Assembly: GCF_001647085.1 (NCBI RefSeq)
Contig: NZ_CP015520.1
Location: 1-64,000 of the forward strand
DNA: 64,000 nucleotides
Origin: Thermococcus piezophilus
GTDB taxonomy: Archaea; Methanobacteriota_B; Thermococci; Thermococcales; Thermococcaceae
Reading direction: 5' to 3'
The notes under the pieces were generated by a model. It saw only the letters and a list, made by a program, of their open reading frames with translations, had not been told where the DNA came from and made no database searches. Of the stretch, positions 1-64,000 are shown in pieces. The number at the start of each line of letters is the position of its first letter. Position 1 is the first letter of the stretch. A program made the translations under genes and the position numbers.

Positions 1-21
1 ATCGTCTGCTTCTATTATTGA

Positions 22-186
22 GTTTCAGTAGGACAGAATTGTGTGGAAACATCATTCCTCTGTGCAAGAAAATTAAGAATGGCCTCCATTTCAGTAGGAC
101 AGAATTGTGTGGAAACTCATCATCAAGCCAAAAAACCTTCCACTCCTCATCCTTCAAAGTTTCAGTAGGACAGAATTGTGTGAAAG
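22..186 (+). CRISPR. distal end of a CRISPR array (3 repeats, 2 spacers)
   Basis: Three copies of a 29-base repeat lie at 22-50, 88-116 and 159-186. It begins GTTTCAGTAGGACAG and ends GTGTGGAAAC. The second copy has A for the first G; the third has lost a G near its end and finishes GTGTGAAAG. The spacers are 37 and 42 bases. The damaged last copy suggests that this is the leader-distal end, so the array would run in from the left in the same direction as the cas operon. The presumed 8-base crRNA handle is GTGGAAAC. The rest of the array is outside the window. Confidence 0.93.
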
Positions 187-232
187 CCCCATATCTTTCC
201 ATCTGGCGGCTGTATTGTTATTATCTCGTTTG

Positions 233-320
233 GTTTCCGTAGAACGGCTCGTATGAAAAGAGCGGGAGCTAACGAACGAGCTAAAAGCCTGACCGAAACG
301 TTTCTGTAGAGTCGGTGGAT
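233..320 (+). repeat. degenerate CRISPR-like repeats of a second variant
   Basis: Positions 233-260 read GTTTCCGTAGAAC at the start and end in TATGAAAAG. This matches the related repeat variant seen complete at 8330-8358 better than the array repeat at 22-186. A weaker copy begins at 300 (GTTTCTGTAGAG). The gaps, 46 and 39 bases, are close to spacer length. These look like decayed repeats between the array and cas6. The second copy is doubtful. Confidence 0.55.
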
Positions 321-355
321 ATTAAACGGAGGGGTAAAACGTGATTTCCACAGGA

Positions 356-439
356 CTATAAGAGGGGACATACAACCACAAGAGTTATAAGGATAAAGCA
401 TGCACGTTAAAGACGGTAACCTTCCGGGGAGGATAGCTT
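356..439 (+). promoter_or_regulatory. probable promoter and leader of the cas operon
   Basis: An A/T-rich TATA-like segment (GAGTTATAAGG, about 382-392) sits about 50 bases before cas6, and a good ribosome binding site, GGGAGGAT (427-434), ends 5 bases before its ATG. No other TATA-like element in this stretch is better placed. All seven downstream cas genes overlap or nearly touch, so this one promoter could drive all of them. The exact TATA box is uncertain. Confidence 0.35.
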
Positions 440-1153
440 ATGCGCATTAAGGTCAGTTTTTATTTCCCTGATGGTGGGTTTAGTTATCCCAACAAGCACG
501 CCGTTCAGGGGTTCATCTACAACATGCTGAAGGGCACGGAGTATGGGGAAAATCACGACGCATCGAGGTTCAAGTTCTTCACTTTCTCGGACGTTTTCAT
601 AGACTCCCTGGGAAGGCCGACCTTCTTAGTCTCCTCCCCGGACGAGGGATTCATCAGGGCACTCCACTCCAGCCTGAAGGACAGGGTCAGAGTGTACATA
701 GGGACCCAGGAACTCATTATAGACGAGCTGAAGAAGTTCAGACTCCCCCTGAAAAAACGCTTTCAAACGGGCTCTCCGGTGGTATTATACCGGGACTCAC
801 GGAAAAACGAGTACTTCAAGCTCCACTCCCATAGAGACCTAAACTTTTTCCTGAGACGGCTGAAGGAGAACGCGGAGAAGAAATACAATGCGTTCTACGG
901 GGACGAGTTTACACTAGAAGGGCCGATATTCGACAGGATGATACCCAAGCTGAGGAAAAACGGCAAGCTCGACGTTTACGTCAAGGTCGTCAAGCAGGGG
1001 GTTCTGTTCCCAGTCATCGGCTCCAACTGGGAGCTTCTCGAAAAGGAGCGCATAAAGTCCGAAGAGCGGAGGTTCTACAGGTTCATAATGGAGACCGGGC
1101 TGGGCGAGAAGAACAGCCTTGGATTCGGCTTTTTGAACCCAATAAGGGGGTGA
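440..1153 (+). CDS. cas6: CRISPR-associated endoribonuclease Cas6
   Basis: The 237-residue protein has the two-RAMP layout of Cas6 and ends with the glycine-rich signature GLGEKNSLGFGFLNP. By family knowledge, Cas6 cuts the long CRISPR transcript inside each repeat, leaving an 8-base 5' handle. Y27, H39 and K45 are placed like the Tyr-His-Lys catalytic triad of the Pyrococcus enzyme; this assignment is by spacing only. It is the first gene of the operon, with a GGGAGGAT site 5 bases before the ATG, and its stop is followed one base later by csm1. Presumably it matures the transcript of the array ending at 186. Confidence 0.93.
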   Translation: MRIKVSFYFPDGGFSYPNKHAVQGFIYNMLKGTEYGENHDASRFKFFTFSDVFIDSLGRPTFLVSSPDEGFIRALHSSLKDRVRVYIGTQELIIDELKKFRLPLKKRFQTGSPVVLYRDSRKNEYFKLHSHRDLNFFLRRLKENAEKKYNAFYGDEFTLEGPIFDRMIPKLRKNGKLDVYVKVVKQGVLFPVIGSNWELLEKERIKSEERRFYRFIMETGLGEKNSLGFGFLNPIRG

Positions 1154-1154
1154 G

Positions 1155-3491
1155 TTGGTGGAAATCGATGAATTGATCGCCTTGGGCGGGCTTCTCCACG
1201 ACATAGGGAAGCCCGTGCAGCGGGCAGGTCTTTACTCCGGAGATCATTCCACACAGGGTGCGAGGTTCCTCAAGGACTTAGCCCGGAACACCGGAAGGGC
1301 AGAATACGAGCTCCTTTCCCTTTTCTCCGAGTTCCATCACAGGGGGCACATGAAAAAAGATGAACTGATGATAAAGAGGATAAAGGAGGCCTCCCCCGAG
1401 CGTTTTGGCCTCGCGGTAGATGACGTCCTCAACGCCCTCTGGATAGTCTACGAGGCCGATAACCTGGCATCGGGCGAAAGGGAAGAGGGGCAGCCGCAGG
1501 CGTCAAGGCCGCTGTACTCCGTGTTCAACCCAAAGAAAGCCTATCCCTGGGCTGAGCTGGACTTCGAGAAAGAACTTCCAGTCCCGGGGGACGTCTTTTC
1601 CATCAGGTCCCAAGACTACAGAGAGCTGGTCAAGAGGCTCTGGGAAGAACTTTCCAAGGCCAAGCTTGGGAGCGACAGACTCCTGCCGGTTCTCGAAAAG
1701 TACCTGACCTTCGTCAGCTCCGTGACGAGCGAGGGGAATGTCATCTCGCTATATGACCACATGAAAATGACCTCAGCAATAGCCCTTGCGATGTTTCGTT
1801 CCGGATGCACCGCCGAGGACGTTAGGTCCGGGGGATGCAGGAAAGAGAAACGTTTTCTACTCATTGAGGGGGACTTTTCCGGAATACAGGACTTCATCTA
1901 CCGCGTGAGCGGAAAAGGAACCTTGAAATACCTCCGCGCAAGGAGTGCATACCTCGAACTCATCGGCTGGGACGTCGTGCTTGAGATACTCTCAAGGCTG
2001 GGCCTCACGAGGGCCAACGTGATATTCAACGCGGGCGGTCACTTCATGATAATTGCCCAGAACACCCCCGATGCCATAGAGGAGCTGGAAGAGATAAGGG
2101 GGAAGGCCGTAGAGTGGCTTTATCGCGAGTTTGAGAGTGATCTATACCTTGCCATAGAATGGGAGCCTGTTTCCGGCAGGGAGTTTGGAAGAGAAGGTGG
2201 GAAAAACCTCTTTGCGGAGGCCAGAAAAAGGCTCAAGCACAAGCTCACTGTGAGAAAGCTCAAGCGCTTCGGCGAGATAAAGGGCCTCTTCGAGCACGGG
2301 CACACCGAAAGGCTAGCGGAGTGTCCCGTATGCGGCCGAGAGCTTCCTGAGGGAAAACTCGAACCTTCTGCCTCTGACCCCGAGACCAAAGTATGTCCCA
2401 CGTGCAACAGGCTCATCAGCCTCGGGGGTAACCTTCCAAAGCTGCTCGGATTTGGGCAAACCGACAAAAACGACGCTGGAGTCCTCGTTGAGGGGCCCTT
2501 TTCGGGCTTCGCCCCATACCTTCCGGGAAGCAGGCCCGTCGGAGAACAAATTCTGGTTAAGAACACACTCGACCCCAGTGGAATCCCCGAGAGTGCCCAG
2601 TTCGTCCCGTATTTCGTGGCGGACTACTTCAAGAAAGACCCTAAGGGAGGAGTTGCGACGTTTGAAGAGCTTTCAATGGCGTCAACCGATACGAGAAGGC
2701 TTGGCGTTATGAAGGGGGATGTGGACAGTCTTGGAGAGTTCTTCATCTCGATGGACAGCCCGTCAAAGCTCGCAACGGCGTCGAGATTCATGGACTACTT
2801 CTTCAAGGGCTACCTCAGGGCGATAATCGAGGGAAAGTTCGGCTACCTCATAGGAGACGTCCCCTCTCTGAGGGACTGGCCTGAGGAACCAGATATTGTC
2901 GTCGTCTATGCCGGCGGCGACGACTTCTTCATCGTTGGGGCATGGGACCAGATATTCGAGCTCGCATTCAAGGTGCGTAGGGCGTTCAATGCCTACACCG
3001 GCGGAAAGCTGACGCTCTCGGTTGGCCTCGGCTACTTCGACGAGCGCACGCCAATATACAGGATGGCGGATGTTGTAAGTGAAAGGCTTGACACGGCCAA
3101 AGATGAAGGCAGAAACAGGGTCTTCGTTGTCGGGAGGAGCAGACCGCTTGATGGGAAGCACAAGCTATCCTACGGGTGGAGCCATTACGAGGAGCTCTGG
3201 AGAACCTATGCCCCGAGGATATACGCCGGAAACGGAAGGCTGAAAGGAAAGCTGGAGTCCAAGAAGGGTCTTCTCTGGAAGCTCCTTGAAATAAGAGAGC
3301 TTTACGTCAGAGACCCGAACGACGTCCGCTGGGCTTACTTGACCGCATACCTGCTCGGAAGGCACGGTCTCTCTGATCTGTTCCCGGAGCTGGTTGGCAT
3401 AGACACAAAGGCCATCGAGAGGAAAGAACCCCAGCCGGTTTACTGGGTTGATGGGGTTTTGAAAATCGTGCTCATGGCGGTTAGGAGGTGA
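1155..3491 (+). CDS. csm1: Cas10/Csm1, type III-A CRISPR large subunit
   Basis: This 778-residue protein has the full Cas10 order: an N-terminal HD nuclease domain (LLHDIGKPVQRAG, H15-D16), a first palm-like domain, a zinc knuckle (C390/C393 and C414/C417) and a second palm domain with the GGDD motif at 587-590. By family knowledge, the HD domain cuts single-stranded DNA and GGDD makes cyclic oligoadenylates once the complex binds target RNA. Both centres look intact, so signalling to the Csx1 protein at the operon end should be possible. The start is TTG at 1155 or GTG at 1158, directly after the cas6 stop. Confidence 0.96.
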   Translation: MVEIDELIALGGLLHDIGKPVQRAGLYSGDHSTQGARFLKDLARNTGRAEYELLSLFSEFHHRGHMKKDELMIKRIKEASPERFGLAVDDVLNALWIVYEADNLASGEREEGQPQASRPLYSVFNPKKAYPWAELDFEKELPVPGDVFSIRSQDYRELVKRLWEELSKAKLGSDRLLPVLEKYLTFVSSVTSEGNVISLYDHMKMTSAIALAMFRSGCTAEDVRSGGCRKEKRFLLIEGDFSGIQDFIYRVSGKGTLKYLRARSAYLELIGWDVVLEILSRLGLTRANVIFNAGGHFMIIAQNTPDAIEELEEIRGKAVEWLYREFESDLYLAIEWEPVSGREFGREGGKNLFAEARKRLKHKLTVRKLKRFGEIKGLFEHGHTERLAECPVCGRELPEGKLEPSASDPETKVCPTCNRLISLGGNLPKLLGFGQTDKNDAGVLVEGPFSGFAPYLPGSRPVGEQILVKNTLDPSGIPESAQFVPYFVADYFKKDPKGGVATFEELSMASTDTRRLGVMKGDVDSLGEFFISMDSPSKLATASRFMDYFFKGYLRAIIEGKFGYLIGDVPSLRDWPEEPDIVVVYAGGDDFFIVGAWDQIFELAFKVRRAFNAYTGGKLTLSVGLGYFDERTPIYRMADVVSERLDTAKDEGRNRVFVVGRSRPLDGKHKLSYGWSHYEELWRTYAPRIYAGNGRLKGKLESKKGLLWKLLEIRELYVRDPNDVRWAYLTAYLLGRHGLSDLFPELVGIDTKAIERKEPQPVYWVDGVLKIVLMAVRR

Positions 3492-3496
3492 ATGGA

Positions 3497-4045
3497 TTGA
3501 GGTATGGAAACCACATGAGAAAACCGGGATATAGGGGTAGAGGTTCTACAGTTGACCCCCTAAAGCTCTTCGGGGAGTTCCCGGATGTTATGGACATAAA
3601 GGCTGCGCTGGAGCAGAGAAAGTTGGAAATGATAAGACTCTACTTTGAGGGGGTAGTCAAAAAAGCCAGGGATTATTTGGCCTGGAAACCTGAAGAGAAG
3701 TTGTCTCATGCTGTCATCGTGGCATCATATTTGGTTGCTCAAGGACTGAAGACCAACCAGGTGAGAAGGATACTCGAAATGGCAAGAAATGTTGAGCTAA
3801 AGCTCAAAAGGAATAAGGGCGAAGATATACGCGACGATATAGTTAGAATACGCTACGTTTTGGCTTATACTGTTGGAAGGGCCACCGGTCGCTCAAAAAG
3901 TCCTTTGGAAGCTTTTCATAAAATCCTTGATCCTATGCTTGAAGTGTTGATGAAAGACCCTAAGGCGGAGAACTTTGAAAAGTTTTACGATTTCCTCCAA
4001 GCTGTTGTTGCCTATCACAAGTTTTTCGGGGGGAAAGACAGATGA
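3497..4045 (+). CDS. csm2: Csm2, small subunit of the type III-A effector
   Basis: This is a basic, all-helical protein of about 182 residues, assigned as Csm2 from its place between csm1 and csm3 and its helical composition; Csm2 sequences are weakly conserved. In the Csm complex it forms the inner filament along the crRNA. The frame is open from GTG at 3488, but that codon lies inside the ribosome binding site (GGAGGTG, 3484-3490), so TTG at 3497, six bases downstream of the site, is the better start. The stop overlaps the csm3 ATG (ATGA). It is longer than many bacterial Csm2 proteins because of a basic N-terminal extension. Confidence 0.82.
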   Translation: MRYGNHMRKPGYRGRGSTVDPLKLFGEFPDVMDIKAALEQRKLEMIRLYFEGVVKKARDYLAWKPEEKLSHAVIVASYLVAQGLKTNQVRRILEMARNVELKLKRNKGEDIRDDIVRIRYVLAYTVGRATGRSKSPLEAFHKILDPMLEVLMKDPKAENFEKFYDFLQAVVAYHKFFGGKDR

Positions 4046-4914
4046 ACAGGATGTTTTACGGCAAGATTGTAATTAAGGGTAAGATAAAGGCCGTTACCGG
4101 GCTCCATATAGGTTCTCAGAGGGAGGTTCTGGAAATCGGGGGAATAGACAATCCAGTCATAAAGGACCCCTACACTGGATTGCCATACATACCCGGTTCC
4201 TCGCTCAAGGGGAGACTCAGGAACCTATTTGAAGTCCTTGTAAACTCAAAACTTGCCGAGTGGAAGGACAAATACCCCTCTCTCTCAAAATACTCCCCGG
4301 GAAGTTGTAGACCAGAGAATAGGGAAAACTGCGGCAAGTTCTTCAACAAAAAGATTCACAATGGATGGATACACGCCTGTCCTGACTACGAGACTGCCCT
4401 CGCATGTCCAGTGTGCAGACTCTTTGGTGCCAGCGGAAATGAGAGCAACTTCCCATCGAGGATCATCGTCAGGGACGCGTTTCTCACCAAGAAGTGGGAG
4501 GAGAAGTGGCGCGCTGGAGAGGCAATAACCGAGGCTAAGATAGAGGTCGGTATAGACCGTGTTACATCCCAGGCGAACCTCAGAATCACCGAACGTGTCG
4601 TCGCCGACGCGGAATTCAAGTTTGAGATAATCTACAACGTGGAGAACACCACACACTGGAGGGACGACATCAAGAACCTCCTAACTGCCATGGCACTCCT
4701 TGAAGACAGCTATCTCGGCGGTTCCGGTTCGAGAGGCTACGGAAAAGTGGAGTTCATCATTGATAGATTTGAGTTCAGGCCTCTGGACTACTACAGGACG
4801 GGCAAAGATGAGGACATCGTTTCAATTGACGCCAGGGAGAAGTCAGTTAGTGATATACTCAGAGGAGTTGATTCCCTCTTCTCGGAGGTGGAAGGCAAGC
4901 TGGAGGCAGGGTGA
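4042..4914 (+). CDS. csm3: Csm3, backbone subunit and RNase of the type III-A complex
   Basis: This 290-residue RAMP protein carries YIPGSSLKGRLRNLFE and a C-terminal glycine-rich loop (GGSGSRGYGKVEF). In this family the backbone subunit repeats along the crRNA and cuts target RNA every 6 bases through a conserved Asp; D36 in GGIDNPV is the likely residue. A Cys-rich insert (CRPENRENC, CPVCRLFGASG) probably binds zinc, as in other Csm3 proteins. It starts on ATGA overlapping csm2. Confidence 0.94.
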   Translation: MNRMFYGKIVIKGKIKAVTGLHIGSQREVLEIGGIDNPVIKDPYTGLPYIPGSSLKGRLRNLFEVLVNSKLAEWKDKYPSLSKYSPGSCRPENRENCGKFFNKKIHNGWIHACPDYETALACPVCRLFGASGNESNFPSRIIVRDAFLTKKWEEKWRAGEAITEAKIEVGIDRVTSQANLRITERVVADAEFKFEIIYNVENTTHWRDDIKNLLTAMALLEDSYLGGSGSRGYGKVEFIIDRFEFRPLDYYRTGKDEDIVSIDAREKSVSDILRGVDSLFSEVEGKLEAG

Positions 4915-5783
4915 TGCCGAAGTTCATTGCAGTAAAGCTCATCCCGAAGGGGCCGTTTCGGGACATCCCAAGGGCTGACACGCTCTTCGGAGCAATAGGA
5001 AACGCAACCTCAGCCATCCATGGACAATCGGCTGTCGAGGAACTTGTGGATGCCTTCATGGGCGGTGCGAGGATAAGCTCCGCGTTCCCATATTCCGGAG
5101 ACACCTACTACCTACCAAAGCCCCTGAGCGTTGAGCCGGCTCTGGAGGGAATTCTCACAGGGCTCGATGAGGAGGAGCGCTATACAACGGCGAGGAGGCT
5201 CAGAAAGGCGAAGTACCTCGACCTCAAAAACTTCGAGCTTGCACTCCGGCTGCGGCCCTTCACTATCCCAAAAGAAATTCCCTACGCCAGAGTGGACGTG
5301 CCCAGAGTTGTCCTTGACAGGGTTACACAGGATTCTTCGATATACTTCTGGGAGGAGATCAGGTTTAGAGAGAAGAGCGGAGTCTACTTCCTCTATTCAG
5401 GCCCGCGGGAGGTGTTCGATGAATATATAGCGCCGGCCATGAGGTTCCTCGGCGACACGGGCATAGGTGGGAAATCGGCCTGGGGGGCAGGGCTGTTTGA
5501 GGTCGAGTTCCACGAGATGAAAATAGACGCACCTGGAAGCGAGTACAGCGTTACCCTCTCGAATGCCCTCCCGACCAAAACCCCCGTGCTCTGGAGGCTC
5601 CTCAGGAAAGGCGGCTGGAGCTTCGGCAGGAGGAAGCCGCGGATGACGTTCATCGCAGAGGGCTCAATCGTGAAAAATGATCCGGGAAGGATGGAAAGGC
5701 TTGAGCTGGGTTTAAGCCATGAAGTTTACGTCTATGGTCTCACCTTCCCGCTGGGCGTTGAACTCCCGGAGGGTCTGGAATGA
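4914..5783 (+). CDS. csm4: Csm4, crRNA 5'-handle-binding subunit
   Basis: This RAMP protein of about 289 residues has an early FGAIGN segment and a glycine-rich loop near residue 185 (GGKSAWGAGLFEVEF), as expected for Csm4, which caps the complex with Cas10 and holds the crRNA handle. ATG at 4914 overlaps the csm3 stop by one base (TGATG). A GTG at 4911 is in frame but overlaps more. Identity rests on family features and on position after csm3. Confidence 0.9.
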   Translation: MPKFIAVKLIPKGPFRDIPRADTLFGAIGNATSAIHGQSAVEELVDAFMGGARISSAFPYSGDTYYLPKPLSVEPALEGILTGLDEEERYTTARRLRKAKYLDLKNFELALRLRPFTIPKEIPYARVDVPRVVLDRVTQDSSIYFWEEIRFREKSGVYFLYSGPREVFDEYIAPAMRFLGDTGIGGKSAWGAGLFEVEFHEMKIDAPGSEYSVTLSNALPTKTPVLWRLLRKGGWSFGRRKPRMTFIAEGSIVKNDPGRMERLELGLSHEVYVYGLTFPLGVELPEGLE

Positions 5784-6973
5784 CCGAGCGAACACTCAAA
5801 GTTCTCTCGCCACTTCATATCGGAACCGGGAACGAGCTGACGCCGGTGGACATCTACCCTCGGGAAAACATCATCCATGTCCTTGACACTGAGAGGCTCG
5901 TGAACGACCTCATGAACCTTGGGGTGGAGCTGAACGAGATACTCGCCCTGCTCAAGAATCCTCCCGGGGACGCATACATCTGGAAGGGTTATATCGAGGA
6001 GTTCCACCTCGATCCCTCGGACTATTCCATATACACCCTAAAAATCCATGGAAAGATTGGGAGAAAGAGCATGCAGATAAAGGAATTCATCAAGCTCAAC
6101 GGAAGGCCCTACATTCCGGGCTCGTCCCTCAAGGGGGCGATAAGAACCGCGGTGCTTTACAAAGCCCTAAAGGAGTGCGGCGATGCCCGGGCGGTCATGA
6201 GGGTCGTCTCAAAGGTAAACGGTGATGTTGCGAGAGACATTGGACGGAATGAGGACGTGCTCGACTACTACATGAGCTCCCTTTCAAGGGACAGGGTAGA
6301 CAGAAAACGCGCTGACGATCTGCTCGAAGCCATAGTCTTCGGGATGGAGCCTGATAGCCGGTCTAAAATCCGTTACGAACCGAAGCGCGACCCGATGAAA
6401 GCGCTCATCGTTCGGGACAGCAAACCAGTAGGCCGAAAGCACCTGGCGGTCTACCGCGTTGAGGTCATTGGCAATCCGCAACCCATACCGATATGGGTCG
6501 AAGCCATTGAATCTGGAGCGGCTACGGACGTCGAGATACATGTGGACACCGAGGCCCTCAGGCTTAACGCCGACTACTTCAACGGTCTCCTCTGGGAGTG
6601 CCTTAAAGAGAGAGGAGAACCGGGGGAGGTCTTCGAAGACTTCCTGTGGGAGGCTGTTGATGAGTTTTACAGAGAGGTAATGAAGCAAGAAGTTAAAGAA
6701 ATTCAAAAATTTAGGGGATATTCCTCACAGGTTAAGTCTTTCTATACTTCCATTAAGGAATACCCAGGGCACGTTTTGAGGCTTGGATGGGGAAGTGGCT
6801 GGCTGGCGATGACGATAGGACTGCTCCTTGTTGAGAGGGGCTACAAGTGGGAGAATGTGAGGAAAAAACTCGGACTCGGAAAGAAGCCCGGTGGGAGTGG
6901 TTTCTCAAGGGAGTTCCCCAAGACCAGGAGGCTGGCCGACGGAATGCCCATGGGGTGGGTGGTGCTGGAATGA
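5780..6973 (+). CDS. csm5: Csm5, 3'-end subunit of the type III-A complex
   Basis: This 397-residue RAMP protein opens with LSPLHIGTGNELTPVD and carries YIPGSSLKGAIRTAVLYK near residue 115, both typical of Csm5. Csm5 sits at the far end of the crRNA and is needed for its 3' trimming. ATG overlaps the csm4 stop (ATGA) and its own stop overlaps the next gene in the same way, so the operon is translationally coupled throughout. Confidence 0.92.
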   Translation: MTERTLKVLSPLHIGTGNELTPVDIYPRENIIHVLDTERLVNDLMNLGVELNEILALLKNPPGDAYIWKGYIEEFHLDPSDYSIYTLKIHGKIGRKSMQIKEFIKLNGRPYIPGSSLKGAIRTAVLYKALKECGDARAVMRVVSKVNGDVARDIGRNEDVLDYYMSSLSRDRVDRKRADDLLEAIVFGMEPDSRSKIRYEPKRDPMKALIVRDSKPVGRKHLAVYRVEVIGNPQPIPIWVEAIESGAATDVEIHVDTEALRLNADYFNGLLWECLKERGEPGEVFEDFLWEAVDEFYREVMKQEVKEIQKFRGYSSQVKSFYTSIKEYPGHVLRLGWGSGWLAMTIGLLLVERGYKWENVRKKLGLGKKPGGSGFSREFPKTRRLADGMPMGWVVLE

Positions 6974-8268
6974 AGCTCCTAGTCGTCTCCTGGGGCGACT
7001 TTGAAAGATGGAAAGAGACCAAGTATCGCTTTGGGGGAGAGACCTCAGTAGGGCCCTCAACACTCCCGATACTTCAAAAGGTCATCAAACCGGACTGGAC
7101 CGTCATAGTTCTCTCGGACACTATTGGGAAGGACTTCTCCTCGGTGGAGACTCTGAGAGAGGACGTGAGGAATAGGGTTACGGATTTCCTCGACAGGATA
7201 GGAGCCGGCAGAGAGGTAGACGTCATTATCGCCCCCGGGATAGGCGAATTCACCCACGGGAGCTTCAGGGGAAGTGCTATGGATGCCTACCACTACGTTC
7301 TCCACGCCCTCTCTGAGATAATCCCAACCAAAGGCGATCTCGAAGTCCACTTTGACTCGACGCACGGGCTCAACTACGTAACCCTGCTGACGTATAGGGC
7401 GCTCAAAGACCTCCTGGGCATCGCGGCGGTAATGAACACCGTCACCTTCCACGCCTACAACTCCGACCCGTTCGTTCCCAAGATAACGAGGGAGCTGAGC
7501 ATAAACACGATAGAAACGACGACGATCAAACCAGCCCCCCTATCTGAGCCCTTATCCGGCTTTGATGAGTACCTGTGCCCGTACTCAATGGAAAGGGCCG
7601 AGTTCGTAAGGCTCAAGGGCTCTCTGAACACTTTAAAGAACCTGAGAAAGGAGAAGAAAAAGCTTGAGGCGTGGATTGGCTCTCTGCTCTTCGGGCTCCC
7701 CCTTCTTTTTCTGGAAGAGTTCCCCGACATTGGATGGCTGGAATTATATATCGAGGAGCTCGCCGAAACGTGGGAGGGAGCAATAGCCGTTAACGCCGAA
7801 GAAAAGGCAGTAACACGAAGACTGGCCTTTGGCAGTGGCTTTGGAACGCTCGTCAAGCTCCTCTTCCAAGCGAGGATAACCAGGGGCCTACTCGTAGAAG
7901 AACCATACTCCATCGGCAAACTTTACAGCGTCTCGGATAGGCTCTTCCGCGGAAGCACCCTGCAGAGGGCAAGAGTGGAGCTCGGTAAGATTGAGGATAA
8001 AGCAATAAAATACGCAAGGAAAGGGGCATTTCCGCGGGACATTCCCCTGCGGGATTTCCTTGGGTTTGACGCCGCCAACCGGGAGGTGAGTCCAAGGAAC
8101 GTGCTCGCCCACGCCGGCCTCGAAGCGAACGTCGTCGAAATATCGATGGAGGCCTGGGAGCCTGAACGGCCCGAGGAAGAGGCAGGAAGGCACACCCACC
8201 TGAAGTACACATCGGTGGGACTCAAAAAGGTGGAGGACATCGTAAGCAGGGCGCTGAAGGAGAGCTAA
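6970..8268 (+). CDS. csx1: Csx1-family CARF-HEPN ribonuclease
   Basis: The 432-residue protein begins MKLLVVSWGDFERW, like Thermococcales Csx1 proteins. The N-terminal CARF half (to about residue 180) would bind cyclic oligoadenylate made by Cas10. The C-terminal HEPN domain has the RxxxxH catalytic motif RNVLAH (R376, H381). By family knowledge, binding of the signal turns on nonspecific RNA cleavage. The ATG at 6970 overlaps the csm5 stop; the frame is open from further upstream, but those starts lie inside csm5. Both active motifs appear intact. Confidence 0.9.
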   Translation: MKLLVVSWGDFERWKETKYRFGGETSVGPSTLPILQKVIKPDWTVIVLSDTIGKDFSSVETLREDVRNRVTDFLDRIGAGREVDVIIAPGIGEFTHGSFRGSAMDAYHYVLHALSEIIPTKGDLEVHFDSTHGLNYVTLLTYRALKDLLGIAAVMNTVTFHAYNSDPFVPKITRELSINTIETTTIKPAPLSEPLSGFDEYLCPYSMERAEFVRLKGSLNTLKNLRKEKKKLEAWIGSLLFGLPLLFLEEFPDIGWLELYIEELAETWEGAIAVNAEEKAVTRRLAFGSGFGTLVKLLFQARITRGLLVEEPYSIGKLYSVSDRLFRGSTLQRARVELGKIEDKAIKYARKGAFPRDIPLRDFLGFDAANREVSPRNVLAHAGLEANVVEISMEAWEPERPEEEAGRHTHLKYTSVGLKKVEDIVSRALKES

Positions 8269-8329
8269 GGTGTGTTACCAATTATGAGCTTACTGGGTGT
8301 CAGCAAACCAGACAGAATGTCCCTGACGA

Positions 8330-8421
8330 GTTTCCGTAGAACGTAGTCGTGTGGAAAGGTTCCCGGGGGTTTCCTCCCAAAGTGCCGGGGAGGATTCACG
8401 TGGGACAGAATTGTGTCAAAT
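8330..8421 (+). repeat. two degenerate CRISPR repeats flanking one spacer-length gap
   Basis: Positions 8330-8358 are a 29-base repeat of the second variant (GTTTCCGTAGAAC at the start, GTGTGGAAAG at the end). Positions 8394-8421 keep GGGACAGAATTGTGTCAAA, a damaged copy of the array repeat at 22-186. The 35 bases between them have spacer length. The pair sits right after csx1 and just before a cas1 fragment, so it looks like the relic of a second array. Confidence 0.72.
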
Positions 8422-8442
8422 AAGTCGCTGAAGGTTGTTCCA

Positions 8443-8580
8443 ATGAAAAAGGCCTACTACATTACCTAGATGGGTATCCTTGAGCGGAAGGGGAACACCC
8501 TCTCCTTTGAGAACGAGAACGGGAAGAGGGCAATACCGATAAACTCCCCCAGCGGGGTTCACTGCTTTGAGCACTGGAAA
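8443..8580 (+). pseudogene. N-terminal remnant of cas1
   Basis: Translation from ATG 8443 gives MKKAYYIT, a TAG stop at 8467-8469, then MGILERKGNTLSFENENGKR and AIPIN. Family knowledge: Cas1 integrases open with a short strand followed by GxLxRKxNTLxFE and IPV, which is what this reads. After about 45 codons the similarity ends and the region runs into the convergent alaX gene. It is a nonsense-mutated, truncated adaptation gene. The stretch is short, so a profile search is needed to confirm it. Confidence 0.68.
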
Positions 8581-8596
8581 AAGAAGAAAGCCAGAC

Positions 8597-9253
8597 TTAG
8601 TCCTCAAGCCAGATCTCAAGCCTCTGCTTGCCCTTTCCGAGGCTGGAACGCTTGAGCTTCTTGAGGTGTCCTATCTCCTTTATGTCCCTCACGTGCGTCC
8701 CGCCGCAGGGGATGACCTCGAAGTCCCTTATCTGAGTGTAGCGCGTCTCCCCTTCCCACCATATCTTCATCTCGCCGCCTTCGTCGATGTATTTGTTGAA
8801 CAGCTCTATAATCTTCTCCTTGTACTGGTTGATGTTTTCCGGATAAAGTATGTCATACCTACCTTTCTCGACGCTCATCCCGCTGCCGTAGAGCTCCCAG
8901 TTGCCTTCCCCAAGAACCTCATTGAGGACGTGCTCGAGGAGGTGCATGGCCGAGTGGATGCGCATGAGCTTGTACCTGTAGTCCCAGTCTATTTTGAGCT
9001 CGACCTCGTCACCTGGCTTGAACTTCCCCGGCTCAGCAACGGCGTGCCAGACGTTTCCAGCATCGTCCTTATAGACGTCCAGAACTTCGACGCCGTTTAT
9101 CGTTCCTCTGTCGTGGGGCTGGCCGCCGCCGGTAGGGTAGAACACCGTCTGGTCGAGAAGAAGGGCGTTTTCCATAACCTCAAGAACCTTTGCCCTCGCA
9201 TCCCTCATGTAGGCATCCTCGTAGTAGAGCTTCCTCGTCACTTCCACCACCAT
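8597..9253 (-). CDS. alaX: alanyl-tRNA editing protein AlaX
   Basis: The 218-residue protein has the AlaX/AlaRS editing domain: FYPTGGGQPHDRG (39-50), the zinc motif HSAMH (H100, H104) and CGGTH (C183, H187). It hydrolyses mischarged Ser- or Gly-tRNA(Ala) in trans. ATG at 9253 is chosen because a TATA-like element lies about 22 bases upstream with no ribosome binding site, which fits a leaderless mRNA; a longer frame to 9325 overlaps the neighbouring gene. Its 3' end faces the cas1 remnant. Confidence 0.93.
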   Translation of the reverse strand: MVVEVTRKLYYEDAYMRDARAKVLEVMENALLLDQTVFYPTGGGQPHDRGTINGVEVLDVYKDDAGNVWHAVAEPGKFKPGDEVELKIDWDYRYKLMRIHSAMHLLEHVLNEVLGEGNWELYGSGMSVEKGRYDILYPENINQYKEKIIELFNKYIDEGGEMKIWWEGETRYTQIRDFEVIPCGGTHVRDIKEIGHLKKLKRSSLGKGKQRLEIWLED

Positions 9254-9268
9254 AGAAAAGTTGGGGAA

Positions 9269-9281
9269 CAAGTTTAAATGA
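9269..9281 (-). promoter_or_regulatory. TATA box of alaX (leaderless)
   Basis: Read on the minus strand this is ATTCATTTAAACT, centred about 22 bases before the alaX ATG. That spacing places the transcription start at or next to the start codon. Confidence 0.5.
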
Positions 9282-9302
9282 ATATCGAAAAGAAAGAAAG
9301 GC

Positions 9303-10760
9303 TCAGCGCTTCTTCCATATCGCAACCGCGAGGCCTATGAGAACCAAGGCTCCCACTATGCCAGCAATCTGGGTCGTGGTGAGGTTTTTCTTTTCCTCGG
9401 GCAGGGTGTATTTGACGGTGGCGGTCGTGTAGTTTGCCAAAAGCTCCTTTACATCGTCTACTGGAGCTCCGTAGCGGAGGAAGACGTTCGATGTGATTTT
9501 TATCGTCCTTCCCTCGACAACAGTAGTGAGCACGAACCTGTTGCCATTTAAGTCCCTGCTCACGTTCTGGGGAACCTCCAGTATCGCCGCCCCCTCAGGG
9601 AGGTTAATCGTCAGATTGAGGGTGTGGTTCACCTCATACTCCATCCTGTCGCCGAGGCCGTTGGTGATGCCCATGGTCGGGTCAAAGGAGTAAACGTAGG
9701 AGCCGTTCACGAACTTGGTGAAGTTCCTAACGAGGTATTCGGCGTCGATTGTCAGCGGCGCGTCCGTCTCGTTGAGGCCGAGGATGGTAACCTTACCGTG
9801 GTCAACGAGGGCGCCCTGATAGCCCAGGGCTATTGAGTACGTCCTGAGGATGTACTCGGTGACGTTCCTGACGCCGTAGGCAGCTATCTCAGCTTTTCTC
9901 GCAAGAACCTCTGACTTAGGCTCGATGTACTCGTCCCTCATGTGGAGCCTTATGGTACCATTGGCGTAGACGTCAAGGGTAACGTACTCGTTCATAACAC
10001 TCCTCTGGTACTGCTCTTCGCCCTTGTAGGGGGCCTTGTATCTGATGTAGTAGTCCTTGTAGTCCCCGAAGAGCGCCTGGTAGCCTTCTGGTGGCAGGAA
10101 CGGCTCAAGGTAAATCTGGGACTTTATTATGACCATATCGTCCTGGGCTTCAGCGGTGACGAAGAACCTGCTCTGGTTGTACTGCTTTGCAAAGGGCCTG
10201 GGATAGCTCAGAAGGGTCGCATTTTCAGGGAGCATCACGATGAAGGTGTTGTTCATCTCGATGGCGAATGGGAGGCCCGTGTCCGGGATGGCAAGGGTTG
10301 CATAGCCCCTCGTGGGGTCGACCTGAACCTCCCAATAATCACCGTAGGAATAGTATTTGGCGAAGTTGAGGGCAATGGCGTTGAAGAGTATCGTGATGTT
10401 ATCGCCACTCTCTATGCCATAGGACTTTACGCTCTCGTTCACGAGCTTCATGCCGGCCTGGGTAAGGCTCTCTATATACCTCCTGAGCTGCTCTTGTTCG
10501 AATTTCTGAACGGCCTCCTCGATGGTCACGTTGCTCTGATTTGTTTCGTTGAGAATCATCTCTATCTGCTTCTCTATCTCGTCTTTTGGGCCCAGCCAGA
10601 CGGTTTTCATGGTTATGTTAGCGCTCCCGTTGGGCAAAATCTGAATCGTAAACACGAAGTTCTGCTTGTACGTTTTGGGCTGGAAATCCTCCGCAAAGGT
10701 CGGGCCGATGAGAGAGGTCAGCAGAATCGCGGCAAGAAACACCGCCAGCACTCGCTTCAT
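9303..10760 (-). CDS. secreted, membrane-anchored surface protein, function unknown
   Basis: The 485-residue protein has an N-terminal signal peptide (KRVLAVFLAAILLTSLIG), a long extracellular part with many N-x-S/T sites for glycosylation, and a C-terminal membrane anchor followed by KKR. No catalytic motif was recognised. It may be a cell-envelope protein. GGAGGT lies a few bases before the ATG. The gene is transcribed towards alaX, with about 50 bases between them. Confidence 0.8.
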   Translation of the reverse strand: MKRVLAVFLAAILLTSLIGPTFAEDFQPKTYKQNFVFTIQILPNGSANITMKTVWLGPKDEIEKQIEMILNETNQSNVTIEEAVQKFEQEQLRRYIESLTQAGMKLVNESVKSYGIESGDNITILFNAIALNFAKYYSYGDYWEVQVDPTRGYATLAIPDTGLPFAIEMNNTFIVMLPENATLLSYPRPFAKQYNQSRFFVTAEAQDDMVIIKSQIYLEPFLPPEGYQALFGDYKDYYIRYKAPYKGEEQYQRSVMNEYVTLDVYANGTIRLHMRDEYIEPKSEVLARKAEIAAYGVRNVTEYILRTYSIALGYQGALVDHGKVTILGLNETDAPLTIDAEYLVRNFTKFVNGSYVYSFDPTMGITNGLGDRMEYEVNHTLNLTINLPEGAAILEVPQNVSRDLNGNRFVLTTVVEGRTIKITSNVFLRYGAPVDDVKELLANYTTATVKYTLPEEKKNLTTTQIAGIVGALVLIGLAVAIWKKR

Positions 10761-10886
10761 TACACATTACCTCCATTTTATCTGTGCTGGTAGTTAGCGC
10801 CACTTTGGAGTATTTAACTTTATCTCAGAAAGGCCAGAAAAGAAACCAATACAAAATCTGAAAAAAAAGGAAGAAGCGCGAAGGAT

Positions 10887-12161
10887 TCAATCCACCCACT
10901 TTGAAGAGTCCAGTTCTCCCTCCGTCTTGGCAACAATAGTCGTTCCGGCTAGGTCACCGGTAACGTTCACCATCGTCCTGCCCATGTCAAGTATTGCGTC
11001 GATTCCGAGTATCATGGCATAGGCTAAGGCTACTGGACTTCCTTCAACGAGCCCGAGGCCGACGCTCTGAAGCACCATGGCCAGCATTATGGCTCCCGCA
11101 CCCGGAACGCCAGCGGTTCCGATCGAGGCGAGCACAGCCGTGAGGATGACCACGAGCTGCTGCTCAAGTGTCAGCGGCTGGCCGATGGCGTTGGCAACGA
11201 AGAGCACCGTGACACCCTGGTAGAGCGCCGTTCCGTCCATGTTTATCGTTGCACCGAGCGGCAGGGTGAAGGAGAATATGCCCCTGTCAACGCCCATCTC
11301 CTCCTCGGCAACGCGCATTGTGACGGGTAAAGTTCCGCTGGAGCTCCTCGTAACGAAGGCAGTAATCATAGCGTCCTTGGCTTTTCTGAGGAACTTGAGC
11401 GGGTCGATGCCGAAGAGCTTGAGCAGGACGCCGTAGACGAAGAGAATCTGGAGGATGAGGCCAAGATAAACCGCTACGACAACCTTGACGAGTGGTCCGG
11501 CGACGTTCGGGCCGAACTGGCCAATGACGTAGTAAATCAGAGTAAAGACACCTATTGGAGCGTACTGCATGACGCCGGCGACTATCTTGTACATCGCCTC
11601 GGCGGCGGCATCCATAACTCTGAAGAGCGTCTCAGCTGAGCTCCTGATCCTTTCATCTTCACTGTTCATGAGGTAGCTGATGGCTATTCCAAAGACTATG
11701 GCGAAGAATATCGTAGGAAGAACCTGGCCGCTTGAGAGGGCTGCAAAGGGGTTGGTCGGGACGATGTTGAGGAGTGTCTGGACGAGCGATGGAGCCTGTG
11801 CCTCTATAGCCTTTCCAGAGCCGGTTCCGAGCTCGATTCCAGTTCCTGGCTTGAAGAGGTTGCCCATCAGCAGGCCAAAGAACACTGCGAATGCCGATGT
11901 GGCCAGGTAATATAGGATTATCTTGACGCCCACCCTTCCGAGCCGCGCTGGGTTGATGCTGGCGGCGCCGACTATTAGCGAGAACAGTATTATCGGCATC
12001 ACTAGCATCTTCAGGAGTCTCACAAATAGGTCTCCGAGCGGCTTTAGGGCTGCTGAATACTCTGGAACCAGCATGCCTAAGATAACACCCAGCACGAGCC
12101 CAGCGAGGATCTTGTAAAGCACAGGAATTTCAAGATATGTTCTCAATATCCCCCTTCCCAT
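10887..12161 (-). CDS. gltP: sodium-dependent aspartate/dicarboxylate symporter (Glt(Ph) type)
   Basis: The 424-residue multispanning protein shows the DAACS hallmarks: the serine-rich hairpin [11 protein letters not shown], the substrate/sodium motif [10 protein letters not shown] and a C-terminal [14 protein letters not shown]. It takes up aspartate (or glutamate) with sodium ions across the cytoplasmic membrane. ATG 12161 is preferred to the GTG at 12170, which falls within the ribosome binding site (GAGGTGA). A/T-rich sequence at 12180-12250 probably carries its promoter. Confidence 0.95.
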
Positions 12162-12264
12162 TGGCTTCACCTCTTTAAGAATAACATCGAAATAGCATTA
12201 ATAGCGACATTATATTAATTTTTACCAAAAAAAGTTGATAATATGACAAAAAATCGTGGGAAAT

Positions 12265-12999
12265 TTAGAGAAATCTGAGAGAAACGTCGCCATGGAGTAC
12301 CCGCACTCTGCCCTTTGGTGTTTCGAGAATCAGCGCGCCGTCCACATCTATGTCCACAGCCCTGCCGACGAGTTCTGTTTCATCGTCGATTATCTTGACT
12401 TCCTTCCCGAGGACAATGCTCCTCTCCTTCAGCGCGGATATTATCTCACCGTATCGTCTATCGAGAAAGAGTCCGTACCAGTGATCGAGATTCCTAATGA
12501 GGGTGTGGAAGGCTTCTGACAGGGAAACCTCACGGCCGAGGAACTCTCTCATCGAGGTCGCTATTTTCCTGAGCTCCTCAGGAACCTCGTTGTTCACGTT
12601 GAGGCCTATCCCAAGGATAACGAACTCCCTGATCCTCCCCTCGGTAAGAACCCCGCAGATTTTTCTCCCGTTTACCCAGACGTCGTTGGGCCATTTTATG
12701 CCCGCTTCAATTCCGAATTTCCAGAGAGTATCGACAACGGCCAGGGCCCCGATGAAGACGAGCGTGGGAAGGTGCTTGGGCTCAGCCTTAGGCTTCAGGA
12801 TTACGCTCATCCAGAGGCCTCCCTCCGGGGAAGCCCAGGTACGGCCTTTCCTCCCTTTTCCGGCGGTCTGTCTGTCCGCCACCACCACCGTCCCCTCACG
12901 CTCATCTAGAGCGATGAGCTTGGCGTACTCATTGGTTGAATCTACTTCAGGAAGGTGGATTATTTTACGGCCAATAATTTCACTGCCCAGTCCCGACAT
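12265..12999 (-). CDS. birA: biotin-protein ligase (BirA), catalytic domain only
   Basis: The 244-residue enzyme has the biotinyl-AMP loop GKGRKGRTW, the biotin-binding segments STNEYAK and [14 protein letters not shown], and a C-terminal SH3-like domain. It has no N-terminal HTH domain, so it is not a repressor. It would attach biotin to the carrier domain of the carboxyltransferase subunit encoded about 1 kb away (K549 at 14075-15826). ATG 12999 follows GGCGGTGGT. Confidence 0.95.
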
Positions 13000-13056
13000 C
13001 AAACCACCGCCGAGGGAAATCCTCCGGGAGGCTTAAACAACTTTCTATCAAGGAAA

Positions 13057-13068
13057 ACCTTAAATCCT
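13057..13068 (+). promoter_or_regulatory. probable TATA box of fba
   Basis: ACCTTAAATCC lies about 25 bases upstream of the glycolytic-motif centre and about 37 bases before the fba ATG, a normal archaeal core-promoter position. The nearby GATATATA (13073-13080) is an alternative but would leave almost no leader. Confidence 0.4.
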
Positions 13069-13078
13069 CCAAGATATA

Positions 13079-13095
13079 TATCACTCCCGGTGATT
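13079..13095 (+). promoter_or_regulatory. Thermococcales glycolytic motif (TGM) before fba
   Basis: TATCAC-TCCCG-GTGATT matches the known TGM, TATCAC-N5-GTGATA, at 11 of 12 fixed positions. The TGM is the site of the sugar-responsive TrmB-type regulator (Tgr/TrmBL1). It lies downstream of the probable TATA box, the arrangement known for genes repressed when sugar is absent, and its right arm (GGTGAT) also serves as the ribosome binding site. Confidence 0.8.
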
Positions 13096-13098
13096 AGT

Positions 13099-13944
13099 AT
13101 GGATGCCTACCAGAGCGTTGGGATTAGAAGAAGGTTGAAGCGATTCTTCCGCAGAGATGGGAGGGCGCTGATATTCGCGATGGACCACGGCTTCGAGCAC
13201 GGACCGACAGATTTTGAGGAGTACTGGGAGCACGTTAACCCAAAAATCATCACAAGAAAGGTCATGCGCGCAGGAGTAGATGGTGTGATGATGCTCCCTG
13301 GCCTCGTAAGGTTAGCGGGCGACGAGGTTAAGCCCTACAGGGGGCTTATGATAAAGCTCACCAGCAAGACCAACCTGAGGCCAAAGGATGAGCAGCTCTT
13401 ACAGAGCCAGCTCGGTTTTGTTGAAGACGCGATTAAGCTCGGCGCCGACGCCATAGCGGCGACCGTCTACTGGGGCTCGCCGCAGGAGGACGTTATGATG
13501 CGCCAGTTCGCCGAAATAGCGAGCTACGCCCACAACATGGGCTTCCCGGTTGTACAGTTCGCCTATCCGCGCGGCCCGTACATCAACGAGAAGTACGGCA
13601 AAAAGGAGGACTATCGTGTTGTTATGTACGGCGCGAGGGCGGCCGTTGAGAGCGGAGCCGACATGATAAAGACCTACTGGACGGGCTCAAGGGAGACCTT
13701 CACCAAGGTGGTCGATGCCGCAGCAGGAGTTCCAGTCCTTCTGAGCGGTGGCGCTAAGACCGAGAATCCAGTTGACTTCCTTAGGGTGGTTTACGACGTC
13801 ATAGAGGCCGGCGGAGCTGGAGCGGTCGTCGGCAGGAATATCTTCCAGCGTGAAAACCCAGAGCCACTCATCAAGGCCCTCATAAGAGTCATCCATCGCA
13901 ACGAAGAGCCAGAAGAGGCTGCCAAGGCCGAAGGGCTTCTCTGA
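13099..13944 (+). CDS. fba: archaeal class I fructose-1,6-bisphosphate aldolase (DhnA family)
   Basis: The 281-residue TIM-barrel protein has the archaeal DhnA-type aldolase motifs: [11 protein letters not shown] near residue 27, YWGSPQED, and MIKTYWTG, whose K191 is the probable Schiff-base lysine. It interconverts fructose 1,6-bisphosphate and the two triose phosphates in the modified Embden-Meyerhof pathway. The ATG at 13099 is chosen because the upstream frame contains no better ribosome binding site and the promoter motif ends at 13095. Confidence 0.95.
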
Positions 13945-14007
13945 GCATTTTCTTCTGCTCCCTTCTTTTCGGCGTTTGACGGAAAATATGTCCTCTAACG
14001 TCGGAAC

Positions 14008-14018
14008 TTTTTTAAGTC
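14008..14018 (+). promoter_or_regulatory. TATA box of the carboxyltransferase gene
   Basis: CTTTTTTAAGT, preceded by a purine-rich element, lies about 60 bases before the ATG at 14075; this leaves a leader of about 35 bases containing an AGGTGAT ribosome binding site. Confidence 0.5.
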
Positions 14019-14074
14019 AACTGATGGTTAGAGGGGCATATACGGAGTAAACAACAAGAAGGCAGGTGATCACA

Positions 14075-15826
14075 ATGGTTGAAATAGTAGATACCACATT
14101 TAGGGATGCGCACCAATCGCTCATAGCGACGCGCCTCAGGACAGAGGACATGCTTGCCGTAGCTGAGAAGATGGACAGGATAGGTTTCTACTCCATGGAG
14201 GTCTGGGGAGGGGCGACCTTCGACGTCTGCATCCGCTATCTGAAGGAAGACCCCTGGGAGAGGCTCAGACTTTTGAGAGAGCACATAAGGAAGACGAAGC
14301 TCCAGATGTTGCTCAGGGGGCAGAATGTCGTTGGCTACCGCCATTACCCGGACGATGTCGTCGAGAAGTTCGTCGAGCTGGCCCACAAGAATGGGATAGA
14401 CATTTTTAGAGTCTTCGATGCCCTTAATGACGTCAGGAACATGGAGGTGGCAATAAGGAAGGCCAAAGAGGTGGGTGCTGAGGTTCAGGGTGCCATAGCT
14501 TACACAACCGGACCAATCTTTACCCTTGAATATTACATGAAAAAGGTGGAGGAGCTCCTAAAGCTGGACGTCGATGTAATTACCATCAAGGACATGGCAG
14601 CCCTACTGACACCCGAGAAGGCCTACGAACTGGTGAGTGAGATAAAGGAAACCTACGGCATCCCAGTTAATGTTCACACCCACTCGACCACTGGAATGGC
14701 CGTCGCGACTTACCTGAAGGCTGTCGAGGCCGGGGCAGACTTCATTGACACAGCTATAAGCCCCCTCGCCTTCGGAACTGCCCAGCCCGGGATACAGACG
14801 ATATGGCACGCGCTGCCTGAGGCAGTCGGCTCTCACCTCGACAGGGAACTGATCCATCAGGTCTCGCGCTACCTCAAAAAGCTGATTGAGGAGAGGTACT
14901 ACGGCCTGCTCCACAAGGAAGCCCTCATGGTGAACCCATACGTCCTGAAGTACCAAGTTCCTGGAGGAATGTTCTCCAACCTCATAGCCCAGCTCAAGGA
15001 GATGAAGGCTCTGGATAAACTCGACGAAGTGCTAGAAGAGATTCCGCACGTGAGGGAGGACCTCGGCTGGCCACCGCTGGTTACACCGACGAGTCAGATA
15101 GTCGGCACTCAAGCTGTCCTCAACGTTCTCTTCGGAAGATACGAGAGGATAACCAACGAGGTCAAGAACTACATCAAAGGCCTGTACGGAAGGCCTCCAG
15201 CAGAGATAAACCCCGAGCTAAGGACGAAGGTTCTTGGAGATGAAGAACCAGTATCAGCGAGACCGGGTGAGCTTCTAGAGCCTGTATTAGAGAAATGTAG
15301 AAAGGAGCTCGAGGAACTCGGCTATCTGGAGAAGGAAGAGGACGTCCTCACATACTGTCTCTTCCCGCAGATTGCACTGGAGTTCTTCAAGGCCAGAAGG
15401 GAGGGAGTTAGAAAACCAGAAATCCCGAAGACTGCCCAGAAGTTTAAACTGTACATCGACGGTGTTGAGTTCGAAGTTGGCGTTGAGGGAGTTGACCTGA
15501 GCGCCCTCAAGTATCTGCCTCAGATAGCAAGTGCCGGTGCCCCCGTCCCGGCAGTTCCGAGTGCTCCAAGCGTTCCTGCTAGTGTCCCGACTCCGGCACC
15601 GGCTCCCGCTGGTGAGGGGGTAGTTACTGCCCCAATGCCGGGCAAAATCATCAGGATATTAGTCAAAGAAGGCGATGAGGTCAAAACCGGTCAAGGACTA
15701 CTCATCCTTGAGGCAATGAAAATGGAGAATGAAATACCCTCACCAAAAGACGGCGTAGTAAAGAAAATCCTCGTCAAAGAAGGCCAAACCGTCGACACCG
15801 GACAAGCACTCATAGAAATAGGGTGA
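14075..15826 (+). CDS. oadA: oxaloacetate decarboxylase alpha / pyruvate carboxylase B-type carboxyltransferase with biotin carrier
   Basis: The 583-residue protein has an N-terminal metal-dependent carboxyltransferase barrel (VDTTFRDAHQSL at 5-16; HTHSTTGMA), a conserved middle domain, a Pro/Ala-rich linker (about 490-515) and a C-terminal biotinyl domain. The biotin site is EAMKMEN with K549. It moves a carboxyl group between oxaloacetate (or a CoA thioester) and biotin. No beta or gamma subunit is nearby, so the exact substrate is open. ATG 14075 follows AGGTGAT; the GTG at 14066 lies inside that site. Confidence 0.88.
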   Translation: MVEIVDTTFRDAHQSLIATRLRTEDMLAVAEKMDRIGFYSMEVWGGATFDVCIRYLKEDPWERLRLLREHIRKTKLQMLLRGQNVVGYRHYPDDVVEKFVELAHKNGIDIFRVFDALNDVRNMEVAIRKAKEVGAEVQGAIAYTTGPIFTLEYYMKKVEELLKLDVDVITIKDMAALLTPEKAYELVSEIKETYGIPVNVHTHSTTGMAVATYLKAVEAGADFIDTAISPLAFGTAQPGIQTIWHALPEAVGSHLDRELIHQVSRYLKKLIEERYYGLLHKEALMVNPYVLKYQVPGGMFSNLIAQLKEMKALDKLDEVLEEIPHVREDLGWPPLVTPTSQIVGTQAVLNVLFGRYERITNEVKNYIKGLYGRPPAEINPELRTKVLGDEEPVSARPGELLEPVLEKCRKELEELGYLEKEEDVLTYCLFPQIALEFFKARREGVRKPEIPKTAQKFKLYIDGVEFEVGVEGVDLSALKYLPQIASAGAPVPAVPSAPSVPASVPTPAPAPAGEGVVTAPMPGKIIRILVKEGDEVKTGQGLLILEAMKMENEIPSPKDGVVKKILVKEGQTVDTGQALIEIG

Positions 15827-15949
15827 CGGGAGGAGCTCTTGTCTACCCCCTTTTTCCAGTTACGCTCTGCTTAAAGTTTTTTCGTCAAGTTGAGAGTAAT
15901 CTTTCTAACTTTTAGTTAAAAGTCGAAAAACTTTCAGCCCATCGCCGAA

Positions 15950-15961
15950 AACATTTATATG
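15950..15961 (+). promoter_or_regulatory. TATA box of the cstA pseudogene
   Basis: ACATTTATATG lies about 50 bases before the cstA start at 16007. The promoter and the ribosome binding site GGAGGTG still look intact even though the gene is broken. Confidence 0.5.
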
Positions 15962-16006
15962 AACACAATTTTATACTACTCCGAAAACTTTCGTGGAGGT
16001 GCAACC

Positions 16007-17603
16007 ATGAACTCCGCTGTAATAATCTTGATAGCAGCTGCAATATACGTCGGGATGTACGTTACCTACGGAAGGGGCCTCCAGAACAAGGTCGTTAAGG
16101 CCGCCCCAACAGACCAACCCCGGCACACAGGCTTTACGACGGCGTTGACTACGTCCCGGCACACCCAATGGTTCTCTACGGCCACCACTTCGCGAGCATA
16201 GCTGGAGCAGGACCAATCGTCGGTCCAGCAATTGCTATGGCCTGGGGATGACTGCCAGGACTCATCTGGGTCTGGTTTGGAAATGTCTTCATAGGTGCCG
16301 TCCATGACTACCTGGCTCTGATGTCATCTGTCCGCTACGATGGAAAGTCCATCCAGTGGATCGCAGGAAAGCTCATGAGCAAGAGGACGAGCATGGCCTT
16401 CGAGCTCTACGTCTGGTTCGCGCTGGTTCTCGTCATAGCCGCTTTCGCCGCGGTCATTTCAGGAATATTCGTCAGCACTCCAGAAGCAGCAACCGCTTCG
16501 CTGCTCTTCTTAGGCGTTGCAGTAATTCTTGGATGAGTAAGGAGACCTGGTACATCGTCCTCGGAGTCTATGTCATCATAGCCTCATCTCTCCCGGTATG
16601 GATCCTCCTGCAGCCCAGGGACTACCTCAACGCCTACATCCTTTGGTTCGGCCTCATAGTAGGTAGTCTAGCGTTCATCGTCGTCGGCCTCAAGGGTGTC
16701 GGAACTTTCACCGTCCCAGCCTTCACCACCTGGTCCGCCAACGTAGTCGGCGGTAAGCCGTCACCCTTCTGGCCAACGATACCGCTTGTCATCGCCTGTG
16801 GAGCGCTGAGTGGATTCCACTCCATAGTTGGCTCCGGAACCTCAAGCAAGCAGCTTGACAACGAGCTCCACGGCCTTATGGTCGGCTACGGCGGAATGTT
16901 CACCGAGGGTCTCCTCTCGACCATCGTCATCGCATCCATAGCCATCTACGGATACCAGGTCTTCGCCGATGCGGGAGTTAGCATAACCGCCTCCAACTGG
17001 GCTCAGATATACGCTCCACAGGTGGCTGGAACCATTGGTAAGGTGACCATCTTCTCCAAGAGCTACGCCTACGGTCTCAACGACGCCTTCGGCGTAGATG
17101 TCAAGACCGGAACCATCTTCGCCAGCCTCTGGGTCTCGGCCTTCGCCCTCACGACTCTAGACACGGCGACGAGGCTTGGAAGGTTCGCCTGGCAGGAGAT
17201 TATAGAGATGGTCAACGGACCTGAGATCCTCAAGAACAAGTGGATTGCATCGTTTATTCTCACCATCTTCGGTATCTACCTGGCCTGGGGCGGAAACTGG
17301 CTTATCATCTGGCCGGCTTTCAGCGGTATGAACCAGATGCTCGCGAGCATAGCCATGATGACGGCTTCGCTCTGGGTAGCAAAGATTCAGAGGCCAGAGG
17401 GAGCCTGGAAATGGGCTGTCCTCATCCCAGCGATCTTCCTGTGGATTACAGTTACGACAGCACTGGCCTGGTTCCTCGTCGTCATCAAGCCAGGGTTATG
17501 GGTGTCCCTCATAACCGTCGTTGGCCTGATCCTCAACGTGCTCCTCGTCTTCGACTGGTACGCGGCATGGAAGAAGCCGACCGAGGAGTATGCCACCGCT
17601 TGA
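16007..17603 (+). pseudogene. carbon starvation protein CstA-type peptide/pyruvate transporter, broken
   Basis: The reading frame starts well (GGAGGTG site, MNSAVIILIAAAIYVGMYVT) and clearly encodes a CstA-family multispanning transporter. A frameshift falls near 16110-16125, after KVVKAAP; the continuation in the next frame ([17 protein letters not shown]) hits TGA at 16249 where the family has Trp (AWGW). A third break near 16535 leads into the last long frame (KETWYIVLGVYV to the end). At least three lesions, so not functional unless the sequence is wrong. CstA proteins import peptides or pyruvate. Confidence 0.88.
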
Positions 17604-17606
17604 ACC

Positions 17607-17630
17607 TTTCCTTTTTTAATTTTGTTTTTT
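17607..17630 (+). terminator. T-rich archaeal transcription terminator
   Basis: Just after the cstA stop come three runs of T (4-6 bases each), the usual form of intrinsic termination in Thermococcales. Confidence 0.5.
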
Positions 17631-17644
17631 CGGAGGTGTGAACA

Positions 17645-17920
17645 TTGGAGCCGATAAAGCAGTTTCTCAAGGGGTTTATGAAGTCCCTCAGGCATCAGTC
17701 AATGGAATACATAGAGTTCGAGCTCAGGGAGCTAGAGAACGTCTTCGCCCTCGTCCTTATGGGAGCCTTCGTTGGCATACCCCCACCCCCAACGACGCTT
17801 GTGATTAGGCTTATGCCCCACATGGTCAAGGAGATGCACGTGATGCAACAGAGGGCAATAAATATGGATGACATATTTGCAGAGATAGCCGGGATGTTCG
17901 ACATAGATGGAGGTGGTAGC
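17645..17920 (+). CDS. small conserved-looking protein of unknown function upstream of the ArsA-like gene
   Basis: A TTG start at 17645 follows GGAGGTG at 17632-17638. The helical, mildly hydrophobic product (MEYIEFELRELENVFALVLM, then GAFVGIPPPPTTLVIR) runs about 92 codons to the ATG of the ATPase gene. Its frame has no stop before that ATG and continues in frame into it, so it is either a natural N-terminal part of the ATPase, or a separate gene that has lost its stop. The strong GGAGGTGGT site at 17909-17917 favours two genes. Function unknown. Confidence 0.6.
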
Positions 17921-18912
17921 ATGAGGGAATATCTAATTCCAACGGGAAAGTTTAGGACGGTGTTCGTCATCGGAAAAGGGGAGTGGACAAAACCACGACG
18001 AGTGCAGCCCTGTCCGTGGCCCTCGCTAAGAGGGGCTACAAAACGCTCATAGTCTCCCTCGATCCGGCACACAACCTGGGCGACGTCTTCATGGTAAAGC
18101 TCAACGACAAACCGAAGAAGCTGATGGAGAACCTCTACGCGAGCGAGCTGGACATGGAGAAGCTCATAAAGTCCTACCTCAAGCACCTGGAGAATAACCT
18201 CAAGCACATGTACCGCTATCTGACCGTCATAAACCTTGAGAAGTATTTCGAGGTGCTCAGCTTTTCCCCGGGCATAGAGGAGTATGCCACGCTCGAAGCT
18301 ATTAGGGAGATACTCTCTAATGGTGAAGAATGGGACGTCATAATCTTTGACACACCCCCCACAGGTCTAACACTGAGGGTTTTAGCTTTGCCAAAGATTT
18401 CCCTCATCTGGGCGGACAAGCTGATAGAGATAAGGAGAAAGATTTTGGAGCGCAGAAGGGCCGTTGCAAAGATACACGGAGAGCAGAAGTTCATGCTTGA
18501 AGGTGAGGAGTTCACCCTGCCCAAGGAGGAGGAAGAGGATCCAGTTATGAGGGAGCTGAGGACTTACCGCGAGGAGGTTGCTTTCGTTGAGAAGGTCATA
18601 ACCGATCCAGACAGGACGAGCGTAGTTGCAGTTATGAACCCGGAGATGCTACCGCTCTACGAAACAGAGAGGGCCTACAAGAGCCTCAAGAAGTTCAAGG
18701 TGTCCTTCAACATGATAGTCATAAACAAGGTCATCACGCTAGAGAGGGATATACCCGAACTTAAGGTCAGACTCGAGGCCCAGGAGAGGGTTCTGAGGGA
18801 GGTCGAAAAGAAGTTCAGGGGCGTTGATGTCGTGAAGGTCCCCATGCTCGCGGAGGAGCCGAGGGGGATGAAGTGGCTCGAAGAACTTGGAGGAATGGTG
18901 CTTGAGGACTGA
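17921..18912 (+). pseudogene. ArsA/Get3-family ATPase, frameshifted at the P-loop
   Basis: The start MREYLIPTGKFRTVFVIGKG is followed by a one-base shift at about 17977-17982, in a run of G. The next frame gives VDKTTTSAALSVAL and LIVSLDPAHNLGDVF, clear ArsA/Get3 motifs. The P-loop should read GKGGVGKTTT; here the second glycine before K is also changed to D. The rest, to 18912, is open and carries FDTPPTGLTLRVLALP. Get3-type ATPases deliver tail-anchored membrane proteins; ArsA drives arsenite export. No arsB is nearby. Two P-loop lesions argue against a working ATPase, though a homopolymer sequencing error is possible. Confidence 0.78.
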
Positions 18913-19195
18913 GGAGATACTCAAACTGCTGAGGAATGTGAAGAACCCCTTCACAGAGATGGACATAGTAAGTGAGGGCCTCGTGACAAAGATTATCGTC
19001 GAGGAAGATAAGACCGTCGTATACGTGGCCTTCTCCCGCTTTACGCCTCGCAAACCTTTCGCAATGGCCGTCACCTGGCCGATCCAAGCGCGTATTGTGA
19101 GAGACATGGCAAAGGTGTTAGAGGACAAGTTGGGATACTTTGAAATAGTCGATGATATGACGTTCCAACGGTATTACCCACCTGAGGAGGTTTAA
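18902..19195 (+). CDS. MIP18 (DUF59)-family iron-sulfur cluster assembly-like protein
   Basis: The 97-residue protein matches the MIP18/DUF59 fold: LLRNVKNPFTEMDIVSEGLV at the start and FTPRKPFAMAVTWPIQARIV in the middle. The family's usual Cys for Fe-S transfer is not evident here. TTG at 18902 overlaps the end of the ATPase gene and follows GGAGG at 18888. Coupling to an ArsA/Get3-type ATPase recalls Mrp/ApbC-MIP18 pairs in Fe-S carrier systems. Confidence 0.7.
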   Translation: MRTEEILKLLRNVKNPFTEMDIVSEGLVTKIIVEEDKTVVYVAFSRFTPRKPFAMAVTWPIQARIVRDMAKVLEDKLGYFEIVDDMTFQRYYPPEEV

Positions 19196-19197
19196 TC

Positions 19198-19854
19198 ATG
19201 GAGATAACATCCGGAGTTATACTCGCTTTGATGGTGCTCGCGGCCATTTCGTCGATACAGTTCTTCAAGGGGAGGAAGCTGAACCTAGCGCTCATGCAGC
19301 ACTACCTGCGCTCTATAGAGGACGTTGTCAAGCCAGAGAACAAAGAATACATATGGCTCGGCGGCTATGTCGGTTTTAGGGCATTCTACAAGATAAACCG
19401 CGACAACATTAGAAAGTTCGAGTATACACTGACGCTTTTGCCGAGGCAGAGCATCCTCTACTTCCCGATAGCGCTCCTCACGAGCAGGCACGACAAGCTG
19501 TACATCATCATCAAGCCTCTCTCACAGATAAAGCACGAAGCGCATCTGATACAGAAGGATTACTACAGAATGAAGCCCAAGATAGAGAACGAGGAGTTCC
19601 TCCAAAGGGAAATCGTCGAAATAGCTGGGAAGAAGTACGAGGCACTCTACGAAAAGAAGAGGGACGTGGAGCTACTCAAATATCTCGTCGAGAGTCTCTC
19701 CAAGCCGCACAACGTCAAGCATGTTTCACTTACCCCTAAGACCAACGTCTTTTATATCTTCATGAAGCCCGAGCCGGACACTACAGAAGAGGACATCAAG
19801 AAAATCGTCGAGTTCACAAAGAGGAAACTGAAAGAAAGCCAATTCACAAGCTAA
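19198..19854 (+). CDS. membrane-anchored protein of unknown function
   Basis: The 218-residue protein has one N-terminal membrane segment (SGVILALMVLAAISSIQFF) followed by a charged cytosolic domain rich in Lys and Glu. It begins 3 bases after the MIP18-like gene and ends the four-gene operon with the ArsA/Get3-like ATPase. No known domain was recognised. A membrane partner of the ATPase is a reasonable guess from the context only. Confidence 0.78.
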   Translation: MEITSGVILALMVLAAISSIQFFKGRKLNLALMQHYLRSIEDVVKPENKEYIWLGGYVGFRAFYKINRDNIRKFEYTLTLLPRQSILYFPIALLTSRHDKLYIIIKPLSQIKHEAHLIQKDYYRMKPKIENEEFLQREIVEIAGKKYEALYEKKRDVELLKYLVESLSKPHNVKHVSLTPKTNVFYIFMKPEPDTTEEDIKKIVEFTKRKLKESQFTS

Positions 19855-19855
19855 C

Positions 19856-19870
19856 CCTTTTCTTCTTTTC
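19856..19870 (+). terminator. T-rich terminator after the ArsA-like operon
   Basis: Pyrimidine-rich CCCTTTTCTTCTTTTC directly follows the stop of the last operon gene. Confidence 0.4.
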
Positions 19871-19920
19871 CGAAAGATTAATGTCTTAACCTGAGCATAA
19901 TTAGGGGAAGGTGACCCTCT

Positions 19921-20694
19921 ATGGTATACACGGCCAAGTTTGGAGAGCCGATGCTCGGCTGGGTGGTCCTCGTCCACGGTCTTGGGGAGCACAGTGGGAG
20001 ATATAGGCAACTTGTTGCAATGCTGAACGAGGCGGGTTTTGCCGTATACACATTCGACTGGCCCGGCCACGGGAGGAGCAGGGGCAAGAGGGGACATACA
20101 AGCGTCGAAGAGGCCCTGGAAATAATTGATAAAATCATAGACGAAATCGGGGAGAGGCCATTCCTATTTGGACACAGTCTAGGTGGCCTGGCAGTTATCA
20201 GATACGCCGAGACCAGACCGAATAAGATAAAGGGAGTAATAGCTTCCTCCCCAGCGCTGGCGAAGAGTCCCAAGACACCAGGTTTTCTCGTGACCCTCGC
20301 AAAGCTGCTAGGAGATGTTCTTTCCAGTGTCACCATAGGCAACGGTCTCGATCCAGAGCTCCTCTCCAGGTGTCCCGCGGCTGTTGTAGCATACATAAAC
20401 GACCCCCTCGTCCACGATAGGATATCCTTCAAGCTCGGGAAGAGCATCTTCGTCAACATGGAGAAGGCTCACGAAGAAGCAGATAAGGTAACCGTGCCCG
20501 TTCTCATCGTAGTTGGCACCGGCGACCAGATAACTCCACCGGAAGGCTCCAGAAGGCTTTTTGAAAAGCTAACGGTCAGAGACAAAACCCTTACAGAGTT
20601 CGAGGGAGCATACCATGAGATATTCGAGGACCCCGAATGGGGGAATGAGTTCCATAGAACGATAGTGGAGTGGATAGTGAGACACACAGGGTGA
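19921..20694 (+). CDS. alpha/beta hydrolase (monoacylglycerol lipase/lysophospholipase-like)
   Basis: The 257-residue enzyme has the oxyanion segment VLVHGLGEHSGRY near residue 18, the nucleophile elbow GHSLGG, an Asp in GTGDQITPP and a catalytic His in GAYHEIFED. This is the serine hydrolase 'lysophospholipase' pattern, suggesting cleavage of acyl esters in the cytoplasm. No signal peptide. A broken peptidase gene follows directly. Confidence 0.9.
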   Translation: MVYTAKFGEPMLGWVVLVHGLGEHSGRYRQLVAMLNEAGFAVYTFDWPGHGRSRGKRGHTSVEEALEIIDKIIDEIGERPFLFGHSLGGLAVIRYAETRPNKIKGVIASSPALAKSPKTPGFLVTLAKLLGDVLSSVTIGNGLDPELLSRCPAAVVAYINDPLVHDRISFKLGKSIFVNMEKAHEEADKVTVPVLIVVGTGDQITPPEGSRRLFEKLTVRDKTLTEFEGAYHEIFEDPEWGNEFHRTIVEWIVRHTG

Positions 20695-20697
20695 AGT

Positions 20698-21378
20698 TTG
20701 GTGCCATTTGACACCTTCCATGATTTTATGGAACACTGGGGCGGGAGTGCGGAGGGCTGGATTGCCTACATCAGCAACTATCCAGAGCTCTTTGAAAAAA
20801 TTGGAGGGACTTATGAGAGGTACGGAGCGAGCTGGAGAGAGTACCTAAGGCTGCTGGACAAGAGTCTAGAAAACGGGGCTGGGTGGGTGATGTAATTCAA
20901 AGGAAAGCCCCCCAATTCTTTTCGGCCTAGAGGCTGTAGCTGAACTTGGACGGTACGACAGGAGTGAGGGTCTGATTGCACACGAATTTGGACACATTGT
21001 ACACTAGCTCATAAGGAGTGAAAAACCTGGAAAAGCTCGAAGAGGAGGCCCTTATGTGGCTGTACCCGGAGGGATTCGCCCAGGGGTTCGAAGACATCTT
21101 TACAGGGAGACCGTGGCATCTAGAACATGAAGGCTGGTTCGAATGGTGCGAAAGGAATGAGCGGTATATCAAGGAGGAGTTCTCAAGAAGAGTCCAGAAA
21201 AACGAACCGCTGAACCCGTTCTTTGGCTTGTGGTATAAGCTCTTCGGAATGCGGTTTACGGGCTATTATCCCGGCTACAGGTTCATCAGGGGCTTGAAGA
21301 GACGCTCTCCTTGAGGAGATAGTAAAACTGGAGAAAGAAAGAGTCAGGAGCAGGATTTTAGAGTTCCTTGAAGGCTAG
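20698..21378 (+). pseudogene. zinc metallopeptidase with HEFGHIVH motif, broken in several places
   Basis: Read across frames this is one gene. The N-terminal part (DTFHDFMEHWGGSAEGWIAY) ends at a stop near 20895. The next frame gives ILFGLEAVAEL and LIAHEFGHIVH, then a TAG right after the motif (about 21005). The third part (from 21018: LYPEGFAQGFEDIFTGRPWH) ends at 21314, and the tail (EEIVKLEKERVRSRILEFLE) continues in yet another frame to 21378. HExxH with a downstream Glu marks a zincin. At least three lesions. It overlaps the end of purA by 4 bases. Confidence 0.82.
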
Positions 21379-22394
21379 ATGTTCTCCCTCAGGTCTATTA
21401 TGTGCTCCATCTCAGGACCGGTCTTTATCAGCCCGACCGGAACACCAACGCGCTCCTCAACCTCCTCGACGAACTCCTTAGCTTTCATGGGCAGCTTATC
21501 GTAGTCCGTAACGCCGAAGGCCTCTTTATCGTATTTATCGAGCATTGTGATGGCCAGCATTGTGGCCCCGTTGATTCTGGCCGAATAGCGGGCAAACTCG
21601 AAGTCAAACCAGCCCGCCCTTCTCCTCCTACCAGTTACGGTGCCGTACTCTACCAGGCCCAGCTTTTCTGCTTCCTCTTCGCTCATCTCTGTGGGGAACG
21701 GCCCCTCTCCAACGCGCGTCGGAAAGCTTTTGAAGACGACTATGACGTCATCGACCCTCGTTGGCCCTATCCCCACATCGCTTGCTATGGCAGATGCCGT
21801 TGTGTCCTTGGATGTAACGTATGGATAGGTTCCGTAGTAGAGGCTCAAGCCAAAGCCCTGCGTCCCCTCGACGAGAACTAGCTCCCCATCATCGAGCGCG
21901 TCGTTTACTTCCTGAGCCACGTCGGTCAGATAGGGCTTGAGCTCCCCTATGTTCTTGGCTTGCTTTGCCACGCGCATTACCCTGTCGGCGTTTGCCGGCC
22001 CGCAGCCTGAGCCAGTGGTTCCTATTTTATCGTGCAGGTGGATGTTTTTCTTGTCGCGCTCCTTGTGATTGGGCTCTATAATGGCGCAGCGGTAGTCTAT
22101 CCCAACCCTGTTGGCAACATTGAAATCTTTTAGTTGCTCGAGCTCGTAGAAGAAAACCTCTGGATCTACGAGAACTCCAGCCCCAACGAGAAGCCTGGCA
22201 TTCCTCTGCATGAAGCCCGTTGGCAACTGCCTTACCCAGTACTTCCTGCCGTTAATGAAGACGCTGTGTCCTGCATTCGTTCCAACGCCGCCCCTCGCTA
22301 TGATTTGGGGCCTGTCCTTCATGGCAAGATAGGCTATGAGGGAACCCTTGCCCTCGTCTCCCCATTGACCGCCAACAACGATGTAGCTCGGCAT
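21375..22394 (-). CDS. purA: adenylosuccinate synthetase
   Basis: The 339-residue protein has the PurA signatures [11 protein letters not shown] at residue 8 and GTNAGHS, with further conserved motifs ([28 protein letters not shown]). It makes adenylosuccinate from IMP, Asp and GTP. Its length is that of the short archaeal form. purB, the next step to AMP, is also in this window (37345-38691) but about 15 kb away. Confidence 0.97.
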
Positions 22395-22529
22395 GGCTCC
22401 TTACCCATGTTTAAGTCAATAGGGGGCTTATAATGGTTTCGAATTAAACAGGAGTATGCCAAAAAGTGGAGGAGATAAATGGCAAAAGGTTAAAACCCAC
22501 GGCAAACACTACTTACGGAGGTAGGGAAG

Positions 22530-23450
22530 ATGAAAAACAAGCTGGTCGTCGTTACTGGCGGGGCAGGCTTCATAGGCTCGCACATTGCATGGGAGGTGAG
22601 CATGGACAATGACGTGGTGATTATTGACAACCTCTACACGGGAAAGAGGGAGAATGTCCCACCTGCAGCAAAGTTCGTTCAAGCCGACATCAGGGACTAC
22701 GAGTCGATAGCCGAGCTGATAAGCCACGCAGATTACGTTTTTCACGAGGCTGCCCAGGTCAGCGTCGTCGAGAGCGTTAGGGATCCGGTTTTCACAGAGG
22801 AGGTCAACGTTATAGGCACACTCAACATTTTGAGAGCCCTAATGGAAGGTTATGGAAAGCTGATTTTCGCATCTTCCGCCGCCGTTTATGGCGACAATCT
22901 GAATCTGCCACTCAAAGAGACGGAAACGCCAAAACCACTCTCTCCCTATGGCGTCACGAAGCTAACGGCCGAGCAGTACCTTAGAGTTTTCAACGAGCTC
23001 TACGGCATCCCAACGGTTTCCCTGCGCTACTTCAACGTCTTCGGCCCGAGGCAGAGTGCCAACCAGTACGCGGGAGTTATAAGCATCTTCATCAACAGTG
23101 CGCTGAAGAACGAGCCGCTTGTAATCTTCGGCGACGGGAAGCAGACGAGGGACTTCATCTACATCAAGGATGTCGTTAAGGCCAACGTTTTAGCCGCTGA
23201 GAGTTCAAGGGCTAACGGTAGGATATTCAACGTCGCAACTGGGGGGCAGACAACGATTCTGGAGCTGGCGATGAAAATCATTGAGATAACTGGCACGACC
23301 AGCTCGATAATCTTCGACAAGCCGAGGCCGGGGGACATAAGGCACAGCCAGGCGGATATAAGCGAGATTAGAAAGCTCGGCTTCGAGCCAGAGTGGACGC
23401 TAGAAGAGGGGCTGAAGAAAACGGTAGAGTGGTACAGGATCAGGGCTTGA
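22530..23450 (+). CDS. galE: NAD-dependent sugar-nucleotide epimerase (UDP-glucose 4-epimerase type)
   Basis: The 306-residue short-chain epimerase has the NAD motif TGGAGFIGSH at residue 9, the catalytic SSAAVYG and YGVTK, and RYFNVFGPRQ. It probably interconverts UDP-glucose and UDP-galactose or a related pair, giving sugars for surface glycans. GGAGGTAGGGAAG precedes the ATG. It converges with and overlaps the next gene by 11 bases. Confidence 0.9.
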   Translation: MKNKLVVVTGGAGFIGSHIAWEVSMDNDVVIIDNLYTGKRENVPPAAKFVQADIRDYESIAELISHADYVFHEAAQVSVVESVRDPVFTEEVNVIGTLNILRALMEGYGKLIFASSAAVYGDNLNLPLKETETPKPLSPYGVTKLTAEQYLRVFNELYGIPTVSLRYFNVFGPRQSANQYAGVISIFINSALKNEPLVIFGDGKQTRDFIYIKDVVKANVLAAESSRANGRIFNVATGGQTTILELAMKIIEITGTTSSIIFDKPRPGDIRHSQADISEIRKLGFEPEWTLEEGLKKTVEWYRIRA

Positions 23451-24957
23451 AGTAGATGGTGTGGACGTAGTTTTCCTGCCCTTCAATCCTCACCAAAGGC
23501 CTCGGATACACGTATGGATAGACCGCTACCCAATCATAGAGGCTGAAACTACCGTCGTCCTGGCCAAGTCCAAAAGGCCCAATAACAGGATTTTCAGAAC
23601 TGAAATCCAATATCCAGACTGGAGAGCCATTTTGGTATGTGTAGACAGTGCCATTTTGGTCTGCAGATAGCTGGAATATGGCCCACTCGTTAAGTATGTA
23701 TTCGTTTGACGCTGATTCATACACATAGTAGCTGCCGCTGCTCAGATCAAATGTTAGCATGTAGTCATAGTAATCAGTTTGCCAGTTTCCCCACCACCTG
23801 TAAGTGCGCGAAGAGATTATCTCTCCCAGACCCACATTATTAGCGGTATCTACATATATCAGATAGAGTGGTCCATAGACTTCCTGTCCGTTAACAACAG
23901 GCACTCCAAGATCCGCCCTAAGTGCAACCTCGTATCCGTCGCAATATGGACACGACCCTACATTGGTGCCGAGGTCCTCAGTTGTAATTATCAAAGTGCC
24001 ATCAGTTAGATTAAGGATCCCACCAACGAGGACCGGCGTGGCCCCAAATACTACCGTCCAATTGTCTAGGGCAGTATTAAAGTCATCAAAGAACCAGAAT
24101 ACCTTGTTGGGATTATTGTACGTGGAGTTATAAGCAGACTGGTTACCGTAAAAGATGTATATCGTGGTTGTCTGGCTGGCGCTCAGGTTCATCTTGACCC
24201 AGAACCAAGTTTTCTGCGAGGTATTGTCATAGAAATACCAGTAGTACAGACGGCTGCCATTTTCATAAGTGACGTAGGGGTATAGAGAGCTCCAGTCACC
24301 ATTAAGGGTGAAGTTTACAACATAGTCCGTAAGGTCCTGTCCGCTTCTTTCTGTAATAGTTATGGAAACATTGCCACTACTAACTGGCGAGTACTTATCG
24401 GAACCCACACCAACTTTCAGTACGTTGAGAGAAATGGAGGGAGATAGACACCCAGTATAAGACAGGAAGTTATCCGAAGGAGGCAATACTACCATTTTTA
24501 TGCCAACTACATTGAGGGGGGTTCCATAGGGATAGCTCAGATACTCCACGCTATTGGGAAGGGACACGTACAACGGCTGTCCACCCGGAAGGTCGCTGGT
24601 TAAGGTGGTAGAATAAATATAATATCCCGGATCAGTCTTTGACCACCAAAATCCTTGCCGCGTCCAGTTTTCCAAGGTTATGTTCAAGTAGATTGTAGTG
24701 CCAGCAGGGATGTCATCAGAGAACACTATCACAATCTGGGCATTACTGTAATAGTATCTATCCTCAGGAATAATCCGCCCAACAGTCCGTGGACTCCAAG
24801 AGATATTAACGGTTGCCTCCCTAACTGGACTCACCACATCACAGCTCCCCACTCCAATCTCCTGCACGGAAACATTAATGCTGAGGACGGCTAACCCAAA
24901 CGTCGCGAGGAGAAGCATCAATGAAATTATCAATGGGGTCAGCTTCAACTTCCTCAT
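23440..24957 (-). CDS. secreted surface protein with DUF2341-like domain
   Basis: The 505-residue protein begins with a signal peptide (LTPLIISLMLLLATFGLAVL) and has an Asn/Tyr/Thr-rich extracellular part. The motif series YENGSRLYYWYFYD, TTTIYIFYGNQSAYNS and FWFFDDFNTALDNW is typical of DUF2341 followed by a jelly-roll domain, found in archaeal adhesins and pilus-tip proteins. Many N-glycosylation sites. It is clearly more A/T-rich than its neighbours, as expected for a gene under host or niche selection or acquired by transfer. Confidence 0.75.
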   Translation of the reverse strand: MRKLKLTPLIISLMLLLATFGLAVLSINVSVQEIGVGSCDVVSPVREATVNISWSPRTVGRIIPEDRYYYSNAQIVIVFSDDIPAGTTIYLNITLENWTRQGFWWSKTDPGYYIYSTTLTSDLPGGQPLYVSLPNSVEYLSYPYGTPLNVVGIKMVVLPPSDNFLSYTGCLSPSISLNVLKVGVGSDKYSPVSSGNVSITITERSGQDLTDYVVNFTLNGDWSSLYPYVTYENGSRLYYWYFYDNTSQKTWFWVKMNLSASQTTTIYIFYGNQSAYNSTYNNPNKVFWFFDDFNTALDNWTVVFGATPVLVGGILNLTDGTLIITTEDLGTNVGSCPYCDGYEVALRADLGVPVVNGQEVYGPLYLIYVDTANNVGLGEIISSRTYRWWGNWQTDYYDYMLTFDLSSGSYYVYESASNEYILNEWAIFQLSADQNGTVYTYQNGSPVWILDFSSENPVIGPFGLGQDDGSFSLYDWVAVYPYVYPRPLVRIEGQENYVHTIYFKP

Positions 24958-25053
24958 CTTAAAATGAAATATAGAGTGAAAAGTTTAAAATGTTATCTCC
25001 AAGTTTCGCTTTTCAAATTTCCAAAAGTGGAGAGAAAAGAAACTCAAATGACG

Positions 25054-25497
25054 TCACTTCTTCAAGCTGAAGCCCATTGCGCCCTCCTGTTGGAGCTTCT
25101 GGGCCTTCTGGGCGAGCTCCTGGAGCTGGCCTTCAAGCCTCTGAAGACCCTCCTGGGTCTTCCTTATCGCCCTGTCGTACTCCTTTATGCGGGCCTCGAG
25201 GTAGGCTATAGCGTCGTCGAGGCTCTTTTCGATAGCATAGCCCGAGCCAACGCTGACTATCGCGTTGTTCTTATCCATTATCATTCCCCTGAGGAAGGAG
25301 CCAGCACCAATTGGCACGAGGATTTCAGGCTTCTCGTCTTCAACATTCTTGAGCTCCTCAAGGGTCTCCTTTACCACCTGGAACTCGTTCATTCCGAGGG
25401 TTAGGAGCTCGAGGTTCTGGGCTAAAAGCTGAGCCTGAGCCTGCAGGAGCTGGTACTCGTAAGCGAGCCTTTCGAGTTGCTCGTTTCTCTCCGCCAT
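25054..25497 (-). CDS. pfdA: prefoldin alpha subunit
   Basis: The 147-residue protein is a long coiled coil at both ends ([38 protein letters not shown]) with the prefoldin hairpin in between ([16 protein letters not shown]). With beta subunits it forms the jellyfish-shaped chaperone that hands unfolded proteins to the thermosome. Confidence 0.95.
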
Positions 25498-25648
25498 TTC
25501 GCACCACCGATTGGATTTGGGTTGGAGGCTTTTAAGGTTTGGGTTGCCTTTGCCACAAACTACAAGGAAAGTTACAGAACCAGCCCGCGCACGAGCTCAT
25601 GACAAAGGACAAGAAATGGGAAGAGTGCAGATTTCGCGAGCTGTGGTC

Positions 25649-26536
25649 TCATTTCAGTATCTCGGCCTTAACCCTCTCGGCTATCTCCTTCATCGCCTGG
25701 GATGCCTTTGAGTCTGGGAAGACCTCTACGACAGGCTTAAGCATCGCCATGCTCCTCGGTATCGCCCTGTCATAGGGAACCTCGCCGAGTATCGGTATCC
25801 CCTCGCTCTCTGCCCACTCGTGGAGGGCTTTGAACCCATGGTTGAAGTCGGTCTTGTTGATTATGAGGTAAGCCTGCTGCCTGAAGTGCTGGACGACCCT
25901 GTAAGCCCTCTGAACGTCGCTGAGAGACGCTGGCGTCGGCTCGGCAATGAGTATTGTCAAATCTGCCCCGCCGATGCTAGCTATAACCTGACAGCCTATT
26001 CCCGCTGCACTGTCCACTATCATGTGCTCCAGGTTGAGCTCGGCCATGAGATTCTTGGCCCACTCCTTCTCTTCGGTTACCAGCTTACCGCTGTTCGGCC
26101 TTCCAACGTCGAGCTGGGCAGAGATGAGCGGAAAACCATAGGGCGTTGTGGTCTTGCGTACGATACCTGAGCGGACTTCCTTAAGGGTTATGGTTCCTGG
26201 CACTGGACAGACAAGACCGCAGACGTTGCAGCCCTCACAGGTGAGCTCGCTCACGACGTAGTTGCCGTCTACGAACTTAATGCAGTTATAGGGACACCTC
26301 TCATAGCAGATGCCGCAGTGGATGCAGCTATCCTGATTGATGTGCACAACCTTTGCCCCAACTAGCTCCCTTTCCTCTTCCCAGCGCTTGACGCCGAGAA
26401 GGAGGTCGAGGTTCGGCGCATCTGCGTCCGCATCCACCGCCACGAAGTTGTATTCATCCTTCAGAAGGTAGAGGAGCGAAGCAGTTACGGTGCTCTTTCC
26501 AACGCCGCCCTTGCCACTCGCAATTACGAGCTGCAT
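25649..26536 (-). CDS. MinD/Mrp-type ATPase with inserted two-cluster ferredoxin domain (ORP-like module)
   Basis: The 295-residue protein opens with the deviant Walker A SGKGGVGKST and has a ferredoxin insert with two cysteine clusters (CIHCGICYERCPYNC and CEGCNVCGLVCP) between about residues 60 and 115. Such ATPases occur in pairs beside NifX-like proteins in the ORP system of Desulfovibrio and in many archaea. They are thought to load or move Fe-S or Mo clusters. ATG 26536 follows GGAGGTGGTG and overlaps the stop of the upstream paralogue. Confidence 0.88.
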   Translation of the reverse strand: MQLVIASGKGGVGKSTVTASLLYLLKDEYNFVAVDADADAPNLDLLLGVKRWEEERELVGAKVVHINQDSCIHCGICYERCPYNCIKFVDGNYVVSELTCEGCNVCGLVCPVPGTITLKEVRSGIVRKTTTPYGFPLISAQLDVGRPNSGKLVTEEKEWAKNLMAELNLEHMIVDSAAGIGCQVIASIGGADLTILIAEPTPASLSDVQRAYRVVQHFRQQAYLIINKTDFNHGFKALHEWAESEGIPILGEVPYDRAIPRSMAMLKPVVEVFPDSKASQAMKEIAERVKAEILK

Positions 26537-27405
26537 CACTCACCACCTCCCAGGAACCCGACGATCCTCTCGGCGATTCTCCTGAGTATCTCGGCCTCGG
26601 AGTAATTGGTTAGGACTATGGGTTTTCCGCTGACGTAGCTCCGTATGATGTTCTCGCTGTAGGGAATCTCGGCAATTATCTCGGCGTCGTAGCGCTCGGT
26701 GATTTCCCTCACCTTCTCCACATCTCCGAGGTCGGAACGGTTGACAACTACCATCACTGGAATGTCCATAAGCTGGGCAAGCCTGAGAATCAGCTCACCA
26801 TCGTGAAGGCCGAGGGGAGTCGGCTCCGTAACGGCTATGATGAGCTTAGAATCCTCAAGTGCCTTCGAAACAGTATTGCTCGTACCTGCTGCGGTGTCCA
26901 CTATGAGGAGCTCCTTGTTTAAGCTTTGGGCCCTCTTCTTGGCTCTGGAGACAATGGGCATGGCCCTTTCCTCGCCCTCCAAAAGCCTGCCCGTAACGAG
27001 CGGGAAGCCATAGGGTGTCTCCGTCAGATAGGTATGGCCCATAAGTTTCTTACCGGGCAGTATCGCTCCAGGAACTGGGCAGACTATCTCACAGGCGGCG
27101 CAGCCAGAGCAGAGGTTAGGCATCAGGAAGGGAGTTCCGTCACGCATGGTTATTATTGCGTGCTCCTCACAAACTTCCGCGCACTTCCTGCAACGGGTGC
27201 ACTTGGAGTAGTCGAAGCGCGGCATGAAAAGCTCAACGGGCTCCTCGTTCTGGAGCCCAATTCCGAGGAGAATGTGATCGTTAGGGGCTTCGACGTCCAA
27301 ATCAGCCAGCACCAAGTCAAAGTACTCGCTGAGGGCTATCGCGAGATTTATCGCAACTGTTGATTTTCCAGTGCCTCCTTTTCCTCCGCTCACTGCAATC
27401 TGCAT
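26536..27405 (-). CDS. second MinD/Mrp-type ATPase with inserted ferredoxin domain (ORP-like module)
   Basis: This 289-residue paralogue of the next gene has the P-loop SGGKGGTGKST and the cysteine groups CTRCRKCAEVCEEH and CSGCAACEIVCPVPG. The pair form one transcript starting at the divergent promoter at 27422-27465. By family knowledge, such paired ATPases may work together on a shared cluster. GGAGGTGAGGTA precedes the ATG. Confidence 0.88.
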   Translation of the reverse strand: MQIAVSGGKGGTGKSTVAINLAIALSEYFDLVLADLDVEAPNDHILLGIGLQNEEPVELFMPRFDYSKCTRCRKCAEVCEEHAIITMRDGTPFLMPNLCSGCAACEIVCPVPGAILPGKKLMGHTYLTETPYGFPLVTGRLLEGEERAMPIVSRAKKRAQSLNKELLIVDTAAGTSNTVSKALEDSKLIIAVTEPTPLGLHDGELILRLAQLMDIPVMVVVNRSDLGDVEKVREITERYDAEIIAEIPYSENIIRSYVSGKPIVLTNYSEAEILRRIAERIVGFLGGGE

Positions 27406-27421
27406 TACCTCACCTCCAGAA

Positions 27422-27465
27422 TTAGGATAACCTAAAAGTTTTTAAGCGTTGTGCATATGCTCACA
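27422..27465. promoter_or_regulatory. divergent promoter with two palindromic operators
   Basis: Palindrome 1, TTAGG-ATAA-CCTAA, is at 27422-27435; the TATA region AAAGTTTTTAAG follows; palindrome 2, TGTGCATATGC-T-CACA, is at 27450-27465. For leftward transcription (MinD genes) palindrome 1 lies between TATA and start; for rightward transcription (NifX-like gene) palindrome 2 does. The same composite recurs at 30565-30605. This is the layout expected of repressor sites. The regulator is unknown; the DUF134 protein at 35512 is a candidate. Confidence 0.7.
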
Positions 27466-27476
27466 CGGTGGTGTAG

Positions 27477-27875
27477 ATGAAGTGCCTGAAGGTTGCCTTT
27501 GGGATGGAGAACGACGAGACGCTCATCGATGCTCACTACGGCGATTCTGAGTTCTTCGCCATCTACGAGGTCTGTGAAGACGGGAGCGTCAAGCTCCTTG
27601 AAAAGCGTCCCAACAAGGCAAAAGATATAAAAGAGCACAACGAAGGGCACGGCGACCCGAGGAAGGCTAAAGCGATAGTGGGCCAGCTAATGGATGTTGA
27701 CGTTCTAGCTGCATTCAGGATGGGACCGAACTTTCTGAGGATAAGAGATGAGAGCGACAAGGTAGCCTTCTTCACGAGGACGAGGGATTTGAAGCTCGCC
27801 CTCCAGAGGGTTGCCGAGAACTTCAATGACCTCTGGGAGCAGGTGCGGGAAAAGAAAGCCAAGACGGGAGGATGA
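27477..27875 (+). CDS. NifX/NafY-like FeMo-cofactor-binding-domain protein (ORP-like module)
   Basis: The 132-residue protein has the dinitrogenase Fe-Mo cofactor domain: VAFGMENDETLIDAHYGDSE at the start, where a cluster-binding protein senses its ligand, followed by alternating strands and helices. It is the most divergent of the three such proteins here and has a basic tail. It is divergently transcribed from the two ferredoxin-ATPases and shares their operator region. Confidence 0.72.
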   Translation: MKCLKVAFGMENDETLIDAHYGDSEFFAIYEVCEDGSVKLLEKRPNKAKDIKEHNEGHGDPRKAKAIVGQLMDVDVLAAFRMGPNFLRIRDESDKVAFFTRTRDLKLALQRVAENFNDLWEQVREKKAKTGG

Positions 27876-27898
27876 GCTTCCGGGGATAGCCCCAAGGG

Positions 27899-28304
27899 TC
27901 GAAAAAATTGTCCTCTCCTACGAGGCCCTCGCGCTTTTCCTCGATTTTCCCCTAAACCCTCTGACGGTTAAGTGCTACGTCGTAGGCCTGACCGCTTTCC
28001 TCATTGGGGATTTCCCTATGGCTCCTCCGCTACCCCCAAATCAGAAGGGCATGAAATGGAAAAGCTCCTGACTTCGGGCTGCTATTCTAGGGTCAGACAT
28101 TCAATATACTCCATTTGGGGTTTCTTTATCGTTCCGGGATTTTCGCTGATGCTTGCAGAACCTCCACCCTTACAGTTCATATATCATATTTGGCTCGCTG
28201 TGGTGAGATTAATATGTGAGGAGGAGAAGGAAATAGAGGAGCGGTTCGGGAATGAGTGGAGAGAGTACACATCAAGAACGCCCAGGTTCATACCGCGGAT
28301 TTAA
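27899..28304 (+). pseudogene. isoprenylcysteine/phospholipid methyltransferase-like membrane protein, broken
   Basis: The C-terminal half is readable from about 28050: LLTSGCYSRVRHSIYSIWGF, then EEEKEIEERFGNEWREYTSR and RFIP, the pattern of the ICMT/PEMT family (GxYxxVRHPxY, then a charged FGxEWxEY tail). The upstream part (VEKIVLSYEALALFLDFPL) is in another frame, so at least one frameshift occurs near 28020-28060. No clear start codon or ribosome binding site remains. The His-Pro of the family reads His-Ser here. Confidence 0.62.
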
Positions 28305-28307
28305 ACT

Positions 28308-28442
28308 CCTGCCAGTTCACCTCTACGTCCTGCTCCACCTGGGAGGGCTGGGGTTGACTACACCAAGATAATGGCCAGGATGACAGAGCTCGACGTTCAG
28401 ACGATTAACGATGCCATAAAAGACCTCATAGAGCTTGGGCTT
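28308..28442 (+). pseudogene. 5' fragment of a DUF2250-like gene
   Basis: Read across one frameshift the strand gives [16 protein letters not shown], then [20 protein letters not shown] and IKDLIELG, which I recognise as the winged-helix start of DUF2250 proteins. It ends abruptly at about 28431-28442, where the opposite strand becomes the coding strand of an ABC ATPase. The rest of the gene appears to have been deleted. Confidence 0.5.
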
Positions 28443-28890
28443 AACGACGAGAGCCCTCGCTATCACCGCCCTCTGCTGCTCGCCGCCACTCAGTGTAGTG
28501 GGCCTCCTGTGGATGAGGTGGTCTATGCCGAGGAGCTTAGCGATGTGGTGAACCTCCTCCCTGATCTTCTCCTTATCTTTCATACGCTTCCTTAATCCAT
28601 GACTATGTTGTCATAGACGCTCATGTGCGGAGAGAGAACGTAGTCCTGATAGACCACGCTGATTCCTCCTCTCTCTAGAGGCAACTCCGTTATGTCCAGC
28701 CCTTCAAGGATTATCTGTCCCTTTTGTGGCTTATAGAAGCCCGCTATTGTCTCCAGGAGTATGGACTTCCCGCTGCCCGTGGGCCCGATTACAGTGACGT
28801 ACTCCCCCGTTCAATATCCAGAGAAACGTCCTCGAGCCTGAACTTTCCCAAGTCGTGCTCAGTTCCCTGATTTCAAGGAACACAGGTACC
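28431..28890 (-). pseudogene. ATP-binding subunit of a molybdate/tungstate-type ABC transporter, broken and truncated
   Basis: On the minus strand the pieces are LEIRELSTTW (start), a P-loop region GPTGSGKS (near 28775), [18 protein letters not shown] and the ABC signature [15 protein letters not shown] (near 28475). They fall in different frames, so several indels are present. The protein stops after VVKPK; the Walker B and the rest are missing because the gene is fused to a DUF2250 fragment. It was the third gene after the binding protein and permease. Confidence 0.82.
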
Positions 28891-29657
28891 ACCCCCAGCT
28901 TTTCGAAAGCAAGAATGGCGAGGAAGGACCCCACTATCAGCAATATGCCACTCGTTATGGCCATCCCTATGTTGCCGTAGGAGCTGTTCAGGTAGAGAGT
29001 CACGGGCAGTATCTCGTGTTCATGTAAGAGCCGCCAGCAAGGATGAGCACGGACCCAAGGCTCCCATGCACCTCGCGAAGGTTATTATGGTAGAAGTAAA
29101 GAGGCCGTTCTTCGCCAGGGGGAGCGTGACGTTTCTAAACGTCTCGAACTCGCGTAGCCGAGGCTCCTAGAGACGAGCTCGTACCTAAAGCTTACCGATT
29201 CAAAGGTTGAGTAGGCTATCCTGGTGGCGTAGGGCAGGGCGGTGAATATCTGGACCACCACGATGCCGAGCTTGGTGAAGACAACTTTAATTCCAAGGCT
29301 CTGAAATGCCTCCCCAACGAGGGTCCTGCCAAAGAGGAGAAGCAGGGCGAGCTCCAGAACCAGCTCTGGAAATGCCATGGAGAGGTCAAGTATCGACTTG
29401 ACAACGCTCTTCCCAGGGAAGGAGAACCTCAAAAGGGCGTATCCTATGGGGATGGCAATGAACATGACGATGACCGTAGAGATGGAAGCCGTCAGAAGGG
29501 ACAGCTTGAGGGAGAAGATCATCTCCTCGGATTTCAGAGCTTCTAATATATCCTCTGGGCCCGGAACAACGAAGAGGGCCACTATGGCCATGAAAAGGAA
29601 GGGGGTAAAAAGGAGGGAAACAGCAATGCAGAGCCCCCTGAAGTTCAGCCCTGCCAT
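28880..29657 (-). pseudogene. permease subunit of a molybdate/tungstate-type ABC transporter, broken
   Basis: ATG 29657 overlaps the end of the binding-protein gene. Membrane segments are clear (VSLLFTPFLFMAIVALFVV; LSMAFPELVLELALLLLFGR), with the inner-membrane EAA-like region ALPYATRIAYSTFES. The frame is lost near 29165 and the last membrane segments (NIGMAITSGILLIVGSFLAI) reappear near 28960 in another frame. Two or more frameshifts, so nonfunctional as written. Confidence 0.82.
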
Positions 29658-30460
29658 GGCCTGAACCCCCACTTCTCAAGACCTCTGCGTGGTTCGCTAT
29701 GAATTCGTTGAAGGCCTTTGCCACCTCCAGGTGCCTGTCATTTTCAGCGCAGGTCGTCACGGCAGTTGGAATGGTCTTTATGATGTTCTGCTCCGGTGGA
29801 ATCTGGATGACCTCGATCTTGCCCTTTGCCTGTGCCCACGTTGTCATGTCCTCCCAGATTATCGCCGCATCTGCCTGCCCAGTGGTGATGTAAATGAGCA
29901 GCTGATTGACCGTTGGCGTAAAAGTCACGACGTTCCTGCTCACGTTCTCCCAGAGGCCGTTATTCTCGAGGATTTTCTTCGCAACTTTGCCTATGGCACA
30001 GGCCTTCGGGTCGCCGAGGACAACCCTAACGCCGGGCTTTGCCAAGTCCTCAAGAGATTGTATCCCTTTGGGGTTTCCGGCTGGAACCGCTATGACCGAA
30101 CGTGCAGGGTGACGTTTCTCAATGTGTCGCTCAGAACGTAGCCCTTCTCTATGCCGACCTGGGTGTAGTCCCAGGCGCTGGGGATAAAGACGTCGCAGCC
30201 GCACGTGGTCTGCAGAATCCCAAAAATCTCGCTGCTCCCACCATAGTGGACTCGACCTCTGCCCCAGTTTCGTTCTCAAACATTCCTATCAGCTCGTTCA
30301 TGGGCTTCATCAAGCCCGCTCCAGAACAGATGACGAGGGTTTTACCCTCAAACTTTTTCGTGCTTGTGCTCGTATTGTCCACCTTTTCGCTAATGCAGAC
30401 ACCTGAAACCACTCCCAGGATTAGGAGTTCACTCAGGAGTAACGCCAAGCGCTCCTTCAC
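29645..30460 (-). pseudogene. periplasmic molybdate/tungstate-binding protein-like gene, broken
   Basis: GTG 30460 begins a lipoprotein-like signal (LALLLSELLILGVVSGVCIS), then the ModA/WtpA-like opening GKTLVICSGAGLMKPMNELI. The frame breaks near 30230-30240 and again near 30120; then VIAVPAGNPKGIQSLEDLAK and TGQADAAIIWEDMTTW follow. A last shift near 29680 restores the normal end (EKWGFRPWQG) at 29645. This was an anion-binding protein, probably for molybdate or tungstate. Confidence 0.82.
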
Positions 30461-30564
30461 GGAAACCACCGCGTGATACACAGGTTTGGGAGAATTTAAA
30501 CATTTTAGGTAAACAATTTCACTAAAGTTAAATGATTTTCTTTGCAAAAAACCCCTCGCAAGGA

Positions 30565-30605
30565 TTAGGGTGACCGAAAAGTTTATAATTGTGTGCATAT
30601 GCACA
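30565..30605 (+). promoter_or_regulatory. composite promoter with two palindromic operators, like 27422-27465
   Basis: TTAGG-GTGA-CCGAA (30565-30578), then AAAGTTTATAATT, then the perfect palindrome TGTGCATATGCACA (30592-30605). The order, spacing (13 against 14 bases) and TATA context match the promoter at 27422-27465. The second palindrome falls between TATA and the expected start of the 30642 gene. The transcript leader carries the strong site GGAGGTGAT. Confidence 0.72.
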
Positions 30606-30641
30606 AATACGTGAAGAACGAATAGTGTGGAGGTGATAAGT

Positions 30642-31190
30642 ATGAGGATTGCGATACCCACCAACGGTGGAGGGCTTGAAGACACGGTCGCCCCTGTCTT
30701 CGCAAGGGCTCCGGCTTTCCTCATAGCAGACGTTGACGAGAACGGCAACATCACGAACAGCAAGGTCATCCAGAACGGTACAGCCATGGCCGGCGGTGGA
30801 GCCGGGCCGATGGCAGTGCAGACCCTCATCAACGAGGGCGTTGAGGCGGTTATAGCGCCACAGGTCGGACCAAATGCGCTCGGTGCCATTCAGGCAGCAG
30901 GAATAAAGCTCTATCAGGTATCCCCAGGAACTCCAGTTGAAGAGGCCATAAAGGCCATTGCCAGTGGAAGTGCTAGCCAGTTCGGCGCTCCTGCTCCAGT
31001 TGTCCCAGCCAGAGCTTACGGACCAGCCTACCCGGTCTACCCCGCTTACGGCTTTGGATGGGGCCGTGGCCGCAGTTGGGGCCGTGGCTGGGGAAGAGGT
31101 GGCAGAGGCTGGGGAGCTCGCCTGGGCTACTGCCCATGGACGGGCCGGCCAAGCAGGAAAACCCCCCGCTGGCTCTACGGCTGGTGGTGA
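30642..31190 (+). CDS. NifX-like FeMo-co-binding-domain protein with Gly/Arg/Trp-rich tail
   Basis: The 182-residue protein opens MRIAIPTNGGGLEDTVAPVF, the typical NifX/NifB-C ligand-binding start, and has GAGPMAVQTLINEGVEAVI. After residue 120 comes a Pro/Tyr-rich linker and a tail of repeated GWGRG/GRGWG units ending in WLYGWW. The domain fold resembles the Desulfovibrio ORP, which carries a Mo-Cu sulfide cluster. Cysteines are nearly absent (one near the end), so any metal cluster would not be held by a Cys motif. Confidence 0.82.
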   Translation: MRIAIPTNGGGLEDTVAPVFARAPAFLIADVDENGNITNSKVIQNGTAMAGGGAGPMAVQTLINEGVEAVIAPQVGPNALGAIQAAGIKLYQVSPGTPVEEAIKAIASGSASQFGAPAPVVPARAYGPAYPVYPAYGFGWGRGRSWGRGWGRGGRGWGARLGYCPWTGRPSRKTPRWLYGWW

Positions 31191-31226
31191 GGCCTTTTTC
31201 TTTATTCTACCTTGGAGGTATGGTAG

Positions 31227-31445
31227 ATGCCGAGGGGAATGGGCAGGGGATACGGTAGAGGCTTCGGCAGGAGTTATTACCTGGGACCCTTTGGCTTCTA
31301 CGGCCTGATAGACCTTCTCCTGCTGATAGGGATCCTCTACCTCCTGGTCAAGCTCTTCATAGTTGCGGCTCCCTACGCGGTTGGTCTTCTGGTTCTGCTA
31401 ATCCTGCGCGAGTTTATGAGACCAAGGTTCTGGAGGTCATTTTGA
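31227..31445 (+). CDS. small Gly/Arg-rich membrane protein of the ORP-like module
   Basis: The 72-residue protein has an N-terminal GMGRGYGRGFGRS segment, then two hydrophobic stretches (YGLIDLLLLIGILYLLVKLF and VGLLVLLILREF). GGAGGT at 31214-31219 precedes the ATG by 7 bases. Its GMGRG start resembles the tail of the NifX-like protein at 31510 and the start of DUF134 at 35512, a low-complexity feature that links these genes. Function unknown. Confidence 0.72.
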   Translation: MPRGMGRGYGRGFGRSYYLGPFGFYGLIDLLLLIGILYLLVKLFIVAAPYAVGLLVLLILREFMRPRFWRSF

Positions 31446-31463
31446 ATTTATTTGAGCTTATGA

Positions 31464-31496
31464 AACTTTTTTAAATTTGGCTTTCCTAATCCTAAC
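31464..31496 (+). promoter_or_regulatory. promoter of the third NifX-like gene with CCTAA half-sites
   Basis: CTTTTTTAAATTT (31467-31479) is a good TATA box. CCTAATCCTAA at 31485-31495 contains two direct copies of the CCTAA arm that forms the palindromes at 27422 and 35953. They sit between TATA and the ribosome binding site. No TGTGCATATGCACA element is present here. Confidence 0.45.
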
Positions 31497-31509
31497 TGGA
31501 GGTGGAAAG

Positions 31510-31923
31510 ATGAGGATAGTAATCTCAACCATAAACGGAGGACTCGACGACAGGGTGAACCAAGCCTTCGGAAGGACTCCCTCTTTCACCATAGTGGACG
31601 TAGAGAACGGAGAGATAACCAACGTCCAGGTCGTCCAGAACCCGGGCTACAGCCAGCCAAGGGGAGCAGGGGTTATCGCGGCCCAGTTCTGTATTGACCA
31701 AGGTGCGGAAGTGGTAATAGCCGGACAGTTCGGGCCGAACTCCTACAACGTTCTCCAGGCTGCAGGCATAAGGATGGTCTCGGCACCTCCGACGATGACC
31801 GTCAAAGAGGCCGTTGAAGCGTTCTTCCGCGGCGAGCTTCAGGGTGCCGTGATGGGCAGAGAAGGCGGCGGAATGGGTCGTGGTATGGGACGTGGCATGG
31901 GGCACGGCAGGGGCGGCTGGTGA
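31510..31923 (+). CDS. NifX-like FeMo-co-binding-domain protein with GMGRG tail
   Basis: The 137-residue protein is a close paralogue of the 30642 product: MRIVISTINGGLDDRVNQAF at the start and VIAAQFCIDQGAEVVIAGQF in the middle. It ends in repeated GMGRG. GGAGGTGG precedes the ATG. A T-rich TATA (CTTTTTTAAATTT, near 31467) precedes it, followed by two direct CCTAA half-sites (31485-31495). Confidence 0.82.
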   Translation: MRIVISTINGGLDDRVNQAFGRTPSFTIVDVENGEITNVQVVQNPGYSQPRGAGVIAAQFCIDQGAEVVIAGQFGPNSYNVLQAAGIRMVSAPPTMTVKEAVEAFFRGELQGAVMGREGGGMGRGMGRGMGHGRGGW

Positions 31924-32392
31924 TTGAACTCTTCCCTTCCTTCATTTCCGATTTCTTAGGACATTAGCCCCCAATCGAGTCCAGCACGTGCCCAACAAGT
32001 TTAATAGCCGGAGTATTGGAATCCCCAATTGGTGGTAGGAGGAACAGAAGGCGGTGGCTCGCGGGTCTTCTTGCCCGCTCATAGCCCAAGGGGTTTTATC
32101 GCTCTACTTCTCAACCGCGACTGGTTTCCAGAGGGAACTTGTCCCCACTACCCCTTGAGCTGTGGTTTTCTTCATAACAGCGAGCGTGGAATGATCCTCA
32201 TGGGCTGGCTCTTGGCGGTGTGGGCAATGAAAACCTTCAGGGGCATTGCCATTCCCAAGTTCATCGACGTCTTGGCATCATAACGGCACTACGTGCTATC
32301 CTAACGCTCAAGCAGAATTCAGACTGACCGATACTCAAAAATGACCCGCAAACCCTCTATTCCTTCCCCACGAGGGTTTTCTGGTGATCCCT
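31924..32392. other. intergenic region without a supported gene
   Basis: About 470 bases between the third NifX-like gene and a broken SDR gene. An open frame of 84 codons (32029-32283) has no ribosome binding site and no recognisable product. I see no repeat, RNA gene or operator here. Confidence 0.4.
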
Positions 32393-33152
32393 ATGCTGGG
32401 CATAGACCTTTCTGGAAAGCTTGCCTTTACAACAGCCTCAAGCAAGAGAATAGGCTTCGGCGTTGCGAGGGTCTTGCCAAGGCAGGAGCTGACGTGATAC
32501 TACTCTCTAGGAGCGAGGAGAGCCTGAAGAGGGCGAAAGAGAAGATAAAGGCCGAGAGCGACGTTAGTGTTAAGTACATAGTGGCCGACCTCACGAAGAT
32601 AGAGGATCTCGAGAGAACGGTAAAAGAGCTTGGAAACATAGGAGAGCCAAAGATATTCTTCTCCATAGGCGGCCCAAAGCCCGGCTACTTCATGGAGATG
32701 GAAATGGTGGACTGGGAAGGAGCTATTAGGCTCTCCTCTATCTAGCAGTCTATCCCACCAAGGCTCTAGTCCCGACGATGGAAAGGAAGGGCTACGGAAG
32801 GATAGTATACTTGACAAGTGTGGCTATAAAGGAGCCCATATCCAACATAGCCTTGAGCAACGTGGTGAGGATTTCCATGGCGGTCTTGTGAGGACTCTGG
32901 CGAAGGAACTCGGGCCGAAGGGGACAACGGTGAACGGCATAATGCCTGGAATAATAAGGACGGACAAGATAATCCAGCTCGCCCATGACAGGGCGAAGAG
33001 GGAAGGAAAGACTGTGAAGGAGGTCCTCCATGAGTATGCGAAGCCAATACCTCTGGAAAGGCTCGGCGAGCCCGAGGAGATAAGCTACCTAGTTGCCCTC
33101 CTCGCAAGCGAGTTTTTCAGTCGACGGTGGAAGGTTGAGCTCGGTGTTTTGA
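32393..33152 (+). pseudogene. short-chain dehydrogenase/reductase, broken
   Basis: ATG 32393 starts LGIDLSGKLAFTTASSKRIG, an SDR opening with the normal Gly-rich loop changed to a Ser/Lys form. Frames change near 32475, 32725 and 32888. Recognisable parts are ADVILLSRSEESLKRAKEKI, PKIFFSIGGPKPG, KGYGRIVYLTSVAIKEP and TVNGIMPGIIRTDKI. The typical end VDGGRLSSVF returns at 33123-33152 after a further shift and a small deletion. Not functional as written. Confidence 0.82.
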
Positions 33153-33295
33153 GAAGCGCTCTTCAGTATGCCTTTCTAGAATACAACACTCTCTTAAAGA
33201 ACTTTTATTGTTTGGGCGGTATATCCTAAACGACGGGAGAGTGCGAATATCTCGTTGATTGGGTCGGCAAAATTTACAGATCATCCATAGAGGAA

Positions 33296-33758
33296 AAATT
33301 TGCTCAGAAAAGACATCACCGTCGATGGTTTTATAAAGCATATAACCCAACTTGTCAAATCAATCAACGCAAAACACTTCGTAATTGATTCTATATCGCC
33401 GCTAACACTCGCATGGAAAAAATTTGACGTTAGATCGATGATGCTGAAGCTCAAGACAGCATTCTCCAACATGAACGTAACCATCCTTCTGATACGTGAA
33501 AACTCCATACGAACTCAGCAAATACCTTGTGGAGGGCTACATTGCCGATGGCATTGTAACCCTTGGTCTCAAGGAAGTAGTGGATGAGGAATGGGTAAAC
33601 TCAAACGCTATTTAGTCGTTAGAAAGATGTGTGGAACACGCCATTCGATGTACAAGTATCCATTCGAGATAACTGAAATGGAAATAATCGTATTTCCCTC
33701 GGGGAAAATCTACCAAGCAAAAGCCAACGATTTTAAAATATTAGAGCCCGATCTCTGA
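33296..33758 (+). pseudogene. C-terminal remnant of a KaiC/RadA-like ATPase
   Basis: ITVDGFIKHITQLVKSINAK, VIDSISPLTLAW and LKTAFSNMNVTILLIREN match the second half of archaeal KaiC-like proteins. The tail (KYLVEGYIADGIVTLGL; MCGTRHSMYKYPFEITEMEI) follows in other frames. The Walker A half is absent. The sequence is more A/T-rich than neighbours. It is a truncated and frameshifted relic. Confidence 0.68.
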
Positions 33759-33804
33759 CTGCAAAAATGGTAAGATATTGTTTAGGTAACTGTGAGTAGA
33801 CCCT

Positions 33805-34242
33805 TCAAAGTTGCTGAGAATTAAGGTTCTCCACACTCCAAAGCGCCAGTCCGTTTTCCTGGGGCTTCCTCTCAAGGGGCTCTCCGAGGAGTTCCTGGAT
33901 GAAGACCTCGGCGACAAAAACTTCACCCTCAACCAGGTGGCCGCCCCAGAGCCGCCCCTCGGAATCGCCGAGGGCAATGTGGATGTGGGCGAAGGACTTC
34001 TCATCCTTGAGACTTATGTTGCCCATGAGGGAGACGAGTTCATAAGTCCCTTCCAGCTCGATGATTTTGTACTCTCCTTTGCTTTCTTCAAAGTAGCCAA
34101 TCTTGGGATTCCTCAGACTCCCTATGGCACTAATGGTTCCAGTTAAGATGTTGTTCTTTCTCGCGAACTCGTTGATGAAGCCCAAAAGCTCTTCGCCCTC
34201 GGGAACCCTGAAGAGAAAGCTCCTTCCAGCGGAGAACTCCAT
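33805..34242 (-). CDS. PPC (DUF296) domain DNA-binding-like protein
   Basis: The 145-residue protein has the PPC/DUF296 pattern: FLFRVPEGEELLGFINEFAR, then TGTISAIGSLRNPKIGYFE and the metal-binding-like FAHIHIALGDSEGRLWGGHL. In plants this domain accompanies AT-hook proteins; in archaea it stands alone and its role is unknown. It is divergent from the 34297 gene. Confidence 0.85.
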   Translation of the reverse strand: MEFSAGRSFLFRVPEGEELLGFINEFARKNNILTGTISAIGSLRNPKIGYFEESKGEYKIIELEGTYELVSLMGNISLKDEKSFAHIHIALGDSEGRLWGGHLVEGEVFVAEVFIQELLGEPLERKPQENGLALWSVENLNSQQL

Positions 34243-34296
34243 ACCATCACCCCAAAGCTAATAAGCGGGGGAGCATTTTAACATTTGGGTGGTATC

Positions 34297-34854
34297 ATGG
34301 GCATTAAAGATGCCATTATGAGTATATTTCCCGAGATTCCGGAGCTTGATGACGTCGATTTCTCCCAGTACTCCACTCCATACGTGGGATTATTAACGGA
34401 GTTCGAAAGGACTGAGGAGAAGGGCCTCGTAGAGTTCCAGAAGTTCGTCGAGGAGAAAGGAGGCAGTAAGGAGGTAGTCGGAAAGTTCCTTATCTCTCTT
34501 CTCCAGTACCTGCTCATAAGGTATCGCAGGTACAAGGAAAAGGCCATGGTTGTTCCAGCGATTAAGGTGTTAGTAACCCTCAAAGGATGGCTCATCGAGA
34601 ACGGCTACGAAAGGGACTGGCTCAACATACTCCACAACTTCCTTGGCTATCTCGTGGACATGATGCCCTATCTGACCGAAAGCCAAGAGCGTGAAATGGC
34701 GGATGCATATTTGACCCTCATTTACAACTTGGCTCTTGACGCGGAGGATACGTTCGGCGAGCCATATTTCAATGATTTGAAGATAGTGGCCAAAGAGAAC
34801 CTGGAAAACCTCAGGGAGAAATATGGTATCAGCAGAGAAATAACCGAAAAGTAA
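34297..34854 (+). CDS. helical protein of unknown function
   Basis: The 185-residue acidic, helix-rich protein (IMSIFPEIPELDDVDFSQYS; LYLGY-free, with LLQYLLIRYRRYKEKAMVV) shows no domain I recognise. ATG 34297 follows GGGTGGTATC; a TTG at 34285 lies inside that site. It is divergent from the PPC gene and has no visible partner. Confidence 0.7.
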   Translation: MGIKDAIMSIFPEIPELDDVDFSQYSTPYVGLLTEFERTEEKGLVEFQKFVEEKGGSKEVVGKFLISLLQYLLIRYRRYKEKAMVVPAIKVLVTLKGWLIENGYERDWLNILHNFLGYLVDMMPYLTESQEREMADAYLTLIYNLALDAEDTFGEPYFNDLKIVAKENLENLREKYGISREITEK

Positions 34855-34946
34855 AGTTAAAGAAGAATTGCTAAGCTTTCCCTTCCTCAGTCAGCCTTCT
34901 GAAGTGCACGTACACTGCGTCATGTGATAGTTATGAATCACGACGG

Positions 34947-35405
34947 TCAACGCTCGAGAGTGACCTCCGCGTAGCTCCTTGGATCCTCCCAAATTTTCAC
35001 CTTTATCTTTCTGACGTTGTCGCCAGCTTTTTCGGCTATTCTCTCTGCAAACCACTCAGCAATACATTCAGCGGTAACGTTTCTCTTGTCCAGAATCACC
35101 GCCTCATCCTTAGGTAACTCAAGCCGCTTACCGTTCTTTTCAATGACCACAACCTTGTCAGTTTCCGTAACAACCCACTCTCTACTGACAAGGATATGGT
35201 GGTCAAGCAACTTAATTAATCCGCTTAAGTGGTTGAAGTCAAATATCATGCCGTTCTCGTTTACTTCACCCCATATCTCGACATCCACGTTGTATGTGTG
35301 GCCGTGAATCCTGAGGCACTTGCTTTCGTACGGGAGGACGAGGAAGTGGGAGCTGTCAAAATCTTTATGCCAACCTATCTTTCTTTTAATCAGACGAAAG
35401 CCCAT
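34947..35405 (-). CDS. queD: 6-pyruvoyltetrahydropterin synthase / QueD family
   Basis: The 152-residue protein has the zinc site FDSSHFL, then KCLRIHGHTYNVDVE with a catalytic Cys and two zinc His, and HHILVSREW. This family makes a pterin or the 6-carboxy-tetrahydropterin precursor of archaeosine and queuosine. ATG 35405 follows GGTGAG; a longer frame to 35585 has no support. The partner queE/queC genes are not in this window. Confidence 0.9.
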   Translation of the reverse strand: MGFRLIKRKIGWHKDFDSSHFLVLPYESKCLRIHGHTYNVDVEIWGEVNENGMIFDFNHLSGLIKLLDHHILVSREWVVTETDKVVVIEKNGKRLELPKDEAVILDKRNVTAECIAEWFAERIAEKAGDNVRKIKVKIWEDPRSYAEVTLER

Positions 35406-35490
35406 TTTTCTCACCCATCCTATATAGAAGGCACAGGTTATAATCATTACTGGAATGTATGGGACATTAGAAAAAACTATAAACGAATTC

Positions 35491-35510
35491 ACTATCATTG
35501 TGTTGATAGT
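35491..35510 (+). promoter_or_regulatory. inverted repeat directly before the DUF134 gene
   Basis: ACTATCA (35491-35497), six bases, then TGATAGT (35504-35510) form a perfect 7-base inverted repeat ending one base before the ATG at 35512. A TATA-like ACTATAAAC (about 35476-35484) lies upstream. The position suits an autoregulatory operator covering the start site, or a hairpin masking translation. Confidence 0.5.
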
Positions 35511-35511
35511 C

Positions 35512-35868
35512 ATGCCGATGGGAATGGGACGCGGATGGGGTCGTGGCCGGGGAAGGCGGAGAAAGCTCAGGATGATAGGGTTCATTCCCCAGGTTAGACA
35601 TTTCTATCCAGCCATACCCCCCGTTGGACAGCCAAAACCACCCATTTTTATGACTTATGAGGAGTTTGAGGCATTGAGGCTAGTTGATTACGAGGGCCTG
35701 ACCCAGGAGGAGGCAGGAAAGAGGATGGGTGTTTCAAGGGGCACTGTCTGGAGGGCGCTAAGCTCGGCCAGGAAGAAGGTCTCCCAGATGCTAGTTGAGG
35801 GCCGGGAACTCATAATCCTTGCCGAAGGAAATGAGGTCCCCAAGATGGACTCCTCCGAGGGTGAGTGA
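35512..35868 (+). CDS. DUF134 helix-turn-helix protein (possible regulator of the ORP-like genes)
   Basis: The 118-residue protein starts with a GMGRGWGRGRGRRRK basic segment, then PPIFMTYEEFEALRLVDYEG and an HTH of the DUF134/sigma-70 region 4 type (TQEEAGKRMGVSRGTVWRAL). DUF134 genes regularly accompany NifX-like and MinD-ferredoxin genes. No proper ribosome binding site precedes the ATG, so the mRNA may be leaderless or have a very short leader. The shared Gly/Arg segment and location suggest it controls the nearby palindromes; this is inference. Confidence 0.82.
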   Translation: MPMGMGRGWGRGRGRRRKLRMIGFIPQVRHFYPAIPPVGQPKPPIFMTYEEFEALRLVDYEGLTQEEAGKRMGVSRGTVWRALSSARKKVSQMLVEGRELIILAEGNEVPKMDSSEGE

Positions 35869-37344
35869 GCTGGATTTTCAGGCTATTTTGGGCGAATTGG
35901 GTTTTGGTAGCTGTTTTTGTCCGCAAGGGCAGTTTTCTAGCTTTTCACATTTTTAGGTTAGCCTAATTTTTTGTGTTGGTATATCCCTCAAATTCTTCGG
36001 TGAATTATTTCTCAAAGTAATATTAAAATTAGTTATTTTTTATAATATAGTTTTTATTTTTAAGATAAGAATAAGAAAACATAAAATTAATAAAAATTGT
36101 AAAAAGTACTACTTTAAAAAGTTATTAAAACACGCAATAAAATGTTAGAAATTATCAAAAGTTGACCTTACACGAAAGTAAAATTAAACACTAGTGCAAG
36201 ATATAGCAGCCAGAGGATATAGTTAGAGAGCATATACTCAGGGCAAATACTTAACCCCAACTGCATCCAGAAAGATTGTAATTTCTCTGGAAATTTAGGC
36301 TGTATGATGCCGTCTAAACACTCAAATACCTGGTTACAACTTAAGGTAGTTGGAGAGTGTGGACATCGGACTTTATCACGTGAACTTTAAGATCCTTTGG
36401 TGTTCTCATGAAATTGTAGAGCAACACTGCGAAAGGTTAACTTATATTGACGGCACCTCATTAGAGACTAGGGAAATAAAAACAAAGCTTGTGGAGAGGG
36501 ATATATACCACACTAATACTGAGGTGATTCGAAAGTCCCTAGCGCCGTTGGTGTCTTACTGGGGCACCACCTTCATCTAACAAGAACATTCATAGGCCTT
36601 CTTATTCTCCTCCCCCTACGTTCAGAGCTTCGAACTCTAGTATTTGTCCACTCGCTTGCAGCAGGGAATGCCAAAATCAGCGAACATTTATGTGCAGAGG
36701 TTTTAGATATAACATACCTTATATCTAAGATACATGAACAACAAAGTACAATAAGACAATGGCGGGTGAGTAATATGAAGCCACTTCCTAGGGAATGGAC
36801 AACACACCTTAACCTGATTGTTCATATGCAATTAACGTCCATAGAACTAGAGGTAAATGAAGGGGCAAATAAAAGCAACCAGCCAAAACTAAATAACAAA
36901 CCTGCTTAGGTTATCCTGCCCTCACAATGTTCTCCCTAGAACACCATTCTCAAGTTAACATGTGCCTCATACATATTTTTAACTGCAGAAGCCCCGACCT
37001 CACGAACCAAAAATTAGTTACGAGCAAAGGTAGTGGCATCTCTCAGATATTCTCCATTGCAAAAAGGTTGCGTGCTCGGATGTTTACTGGTGATTTACCC
37101 CCAATTCACGAACAATATTTACAAACTTCAAAAGTTAGAAATTGTGATTTGTTTAACATTTTAAAAAAATAAAGAATTAATAGAAGTTAAAATAAAACAA
37201 GCTTAAAAAGTAGAGATTCTAATAAAGAAAAACGTAAAGATTGACCCTAAAATTTGAGAGACACCTCTAAACATAAAGTGAAGAAGTGAAGAATAGCAAA
37301 AGGGAGAATAAAGCCCTAATTATTTAAATACCCATCCACTGACC
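35869..37344. other. AT-rich region without supported genes
   Basis: This 1.5 kb stretch is far more A/T-rich than the rest of the window, above all at 35980-36200 and 37140-37330. Two open frames (36350-36580 and 36927-37172) have neither a ribosome binding site nor recognisable protein features. It contains a TTAGG-N4-CCTAA palindrome at 35953-35966 and a near copy at 36906-36919. It could be the relic of an integrated element, but I found no terminal repeats, integrase or att site. Confidence 0.5.
35953..35966. promoter_or_regulatory. TTAGG-N4-CCTAA palindrome in the AT-rich region
   Basis: TTAGGTTAGCCTAA has the same arms as palindrome 1 of the ORP-like promoters (27422 and 30565). It lies about 85 bases after the DUF134 stop. 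No start codon follows that I can support. Confidence 0.5.
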
Positions 37345-38691
37345 TCATTTTTGCTCCTTCTCCTCTATATGGGCTATTACATTTTCAACTATCTGCGGCG
37401 CGAGGCCTATGTAATTCTCAGGCTTCAGGCTCTCAAAGTCCTCATCACTCAGGAACCTTCTAACTTCTTCGCTCTCCTTAGCCACATCCATCAAGTCCTT
37501 CTTTTCGTAAAAGGCCTTCATGGCAATCTGCCGCACGAGTTCATGAGCCTCCTGCCGCCCCATACCATTTTCGGTGAGCTTGAGCATCAGTGGCTCGGCC
37601 ATCACAAGGTTGTGAGTCATATAGAGGTTGCGCTCTATGTTCTCGGGGAAGAACTCTAAGCCGGAGAGGACCTTCTTCATGCTCTTAAGCATCTCATCAA
37701 GCAGTATAAAGCTCTCTGGAAGGATAACACGCTCAACAGAGGAGTTGGTAAGGTCCCTCTCGTGCCAGAGCGGATTGTTGAGCAGCGCTGGGATAACGTT
37801 GGAGTAGAGGACCCTTGCCAATCCGCTCACCTTTTCGCTCCTTATGGGGTTCCTTTTGTGAGGCATGGTCGAAGAGCCCACCTGCTTTTTCCCGAACGGC
37901 TCGCTGACTTCCAGTATCTCGGTCCTCTGGAGGTTTCTTATTTCAAGGGCAATCTTATCGAGGGTAGAAGCTATCAGGGCCAGAATCATTATGAGCTCCG
38001 CGTAAACGTCGCGTTGGATTATCTGGTTGCTTATCCTTACAGGCTTTAAGCCGAGGTCTTCCATGACGAGGCACTGTATTTCGAGGCCCTTCCCGCCGAA
38101 GGATGCCATGGTTCCAACGGCGCCGCTCATCTGGCCAACCAAGAAGCGTTCCTTTGCTTGCTCAATCCGGTCAATGTGCCGCTGTATCTCATCGAGCCAT
38201 ATGGCGAACTTCATGCCGTAGGTAGTAGGAACAGCGTGCTGCCCGTGGGTTCTACCTATACAAACGGTGTATTTATGCTCCCTAGCGAGGTTCTTGAGAA
38301 TCGAGCGAAGTTCCCTCAAATCCCTAAGAACGATGTCGAGCGATTCCTTTATGAGGAGAGCGTTTGCAGTGTCAATTATATCGTTGGATGTGGCACTAAG
38401 GTGGACGTATTTGCCGTGCTCGCCGCAGACTTCACTCAGGGCTTTAACAACGGCCATTATATCATGGTGTATCTCGGCCTCAATCTCCTTGACGCGCTCA
38501 AGCGTGACCCAATTGGTGTTCGCCCTCTCGCTTATGACCCGAGCACTCTCTTCTGGTATGTTACCAACCCTTGCATGTGCCCTCGCCAACGCTGCCTCAA
38601 CGTCGAGGAGTTTCTGGAGCTTGTTCTTCTCATCCCAGATACGTCTCATTTCTTCACTACCATAGCGGTAATCAATTGGATGAACGGCCAT
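37345..38691 (-). CDS. purB: adenylosuccinate lyase
   Basis: The 448-residue protein shows the fumarase/aspartase superfamily signature SSTMPHKRNPIRSEK and catalytic GRTHGQHAVPTTYG. It splits SAICAR and adenylosuccinate in purine synthesis. The length and MAVHPIDYRYGSEEMRRIWD start are normal for the family. It ends next to the AT-rich region. Confidence 0.97.
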   Translation of the reverse strand: MAVHPIDYRYGSEEMRRIWDEKNKLQKLLDVEAALARAHARVGNIPEESARVISERANTNWVTLERVKEIEAEIHHDIMAVVKALSEVCGEHGKYVHLSATSNDIIDTANALLIKESLDIVLRDLRELRSILKNLAREHKYTVCIGRTHGQHAVPTTYGMKFAIWLDEIQRHIDRIEQAKERFLVGQMSGAVGTMASFGGKGLEIQCLVMEDLGLKPVRISNQIIQRDVYAELIMILALIASTLDKIALEIRNLQRTEILEVSEPFGKKQVGSSTMPHKRNPIRSEKVSGLARVLYSNVIPALLNNPLWHERDLTNSSVERVILPESFILLDEMLKSMKKVLSGLEFFPENIERNLYMTHNLVMAEPLMLKLTENGMGRQEAHELVRQIAMKAFYEKKDLMDVAKESEEVRRFLSDEDFESLKPENYIGLAPQIVENVIAHIEEKEQK

Positions 38692-38823
38692 TTTATCACC
38701 ATGTCTATGGCAATGTTAAGATGTTAAAATATTTTGCTTTAACACTCACATGCAGCACGGAGAAGGACATTCAATAGATTTATCAGAGCCACAAGGTTGT
38801 CCAGTACCGTCAAGGAAAGACCG

Positions 38824-38837
38824 AAAAGTATTTAACC
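38824..38837 (+). promoter_or_regulatory. TATA/BRE promoter of alba
   Basis: GAAAAGTATTTAACC is a classical Thermococcales BRE-TATA element about 50 bases before the ATG at 38882. The leader contains GGAGGTG. Confidence 0.6.
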
Positions 38838-38881
38838 AATAGCCATGAGAAGCTAACGACAAAATTCCGGAGGTGCCAAAG

Positions 38882-39157
38882 ATGGCAGAGGAGCATGTCG
38901 TCTACATCGGAAAGAAGCCGGTTATGAACTACGTCCTGGCCGTCATAACCCAGTTCAATGAGGGTGCTAAGGAAGTTAGCGTCAAGGCTAGGGGAAGGGC
39001 CATCAGCAGGGCTGTCGACGTCGCCGAGATCGTCAGGAACAGGTTCCTTCCAGAGGTCAGGGTCAAGGAGATCAGGATCGGCACCGAGGAGCTTCCGACC
39101 GCTGACGGTAGGACTGCTAACACCTCGACCATCGAGATCGTTCTCGAGAAGCCGTGA
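38882..39157 (+). CDS. albA: chromatin protein Alba
   Basis: The 91-residue basic protein has the Alba fold motifs: [19 protein letters not shown], then [20 protein letters not shown], with the lysine pair K14/K15 that binds nucleic acid. It packs DNA and binds RNA as a dimer. ATG 38882 follows GGAGGTGCCAAAG; an upstream ATG at 38873 is less well placed. Confidence 0.97.
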
Positions 39158-39163
39158 ATCTGA

Positions 39164-39179
39164 CTTCCTTTCCTTTTAC
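39164..39179 (+). terminator. T-rich terminator after alba
   Basis: CTTCCTTTCCTTTTAC follows the alba stop by a few bases. Confidence 0.4.
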
Positions 39180-39259
39180 TCTCGCGCTTTTCTGGATTGA
39201 CTTCAACTCAGTTTGAAGCCGTGAAAAGCTTTAATATCGGCTCCACCGTATTTTCCTAG

Positions 39260-39680
39260 GTGGCCCGCTTGGACTACGAGACCATAGGCTTTGGACAGGC
39301 CCATTCTGCTTGTTCCCAGGAAAAGCGTGGCCAAAGTTAAGAAGGCCGTGCCCTGTTTTGAGAGGCTTCATCTGATAAGTTTGGCCATCACATGATGATG
39401 GCGTCTACAAGGCCCTCAACGGACTTGCTGAGTCCAAATGGCATTCCCACTTATAACAACACGACTCAATCGGGAACTTGCCGTGATGGAAGCGGACAGG
39501 GAAATAACCGTGCTCACGGCCAACACCACGCAACGAACAACCACTACACCGCTAATGCAGACTTCTACTTCGGCCCTTCCAGTGGTGCTTCCCCTTGCGA
39601 CGTTTATCTTAACGTTTCTCCTCGTCTCGTATCTTTTGAAGCGCAGGCGCCGAGGAAAGGTTTTTAAGTTTCTTCTCTAA
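39260..39680 (+). pseudogene. decayed gene ending in a membrane-anchored Thr-rich tail
   Basis: A TATA-like element (GCTTTAATATC, about 39227) precedes GTG 39260, but the frame stops after about 26 codons. The next recognisable part is 39486-39680: MEADREITVLTANTTQRTTT, then a membrane segment (PLATFILTFLLVSYLL) and KRRRRGK, a common C-terminal anchor of archaeal surface proteins. The region between (PILLVPRKSVAKVKKAVPC) is in another frame. No function can be named. The intergenic stretch after alba (39158-39259) holds only a T-rich terminator and this promoter. Confidence 0.4.
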
Positions 39681-39702
39681 CCCCCGTTAGCGGGGTGATG
39701 TG

Positions 39703-40248
39703 ATGGCATCGAGAATCGCTGTGGGACAAGTAGTTAGAAGGAAAGCAGTCATCGTCAAGCCGAGCGACACGGTTCACAAGGTCGCGCGGATTCTTTCCAA
39801 AAACAAGGTCGGGAGTGCCGTTGTAATTGAGGACGATAAGATTGTTGGTATAATAACCGACAGGGACATACTCGACAAGGTCGTGGCAAGAGGTAGGGAT
39901 CCCAAGGACGTTAAAGTCGAAGAGGTAATGACCAGGAACCCCGTAACGATCGAGGATGACTACGAGGTGCAGGATGCTATTGACAAGATGATGGACAAGG
40001 GTATAAGGAGGCTCCTCGTTACCCGCTTTGGAAAGCCGATAGGGTTCGTAACTGCTGCGGACCTTCTCGCAGCGCTCAATACCTATGCCACCGAAGCTGA
40101 GGAGGCGGCTGAAGAGGAGCCCGAGCCGGAGACAGACGTCTATGGAATCTGCGAGCTCTGCGGTCAGTACCGTTTGCTCTACAGGGTCCACATCGAGGGC
40201 GGCGAAAAGTGGGTATGCGAGAGCTGCAAGGACTCACTTAGGCTCTAA
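39703..40248 (+). CDS. CBS-pair protein with C-terminal zinc ribbon
   Basis: The 181-residue protein has two CBS motifs (RILSKNKVGSAVVIEDDKIV and GIITDRDIL; then IDKMMDKGIRRLLVTRFGKP), an acidic linker, and a zinc ribbon C-x2-C...C-x2-C (CELCGQYRLLYR; CESCKDS). CBS pairs bind adenine nucleotides. ATG 39703 follows GGGGTGATGTG. A small hairpin, CCCCG-TTAG-CGGGG (39682-39695), sits just before the start. Confidence 0.9.
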   Translation: MASRIAVGQVVRRKAVIVKPSDTVHKVARILSKNKVGSAVVIEDDKIVGIITDRDILDKVVARGRDPKDVKVEEVMTRNPVTIEDDYEVQDAIDKMMDKGIRRLLVTRFGKPIGFVTAADLLAALNTYATEAEEAAEEEPEPETDVYGICELCGQYRLLYRVHIEGGEKWVCESCKDSLRL

Positions 40249-40761
40249 GCTCTTCAACTCTTTCATGACTTCATCCCTCACCTCAGAGAACACGCCGTTT
40301 CTGTTCCCGACGCTCAGTGTGTAGAGTTTTCCAAGCGGCCTGAACTTGTCCGCAAAGCGTCTGTGAACTGCCGCTAGAAGTGGCTTTTCTGACTTCAGGA
40401 CTTCTCCCACAACCCTTACAAACTCGTCGCTCATATACTCCATCTGGCCGATTTCATCAATAACTATCAAATCTGCCTCGGTTAAGGCCCTCCTTATCGC
40501 GGAAACGCCAACGCGGTTGAGCTCGTCAACATGGACTACGTATTTTCCTATCCTCGGCCTTCCGTTGCCGATCCACGCGAGAGTTCCTTCCTCGCCTGTG
40601 TCAAGGGCAGTGATTTTAAATCCCATCCTCCTTCCCCGCTGGCGAACCTCCTGAGTTATCATGCCGCCGACGATGTAGCCCCAGCGATTGACTTCCCTGG
40701 CAACTCTGCTCACAAGCGTCGTCTTCCCGACTCCTGCGGGACCGGTTACGAATATCCTCAT
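40234..40761 (-). CDS. THEP1-type nucleoside-triphosphatase
   Basis: The 175-residue P-loop enzyme has Walker A GPAGVGKTT at residue 7 and Walker B-like ADLIVIDEIGQMEYMSDEF. This pattern is the Thermococcus/Aquifex THEP1 NTPase (DUF265), which hydrolyses NTPs; its cellular role is unclear. ATG 40761 follows GGTGGTGACG; it converges with and overlaps the CBS gene by 15 bases. Confidence 0.9.
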   Translation of the reverse strand: MRIFVTGPAGVGKTTLVSRVAREVNRWGYIVGGMITQEVRQRGRRMGFKITALDTGEEGTLAWIGNGRPRIGKYVVHVDELNRVGVSAIRRALTEADLIVIDEIGQMEYMSDEFVRVVGEVLKSEKPLLAAVHRRFADKFRPLGKLYTLSVGNRNGVFSEVRDEVMKELKSLEPK

Positions 40762-40817
40762 CGTCACCACCGATTGAGTTTTAAGCACGATACTTAAACC
40801 CTTTGAGGTGGTGCGTA

Positions 40818-41888
40818 ATGGAGCTCAGGTATAATCCAGAGGAACTCACAAGGCTTCCGAGAAGCGTTACCTATGAGAACGGAAAGGTTAAGCTGATCGA
40901 CCAGAGGCTCCTTCCGAGGGAGTTCAAGGTCATAGAGCTCATGACGATCGAGGAAGTGGCCAGGGCAATAGTTACGATGCAGGTGCGCGGAGCGCCGGCG
41001 ATAGGGGCCGCGGTAGCCTTTGGCCTGGCCCTCTACGCGGAGACGACGAAGGCAAAGACAAAGGACGAGTTCTTTGACGGCTTTTACGAGACCTACGAGA
41101 GACTCAAGAACACGAGGCCAACGGCTGTGAACCTCTTCTGGGCCCTCAACAGGGTTAAAAAGCTGGTTGAGGAACACAGAGAGAATTCACTTGATAAGAT
41201 AAAGCACCTTATAGTTGAAGAGGCCCAAAAGATAGCGGACGAAGACGTGGAAGCAAACCTCAGGATGGGACACTACGGAGCAGAGGTTCTTCCCGAGGGG
41301 AACGTTCTGACCCACTGCAACGCCGGAAGCCTGGCAACGGTTCACCTGGGAACGGTTGGTGCCGTGTTGAGAGTCATGCACAAGGAAGGAACCCTAAAGC
41401 TCCTCTGGGTGGACGAAACGAGGCCGGTCCTTCAGGGCGCGAGGCTCTCAGCATGGGAGTACCACTACGATGGAATTCCCCTCAAGATTATAAGCGACAA
41501 CATGGCCGGCTTTGTGATGCAGCAGGGAAAGGTTGATGCGATTATAGTCGGCGCGGACAGGATAGTGGCAAACGGCGACTTCGCCAACAAGATAGGAACC
41601 TACACCCTCGCAGTCCTGGCCAAAGAGCATGGAATTCCTTTCTTCACCGTCGCGCCCCTCTCGACAATAGACATGAGCCTCAAGAGCGGGAAGGAGATAC
41701 CCATCGAGGAGAGGGCTAAAGAAGAAGTCCTGACCTGCGGCGGTTGTAAGATAGCGCCCGATGTTGACGTCTACAACCCTGCCTTCGACGTGACGCCGCA
41801 CAAGTATCTGACGGGCATAATCACAGACAGAGGAGTCGTTTACCCGCCCTTCGAGAGGAACCTCAAGAGGCTATTCAAGAGGGAGTGA
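40818..41888 (+). CDS. mtnA: S-methyl-5-thioribose-1-phosphate isomerase
   Basis: The 356-residue member of the aIF2B/MtnA family has VRGAPAIGAAVAFGLALY, the catalytic Cys in LTHCNAGSLATV, VDETRPVLQGARL and VGADRIVANGDFANKIGTY. It converts methylthioribose-1-phosphate to methylthioribulose-1-phosphate in methionine salvage. The Thermococcales ribose-1,5-bisphosphate isomerase paralogue is a possible alternative, but the MtnA-type start and motifs fit better. ATG 40818 follows GAGGTGG. Confidence 0.92.
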   Translation: MELRYNPEELTRLPRSVTYENGKVKLIDQRLLPREFKVIELMTIEEVARAIVTMQVRGAPAIGAAVAFGLALYAETTKAKTKDEFFDGFYETYERLKNTRPTAVNLFWALNRVKKLVEEHRENSLDKIKHLIVEEAQKIADEDVEANLRMGHYGAEVLPEGNVLTHCNAGSLATVHLGTVGAVLRVMHKEGTLKLLWVDETRPVLQGARLSAWEYHYDGIPLKIISDNMAGFVMQQGKVDAIIVGADRIVANGDFANKIGTYTLAVLAKEHGIPFFTVAPLSTIDMSLKSGKEIPIEERAKEEVLTCGGCKIAPDVDVYNPAFDVTPHKYLTGIITDRGVVYPPFERNLKRLFKRE

Positions 41889-41901
41889 CTCTTCTCGTCT
41901 T

Positions 41902-42120
41902 TTACCCCCTCCACGAACACCCCATGAATCTCGCCGAGCTTTTCCTCAAAGATGGTAGTAATAGGTCGAGGAGCTCAAGGGGTTCGAGGCATGGACAGTC
42001 CACGGAATAGGTAAATTCCTCGTCCAAAAAATCGACCTTTATCTCCACACCCTTCTTGTCCTTGCGAGCCGTAAACGGCACTGAGGCCTTATTCCCCGCG
42101 ATTTTGCCCCTCACGAGCAT
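41902..42120 (-). CDS. small protein of unknown function
   Basis: The 72-residue protein (LVRGKIAGNKASVPFTARKD; VDFLDEEFTYSVDCPCLEPL) is preceded by TATA-like CTTTTAATTT about 27 bases upstream of ATG 42120, fitting a leaderless gene. Its last 15 residues read poorly while the next frame continues with EEKLGEIHGVFVEGVKDEK, so a frameshift near 41950 is likely. No family recognised. Confidence 0.5.
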   Translation of the reverse strand: MLVRGKIAGNKASVPFTARKDKKGVEIKVDFLDEEFTYSVDCPCLEPLELLDLLLPSLRKSSARFMGCSWRG

Positions 42121-42182
42121 CGATAATTGAAAAATGGCTCGAAATTAAAAGATTTCTCGAACAAGAGGTTAAGAACCGCTGG

Positions 42183-42998
42183 TTAAAGGGTTTTCTCTAG
42201 GATCAGTGCCCGCTCAGTGTAGCCCCTTCTTTTGTACCAGTCGATGGCAGGGTTGTCCTTTTCCACCCTCAAAGAAACTTTAAGGGCGCCTCGCTTTCTG
42301 GCCCACTCCTCTGCCATTCTCAGCAGGGCAGAGCCAATACCACGGCCTTTGGATTCTTCTCGATGAACGTGTAGAGCCTGTCAACGTTGCTCCATACCTT
42401 TTTTGTGTTGGGCTCGTTCTTCTCAAACCAGCGGTATGCAGGTAAGGCAATCTTCCAGTGACCACCCGATTCATTGAAAAAGAGGGGATAGCCGTCGCAA
42501 CCGAGTTCCTTCATTAGGCCATACTTAGAAGGCTTTCCGTACCTCCACTGAGCATGACGGCGCACTTTTCATAGTCTTGGATAAAATCTATGTCCTCAAG
42601 GGTTATCTCCTCGGCCTCCACCTTTGCCATGGGTTCCGCCATTTCGGGGGTTACCGTTCTAGGTACGAACTCCTCCCTCACGAAGCCCGTTCTCCGGGCA
42701 ATTCTATTGACGAAAATGTCCCTGAAGGTTACGTTCATCATTTCAACGAAAAACCTGAAATCCCTCGCATCGAGGGGAAGCTCGAACCTTATAAGAGGTG
42801 TAAAACCGCTGGTGCGATGCTCATGAGCTTCGCAAACGGCTCTATCCTGGGGATTTTCTCCTGGTAACTATGGATGAGCTTAAACTCAAGTTCCTTTCCA
42901 TCGAGACCGAAGCGGTAAATCGAGCTTACTTGTTTTCTCCTAATCTTGGGGCTCTCCAAAAGGATATAGTCAAAACATTTAAGGTCAGGGAGCGACAA
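42183..42998 (-). pseudogene. GNAT-family N-acetyltransferase, broken
   Basis: The pieces on the minus strand are DYILLESPKIRRKQVSSIYR (start), FRDIFVNRIARRTGFVREEF (middle) and a clear GNAT end: IGSALLRMAEEWARKRGA then VEKDNPAIDWYKRRGYTERA. They lie in at least three frames, with breaks near 42800, 42555 and 42350. It follows the DUF1611 pseudogene on the same strand. Substrate unknown. Confidence 0.75.
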
Positions 42999-44068
42999 GA
43001 GCCCCCACCTCCTCCGTGGTTCTAGGCTTTCCCTCTGCGTCGTCGAGTATCATCCTGGCAATGTCTTCTACCTCCTCATATAGCGGAACCCTCGTCAGTA
43101 TGCCGTAGGTTTCCTCTATCTCCCTCGCCTTCTCCAAAGCTTCTTCCCTCGTGAGTCCTTGGGAGTTTATCGTTATGGCGATTGGCCTTCTACCCGAGAG
43201 CAGTTCCACGAGCTGAATATACCTGTCCAGCGGCGGTAGGGGATACTGCGGAAAATCGTCGAAGCTCTTCCTAGCTGGAGCGTGCTGAAGGACGATATAA
43301 TCGGGCCTTCCAGCAGCTATCAGCTCGAAACCGCAGGGATATGCCGGATGGAGCAGAGAACCTTCCCGTGGGTCACTATAACGTCGGTCTCTCCTCGGCC
43401 CATGCCCTCCAGATAACGTCCTCTATCGCTCCTGCAACGAAATCGTTGATTATGGAGTCCATAACTATCGTGTACCTGAAGCCCTGCATCCACCCAGTCT
43501 GACCCATGGCGACGAAACTGCTCTTCTTTCCGAGCTTTTCAAATGCCTCCTGGAGCATTATGGCCGTCGTCCTTTTCCCTATAGCCGCATCGGTTCCAAG
43601 AACGGCCACGTTAATTAAGGAAACCTCCTCTATCTTACCGGTGAAGGATATCCTCAGGTTGTAGAACATCTTCCTGACGTCTATCAGCTCGACTCCATAC
43701 CTCTTCGCCAGCCGTTTGAGATAGGGTCATCGCTCAGAAAGCTGTGGAGTCCGCTGATGATGCTCAGTCCCCTCCGTATGGCCTTGTGACTACCCTTCTG
43801 TAATCGGGGGAAGGTAACCGCCAGGGGTGGCAACGCCGATTATTAGATAACCCACACCAGGATTCTCAGCTAATGCGTTGTCCAATGTTACGTAGATGGG
43901 AATGCCCCTCCTGATGCCGTCTAGAACCTCACCGGCGTCCCTTTCCGCGAGGGTCGAGTCCACGAGGTCCACAATCCTAAACCTTCTGGAGTACCTCACC
44001 AATCCATGCGCGGTCTTTCCATCCGTTGACAGATATCGCTCTTCTGTCAAGAGTAGGGCCTCTTCCAT
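42985..44068 (-). pseudogene. DUF1611 (DgcN-like) ATP-binding protein, broken
   Basis: ATG 44068 follows GGAGGTGTAAAG. Recognisable parts: TLAERDAGEVLDGIRRGIPI (N-terminal domain), then after breaks LGTDAAIGKRTTAIMLQEAF with the P-loop, FVAMGQTGWMQGFRYTIVMD, and VELLSGRRPIAITINSQGLT to the end at 42985. Frames change near 43790, 43670, 43380 and 43210. DUF1611 proteins are often paired with dipeptide epimerases or amino-acid racemisation; here the neighbours are a PLP enzyme and a GNAT, also broken. Confidence 0.75.
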
Positions 44069-44071
44069 TCT

Positions 44072-44945
44072 TTACACCTCCAGTAACCATGAGAACGAAG
44101 TTCTTTACGTTAACACCAAACTTTCTCACGAACTTTACCAGTCCCGCGAGGGTAAGTGGAGACGCCGGTAGGGCGTTTATCCCAACCCCCTTCAGGAGGG
44201 ATGCGTAATACAGTGCGGTATCATCCGCAAAACCGAAGACGTATCCCCAGACTCGTTCACTGCTTTGAGGACCGCATCTCTGTCAAAGGAAACGATGGAG
44301 ACAAGGGGCTCGTTAAATTCGATCTCGGTGAAGTCATTCCCATCGACCCCGTAGAACTCCCGAAGAACTTGGTTTCCAAAGCTGGTGGTCACCCCAACTA
44401 TCCTCGGTTTCAGGCCGAGCGCTTTAAAGCCATAATGAATGCCTTAAAGTGTTGTACCGTTTCCAACTGGAACAAAGACGGCATAGGGATTTATTCTCAA
44501 CGCTATTTCCTTCGCTATCTCAGCATAGCCAGGTTAGCCTACCTCGGGATGGCTTCCGGGGTTGGCGTCATAGAGACCTTTTTTCAACAGCGAATGTCCT
44601 GCTCTCCAGGACGGCCTTCTCATATGGCCCGTGAACTGGGATTATCCTTGCACCGTACCTTAGCATCTCCTCAGAGCGCCTGAGGGTGTAGCTGGCAGGG
44701 ACGAAGATGTAAGCCTTGAGGCCGAACAGCCGCGCGTAGTAAGCCAATGCGACACCGTAGTTTCCACAGGTTCCAGCCGTAATGACAGAGAACCCCAGTG
44801 TCTTAGCGGTTTCGACATGAAGCCTGGCTCTTCTGTCCTTGTGGGTTTCAGTGGGGTTCCTCCCCTCAAATTTCACGAATATTTTTGAAATACCGGAGAG
44901 ATCTTCGAGAGCTGGCACCCTCATGAGGGGGGCCCTCGTCGTCAT
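44072..44945 (-). pseudogene. threonine synthase-like PLP (fold type II) enzyme, broken
   Basis: The start MTTRAPLMRVPALEDL leads to KFEGRNPTETHKDRRA, with the PLP lysine in THKDR, and the ligand loop TAGTCGNYGVALAYY. Frames change near 44580 and again near 44400 and 44230, giving IALRINPYAVFVPVGNGTT, VTTSFGNQVLREFYGV and ASPLTLAGLVKFVRKFG. The gene overlaps the start of the DUF1611 pseudogene, with which it formed an operon. It may have been a threonine synthase paralogue or a serine/threonine dehydratase. Confidence 0.78.
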
Positions 44946-45182
44946 CGGGACCTTTTTTGACTTCCATATCCCCCACTACTTAGCTCTAATTTGTGATTTC
45001 TATATTGACAGCTCTCTAATTTTTGGTCCAGCGTGTGATTTCTCCCCATATTTTGATGGGGGCACTGTGGAATCAGACAAAGGTTTATAAATCTTCCTCC
45101 TGAGAGAAGCCATTTTTTGAGCATAACAACGTTCAAAGCGCCTAAAATTATTAGTACTTGGCGATAAGATGGTTATGTACAC

Positions 45183-45198
45183 GAAAAGTTTTTAAGCT
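45183..45198 (+). promoter_or_regulatory. TATA/BRE promoter of the small acidic protein gene
   Basis: GAAAAGTTTTTAAGCTC, a consensus Thermococcales promoter, lies about 50 bases before the ATG at 45241. Confidence 0.6.
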
Positions 45199-45240
45199 CA
45201 TTCTAACCATGAAATAACGCCCCGTGAGAGGGTTAAAGCC

Positions 45241-45369
45241 ATGGTGCCAAAGAAAAAGAAGGTCCCGGAATCCAAGGTGATGCCTCCCGTCGAGGAGGAC
45301 GAAGAGTTCGATCCCTTCGATGAGGTTGGGGAGGAGTACTACTACGAAGACAATTCTGAGGAAGACTGA
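45241..45369 (+). CDS. 42-residue acidic protein
   Basis: ATG 45241 to TGA 45369 encodes a very short protein with a basic start (MVPKKKKVPESK) and an acidic end rich in Glu, Asp and Tyr (EEDEEFDPFDEVGEEYYYED). A strong promoter lies upstream and GAGGG just before the ATG. The charge pattern is far from random and the stop is followed 4 bases later by the MFS gene start, so I consider it a real gene. Function unknown. Confidence 0.6.
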   Translation: MVPKKKKVPESKVMPPVEEDEEFDPFDEVGEEYYYEDNSEED

Positions 45370-45373
45370 GACG

Positions 45374-46729
45374 ATGAGTGGGACGAAGAGTGAGAAGCGT
45401 CCCGTTTTTGATATTATTCTAACCTCTCCCCTGTTTTGGGTGTTACAAGTGGTCAGGTATTCCCAGAAGCGCAAACGCACCACCCTTAAAACTCTGGAAA
45501 AGAGGCATCAAATGCACAAGCTCAACCATAAAAGCTGGTTCCACTCCTTTGTACCCTTCAAGGTGTCCGCTGGGGGGAACGGCACCCCTAATACCCATCC
45601 TGACCCTCGAAGTTGGGGGCGGACTCACCGAAGTCGGAGTGGTGAACGCCGTCGGAAGTCTCGCCTCAATGCTGGGTGGGCCCTTCTGGGGAAAGCTGAG
45701 TGACAGGCTCAACAGACGAAAGGTATTCCTAATACTGGGTTTTCTTGGTTCTGCCATTGCAACGTTCTTCTTTTCCCTTGCCCGTACCGTGCATCAGGTC
45801 ATGTTCATCAACGAAGTTTATACCTTCTTCATCGCGGCCACCATCCCGATACCCATTCTCATCATCACCAAAACATTTCAGCTGGAGGACCGGTACCACG
45901 CCATTGGAAAATTCAACGAGATAGGCATCTGGGCATGGGTGGCGGGAATGGTAATAGGCCTGCTGGTGGTTTAGTGTCGTAGACCTAAGGAATCTCTCCG
46001 TGATGTTCGGAATCATCGGGCTCTTCTCAGTCTCACTGGGGCTGAAAACCATCAGGGAAATTCCGCTGCACCTTAACAGGCATATTCTCGGAGCATACTT
46101 TTGCTACGTCATAGAAAAGTTTAGGTATCTCCCGAACATGATAACACACCTACCGCGCTTTTCAACGGGCGGTGTTGGGAACTCTACATTTCCAGCCTCC
46201 TTTTCTGGGTGGAGGCCATGCTGTGCTTCAGCCAGTTCCCAGTTCTGCTAAAGACCAACGGCTTTGGAACGTTCACACTCTACGCGATGAGCATGGTGAA
46301 CTCTGCGGTCTCGGCCTTCATGTACACCGGGGTTGGGAGGAGCATAAAACAGAACAGGGGGAAGAGCGCACTGTTCAAGGGGCTTTCGCTCAGGGCCTTC
46401 GCATTTTCCCTGCTGGCCTTCTCAACCGTTTCTGAAGGGGAATCATTCATTTTTCTAGCGGCGGTTTCCTACTTCCTCGCGGGTTACACATGGTCCTTCA
46501 TCAGCATTTCAACGACCTCTTTAATCTCCCAGAACGCCCCGCCTAAGAAAAGGGGAGCACTCATTGGGACCTACAATCCAATAAGCTCTCTCGGAGCGAT
46601 AGCTGGAAACTTCCTGAGCGGAGTCATAACCTCGACCCTTGGTTCACGGTGAACTTTACAATAGCATCGCTTCTGCTTCTGTTGTCGATTATTCCTCTAG
46701 GGAACGGGGCGAGAGGATTAAAAGCATAA
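45374..46729 (+). pseudogene. major facilitator superfamily transporter, broken
   Basis: MFS features are spread over frames: RKRTTLKTLEKRHQMHKLNH at the start, then a shift near 45575 to APLIPILTLEVGGGLTEVG and the motif FWGKLSDRLNRRKVFLILGF. A TAG interrupts near 45972, a third part begins near 46000, and the C-terminal half (SISTTSLISQNAPPKKRGAL, IGTYNPISSLGAIAGNF) ends after another shift near 46640 at 46729. At least four lesions. The substrate cannot be told. Confidence 0.82.
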
Positions 46730-46743
46730 GGCCCCAAATCCCC

Positions 46744-47889
46744 ATGGTGATGCCCATGTTCTGGCTGAAGACGAAGATAGTTGAAGGGGGTGGGAGCCTG
46801 AGCTACCTCTCCAAGGCTGCAAAGGGTCACGAGCGCGTTTTAATCCTTTCATCAAACTCGATGAAGAGACACGGCTTTCTAGAGGAGGCAGAGGACTACG
46901 TGAGGGACGCTGGAGCAGAGGTTTTCTCGATAGTGGGCCTTCCAGCCGAGCCGAGTGTGGAAGTCATCGAGGAGTTCCTGCCGAAGGTAAGGGCGTTCAA
47001 CCCGGATCTTTTGGTAGCATTGGGTGGCGGAAGCGTCATAGACACTACCAAGGCGCTGAAGGTCTTCTACGATGCTCCTGACGTTGAGTTCGAGGAGATA
47101 GCCTTCATTGACCGCTTTTCCAAGCCGAAGCCCGTGCCAAAGCTTAAAACACCGCTGATAGCCATACCCTCCACCAGTGGAGCCGGCAGCGAAGTCTCTG
47201 CCGCGGGCGTTCTCAAGAAGGGTGGCATAAAATACAACATCGTTACGCCGGAGATAGCACCAGATATAGCCATCCTCGATCCCCGCTTGCCCAGAATGAT
47301 GCCGGCTGAAGTGTCGAGGAATTCCGGCTTGGACGTCTTGGTGCATGGAATAGAGGCCTACACGACGAAGACAGCCAACCCCTTCAGCGACGCGATGGCG
47401 ATAAATGCGATAAAGATCGTCTACAAGTGGCTGCCGCTCTCCGTGAAGGGTGATGCTGAGGCGAGGGCAAAGATCCACTACGCGGCGACCATGGCAGGGA
47501 TAGCGTTTCTCAACGCACGCCTCGGCCTCTGCCATGCCATGAGCCACAAAGCTGCTTGGATGGGCCCTCACGGCCTGCTCAACGCGATATTCCTGCCCTA
47601 TGTGATGGAGTTCAACATGAGGAGCGACTACGCAAGGAAGCGCTACGTAGAGATAGCGAGGGAGCTGGGCTTCTCAAGCGCCAAAGATTTAGTGGAAGTC
47701 ATTAAGGAGCTAAACGAGATGCTCGGCGTTCCGAAGCTGAGCGAGCTGGCTGACGAAGAAACTTTCGTGAGCAGGGTCGAGGAGATGGCGGAGAAGGCCT
47801 ACCGCGACGGGTTGATAGCCTTCAACCCGGTGGAGCCCAAGCCCGAGGAGATAAGGGAGCTCTATTTAAAGGCCTTCTACGGGGAGTGA
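46744..47889 (+). CDS. iron-containing (type III) alcohol dehydrogenase
   Basis: The 381-residue protein has the NAD(P) loop LVALGGGSVIDTTKAL, IPSTSGAGSEVSAAG, SGLDVLVHGIEAYTTK and the metal-binding CHAMSHKAAWMGPHGLLNAI. Asp and three His of these motifs bind iron (or another metal). It interconverts an alcohol and an aldehyde with NADP(H). Several ATGs (46744, 46750, 46756) could be the start; the frame also stays open further upstream into the MFS pseudogene. Confidence 0.93.
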   Translation: MVMPMFWLKTKIVEGGGSLSYLSKAAKGHERVLILSSNSMKRHGFLEEAEDYVRDAGAEVFSIVGLPAEPSVEVIEEFLPKVRAFNPDLLVALGGGSVIDTTKALKVFYDAPDVEFEEIAFIDRFSKPKPVPKLKTPLIAIPSTSGAGSEVSAAGVLKKGGIKYNIVTPEIAPDIAILDPRLPRMMPAEVSRNSGLDVLVHGIEAYTTKTANPFSDAMAINAIKIVYKWLPLSVKGDAEARAKIHYAATMAGIAFLNARLGLCHAMSHKAAWMGPHGLLNAIFLPYVMEFNMRSDYARKRYVEIARELGFSSAKDLVEVIKELNEMLGVPKLSELADEETFVSRVEEMAEKAYRDGLIAFNPVEPKPEEIRELYLKAFYGE

Positions 47890-47899
47890 TTTATAAACC
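47888..47899 (+). promoter_or_regulatory. TATA box of the Lhr-type helicase (leaderless)
   Basis: GATTTATAAACC overlaps the stop of the alcohol dehydrogenase and lies 26 bases before the helicase ATG. No ribosome binding site is present between them. Confidence 0.55.
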
Positions 47900-47918
47900 T
47901 CCCCTCCCTTCTTCCACC

Positions 47919-50696
47919 ATGCACCCCCTCCTCAAGAAGGTCATAAGGGAGCGCTTTGGAAGGCTCAACGAGCTCCAGATGAAGTCTTTTAAAGAGGTTA
48001 GCGCGGAAAAGAGCGTTTTAATCATAGCACCAACAGGCTCAGGAAAGACTGAGGCAGCCGTTCTGCCCGTCTTCAACGCGATCCTTGAGGAAGTCCTCAA
48101 GCCAATCTCCGCCCTCTACATCGCTCCCCTCAAGGCCCTCAATAGGGACCTGCTCGAAAGGCTCGAATGGTGGGGGGCAAAGCTCGGCATAAGTGTCGAA
48201 GTTAGGCACGGGGACACTTCTGCCTACAAAAAGGCCAAACAGACGAAGAACCCGCCGCAGATGCTCATCATAACTCCAGAGACTCTTGGCGTTATTCTAA
48301 CGGTAAAATCACTCCGAAAAGCCCTGGAGAACGTCAAGTTCATCATCGTGGACGAGATAGCCGAGCTGGTGGACAACAAGAGGGGAGCCCAGCTACTGCT
48401 CAACCTGGAGCGTCTCGCGGAGATAGCGGACTTCAAGAGGATAGGTATGACGGCAACAGTGGGCAACGAGGGGGAAATCAAGGAGTGGCTCGGTGCCGAG
48501 ACAATCGTAAAGCCGAGCTGGAAGAAGCTCTACCGATTCCACGTGCTCTGTCCAAAGCCAAGGGAGGAAGACCTCAAGCTGGCCGAGGAGCTAAGCCTAA
48601 CTCCAGACGTCGCTGCACGCCTCAGAACGCTCTGGGAAATCGTGGAAAGGCACGGTAAGGCGCTCATCTTCACCAACACGAGGCAGTTTGCAGAGATACT
48701 CGCCCATCGCCTGAAGGCCTGGGGAAAGCCCGTCGAGGTCCATCACGGGAGCCTCTCGAAAGAGGCACGCATAAAGGCCGAGAAAGCCCTCAAGGAGGGG
48801 AAGATAAAGACCCTAATCTGTACCTCCTCGATGGAGCTGGGAATAGACATAGGAGACGTGGATGTGGTTATTCAGTACATGAGTCCAAGGCAGGTCAACA
48901 GGCTCGTCCAGCGTGTTGGCAGAGCAGGGCACAGAATAGGCGAGGTCAGCGAGGGTTATGTAATAACGGCCAACGTGGAAGATTACCTCCAGAGTCTGGT
49001 CATAGCCAAGCATTCGCTTGAGGGCAGATTCGAGGCAGTTGAGCCTATCGGAGGCCTTGACGTTCTGGCACACTTCATCGTCGGCCTGCTCGTTGAGTAC
49101 AAGAAGCTCCCGCGGGAGAGGCCCTATGAGATAGCAAAGAGAGCTTACGTTTACAGGAATCTGAGCTGGAGCGATTATCTCGATGTTCTGGCCGTTCTTG
49201 AAGAGGCTAGGCTCGTAGGTTATGACGAGGAGACTAACCTGCTCTACCTCAGGCGCGGGGCTTTCCAGTACTACTACGAGAACCTCTCGACGATTCCCGA
49301 TGAAATCTCGTGGAGGGTCTTCGACGCCGGGAGCGGGCACGTGATAGGCCGTTTAGACGAGAGCTTCGTCATGGATCTGGAGGAGGGTATGGAGTTTGTC
49401 ATGAACGGGCGGAGCTGGATTCTCCTGAAAATCGACGAAGGGGCCAGGCTTTTGAAGGTGCACGAGAGCAAAAGCTTGGAAAGCGCGATACCGAGCTGGG
49501 AGGGCGAGATGATTCCTGTTCCTTTTGGCGTTGCGCTCGATGTTGGGAGGCTCAAGAGGGAGCTGGCCTTTGACTTCAAACGGGCCCTCGAACTTCTGGA
49601 GGGGGTTGAGTTCAGCGAGGAGGAGCTCAAAAGGGCCTTTGAGGAAATCAAGGACGAGCCATTCTCAACCGACAGGGACATCGTAGTAGAGAGCACGCCC
49701 AAGGCCCTGATAATTCACGCGGACTTCGGGAACAGAACCAATGAAGCCCTTGGAAGACTGGTGCACTCCTTCCTCATGATGCGGTACGGAAAGGTCTTCT
49801 CGGTCAGGAGCCAGGCCCACGCGATAGTGATAAAGACGCCCTTCCAGCTGAATCCGAGTGAGGTGAAGGGCTACCTCTACCAGGAGCCAGAGGCGCTGCC
49901 CTTTATAGTGGCGAGGGTCTTAAGGGATTCGCACGCCTACCGCTGGAGGATGCTCAACGTTGCCAAGCGCTTCGGGGCTTTGAGGAGGGACGCGAAGATC
50001 AGAAGAATCGAGAGGCTCTTCGAGGGGACGGTAATCGAGAGGGAAACCCTGAACGAACTATATCACGACAAGGTTGATATTGAGAGAGGTGAACTCGTTC
50101 TGAGCATGCTCAAGGCCGGAAGTCTACGCGTTAAAACGGAGCTGAGGAAAGAACCTTCGACCCTTGCGAGGCTCAACGTGAGCGTTGGAGGGGAGTTCTT
50201 AACCGGCGGAGAGCTCGAGAGGGATGAGATACTTGAGCTTTTCAAGAGCCGGATACTCGACCACGGGGTCGTTCTTGTGTGCACCAACTGCGGCTGGAGC
50301 TCAAAGACTAAAGTTTCCCGCTTGAAGGAGAGGCTTAAGCACTGGGAGTGTCCTAAGTGCAGCTCAAGAATGCTTGCGGTAGCTCATCCAATAGATGCGG
50401 AGGAGTTCTTAGGAGTTCTCAAAAAGGTCAGGCACGGCGGAAAACTTGAGCCGAAGGAGGAGAAGGCATACAGAAAGCTCATAAAGGCGGCCGATTTGGT
50501 TCAGAGCTACGGCTTCGACGCAGTTCTGGCCTTGGCGAGCTACGGAACGGGCCCGGACACTGCGGTGAGGCTTCTGAGTCAGTACCGAGGAGAAACACTC
50601 CTCGTGGCCCTAATGGAGCGCGAGAGGGAGTTCATAAGGACCAGGAGATTCTGGGTGGATGTAAAAAAGGAGGAAGCGAAGAAGTCCGAGGAATAA
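47919..50696 (+). CDS. lhr: Lhr-type DEAD/H-box helicase (aLhr2-like)
   Basis: The 925-residue helicase has Walker A APTGSGKTEAAVLP near residue 40, the DEAD-box variant VDEIAELVDNKRGAQ, motif III MTATVGN and motif VI QRVGRAGHR. The Lhr-core winged-helix region follows, then a C-terminal zinc-finger segment (CTNCGWSSK, CPKCSS). Such helicases unwind DNA and RNA in archaea. ATG 47919 lies 26 bases after a TATA box (GATTTATAAACC), so the mRNA is probably leaderless. Confidence 0.93.
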   Translation: MHPLLKKVIRERFGRLNELQMKSFKEVSAEKSVLIIAPTGSGKTEAAVLPVFNAILEEVLKPISALYIAPLKALNRDLLERLEWWGAKLGISVEVRHGDTSAYKKAKQTKNPPQMLIITPETLGVILTVKSLRKALENVKFIIVDEIAELVDNKRGAQLLLNLERLAEIADFKRIGMTATVGNEGEIKEWLGAETIVKPSWKKLYRFHVLCPKPREEDLKLAEELSLTPDVAARLRTLWEIVERHGKALIFTNTRQFAEILAHRLKAWGKPVEVHHGSLSKEARIKAEKALKEGKIKTLICTSSMELGIDIGDVDVVIQYMSPRQVNRLVQRVGRAGHRIGEVSEGYVITANVEDYLQSLVIAKHSLEGRFEAVEPIGGLDVLAHFIVGLLVEYKKLPRERPYEIAKRAYVYRNLSWSDYLDVLAVLEEARLVGYDEETNLLYLRRGAFQYYYENLSTIPDEISWRVFDAGSGHVIGRLDESFVMDLEEGMEFVMNGRSWILLKIDEGARLLKVHESKSLESAIPSWEGEMIPVPFGVALDVGRLKRELAFDFKRALELLEGVEFSEEELKRAFEEIKDEPFSTDRDIVVESTPKALIIHADFGNRTNEALGRLVHSFLMMRYGKVFSVRSQAHAIVIKTPFQLNPSEVKGYLYQEPEALPFIVARVLRDSHAYRWRMLNVAKRFGALRRDAKIRRIERLFEGTVIERETLNELYHDKVDIERGELVLSMLKAGSLRVKTELRKEPSTLARLNVSVGGEFLTGGELERDEILELFKSRILDHGVVLVCTNCGWSSKTKVSRLKERLKHWECPKCSSRMLAVAHPIDAEEFLGVLKKVRHGGKLEPKEEKAYRKLIKAADLVQSYGFDAVLALASYGTGPDTAVRLLSQYRGETLLVALMEREREFIRTRRFWVDVKKEEAKKSEE

Positions 50697-50776
50697 TGGA
50701 TTCCACAAATTATCTGTTGGTGGACCAGTTATATAAAGGCCGTAATGCGAAGGGAAAGTAAAAAGAGGGGGAAACC

Positions 50777-51829
50777 TTAGCTCTTTCCAAAAATCTCATT
50801 CAAGGCCTTCAAAAACTCACTTGCTGTGACAACATCCCTGACATCAATGTGCTCGTTCTTTGTGTGTGAGAGGTCAAGGTTGCCGGGGCCAAAGACTATC
50901 GTTCTCGTCCCGTTGTACATAAAGTTTATCGCATCCGTCCAGCTCCTCATGCCGCCGAACTCGTCTATCTCCGTGACCTCCATAGCCTTCTTAGCCAGTT
51001 GGACTATCTCCTCATCGGGTTCAAGCTCGTAGCCGTCCCATATCTCCGTGTACTCGTACTTGAGGGTGTACTCCTCAAATATTGGCTCCATAAGGTCAAG
51101 GATGTCCTCGACTTCCTGATCTGGCAGAAGGCGCGCCTCCACACGACCGCGACAGAGGGCGGGAATAAGGTAGTAGGGGTTATCACAGGTAAGCTCCTGG
51201 AGGCCTATGTGGGCGTCGAAGTATTTGCCTTTTGCGTTGAAAGGTTCGAGCTTCTTGAGCTCCTCAAGCATCTTGAAGGTCTGGTCTATGGCGTTGATTC
51301 CGCTCTCAGGGCAGGCTCCGTGGGCCTCTTTGCCGTCGACCTCAAAGTAGGCCTCTATGCTGCCCGCGTGGGCTATGTGAACCTCTAGATCAGTGGGCTC
51401 AAGCACAACGGCCATCTTGGGCCTGTACCGCTCCATAAAGAGTGCACTCCCGCGACCGCCGTGCTCTTCGTCGCTGACGAAGACAATGCCGACGTTGAGA
51501 TCCTTACCCTCTTTCTTAAGTTCTTCGAGCATAAGCAGAATAGCAGCTATGCCGCCCTTTATGTCGCTCGCGCCGGTTCCGTAGACGATGTTACCCCTCA
51601 CAAAGGGTTCAGCCCTCATCGGTATCGTGTCCATGTGGACCTCGTAGAAGAGCTCAGCGTTGGGATTGACGACGAGGTCGATTATCTCCCCATCGCTCTC
51701 GATGTAGACATCGTAGTCGAGCTTGTGGAGAAACTCCATGAGGTGAAGGGCTATACGATCTTCGCTCCCTGAGGGGGACGGAATTTTGAGGAGGTTGAGA
51801 AGGATTTCCTTTGCTCTCTCAGTTTTCAT
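50777..51829 (-). CDS. M20-family zinc aminoacylase/deacetylase (ArgE/DapE type)
   Basis: The 350-residue enzyme has metal ligands in YEVHMDTIP, GTGASDIKGGIAAI, the catalytic pair SDEEHGGRG and a C-terminal LSHTKNEHID. M20 enzymes remove acyl or peptidyl groups from amino acids. In archaea, close relatives release lysine or ornithine from the carrier LysW, but none of the lys genes are near here, so the substrate is open. ATG 51829 follows AGGTGACC. Confidence 0.8.
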   Translation of the reverse strand: MKTERAKEILLNLLKIPSPSGSEDRIALHLMEFLHKLDYDVYIESDGEIIDLVVNPNAELFYEVHMDTIPMRAEPFVRGNIVYGTGASDIKGGIAAILLMLEELKKEGKDLNVGIVFVSDEEHGGRGSALFMERYRPKMAVVLEPTDLEVHIAHAGSIEAYFEVDGKEAHGACPESGINAIDQTFKMLEELKKLEPFNAKGKYFDAHIGLQELTCDNPYYLIPALCRGRVEARLLPDQEVEDILDLMEPIFEEYTLKYEYTEIWDGYELEPDEEIVQLAKKAMEVTEIDEFGGMRSWTDAINFMYNGTRTIVFGPGNLDLSHTKNEHIDVRDVVTASEFLKALNEIFGKS

Positions 51830-51858
51830 TTGGGTCACCTAATAAAGCTCTGTGGTTG

Positions 51859-51869
51859 GGTTTATAAAC
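51859..51869 (+). promoter_or_regulatory. TATA box of the MBL-DUF504-TatD operon
   Basis: GGTTTATAAAC lies about 25 bases before the start of the structured leader at 51888, giving a transcript leader of about 90 bases before the MBL ATG. Confidence 0.55.
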
Positions 51870-51887
51870 ATCCCCCACATAGGTTGA

Positions 51888-51968
51888 GCGGGCGATGAAG
51901 AGATTCATCCCTCCCGACGAGACTCGCTCCCTCGGATGAGGACGCGGTCCCCCCTGGAGCCCCTTCGA
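51888..51968 (+). ncRNA. GC-rich structured leader (candidate)
   Basis: From the predicted transcription start the sequence can fold: GATGAA-GAGA-TTCATC (51894-51909), a 6-base stem with a GNRA loop, followed by GGAC-GCG-GTCC (about 51940-51950). It is GC-rich and contains no open frame. It could be a structured 5' leader of the MBL operon or a processed small RNA; box C-like GCGATGA is seen but no clear box D, so I do not call it a C/D RNA. Confidence 0.35.
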
Positions 51969-51978
51969 GGTGAGAGCG

Positions 51979-52686
51979 ATGCCCATAGAGGACTTCCGCA
52001 TGAGAAATGTAATACCCATCGAGATTCCGCCCCACACAGTCATGCTAAGGGGCATCGGCTGGGACTCAAACATATACCTCCTCAGGGATAGGCGAGAAGC
52101 GTTGGTCGTTGATACCGGAACCGGGATTAACTGGCACGTTTACACTGAGGTTTGGGAGAGCGGGGGCTACACCGAGGGAATTGAGAGGGTTGTCATCTTC
52201 AACACCCACGAACACTTCGACCACGTGGGCGGGAACTTGGCTCTGAAACGCTACTTCGAGGAAAAAGGTGCCGAGGTCATCTTTGCCACTCATGAAATTA
52301 CAGCAAGAACCCTCGAAAGGGGCGACGATTACGTCATCCTCTCCCACTACTACGGCCGAAGATACGACCCCCGCGAGATAGAGGTCAAGCTCAAGGATGG
52401 GGACAAGCTGAGAATAGGCTCGGTTGAGTTAAGGCTCATCCACACGCCGGGCCACACCGCGGGAAGTGCGTGTCTCTATGAACCAGAAGAAAAGCTGATG
52501 TTCACGGGAGACACAATCTTTGAAGGAACAGTAGGGAGGACGGATTTGCCAACGGGCAACGGATGGGAGCTCTGGGAATCGCTGGAGATGCTCATGGAGT
52601 TCGACGTTTACCTCGGTTTGCCAGGCCACGGCTGGGTAATAAAGAACTGGAGTGAAAACCTTAGGGAAATCTTAGGGTGGCTCTGA
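51979..52686 (+). CDS. metallo-beta-lactamase fold hydrolase
   Basis: The 235-residue protein has the MBL metal motif THEHFDHVGG near residue 76, a further His in HTPGHTAGSA, an Asp in FTGDTIFEGTVGRTD, and a last His in LPGHGWV. The pattern is of the glyoxalase II/ROK-type branch. Substrate unknown. ATG 51979 follows GAGGTGAGA; a GTG at 51970 lies inside that site. It overlaps the next gene by one base. Confidence 0.9.
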   Translation: MPIEDFRMRNVIPIEIPPHTVMLRGIGWDSNIYLLRDRREALVVDTGTGINWHVYTEVWESGGYTEGIERVVIFNTHEHFDHVGGNLALKRYFEEKGAEVIFATHEITARTLERGDDYVILSHYYGRRYDPREIEVKLKDGDKLRIGSVELRLIHTPGHTAGSACLYEPEEKLMFTGDTIFEGTVGRTDLPTGNGWELWESLEMLMEFDVYLGLPGHGWVIKNWSENLREILGWL

Positions 52687-52949
52687 TGAGAAAGGGTAGC
52701 GTTAAGGAAGTTCTGGCAAAGATAAAGTATGACCCGCGCGAAGATGAGGGAGACTATTACGTGATCATTGAGCACCGCGGTGCCTACGGCGATGTGAAAA
52801 AAATCCCAGTCGAGCTCATCGAGCTCGGACACGGCTACTTCTTCGTCGGCGAGGCCCAGATACCATACCACAGAATCCTTCGAGTAGTGAGAAATGACGG
52901 GAAAGTCGTGTGGGAAACGAGAAAGAGCAGGAGGGGAGAAAGTGATTGA
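52686..52949 (+). CDS. DUF504 protein
   Basis: The 87-residue protein (RKGSVKEVLAKIKYDPREDE; VIIEHRGAYGDVKKIP; IPYHRILRVVRNDGKVVWE) matches DUF504 (UPF0248), which is fused to or neighbours RNA-ligase-like or 2H phosphoesterase proteins in archaea. It overlaps the MBL gene (TGATG) and the TatD gene, so is coupled to both. Confidence 0.82.
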   Translation: MRKGSVKEVLAKIKYDPREDEGDYYVIIEHRGAYGDVKKIPVELIELGHGYFFVGEAQIPYHRILRVVRNDGKVVWETRKSRRGESD

Positions 52950-53700
52950 CGCCCATGCTCACTTCGAGTTCTACAAGAAGGAAGCGCCCCAAGTAATCGA
53001 GGAGTGCAGGAAGGAGCTCAAAGCCGTGGTTGATTCTATCACCGAGTACAGAAAAACCCATGTCTGGAAGAGCTGGAAACTTTTAAAGCCTTACTTTGGC
53101 TTCATCTTTCCGACGCTCGGCTACCATCCGAACGAGGCTAGGCGAGGCAACTGGGAGAAGGTGAAGAAAGTCGAAGACTTCATCCGGGAGCACAAGGACG
53201 AAATCGTGGCCGTGGGCGAAATAGGCCTCGACTACCACTACGCGGAAAACGAGGAGCAGAGGAAGAACCAGAGGGTGATTTTTGAGCACTTCATTGAGCT
53301 GGCGGTCGAGTTTAAGCTACCGGTGGTGATACACGCTAGGGAAGCGGAAAAGGAGGCTTTTGAAATTGTCCAGAAGTATGGCGTGAAAGCTTACTTCCAC
53401 TCATTCGCCGGAAGCCCAGAGCTGGCCAGAGAAATCGCGGAAAACGACCACCTGGTGGGCATAAACACGGGGATAACCTTCATCCCAGAGGTTAGAGAGG
53501 CCGCCAGGGTTCTCGAACCCGAGGAGATTCTTGTCGAAACCGATTCTCCTTACATGAGCCCCCTCAAGGGGCAGAGGAACAAGCCGTGCTACGTAAGGGT
53601 TGCCATCGAGGAGGTGGCAAAGCGTAAGGAGATTGAGTTCGAGGAAGTCGAGAGGATAACGGAGAAGAACGCGGTTGAGTTCTTTGGACTGGAGGTGTGA
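52942..53700 (+). CDS. TatD-family metal-dependent hydrolase
   Basis: The 252-residue TIM-barrel protein begins VIDAHAHFEF, the metal motif, and has GEIGLDYHYAENEEQRKNQR, VVIHAREAEKEA and VETDSPYMSP. TatD proteins are DNases or nucleases acting on DNA ends. GTG 52942 follows GGAGGGGAGAAA; a longer ATG frame starts inside DUF504. It overlaps DUF504 by 8 bases. Confidence 0.9.
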   Translation: MIDAHAHFEFYKKEAPQVIEECRKELKAVVDSITEYRKTHVWKSWKLLKPYFGFIFPTLGYHPNEARRGNWEKVKKVEDFIREHKDEIVAVGEIGLDYHYAENEEQRKNQRVIFEHFIELAVEFKLPVVIHAREAEKEAFEIVQKYGVKAYFHSFAGSPELAREIAENDHLVGINTGITFIPEVREAARVLEPEEILVETDSPYMSPLKGQRNKPCYVRVAIEEVAKRKEIEFEEVERITEKNAVEFFGLEV

Positions 53701-53703
53701 GAG

Positions 53704-53997
53704 ATGAACGTTCCGGAGATTGAGGAACTCAAGAAGCTCTGTAAAGAGCTCGGAGAGAAGGAGCTAATCGTGAGAATAGATTCATTCGTGGCCCTCAACG
53801 AGGGACTGGTGAGCAAGAAGGGGAAAGAGTTCATAGAGGTCTCCGTTCTGGGCTTCGCCGAGGGAGTGCTGACGACCCTCACCGCGAAGTATCCAGGGAA
53901 TAAAAGGGTTCTGGGCCTTCTGGAGAGGGTTCGCTCAAGGAGGGAAGAGCTCGACTCCCTCTTCAGAAAGCCAAAGCCGCCAATTTTCGAGGGCTAA
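53704..53997 (+). CDS. DUF3216-like Thermococcales protein
   Basis: The 97-residue protein (NVPEIEELKKLCKELGEKEL; EVSVLGFAEGVLTTLTAKYP; VRSRREELDSLFRKPKPPIF) is helical and follows tatD by 3 bases. I recall such proteins as DUF3216, limited to Thermococcales; this needs a search. Function unknown. Confidence 0.7.
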   Translation: MNVPEIEELKKLCKELGEKELIVRIDSFVALNEGLVSKKGKEFIEVSVLGFAEGVLTTLTAKYPGNKRVLGLLERVRSRREELDSLFRKPKPPIFEG

Positions 53998-54024
53998 GGA
54001 TTTTATCAACCCCGGCTGTACTCA

Positions 54025-55605
54025 TCATCGGGAGCCTTCAGGGGAGCTCCACTCATCACTCCCATTATTCTGAAGGTAGAAGTCCTTAAAAAGCTCAACT
54101 TCCTGGACGTAGCTTCTTCTCAGCCTCAGCGCGGTGTAAGCCTTCTCAAGCTCCCTGCCGAGGTAAAAGGCGTGCCTTGGGCTTATCTCAAAGCGCTCAA
54201 GGATTGTGTCGATTATCGCGTTCGGCTCGTCGCCGACGATGGTCAAGACGGCCTCTGTTCCGTGGTGAGTGTTCACCCATATTTTCCCATCTTCAATCCA
54301 GATGCGGAAGTAAACGGGCTCGAGCCCAACTGGCCTCTCCTTGGCATTGACGATTTCTTTAGCAGGCTCAAAGCGCCAGTCATTGCCCCTCTTCTCCTTG
54401 AGTATGAGTAGGTCAAAGCCGAGGTCCTTTGGCATCTCAAAGAGGTTCATGCCCACAGCTCTCCTCAGCTCCCTTATCGAGCCCCTAGCCTTCGCGCTTG
54501 TCTCGGTGGTCAAAAGCAGGTTTATCGAAAGCTCCTTTGCGATTCCGGCCAGTAAAGCGTTCATCCCGATGCTGTCGGCATCGTAGAGCTCGACGACGTT
54601 TCCAACGCCGGCAAGGAGAACGTCGTTAGGATTTCTCTCACGGTAGAGCTGGAAGGCCGTTATCGAGCGCGCCAGGTGGGGCACGTGCTCTAAGATTGGG
54701 TCCGGAATTATCGTTCTGTAACCCAGATCAAGAGCCCTGGCCTTAAGCTCTTCAAGGAATTCGACTCTCTCCACGGGTCTCGTTGGAAAATATCCCTTCG
54801 CCTGGTTGGTGGGGATGAGAACGACGGGCTTATCGGTGACGAGGCTCTCTAGGTTGCTATCATCGACGCTCAGGAAGAGGTCGGCGTGGTCGAGGGCCCT
54901 TTCAATTTCAGCGGTGTTTAGAGAGTCGAAGCTTACGGGCACGTTGAAACCTTTCTCCCTCAGCCTCTCGCGTATTTCGGGAATGAGCTCGACGAAGTCA
55001 AGATTCGTCCCGCCCGCGATCATACCGATATCAATTATATCCGCCCCCTCACAGAGGTAGTAGAGGGCCTTTTGTACGGTTCCTTCGACGCCCAGCCTCG
55101 GGGCATCGACGACCTCGCCGAGGATTCTGGTGGGAAAGTCCCTCCCCGCGGGCAGGTTTCCTACAAGGACATTCCACGGCCTTTTGAGGGCCTTCTCTAT
55201 GTAGCGCTTGTTTCTCGTCTGGTTCATTATGTCCTCAACGCGCTTTAGGGCATCGAAGGAGAAGAGGTCATCCGCCGGAACTTCCTTACTCAGCTTGAAG
55301 CCTTCTCCTACCGCCTTCAGCACCGGAGGAAGGTCCATCGCGTTCCTCGGCCCCTTGAAGGTGAGAATGTCAAGCTCTTCCTCGATTATCTGAGCGGAAC
55401 CCCTCACAAGGCCAGGAATTAGAATGAGGTCATAGTCATCGCTTTTGATTTTGGCCTTTTTCAGATAGCCGACTATCATCTCAGGAGTCAGGAAGGCCGC
55501 TACGCTCACAGGCGTAACGAAAACGTCGCAGCCCTTACCGTACTTTCGAACGAGCGGTTCGGCGAGCTTGCCGGTGACGAGGAGGATTCGCTCGGGAGGG
55601 CTCAT
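54025..55605 (-). CDS. dihydropteroate synthase-like protein
   Basis: The 526-residue protein has a TIM-barrel pterin-binding domain in its centre (ADIIDIGMIAGGTNLDFVEL; PVSFDSLNTAEI; VVLIPTNQAKGYFPTRPVER) flanked by archaeal-specific N- and C-terminal domains. This is the MJ0107-type 'DHPS-related' family of archaea, thought to act in methanopterin-like or modified folate metabolism. The Thermococcales make a modified folate, so the role fits. Confidence 0.85.
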   Translation of the reverse strand: MSPPERILLVTGKLAEPLVRKYGKGCDVFVTPVSVAAFLTPEMIVGYLKKAKIKSDDYDLILIPGLVRGSAQIIEEELDILTFKGPRNAMDLPPVLKAVGEGFKLSKEVPADDLFSFDALKRVEDIMNQTRNKRYIEKALKRPWNVLVGNLPAGRDFPTRILGEVVDAPRLGVEGTVQKALYYLCEGADIIDIGMIAGGTNLDFVELIPEIRERLREKGFNVPVSFDSLNTAEIERALDHADLFLSVDDSNLESLVTDKPVVLIPTNQAKGYFPTRPVERVEFLEELKARALDLGYRTIIPDPILEHVPHLARSITAFQLYRERNPNDVLLAGVGNVVELYDADSIGMNALLAGIAKELSINLLLTTETSAKARGSIRELRRAVGMNLFEMPKDLGFDLLILKEKRGNDWRFEPAKEIVNAKERPVGLEPVYFRIWIEDGKIWVNTHHGTEAVLTIVGDEPNAIIDTILERFEISPRHAFYLGRELEKAYTALRLRRSYVQEVELFKDFYLQNNGSDEWSSPEGSR

Positions 55606-55704
55606 GGTCGGAGATTGGCGTTCCCGCTATTTAGAGCTTTCGTACAAACTTTGCCTTCACGAAAGGGCTAAATGTTCCCGGGACAAATTGTCTCCGGTGA
55701 CGTC

Positions 55705-56414
55705 ATGATCTACATGAGAACCTGCGGCTTCTGCGAGGCAAAGGTGAGGTACTTTCGGGACTTTGACACGGTGGAGATACAGCAAACCTTCTATCTCATT
55801 CTCCAAGAGAAGACCTTAGAACACTGGCGGAAGGAAGCGCCGGAAGGGTTTATCTTCTCGATGAAGGCCTTTCAGGGAGTCACCCACCCTCCGAACAGCC
55901 CCACCTGGAGGAGCAACGTGAGGCCGAGCAAAGATGTCGGCCTTCTGAGGCCAACGAGCGACGTCCTTCACTTCTGGAGGCTCACCCTACGGGAAGCAGA
56001 GTCCTCGGCGCGCGCTTCATAATTATCCAGCTTCCGAGGAGCTTCAAGGAGAACGAAGAGAGCTTGGAGAACGCCGAGAGGTTCTTCTCGAGAATTGACA
56101 AAGGTGAATTTGAGATAGCCGTTGAGCTTGGGGGCCGGAGTGAGGACGGGATAAAGCGCTTTGTGAGGGGGTTCGATGTCATGGATGTCACAGACACTCT
56201 CGTGAGGATTTCGCTCCACCACGGCGATTTGAACTACCACCGCCTTCACGGGCGCTATGAGAAAGGTAGGATAGTCTACAGCAACACCTACGCGGATGAG
56301 GAGCTGAGAAAAATAAGGGAAAGGGTTATTGGACGGAACAAAGGAGATAGCTTAGTCTACTTCAACAACTCTAACATGCGCGCCGATTCGAAGCACTTCA
56401 GGGCAACGCTCTAG
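55705..56414 (+). pseudogene. DUF72 family protein, frameshifted
   Basis: MIYMRTCGFCEAKVRYFRDF and EIQQTFYLILQEKTLEHWRK match the start of DUF72 proteins, and IQLPRSFKENEESLENAERF, FVRGFDVMDVTDTLVRISLH and YRLHGRY the end. A single one-base shift at about 56003 separates the two parts; the second runs without stop to 56414. The gene would be complete if one base were added or removed, so a sequencing error is a real alternative. Confidence 0.82.
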
Positions 56415-56522
56415 GCTCAGGCACGGGTCCAGATCATCACGCCGTCGCATGGAGCGCGGTTTCAGCCTGTCCCATATGCCCCTTCGGGGGCTCTCCTCAA
56501 GGGGGCTCATCATCGCCCCCCT
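56412..56522 (-). ncRNA. GC-rich structured RNA with C/D-like boxes (candidate)
   Basis: Read on the minus strand, 56520-56501 forms GGGGGC-GATGATGA-GCCCCC, a perfect 6-base stem with a C-box-like loop, followed by GCCCC-CGAA-GGGGC. Further on are CTGA (56465-56462), GTGATGA (56440-56434) and CTGA (56420-56417), the last two 13 bases apart as in a C'/D guide. It overlaps the end of the DUF72 pseudogene by 3 bases and follows the gyaR stop directly. The boxes are suggestive but spacing of the first pair is unusual. Confidence 0.38.
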
Positions 56523-56529
56523 ACGGTTT

Positions 56530-57434
56530 TCACAGGATAGAAGCCTCACTCATATCTAGCTTCCTGACGTTTAAAACTTCTCTATTTACCAGCGTCGGCG
56601 GAACTTCGCCGTTCTTGAAGACTATTAAATTCCTCGCGACCAGCTCTGCCATGGCCTCGCGAGCTCCGTAAGTGTCGCTACCGATGTACGGGGCCAAAAC
56701 GACGTTATCCAGGCTGAAGAGCTCCTCGTTGTAATAGGGCTCCTCCTCGAAGAAATCCAAACCAGTTTCAGCAATCCAGCACTCCTTGAGAGCCTTGACG
56801 AGCGCCTCCGTATCGACAACCTTTCCCTCGCTATATTGATGAGTATCGCGGTAGGCTTCATAAGCTTCAGACGCTTCTCGTTTATGATGTGAGAGATCTC
56901 CTTTGTAAGCGGAACTGCACGGACAACGAAGTCACTCTCCCTCAGGAGCTCGTCCAATGGCTTGAACTCAGAGCCGAGCTCCTTCCCAACTTCCGGCTTC
57001 CTCGTGCGGGATTTGTAAAGTATCCTCATCCTGAAGCCATTAGCGCGCCCCGCTATCGCCCGGCCGATTCTGCCGAAGCCAACTCTTGCCGTAGATGTCG
57101 TAACCGAGGAACATCGGTGGGTGTCAGGCAACACCGCGCTTCTTCCACTCGCCGGAGCGGATGAACTTATCAGCCTCAACGAGTCTCCTTGCCATTGCTA
57201 GGAGGAGAACCCAGGCCATGTCTGCGGTGGCATTGATAAGAACGTCGGGCGTGTTTGTGACGTAGATTCCCCTTTTAGTTGCCTCCTCGAGGTCTATGTT
57301 GTCATAACCTACCGCGTAGTTGGCCACAATCCTGAGCCTTGGGGCGGCATCGAAGACCTCGGCCTCAAAGTGCTCCCTTAACATCCTTTTCCATTCTCAG
57401 GAATTTTCCTTGTGATATGGACCTCTGGCTTCAT
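56530..57434 (-). pseudogene. glyoxylate reductase/D-2-hydroxyacid dehydrogenase (GyaR type), broken
   Basis: ATG 57434 gives [15 protein letters not shown]; a one-base loss in an A run near 57390 shifts the frame to [20 protein letters not shown]. About 35 residues expected between EVF and the next motif (the end of the first substrate-binding lobe) are missing. Later parts: [68 protein letters not shown], again over several frames. Catalytic His region HIGS reads YIGS. Several lesions, so inactive. Confidence 0.85.
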
Positions 57435-57502
57435 TTTCACCACTTGGAAACGTTAAATATGCCTTTAGACATAAGTCTCAATGCTAATATCCTTATTGGA
57501 TA

Positions 57503-58721
57503 ATGGCTATGAATGACTTGAATTTTTTGGCGGGACAGGCCAACTGGATTAAGGGCTCTGCCCTTGCTGGCGTTATGAAGAAAGCCGCAGAGCTGAGGGC
57601 TCAGGAAAGGGAACTCATTTCCCTCTTAGCAGGTGACCCCGACCTTAACCTCCTTCCGAGAAGCGTTTTGGGCGAGCTTGCGAAGGAAGTTCTCGAAAAC
57701 GTTCCAGTCTCGGTAATGTACACCCCAGCGAACGGATTCTGGAGCTCAGAGAAGAGCTTTCGAAGTTCCTTGAGAAGTACGAGGGCTACAAAGTATCCTC
57801 CGGAGAGATCATCATAACCGTAGGTGGCACCGGCGCCCTCGACCTCCTCGGAAGGGTGCTCATTGACCCGGGGGATATCGTCATAACCGGGAATCCGAGA
57901 TATATCAACAGCATCCTCTCCTTCGAGCAGCTGGGTGCGAAGATCGTGGGAATACCTATGAACGAAAACGGCATGAGAACTGACCTCCTGGAGGAGAAGC
58001 TCAAGGAGCTCGAAGCCAGGGGGAGAAGGTCAGGTTCAGCTACACCATACCCACCGGCCAGAACCCCATGGGCGCGACTATGAGCAAGGAGCAGAGAAAT
58101 GTCCTCCTCGAGATAGCAAGCGAGCACGATCTATTAATCGTTGAGGATGCAGCATACAACTTCATGCGCTACAAAGGTAAAGCGACACCCCTCAAGGTAA
58201 TGGACAGGGATGGCAGGGTAATTGCGGCCGGAACGCTCAGCAAGGTCATGGGGACGGGCTTCAGGATCGGGTGACTCATAACCGGAGGCGCAATAGGGAA
58301 GAAGGTGCTTATGGAGAAGTCCCCCGTTGACTTCTGCGCACCGACGATTTCCCAGTGCATTGCGCTCGAATATCTGAAGAGGGACTACTTCGAGGAGTAC
58401 CCCCTGAAGAAGGGCCTTCCAGGCTACAAGGAAAAGAGGAACGCGATGCTGAACGCCCTTGAAGAGAACCTGCCCGACGCTGAGTTCACGAGGCCAATAG
58501 CAGGGATGTTCGTAATGCTCTTCCTGCCTGAGGGAGCCGATGGGATGGCCTTTGCGGGCGAGCTAATGGAAAAGAAAGGAGTCATTGTCGTTCCAGGAGA
58601 GCCCATCTACACGGGCGAGGGCGGCGGCAACGCCATAAGGCTAAACTTCTCAAGGTCGAGCCGAGAGGAGATAGAAGAAGGCATAAAGAGGCTTGAGGAG
58701 CTCTACCGCGAGAAGTTCTGA
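57503..58721 (+). pseudogene. class I/II PLP aminotransferase, broken
   Basis: MNDLNFLAGQANWIKGSALA at the start; after a break near 57730, EEIIITVGGTGALDLLGRVL (in the middle frame SGEIIITVGG); a shift near 58020 to FSYTIPTGQNPMGATMSKEQ with the substrate-binding PTGQNP; then LSKVMGTGFRIG, whose Lys should hold PLP. A TGA at 58272 stands where the family has Trp (RIGW). The remainder (VDFCAPTISQCIALEYLKRD to FSRSSREEIEEGIKRLEELY) is open. It is divergent from the equally broken gyaR. Confidence 0.85.
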
Positions 58722-58822
58722 CCCTTCACTTTCTTTTTCAATCGAGGTCCCATATTGTCCCTCCCTTATGGAACATCATCACGTAGCTTCACTTCTTGCT
58801 AACCGAACGTGAGCATCGGGCA

Positions 58823-58836
58823 AACTTTATTAAAGC
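58823..58836 (+). promoter_or_regulatory. TATA box of the TrmA/RumA-type gene (leaderless)
   Basis: ACTTTATTAAAGC is centred 27 bases before the ATG at 58857, so the transcript should start at or next to the start codon. No ribosome binding site is present. Confidence 0.55.
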
Positions 58837-58856
58837 TGCTCCAATTAACGAACCAC

Positions 58857-60116
58857 ATGATTAAAGAGACAGTCGAAGACTTTACCGAGGAGGGCCTAGG
58901 CATCCTCCGTAGAAATGGCAGGGCTATCCATGTCCCCTTCGCCTACCCAGGCGATTACATCTTGGTGAAGCGAACTAAACGGCGCTTCGGCAGGAGAATC
59001 GCCACTGATTTCGAGCTTCTTGAGCCCTCCCCGTTGAGGCAAATCCCAAGATGTCCTTACTTTGGGAGCTGCGGCGGCTGCCTCTGGCAGGGAATGAAGT
59101 ACAAGGAGCAGCTAAGGTTTAAAGCGGAACTCTTCGAGCGGATAACAGGGATAAGCGCAGATGTAAGGGGCTCTTCCAAAATCTGGGGCTTCAGGAACGT
59201 GAGCAACTTCATCGTTACAGCCCCTGGGATCGGCCTCAAGGAGTACGGAAACCCGCTCGACGTCGTGGATTCCAGGGAGTGTCCAATCTTCTCGAAGAGG
59301 ACGCGCGAGTATCTGAATGCCCTCAGAGGTTTTCTCGAGGAGAGCAGCCTAAGGCCCTGGGACCTGCGGAAAAAGAGGGGCGACGTCCACTATCTCCAGA
59401 TTAAGGAGGGCAAGTTCACGGAAGAAGTTATGGTAAACCTTATAGCCCACGTTCAACCCACCAGAAAGGTCCTGCAGGCCTTTAGTGACTACTTCTCTTT
59501 CGCAGATTCCATCTACTGGAGCCTCAAGGCCGATGAGAGGGACGATCCGAAGGGAGAGCCGGAGCTTATAGATGGCCAACCTTACATCCAGGAGAGGATT
59601 AATGACGTGGTGTATCTCATCCATCCGAACAGTTTCTTCCAGACCAACAGCTACGCCTTAGCTCTCCTGCTGAAGGCCGTCGAGGGCTTCGCCGATGGGG
59701 AAAGAGTTCTTGACCTCTATTCTGGCGTCGGAACCTTTGGCGTCTGGCTGGCGAAGAGGGGTTTTGCAGTAAAGGGCATCGAGCTGAATCCTTTCGCGGT
59801 GGAGATGGCTAGAAAAAACGCCGAGATGAATGGGGTTGATGCCGTCTTCAAAGTTGGCCGGGCTGAGGAGACGCCAATCGGCGATTACGACACTGTAATA
59901 GTTGATCCGCCAAGGAAGGGGCTGAAGGAGGCGTCGGAACTTTTGATTAAAAGCGGCGTTGAGGGGATCGTTTACGTCTCCTGCAATCCCAGAGCGTTCA
60001 AGCTGGACTACGAGAACCGCTTAAAGAAGGCCTACCAAGTCGAGGAGGCAGTTCTGGCTGATATGTTCCCGCATACGCCGCACGTTGAGGCGGTAATAAT
60101 GTTAGAAAAGAAGTAG
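58857..60116 (+). CDS. TrmA/RumA-family m5U RNA methyltransferase
   Basis: The 419-residue protein has an N-terminal TRAM-like domain (IHVPFAYPGDYILVKRTKRR), a 4Fe-4S motif (CPYFGSCGGC; ECPIF), the SAM-binding VLDLYSGVGTFGVWLAKRG, the motif VDPPRKG and catalytic Cys in YVSCNPRAF. It makes 5-methyluridine in tRNA (position 54) or rRNA. The TATA box ACTTTATTAAAG about 27 bases before the ATG fits a leaderless mRNA. Confidence 0.93.
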   Translation: MIKETVEDFTEEGLGILRRNGRAIHVPFAYPGDYILVKRTKRRFGRRIATDFELLEPSPLRQIPRCPYFGSCGGCLWQGMKYKEQLRFKAELFERITGISADVRGSSKIWGFRNVSNFIVTAPGIGLKEYGNPLDVVDSRECPIFSKRTREYLNALRGFLEESSLRPWDLRKKRGDVHYLQIKEGKFTEEVMVNLIAHVQPTRKVLQAFSDYFSFADSIYWSLKADERDDPKGEPELIDGQPYIQERINDVVYLIHPNSFFQTNSYALALLLKAVEGFADGERVLDLYSGVGTFGVWLAKRGFAVKGIELNPFAVEMARKNAEMNGVDAVFKVGRAEETPIGDYDTVIVDPPRKGLKEASELLIKSGVEGIVYVSCNPRAFKLDYENRLKKAYQVEEAVLADMFPHTPHVEAVIMLEKK

Positions 60117-60120
60117 GGGC

Positions 60121-61914
60121 TCAAACCGCCCTCCAGAATGGGTCTTCCTGGGCTTTGACCTTCGCCGTCATCTTCAGGGCTTTTATGTCAGTCTCGTCGA
60201 GCTCGTTCTTAAGCTGCTTGGCGAGGATTACCACGTCGTTCTTGGTCAGGTCAACGTAGAGCGTCTCGCCGGGGTGGATGTGTCTGCCGACTATCGCGCC
60301 CTCGATGGCTATTGCCACCGCCTCGCCCTTCTTGGCCTCCTGCACGAAGTCGTTGCGGTTCTTGATGGACTTAATAACACCGACCTTCTGGCCGTTCTGC
60401 TTGATGAGCGTGACGCCGGGCCTTATCCTGCCCTCAACGACCTCGATACCGACTATCGCAGGATGGCTCCTCCTGAAGACGTAGCGCTCGTCAGGATAGA
60501 GCCTGATAACGCCCGGGAAGGTGACCTTGCTGAGCAGCTCGCGCTTCTTCTTCTCCTCCTCGCCCTTGACCCAGGCCTCGTAGTCCTCTATAAGCTTGTA
60601 GATGATGTTGCCCGTGAATATGGGCACGCCCCTAGCCTTAGCAACCTCTTCAGCGTCCTCGTTCACCTTGACGTTGAAGCCAAGGACGACACCGTACTTG
60701 GGCTCCTCATCCTTGACGCTGAGCGCTTCCATGACGTCGGTCTTGCTGATGTTTCCGACGTCGGCCTTCCTTATTGGGATGGTCTTCTCCTGGAGCTCCT
60801 TGCTGAGGGCCTCCAGAGAGCCGAGGGTATCGGCCTTGACTGTCACACCGACCTTGCCGGTGCTTATGACAACGCTCTGTATCTGGCTAAGTATCTCCTG
60901 CTTGGCCTTCTCGACCTCCTCCTCGGAACGGGCGGCGATGACCGGCGAGCCTGCAAGGGCCTCCTCAAGGCCGGGAGCGGCTATCTTGACACCCGCAGCA
61001 GCTGTAACTTCGTCAACCTGGTCGAAGCGGAAGCGCGGGTCGCGTATCTCGTCGAGAGGCTTGGGTTTCAGCAGGGCGCGGATTTTCGTCACTATCGCCT
61101 TGTCCTTGCCACCCACGACGATTGTATCATCTTTGTGGAGCGTTCCGTCGTAGATTATGACGTCTATGGTAGTTCCGAGACCAATCTCTTCCCTGACTTC
61201 GAGGATTGTGCCGCGTGCCGGGCCCTCAACCTCAATCTTGAGCTTCTCCTCCAGGTACTTCTGGCTGAGACCCGCGATAAGGACGAGCAGCTCGGGGACG
61301 CCTATGCCGTACTTGGCCGAAATGGGAACTATCGCCAGCTCGCGGGTGAAGTTCTGGACGCGGTCAAAGCGGTTCGCCTGGAAGCCCATCTCGTAGAACT
61401 TGCCTATCAGCTCCCAGAGCTTGGTCTCAAGCTCTTGCTGGGCCCTCTGATCCTGCTTCTTGATGTTCACGAGGAAAGGCTCGTCCTCCTCAATCTTCCA
61501 TCCTTTAATCCTGTCTATCTTGTTGGCTGCAACGATGAATGGTGTCCTGTTCTTCCTGAGGATCTCGATGCTCTCTATCGTCTGCGGCTGGAAGCCTTCG
61601 TTTATATCAACAACTAGGACGGCAAGATCAGCGAGACTACCACCCCTCGCGCGCAGGCTCGTGAAGGCCTCGTGACCGGGCGTGTCGATGAAAAGCAGGC
61701 CAGGAAGCTTTATCTCGCCCTTCCAGAGTTTGATGAGCGGACCGGCAAGCTGCTTGACCGTCTCAATTGGTACCTCAGTTGCACCGATGTGCTGGGTTAT
61801 TCCGCCGGCCTCTTTGCCGGCGACGTTTGTTTTGCGGATTCTGTCAAGGAGCGTGGTTTTTCCATGGTCAACGTGACCGAGAACAGCTATGATCGGCTGT
61901 CTAATCCTCTTCAT
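60121..61914 (-). CDS. infB: translation initiation factor aIF5B
   Basis: The 597-residue GTPase has G1 GHVDHGKTTLLDRIR at residue 12, DTPGHEAF, NKID and later domains II-IV of the IF2/eIF5B family, ending KMTAKVKAQEDPFWRAV. It helps join ribosomal subunits and position initiator tRNA. GHVDHGKTT is contiguous, so no intein is present at that site, unlike some Pyrococcus copies. ATG 61914 is chosen because GGTGGGGG lies just before it. Confidence 0.97.
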   Translation of the reverse strand: MKRIRQPIIAVLGHVDHGKTTLLDRIRKTNVAGKEAGGITQHIGATEVPIETVKQLAGPLIKLWKGEIKLPGLLFIDTPGHEAFTSLRARGGSLADLAVLVVDINEGFQPQTIESIEILRKNRTPFIVAANKIDRIKGWKIEEDEPFLVNIKKQDQRAQQELETKLWELIGKFYEMGFQANRFDRVQNFTRELAIVPISAKYGIGVPELLVLIAGLSQKYLEEKLKIEVEGPARGTILEVREEIGLGTTIDVIIYDGTLHKDDTIVVGGKDKAIVTKIRALLKPKPLDEIRDPRFRFDQVDEVTAAAGVKIAAPGLEEALAGSPVIAARSEEEVEKAKQEILSQIQSVVISTGKVGVTVKADTLGSLEALSKELQEKTIPIRKADVGNISKTDVMEALSVKDEEPKYGVVLGFNVKVNEDAEEVAKARGVPIFTGNIIYKLIEDYEAWVKGEEEKKKRELLSKVTFPGVIRLYPDERYVFRRSHPAIVGIEVVEGRIRPGVTLIKQNGQKVGVIKSIKNRNDFVQEAKKGEAVAIAIEGAIVGRHIHPGETLYVDLTKNDVVILAKQLKNELDETDIKALKMTAKVKAQEDPFWRAV

Positions 61915-62013
61915 TTCCCCCACCCCTGGAGGATACTCGGGTGTGAGTTTTTAAAGGGTTCGTTCGGGCGGAAGGATTAAAAGTCAGAGTGGTAATTTCA
62001 GAGGAGCAACAAA

Positions 62014-62454
62014 ATGCTGGACGGAACTGCTGGTGGCACTCTTTTGGGCGCTCGTTGGGTTTAGTCTGGCTTTAATCATCTGGCAGAGAAACAGGTTCAG
62101 GGCATCTCTGTTCAGGCTCTCGCTCTCTATGACACTTAAAGTCGCCTACATTGAAAAGAGGAGTGTTCCCCTCGGCCTTCTAGTCTTCCTGGGGTCGGCA
62201 ATGATAGCGAGTCAGGGTGAGGGTACCTCGCGAAACTTGGGGCGGCAGTATTTCTCTGGTCCCTTCCGTGGGGCATAGACATGACCCACATCACTCAGGT
62301 GAGGGTAGGGACAGAGAGGTTAGTCGCGAAAGAGCTCGGAAAAGATGTCCTTGAAAGAACGCTCAAGAATGCAGTGGCGTTGGAAAAGGCCAACAAGAAA
62401 CACGATGAAGTAACGGTGATGTCAAACGTGGAAAAAAGAATGAAGAAGGTTTAG
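62014..62454 (+). pseudogene. small membrane protein, frameshifted
   Basis: ATG 62014 follows GAGGAGC but its frame closes after 16 codons. The next frame gives membrane segment LVALFWALVGFSLALIIW and SMTLKVAYIEKRSVPLGLLV; a third frame gives GIDMTHITQVRVGTERLVAK to the end NVEKRMKKV at 62454. Two frameshifts in about 140 codons. Family not recognised; probably a DUF-type archaeal membrane protein. Confidence 0.6.
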
Positions 62455-62461
62455 CACCCAT

Positions 62462-62974
62462 TCAGTCCATCTTGTCCATGTACTCCTTCTTTGCTTTGGC
62501 GTGGGTGTGGTAAAACCAGTCGGCAGCCTTCCAGTACTCGAATATCTCATCCTCGCTGAAATAGAGCTTTATCTCCTTCTCTGCGCTCTCCGGGCTGTCG
62601 CTGGCGTGGATAACGTTGTATATGGCGTCGCCAACGTCGAGGCCGTAGTCTCCCCTTATGCTTCCGGGCTCGGCATCCTTCGGGTCGGTTGCACCCGCCA
62701 TCTTCCTAACGACGCTTATGGCATAGCGTCCCTTGACTACCATGACGACGCTCGGAGCCTTGGTTACGTAGTCAATCAGCGGCTCGAAGAACGGCTTGCC
62801 CCTGTGCTCCTCGTAGTGCTTCTCAGCTAACTCGCGGTCGATCCATATCATCTTCATCCCGACGATTTTCAGACCCTTCTTCTCAAAACGGCTTATGATT
62901 TCGCCCATCAAGCCCCTAACGACGGCATCGGGCTTGATAATGACCAGAGTACGCTCTATCCTCCTGTCCGCCAT
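62462..62974 (-). CDS. ndk: nucleoside diphosphate kinase
   Basis: The 170-residue enzyme has [19 protein letters not shown] and the catalytic site [16 protein letters not shown], whose His is phosphorylated. It balances NTP pools. It is longer than most NDKs because of a C-terminal tail ([18 protein letters not shown]) seen in Thermococcales. ATG 62974 is preferred to upstream codons, as it starts [16 protein letters not shown]. Confidence 0.97.
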
Positions 62975-63054
62975 TGGCAACACCAAAAATAGTTGCTGGA
63001 TTGGTTAATAGGTTTTTTGGAAAACAAAAGAAGGCAGAATTCAACAATTAGAAA

Positions 63055-64000
63055 TCACCCAACCTTCACTATCCAAGTTACCGCAGCCCAGATTTCGTGG
63101 CTGTCTATAATTCCTATTATTGTTTTATGCCTAAACTTCGCCCATAGTTTGACGTTGATAACGCTGTGCCAGCTTCCATCATGGAGAACTGACTCTTTCA
63201 CCACACCCTCCGATGAGGGCATGAATCCGATTGTATGATGGGAGGCGTCCTCGTTGTATGGTATATCAAAGTCCCACACCTCCTGAGGGTCAATAGCATC
63301 GCCGTAGACTTTGTACCCCCCAATTGCGAGAGGATATAAGACCGGCCCTATGGTAATTGTTAGAGTTTCATGCTTGTTTATTATCCCGACCGGTTTCATA
63401 ATCCCTAGCCTGCCGTTGAGCGTAGGGTCCACACCCCAATCATGTGTTATTTTGATATCGTTGGTGAAATAGTTTCCATAGTTGCCCCCTATTTCCACAC
63501 CAGGAGTAACGCGATAAGTCCCATGACCGTTTTCATCCGTTGTGCACAGGAATCTTTCCTCAGTAGGGTTACCATCGTTCCACAGCCCCCAGATGTAGAA
63601 CTGGGCGTACAACTTCCCATACGGTGGGTCGTCATATCTAAGCTCCTGCCTCCCAAAGTTATGCCAGTACGGAGAGCTTTCTCCTGTGTATGCCCTGACA
63701 TTTCCATTGCTATCAACGCTCTTGGCTTTCCAGCCTTCAGGAACTCCTATTTTCTCCCAGGGAATGACGTCCGGCATGAACTTTGGTGCCGTTTTGCTCC
63801 ACTCCATCAGTTCATTCTGGACTTCCGTCGGTTGAATGAAAGCACCCTTTCTGGTGGCTAGTATGAGGACGTTAACTCTTCCGTCCTTAGTCACCTTTAT
63901 CCCGTAGCCGCTCAGAACGGCATCGCTTGGAAGTTCAGGGACGGCATAGGCGTGCCACTTTGCCTTTGGTGCGTTCTTAACGACAAATTGCTGAACGGCT
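63055..64000 (-). CDS. extracytoplasmic protein of unknown function, 5' part outside the window
   Basis: The open frame continues past base 64000 without a start. The visible 315 codons are rich in aromatic residues, Asn and Gly (YWHNFGRQELRYDDPPYGKL; VEIGGNYGNYFTNDIKITHD; WSHSV-like HDGSWHSVINVKLWAKFRH) with a beta-sandwich look, typical of surface or secreted proteins. No catalytic motif found. The sequence is slightly A/T-richer than its neighbours. Confidence 0.65.
   Translation of the reverse strand, partial: AVQQFVVKNAPKAKWHAYAVPELPSDAVLSGYGIKVTKDGRVNVLILATRKGAFIQPTEVQNELMEWSKTAPKFMPDVIPWEKIGVPEGWKAKSVDSNGNVRAYTGESSPYWHNFGRQELRYDDPPYGKLYAQFYIWGLWNDGNPTEERFLCTTDENGHGTYRVTPGVEIGGNYGNYFTNDIKITHDWGVDPTLNGRLGIMKPVGIINKHETLTITIGPVLYPLAIGGYKVYGDAIDPQEVWDFDIPYNEDASHHTIGFMPSSEGVVKESVLHDGSWHSVINVKLWAKFRHKTIIGIIDSHEIWAAVTWIVKVG

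Follow-up and report, generated by a model that had tools for sequence, protein, structure and literature searches.

In Thermococcales, dif is a single intergenic site made up of two 11-bp arms, which form an imperfect inverted repeat, and a 6-bp spacer between them (Cortez et al. 2010; PMC2958812, accessible parts). It has AT-rich mirrored flanks of ~23 bp and lies 120–142 degrees from oriC, the recombinase XerA being encoded away from it, and the XerA of P. abyssi recombines dif in vitro (same parts of PMC2958812). The locus described here lies in a 64,000-nucleotide stretch of DNA from Thermococcus piezophilus, the whole of which was analysed and is referred to as the window. It is like the published system in its arms, spacer, single intergenic copy, flanks, angle to oriC and distant XerA gene. 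Bacterial Xer recombination also makes use of accessory sites, and at cer and psi this accessory DNA is one-sided, close to the core and bound by PepA/ArgR/ArcA. The likeness is that of a recombination core with additional conserved DNA beside it; however, the arms reported below are two-sided and stand 200–1,000 bp from the core. Integrative mobile elements exploiting Xer (IMEX) are another point of comparison, as some relatives of the window carry genes next to dif and have the adjoining arm altered, but no second dif or known mobility gene accompanies them, and the window is without such genes. Closer to the present case is a reported SMC/TrmBL2 domain boundary at the same locus in a congener, T. 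kodakarensis, where Yamaura et al. (2025) reportedly found that SMC is stalled at dif by TrmBL2. TrmBL2 forms stiff filaments on DNA (PMC4877046, accessible parts), and cer and psi are mentioned in the accessible parts of PMC2958812.

The interval of interest, 35869–37344 (1,476 bp), begins directly 3′ of the stop of a DUF134-like gene and ends directly before the stop of purB. Its neighbours and AT-rich borders are as follows.

35455–35868, plus strand: left neighbour, encoding a DUF134-like predicted DNA-binding protein (NCBIfam PRK04217)
37345–38691, minus strand: right neighbour, purB, encoding adenylosuccinate lyase (TIGR00928, 606.9 bits)
35931–36230, no strand: left AT-rich border, 23.7% G+C, the lowest 300-bp window in 364 kb sampled from the chromosome; likewise in relatives
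37091–37390, no strand: right AT-rich border, extending into the end of purB, 28.7% G+C, the third lowest 300-bp window in the 364 kb

The initial annotation had described this interval as a 1.5-kb AT-rich desert between an ORP module and purB in which no gene was supported. The limits that it gave are right. G+C is 36% vs ~52%, the borders are among the extremes of the sampled chromosome, and the 1-kb bin 36001–37000, at 36.4%, is the lowest in the window. No ORF of at least 100 aa is found across 35869–37344, which is an exact ORF-free interval in the 264 kb around the window; it is the fifth longest such stretch within these 264 kb, so its length alone is not unique. It contains only two ORFs of at least 60 aa (76 and 81 aa); neither is matched by a Pfam family or has a homologue in the congener stretches (best E 0.018), and no conserved protein match was obtained for the desert. 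An Rfam scan returned no family at the gathering score and nothing credible at E ≤5. Neither a conserved gene nor a conserved RNA, which the initial annotation had regarded as incompatible with its view, was found by profile or Rfam search. Other irregular stretches are present in the same DNA. Several genes appear to be in pieces and in different frames at 28000–33400 and 41889–44155 of the window, as pseudogenes or through assembly frameshifts, and 41889–44155 contains no ORF of at least 100 aa. Farther along the chromosome, an ORF-free stretch of 2,687 bp (G000:C1, ~1881892–1884578) includes the 300-bp window that ranks second lowest in G+C among the 364 kb sampled. Just past purB lies an Alba chromatin-protein gene (38873–39157, plus strand); together with the DUF134 gene, it makes two genes for DNA-binding proteins near dif.

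Operator-like palindromes had also been noted in the desert, and the main one corresponds, on strong homology, to an archaeal dif site. Its parts are listed below.

36702–36729, no strand: predicted dif core, with arm TTTAGATATAA at 36702–36712, spacer CATACC at 36713–36718 and arm TTATATCTAAG at 36719–36729
36678–36701 (limits approximate), no strand: left proximal dif flank; family consensus AATG-N8-TGTAC..., weakly matched in the window
36730–36755 (limits approximate), no strand: right proximal dif flank; family consensus ...GNACA...ATG..CATT

The core is an inverted repeat of 11-6-11 bp, laid out as in the published archaeal XerA/dif site. The arms are both unaltered in the window; its spacer, CATACC, is not the TGTACC/GGTACA most often seen. 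Across the 1,928,800-bp contig, TTNGATATAAN6TTATATCNAA is matched exactly only once, the two next-best places having 3 mismatches; a single intergenic copy in the chromosome is what is known for Thermococcales dif. The proximal flanks appear as conserved, mirror-image columns in an alignment of 32 loci, the individual match of the window being weak. The palindrome near 36.7 kb was checked against the accessible parts of PMC2958812, and the dif flanks of the 32 loci agree with the short AT-rich flanks published there.

Only one orc1/cdc6 match above the family cut-off was detected in the chromosome, at 722,723, and it was taken as the oriC marker. The distance from dif to this gene is 686 kb, or 128 degrees, which is inside the published 120–142 range and places dif in the terminus half of the chromosome. 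Skew and origin mapping had been proposed in the initial annotation. The TGGT skew flips from −0.25 to +0.22 around orc1/cdc6; at dif, polarized 4-mer skew was followed through the 264 kb around the window (100 kb either side) and does not clearly turn. The skew peak of T. kodakarensis is likewise broad (PMC2958812, accessible parts). The XerA gene lies away from dif, as a 286-aa frame at 122,780–123,637 encoding a tyrosine recombinase, and its product aligns over nearly its full length with P. abyssi XerA (4a8e, 414 bits). A second tyrosine recombinase fragment, with internal stops, is found at G000:C1:1003280–1003450 on the minus strand and is likely the relic of an integrated element. The genome also has 23 TrmB-domain matches, which are candidate TrmBL2 orthologs.

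Searches with the desert DNA in 61 genomes gave a match in 15, the window's own included. Two parts drew most of the matches, namely the palindrome near 36.7 kb and the AT-rich DNA that follows the DUF134 gene, and the matches mostly adjoin the DUF134 gene or purB in their own genome. For the comparison with relatives that had been recommended, purB-downstream DNA was also fetched from 33 congeners. A dif-like site (at most 4 mismatches) stands beside purB in 32 of these 33 stretches; the remaining one is cut off by the end of its contig after 424 bp. Of the 32 dif-bearing stretches, 22 have the DUF134 gene as the opposite limit, and there the desert measures 1,104–1,881 bp; in the other 10 this gene is out of reach, yet dif still adjoins purB. 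Left-side synteny, and with it the left neighbour, changes in several genomes, and dif remains beside purB. G+C averaged over the loci is ~27–30% at the borders (mean ~28%) and ~47% in the core around dif, with the AT-rich dif in the middle. Across the family, a dif match with at most 2 mismatches was obtained in 80 of 94 genomes, in a few of them (e.g. G030 and G031) at other places. As for a second dif in the congener loci, only matches with 4 mismatches were detected, in two loci other than the window, and none at a far end. Two sites at the dif position, L175:2533–2558 and L063:1083–1108, have both arms altered (TGTCATATAA...) and are each 4 mismatches from the pattern.

Beyond the proximal flanks, two longer motifs were found through a k-mer comparison against simulated sequences and were then refined as matrices. 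These position weight matrices (PWMs) were trained on 33 loci including the window, and the window was rescanned with matrices trained without it. Motif A, CAAAATTNGGTTACAATTAAAGGTGGT, is present in 32 of the 33 loci and missing in L069, while motif B, TTATCTCTCAAATTTTTGGGTGAATTNTTAC, is present in 28 and was not found in L064, L074, L075, L076 and L079. The sites in the window are the following.

35977–36011, plus strand: left motif B, directed toward dif; PWM score 34.4 bits, 30.1 without the window in training; pattern match at 35983 with 2 mismatches
36324–36358, plus strand: left motif A, directed toward dif; PWM score 27.5 bits, 24.3 without the window in training
37008–37042, plus strand: right motif A, directed away from dif (the less common orientation); PWM score 28.7 bits, 25.5 without the window in training; pattern match with 2 mismatches
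37234–37268, minus strand: right motif B, directed toward dif; PWM score 34.4 bits, 29.7 without the window in training; missed by the 3-mismatch pattern scan

Only these four sites reach 12 bits for A or B in 364 kb of chromosome. Near the island edges, B is on the plus strand at the left and on the minus strand at the right and points inward on both sides, with the exception of a weak match in L077 that is directed away from dif. A lies between B and dif; it is always on the plus strand at the left, and at the right it is on the minus strand in most loci and on the plus strand in the rest, the window included. B and A are ~315 bp apart: the spacing is 311–350 bp in all 11 left arms measured, whereas right arms range over 226–445 bp, with 17 of 20 at 286–356 bp. 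Each arm has an AT-rich stretch between the two motifs, and the arrangement is usually mirrored across dif. Two B and two A sites surround dif in L059, which presumably is T. kodakarensis.

When 94 family genomes were scanned at up to 3 mismatches, 62 B and 64 A matches were retrieved, at most two of each per genome; the reversed-pattern control gave 10 for B and 0 for A, and 46 of the 94 genomes had no B match at this threshold. Distances to dif were compared for the matches of the window's genus (55 of the 62 B and 57 of the 64 A). Forty-eight of the 55 B matches are on a contig with a called dif, and all 48 lie at most 2.7 kb from it and point inward. Three of the remaining seven are on contigs without a called dif, and four are in genomes without one. 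Loci read separately placed the B matches of G030 and G095 at a more diverged dif, and G117 has one B match and no dif within its 5.5 kb. Among the A matches, 54 of 57 are within 1.2 kb of dif (40 inward and 14 outward). Loci outside the genus (g11–g15), and a further set of loci, were selected because they held a match to A, B, dif or the small gene, and the rates among them do not represent whole genera: L179 (g11) has both arms, six of six g14 loci have A and at least one B, and the g13 loci match A and B more weakly. No B was detected in the five loci examined from a genus that we take to be Pyrococcus, four of which have an A-like match 100–150 bp from dif.

That the A/B arms are conserved and tied to dif is well supported by these sequence comparisons. 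As far as our searches reach, A and B are newly found here, whereas dif itself is a known kind of site. The literature on archaeal dif (purB, accessory sequences, SMC/TrmBL2, Hi-C boundary and termination) yielded no title or abstract that describes A or B, which makes for a weak absence. The accessible parts of PMC2958812 describe the short flanks and make no mention of distant A/B motifs, of a desert of 1.1–1.9 kb or of a gene cassette.

We consider it very probable that the desert is a chromosome-dimer resolution (dif) locus with accessory arms. This reading follows from the single 28-bp site, the XerA gene elsewhere in the chromosome, the angle of 128 degrees, the genus-wide conservation of both site and desert, and the sets of flanking motifs. 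Weighing against it are the lack of a clear skew turn at dif, the deviating spacer, the outward right A of the window, and arms that seem degenerate or dispensable in places, as shown by the loci and genomes where A or B was missed and by the B of G117. By extension of the published P. abyssi work, XerA subunits would bind the two 11-bp arms and bring together the two dif copies that a chromosome dimer carries; strand exchange at the spacer would then restore monomers. We infer that A, the AT-rich stretch and B form the accessory DNA of the dif locus. These arms would load a protein, for which TrmBL2 seems the most likely candidate; the AT-rich tracts, set between motifs at fixed places about dif, would be suited to TrmBL2-type loading. 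Once loaded, the protein would exclude genes and mark dif as a chromosome boundary, or it would steer recombination toward resolution without FtsK. Archaea resolve dimers without FtsK, and what cues XerA in timing and direction is a question raised by its discoverers. Oriented motif sets that are almost confined to dif offer named DNA targets for this question and for that of the dif boundary.

In some relatives, genes are present next to dif in positions that bear on this interpretation.

L185:3590–4691, L188:2787–3954, L171:1689–2849 and L003:1860–2285, reading away from dif: small-gene family next to dif, in some genomes behind a nuclease-like gene; gene-side arm altered

The small gene (~116–150 aa) occurs in 21 of 94 genomes, the present one not among them, and adjoins dif in every case where dif can be seen. 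Of the loci with the gene or a relic of it, 23 show dif, and in all 23 it is directed away from dif at a distance of 6–814 bp. Broken copies were found in L061, L071, L066 and L182. A second gene (gene 2; ~240 aa), whole or as a piece, lies between dif and the small gene in eight of the 94 genomes and is absent from this window. No Pfam, PHROG or PADLOC family was found for the small protein, nor any match to plasmids, phages or viral contigs. PHROGs and PADLOC gave nothing for gene 2 either, one PHROG at E 0.089 being the sole near-match in these searches of the two proteins. Gene 2 probably encodes a PD-(D/E)XK nuclease: D167, E178 and K180 are invariant in six of six sequences, and the order of helices and strands fits this fold. 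Its Pfam hits are all below cut-off and no fold match is significant, the best one (Z 5.8) being to an amidohydrolase over 63 residues, with EcoRII, EcoRV and NucC at Z 4.0–4.2; one of five models was above pLDDT 36. For the fold of the small protein, Foldseek returned nothing at E ≤0.001, and the VIA-align matches stayed below the trusted level (best Z 5.1 with a SaPI replication protein, 3.8 Å over 90 residues; Z 4.4 with a relaxosome accessory protein; LAGLIDADG rows at most 3.6). The cassette copy of G079 (g1) is 85–88% identical to the g14 copies, which suggests, from sequence likeness, an exchange at the dif locus.

Of the dif arms that face the gene, 19 of 23 are altered, versus 5 of 93 other arms (Fisher 1e-13, with related genomes treated as independent; 58 loci, leaving out L070, L184 and L228, where dif is not in view). 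Altered arms mostly have TGTCATATAA or TTTCCTATAA replacing TTRGATATAA. The cassette and the altered dif arm suggest that dif is also targeted by selfish or guarding genes. The motifs too keep certain distances from the gene: of 19 loci, 6 have an A (at least 16 bits) starting within 21 bp of the small-gene stop, and 11 have a B 297–347 bp beyond that stop, three of these scoring below 20 bits. A possible but clearly less probable explanation, and the main rival, is that the arms are footprints of a dif-targeting cassette, comprising a small DNA-binding-like protein and sometimes a nuclease-like gene, which was inserted either way and later decayed. A and B would then be the 3′ end of the cassette and the desert its graveyard, dif itself being real. 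The frequency of both genes at the same loci, their outward direction, the altered arms, the distances of A and B from the stop and the broken copies all speak for it. However, the window has neither gene nor relic. A scores mostly 30–46 bits in gene-less arms and at most 34.7 beside an intact small gene, which indicates that A and B are retained without the gene, and no second dif is present at the far end. A decayed small gene in the window was considered and rejected, since the HMM search for a relic gave a best E of 9.2. The rapidly decaying genes suspected in the initial annotation have indirect support from some relatives, in which this place is occupied by the small gene, whole or broken, at times along with the nuclease-like gene; the window shows no such relic.

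Within the reading as a dif locus with accessory arms, a bolder proposal, which we regard as unlikely, would combine these observations. The mirrored B-A-dif-A-B element of 1.1–1.9 kb would be an archaeal substitute for control of the FtsK/KOPS type, or a two-sided SMC roadblock, and in some lineages a dif-homing nuclease cassette would prey on it, rewriting the adjacent arm and so escaping its own cut.

Alternatively, the desert could serve purB and the DUF134 gene as control DNA or as their 3′ ends, or it could code for an RNA, with B as a terminator, but we find this improbable. The window and most congeners have both neighbours converging on the desert, with B ~75–100 bp past their stops, and AT-rich borders suit archaeal terminators. 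Yet nothing in Rfam matches the desert, A and B are nearly confined to the surroundings of dif, and the left neighbour varies while dif stays by purB. In g14 (L171 and L185) and in L179, moreover, the gene adjoining B reads outward from the island. The direction of B thus follows dif rather than the adjoining gene, and a role of B as terminator or 3′ UTR was rejected on this basis.

A remnant of an integrated plasmid or virus, another origin put forward in the initial annotation, is very improbable. An AT-rich, gene-free stretch with left synteny shifting in several genomes would agree with it; nevertheless, the desert DNA had no match when searched against plasmids (72,556 records) and phages (50,697 records), it contains one dif only and no integrase gene, att-like duplication or long repeats, and its architecture is kept at the same place across the genus. 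The desert can hardly be a second replication origin, AT-rich and gene-free island with repeats though it is, as the lone orc1/cdc6 above cut-off is 686 kb off and the skew turns there and not at the desert. A replication or regulatory island was the closest of the three guesses made initially, in that the desert would serve chromosome maintenance, as a dif locus within the terminus half. Elsewhere in the window, a lone CRISPR repeat match (Rfam CRISPR-DR41) was detected at 8330–8358 on the minus strand.
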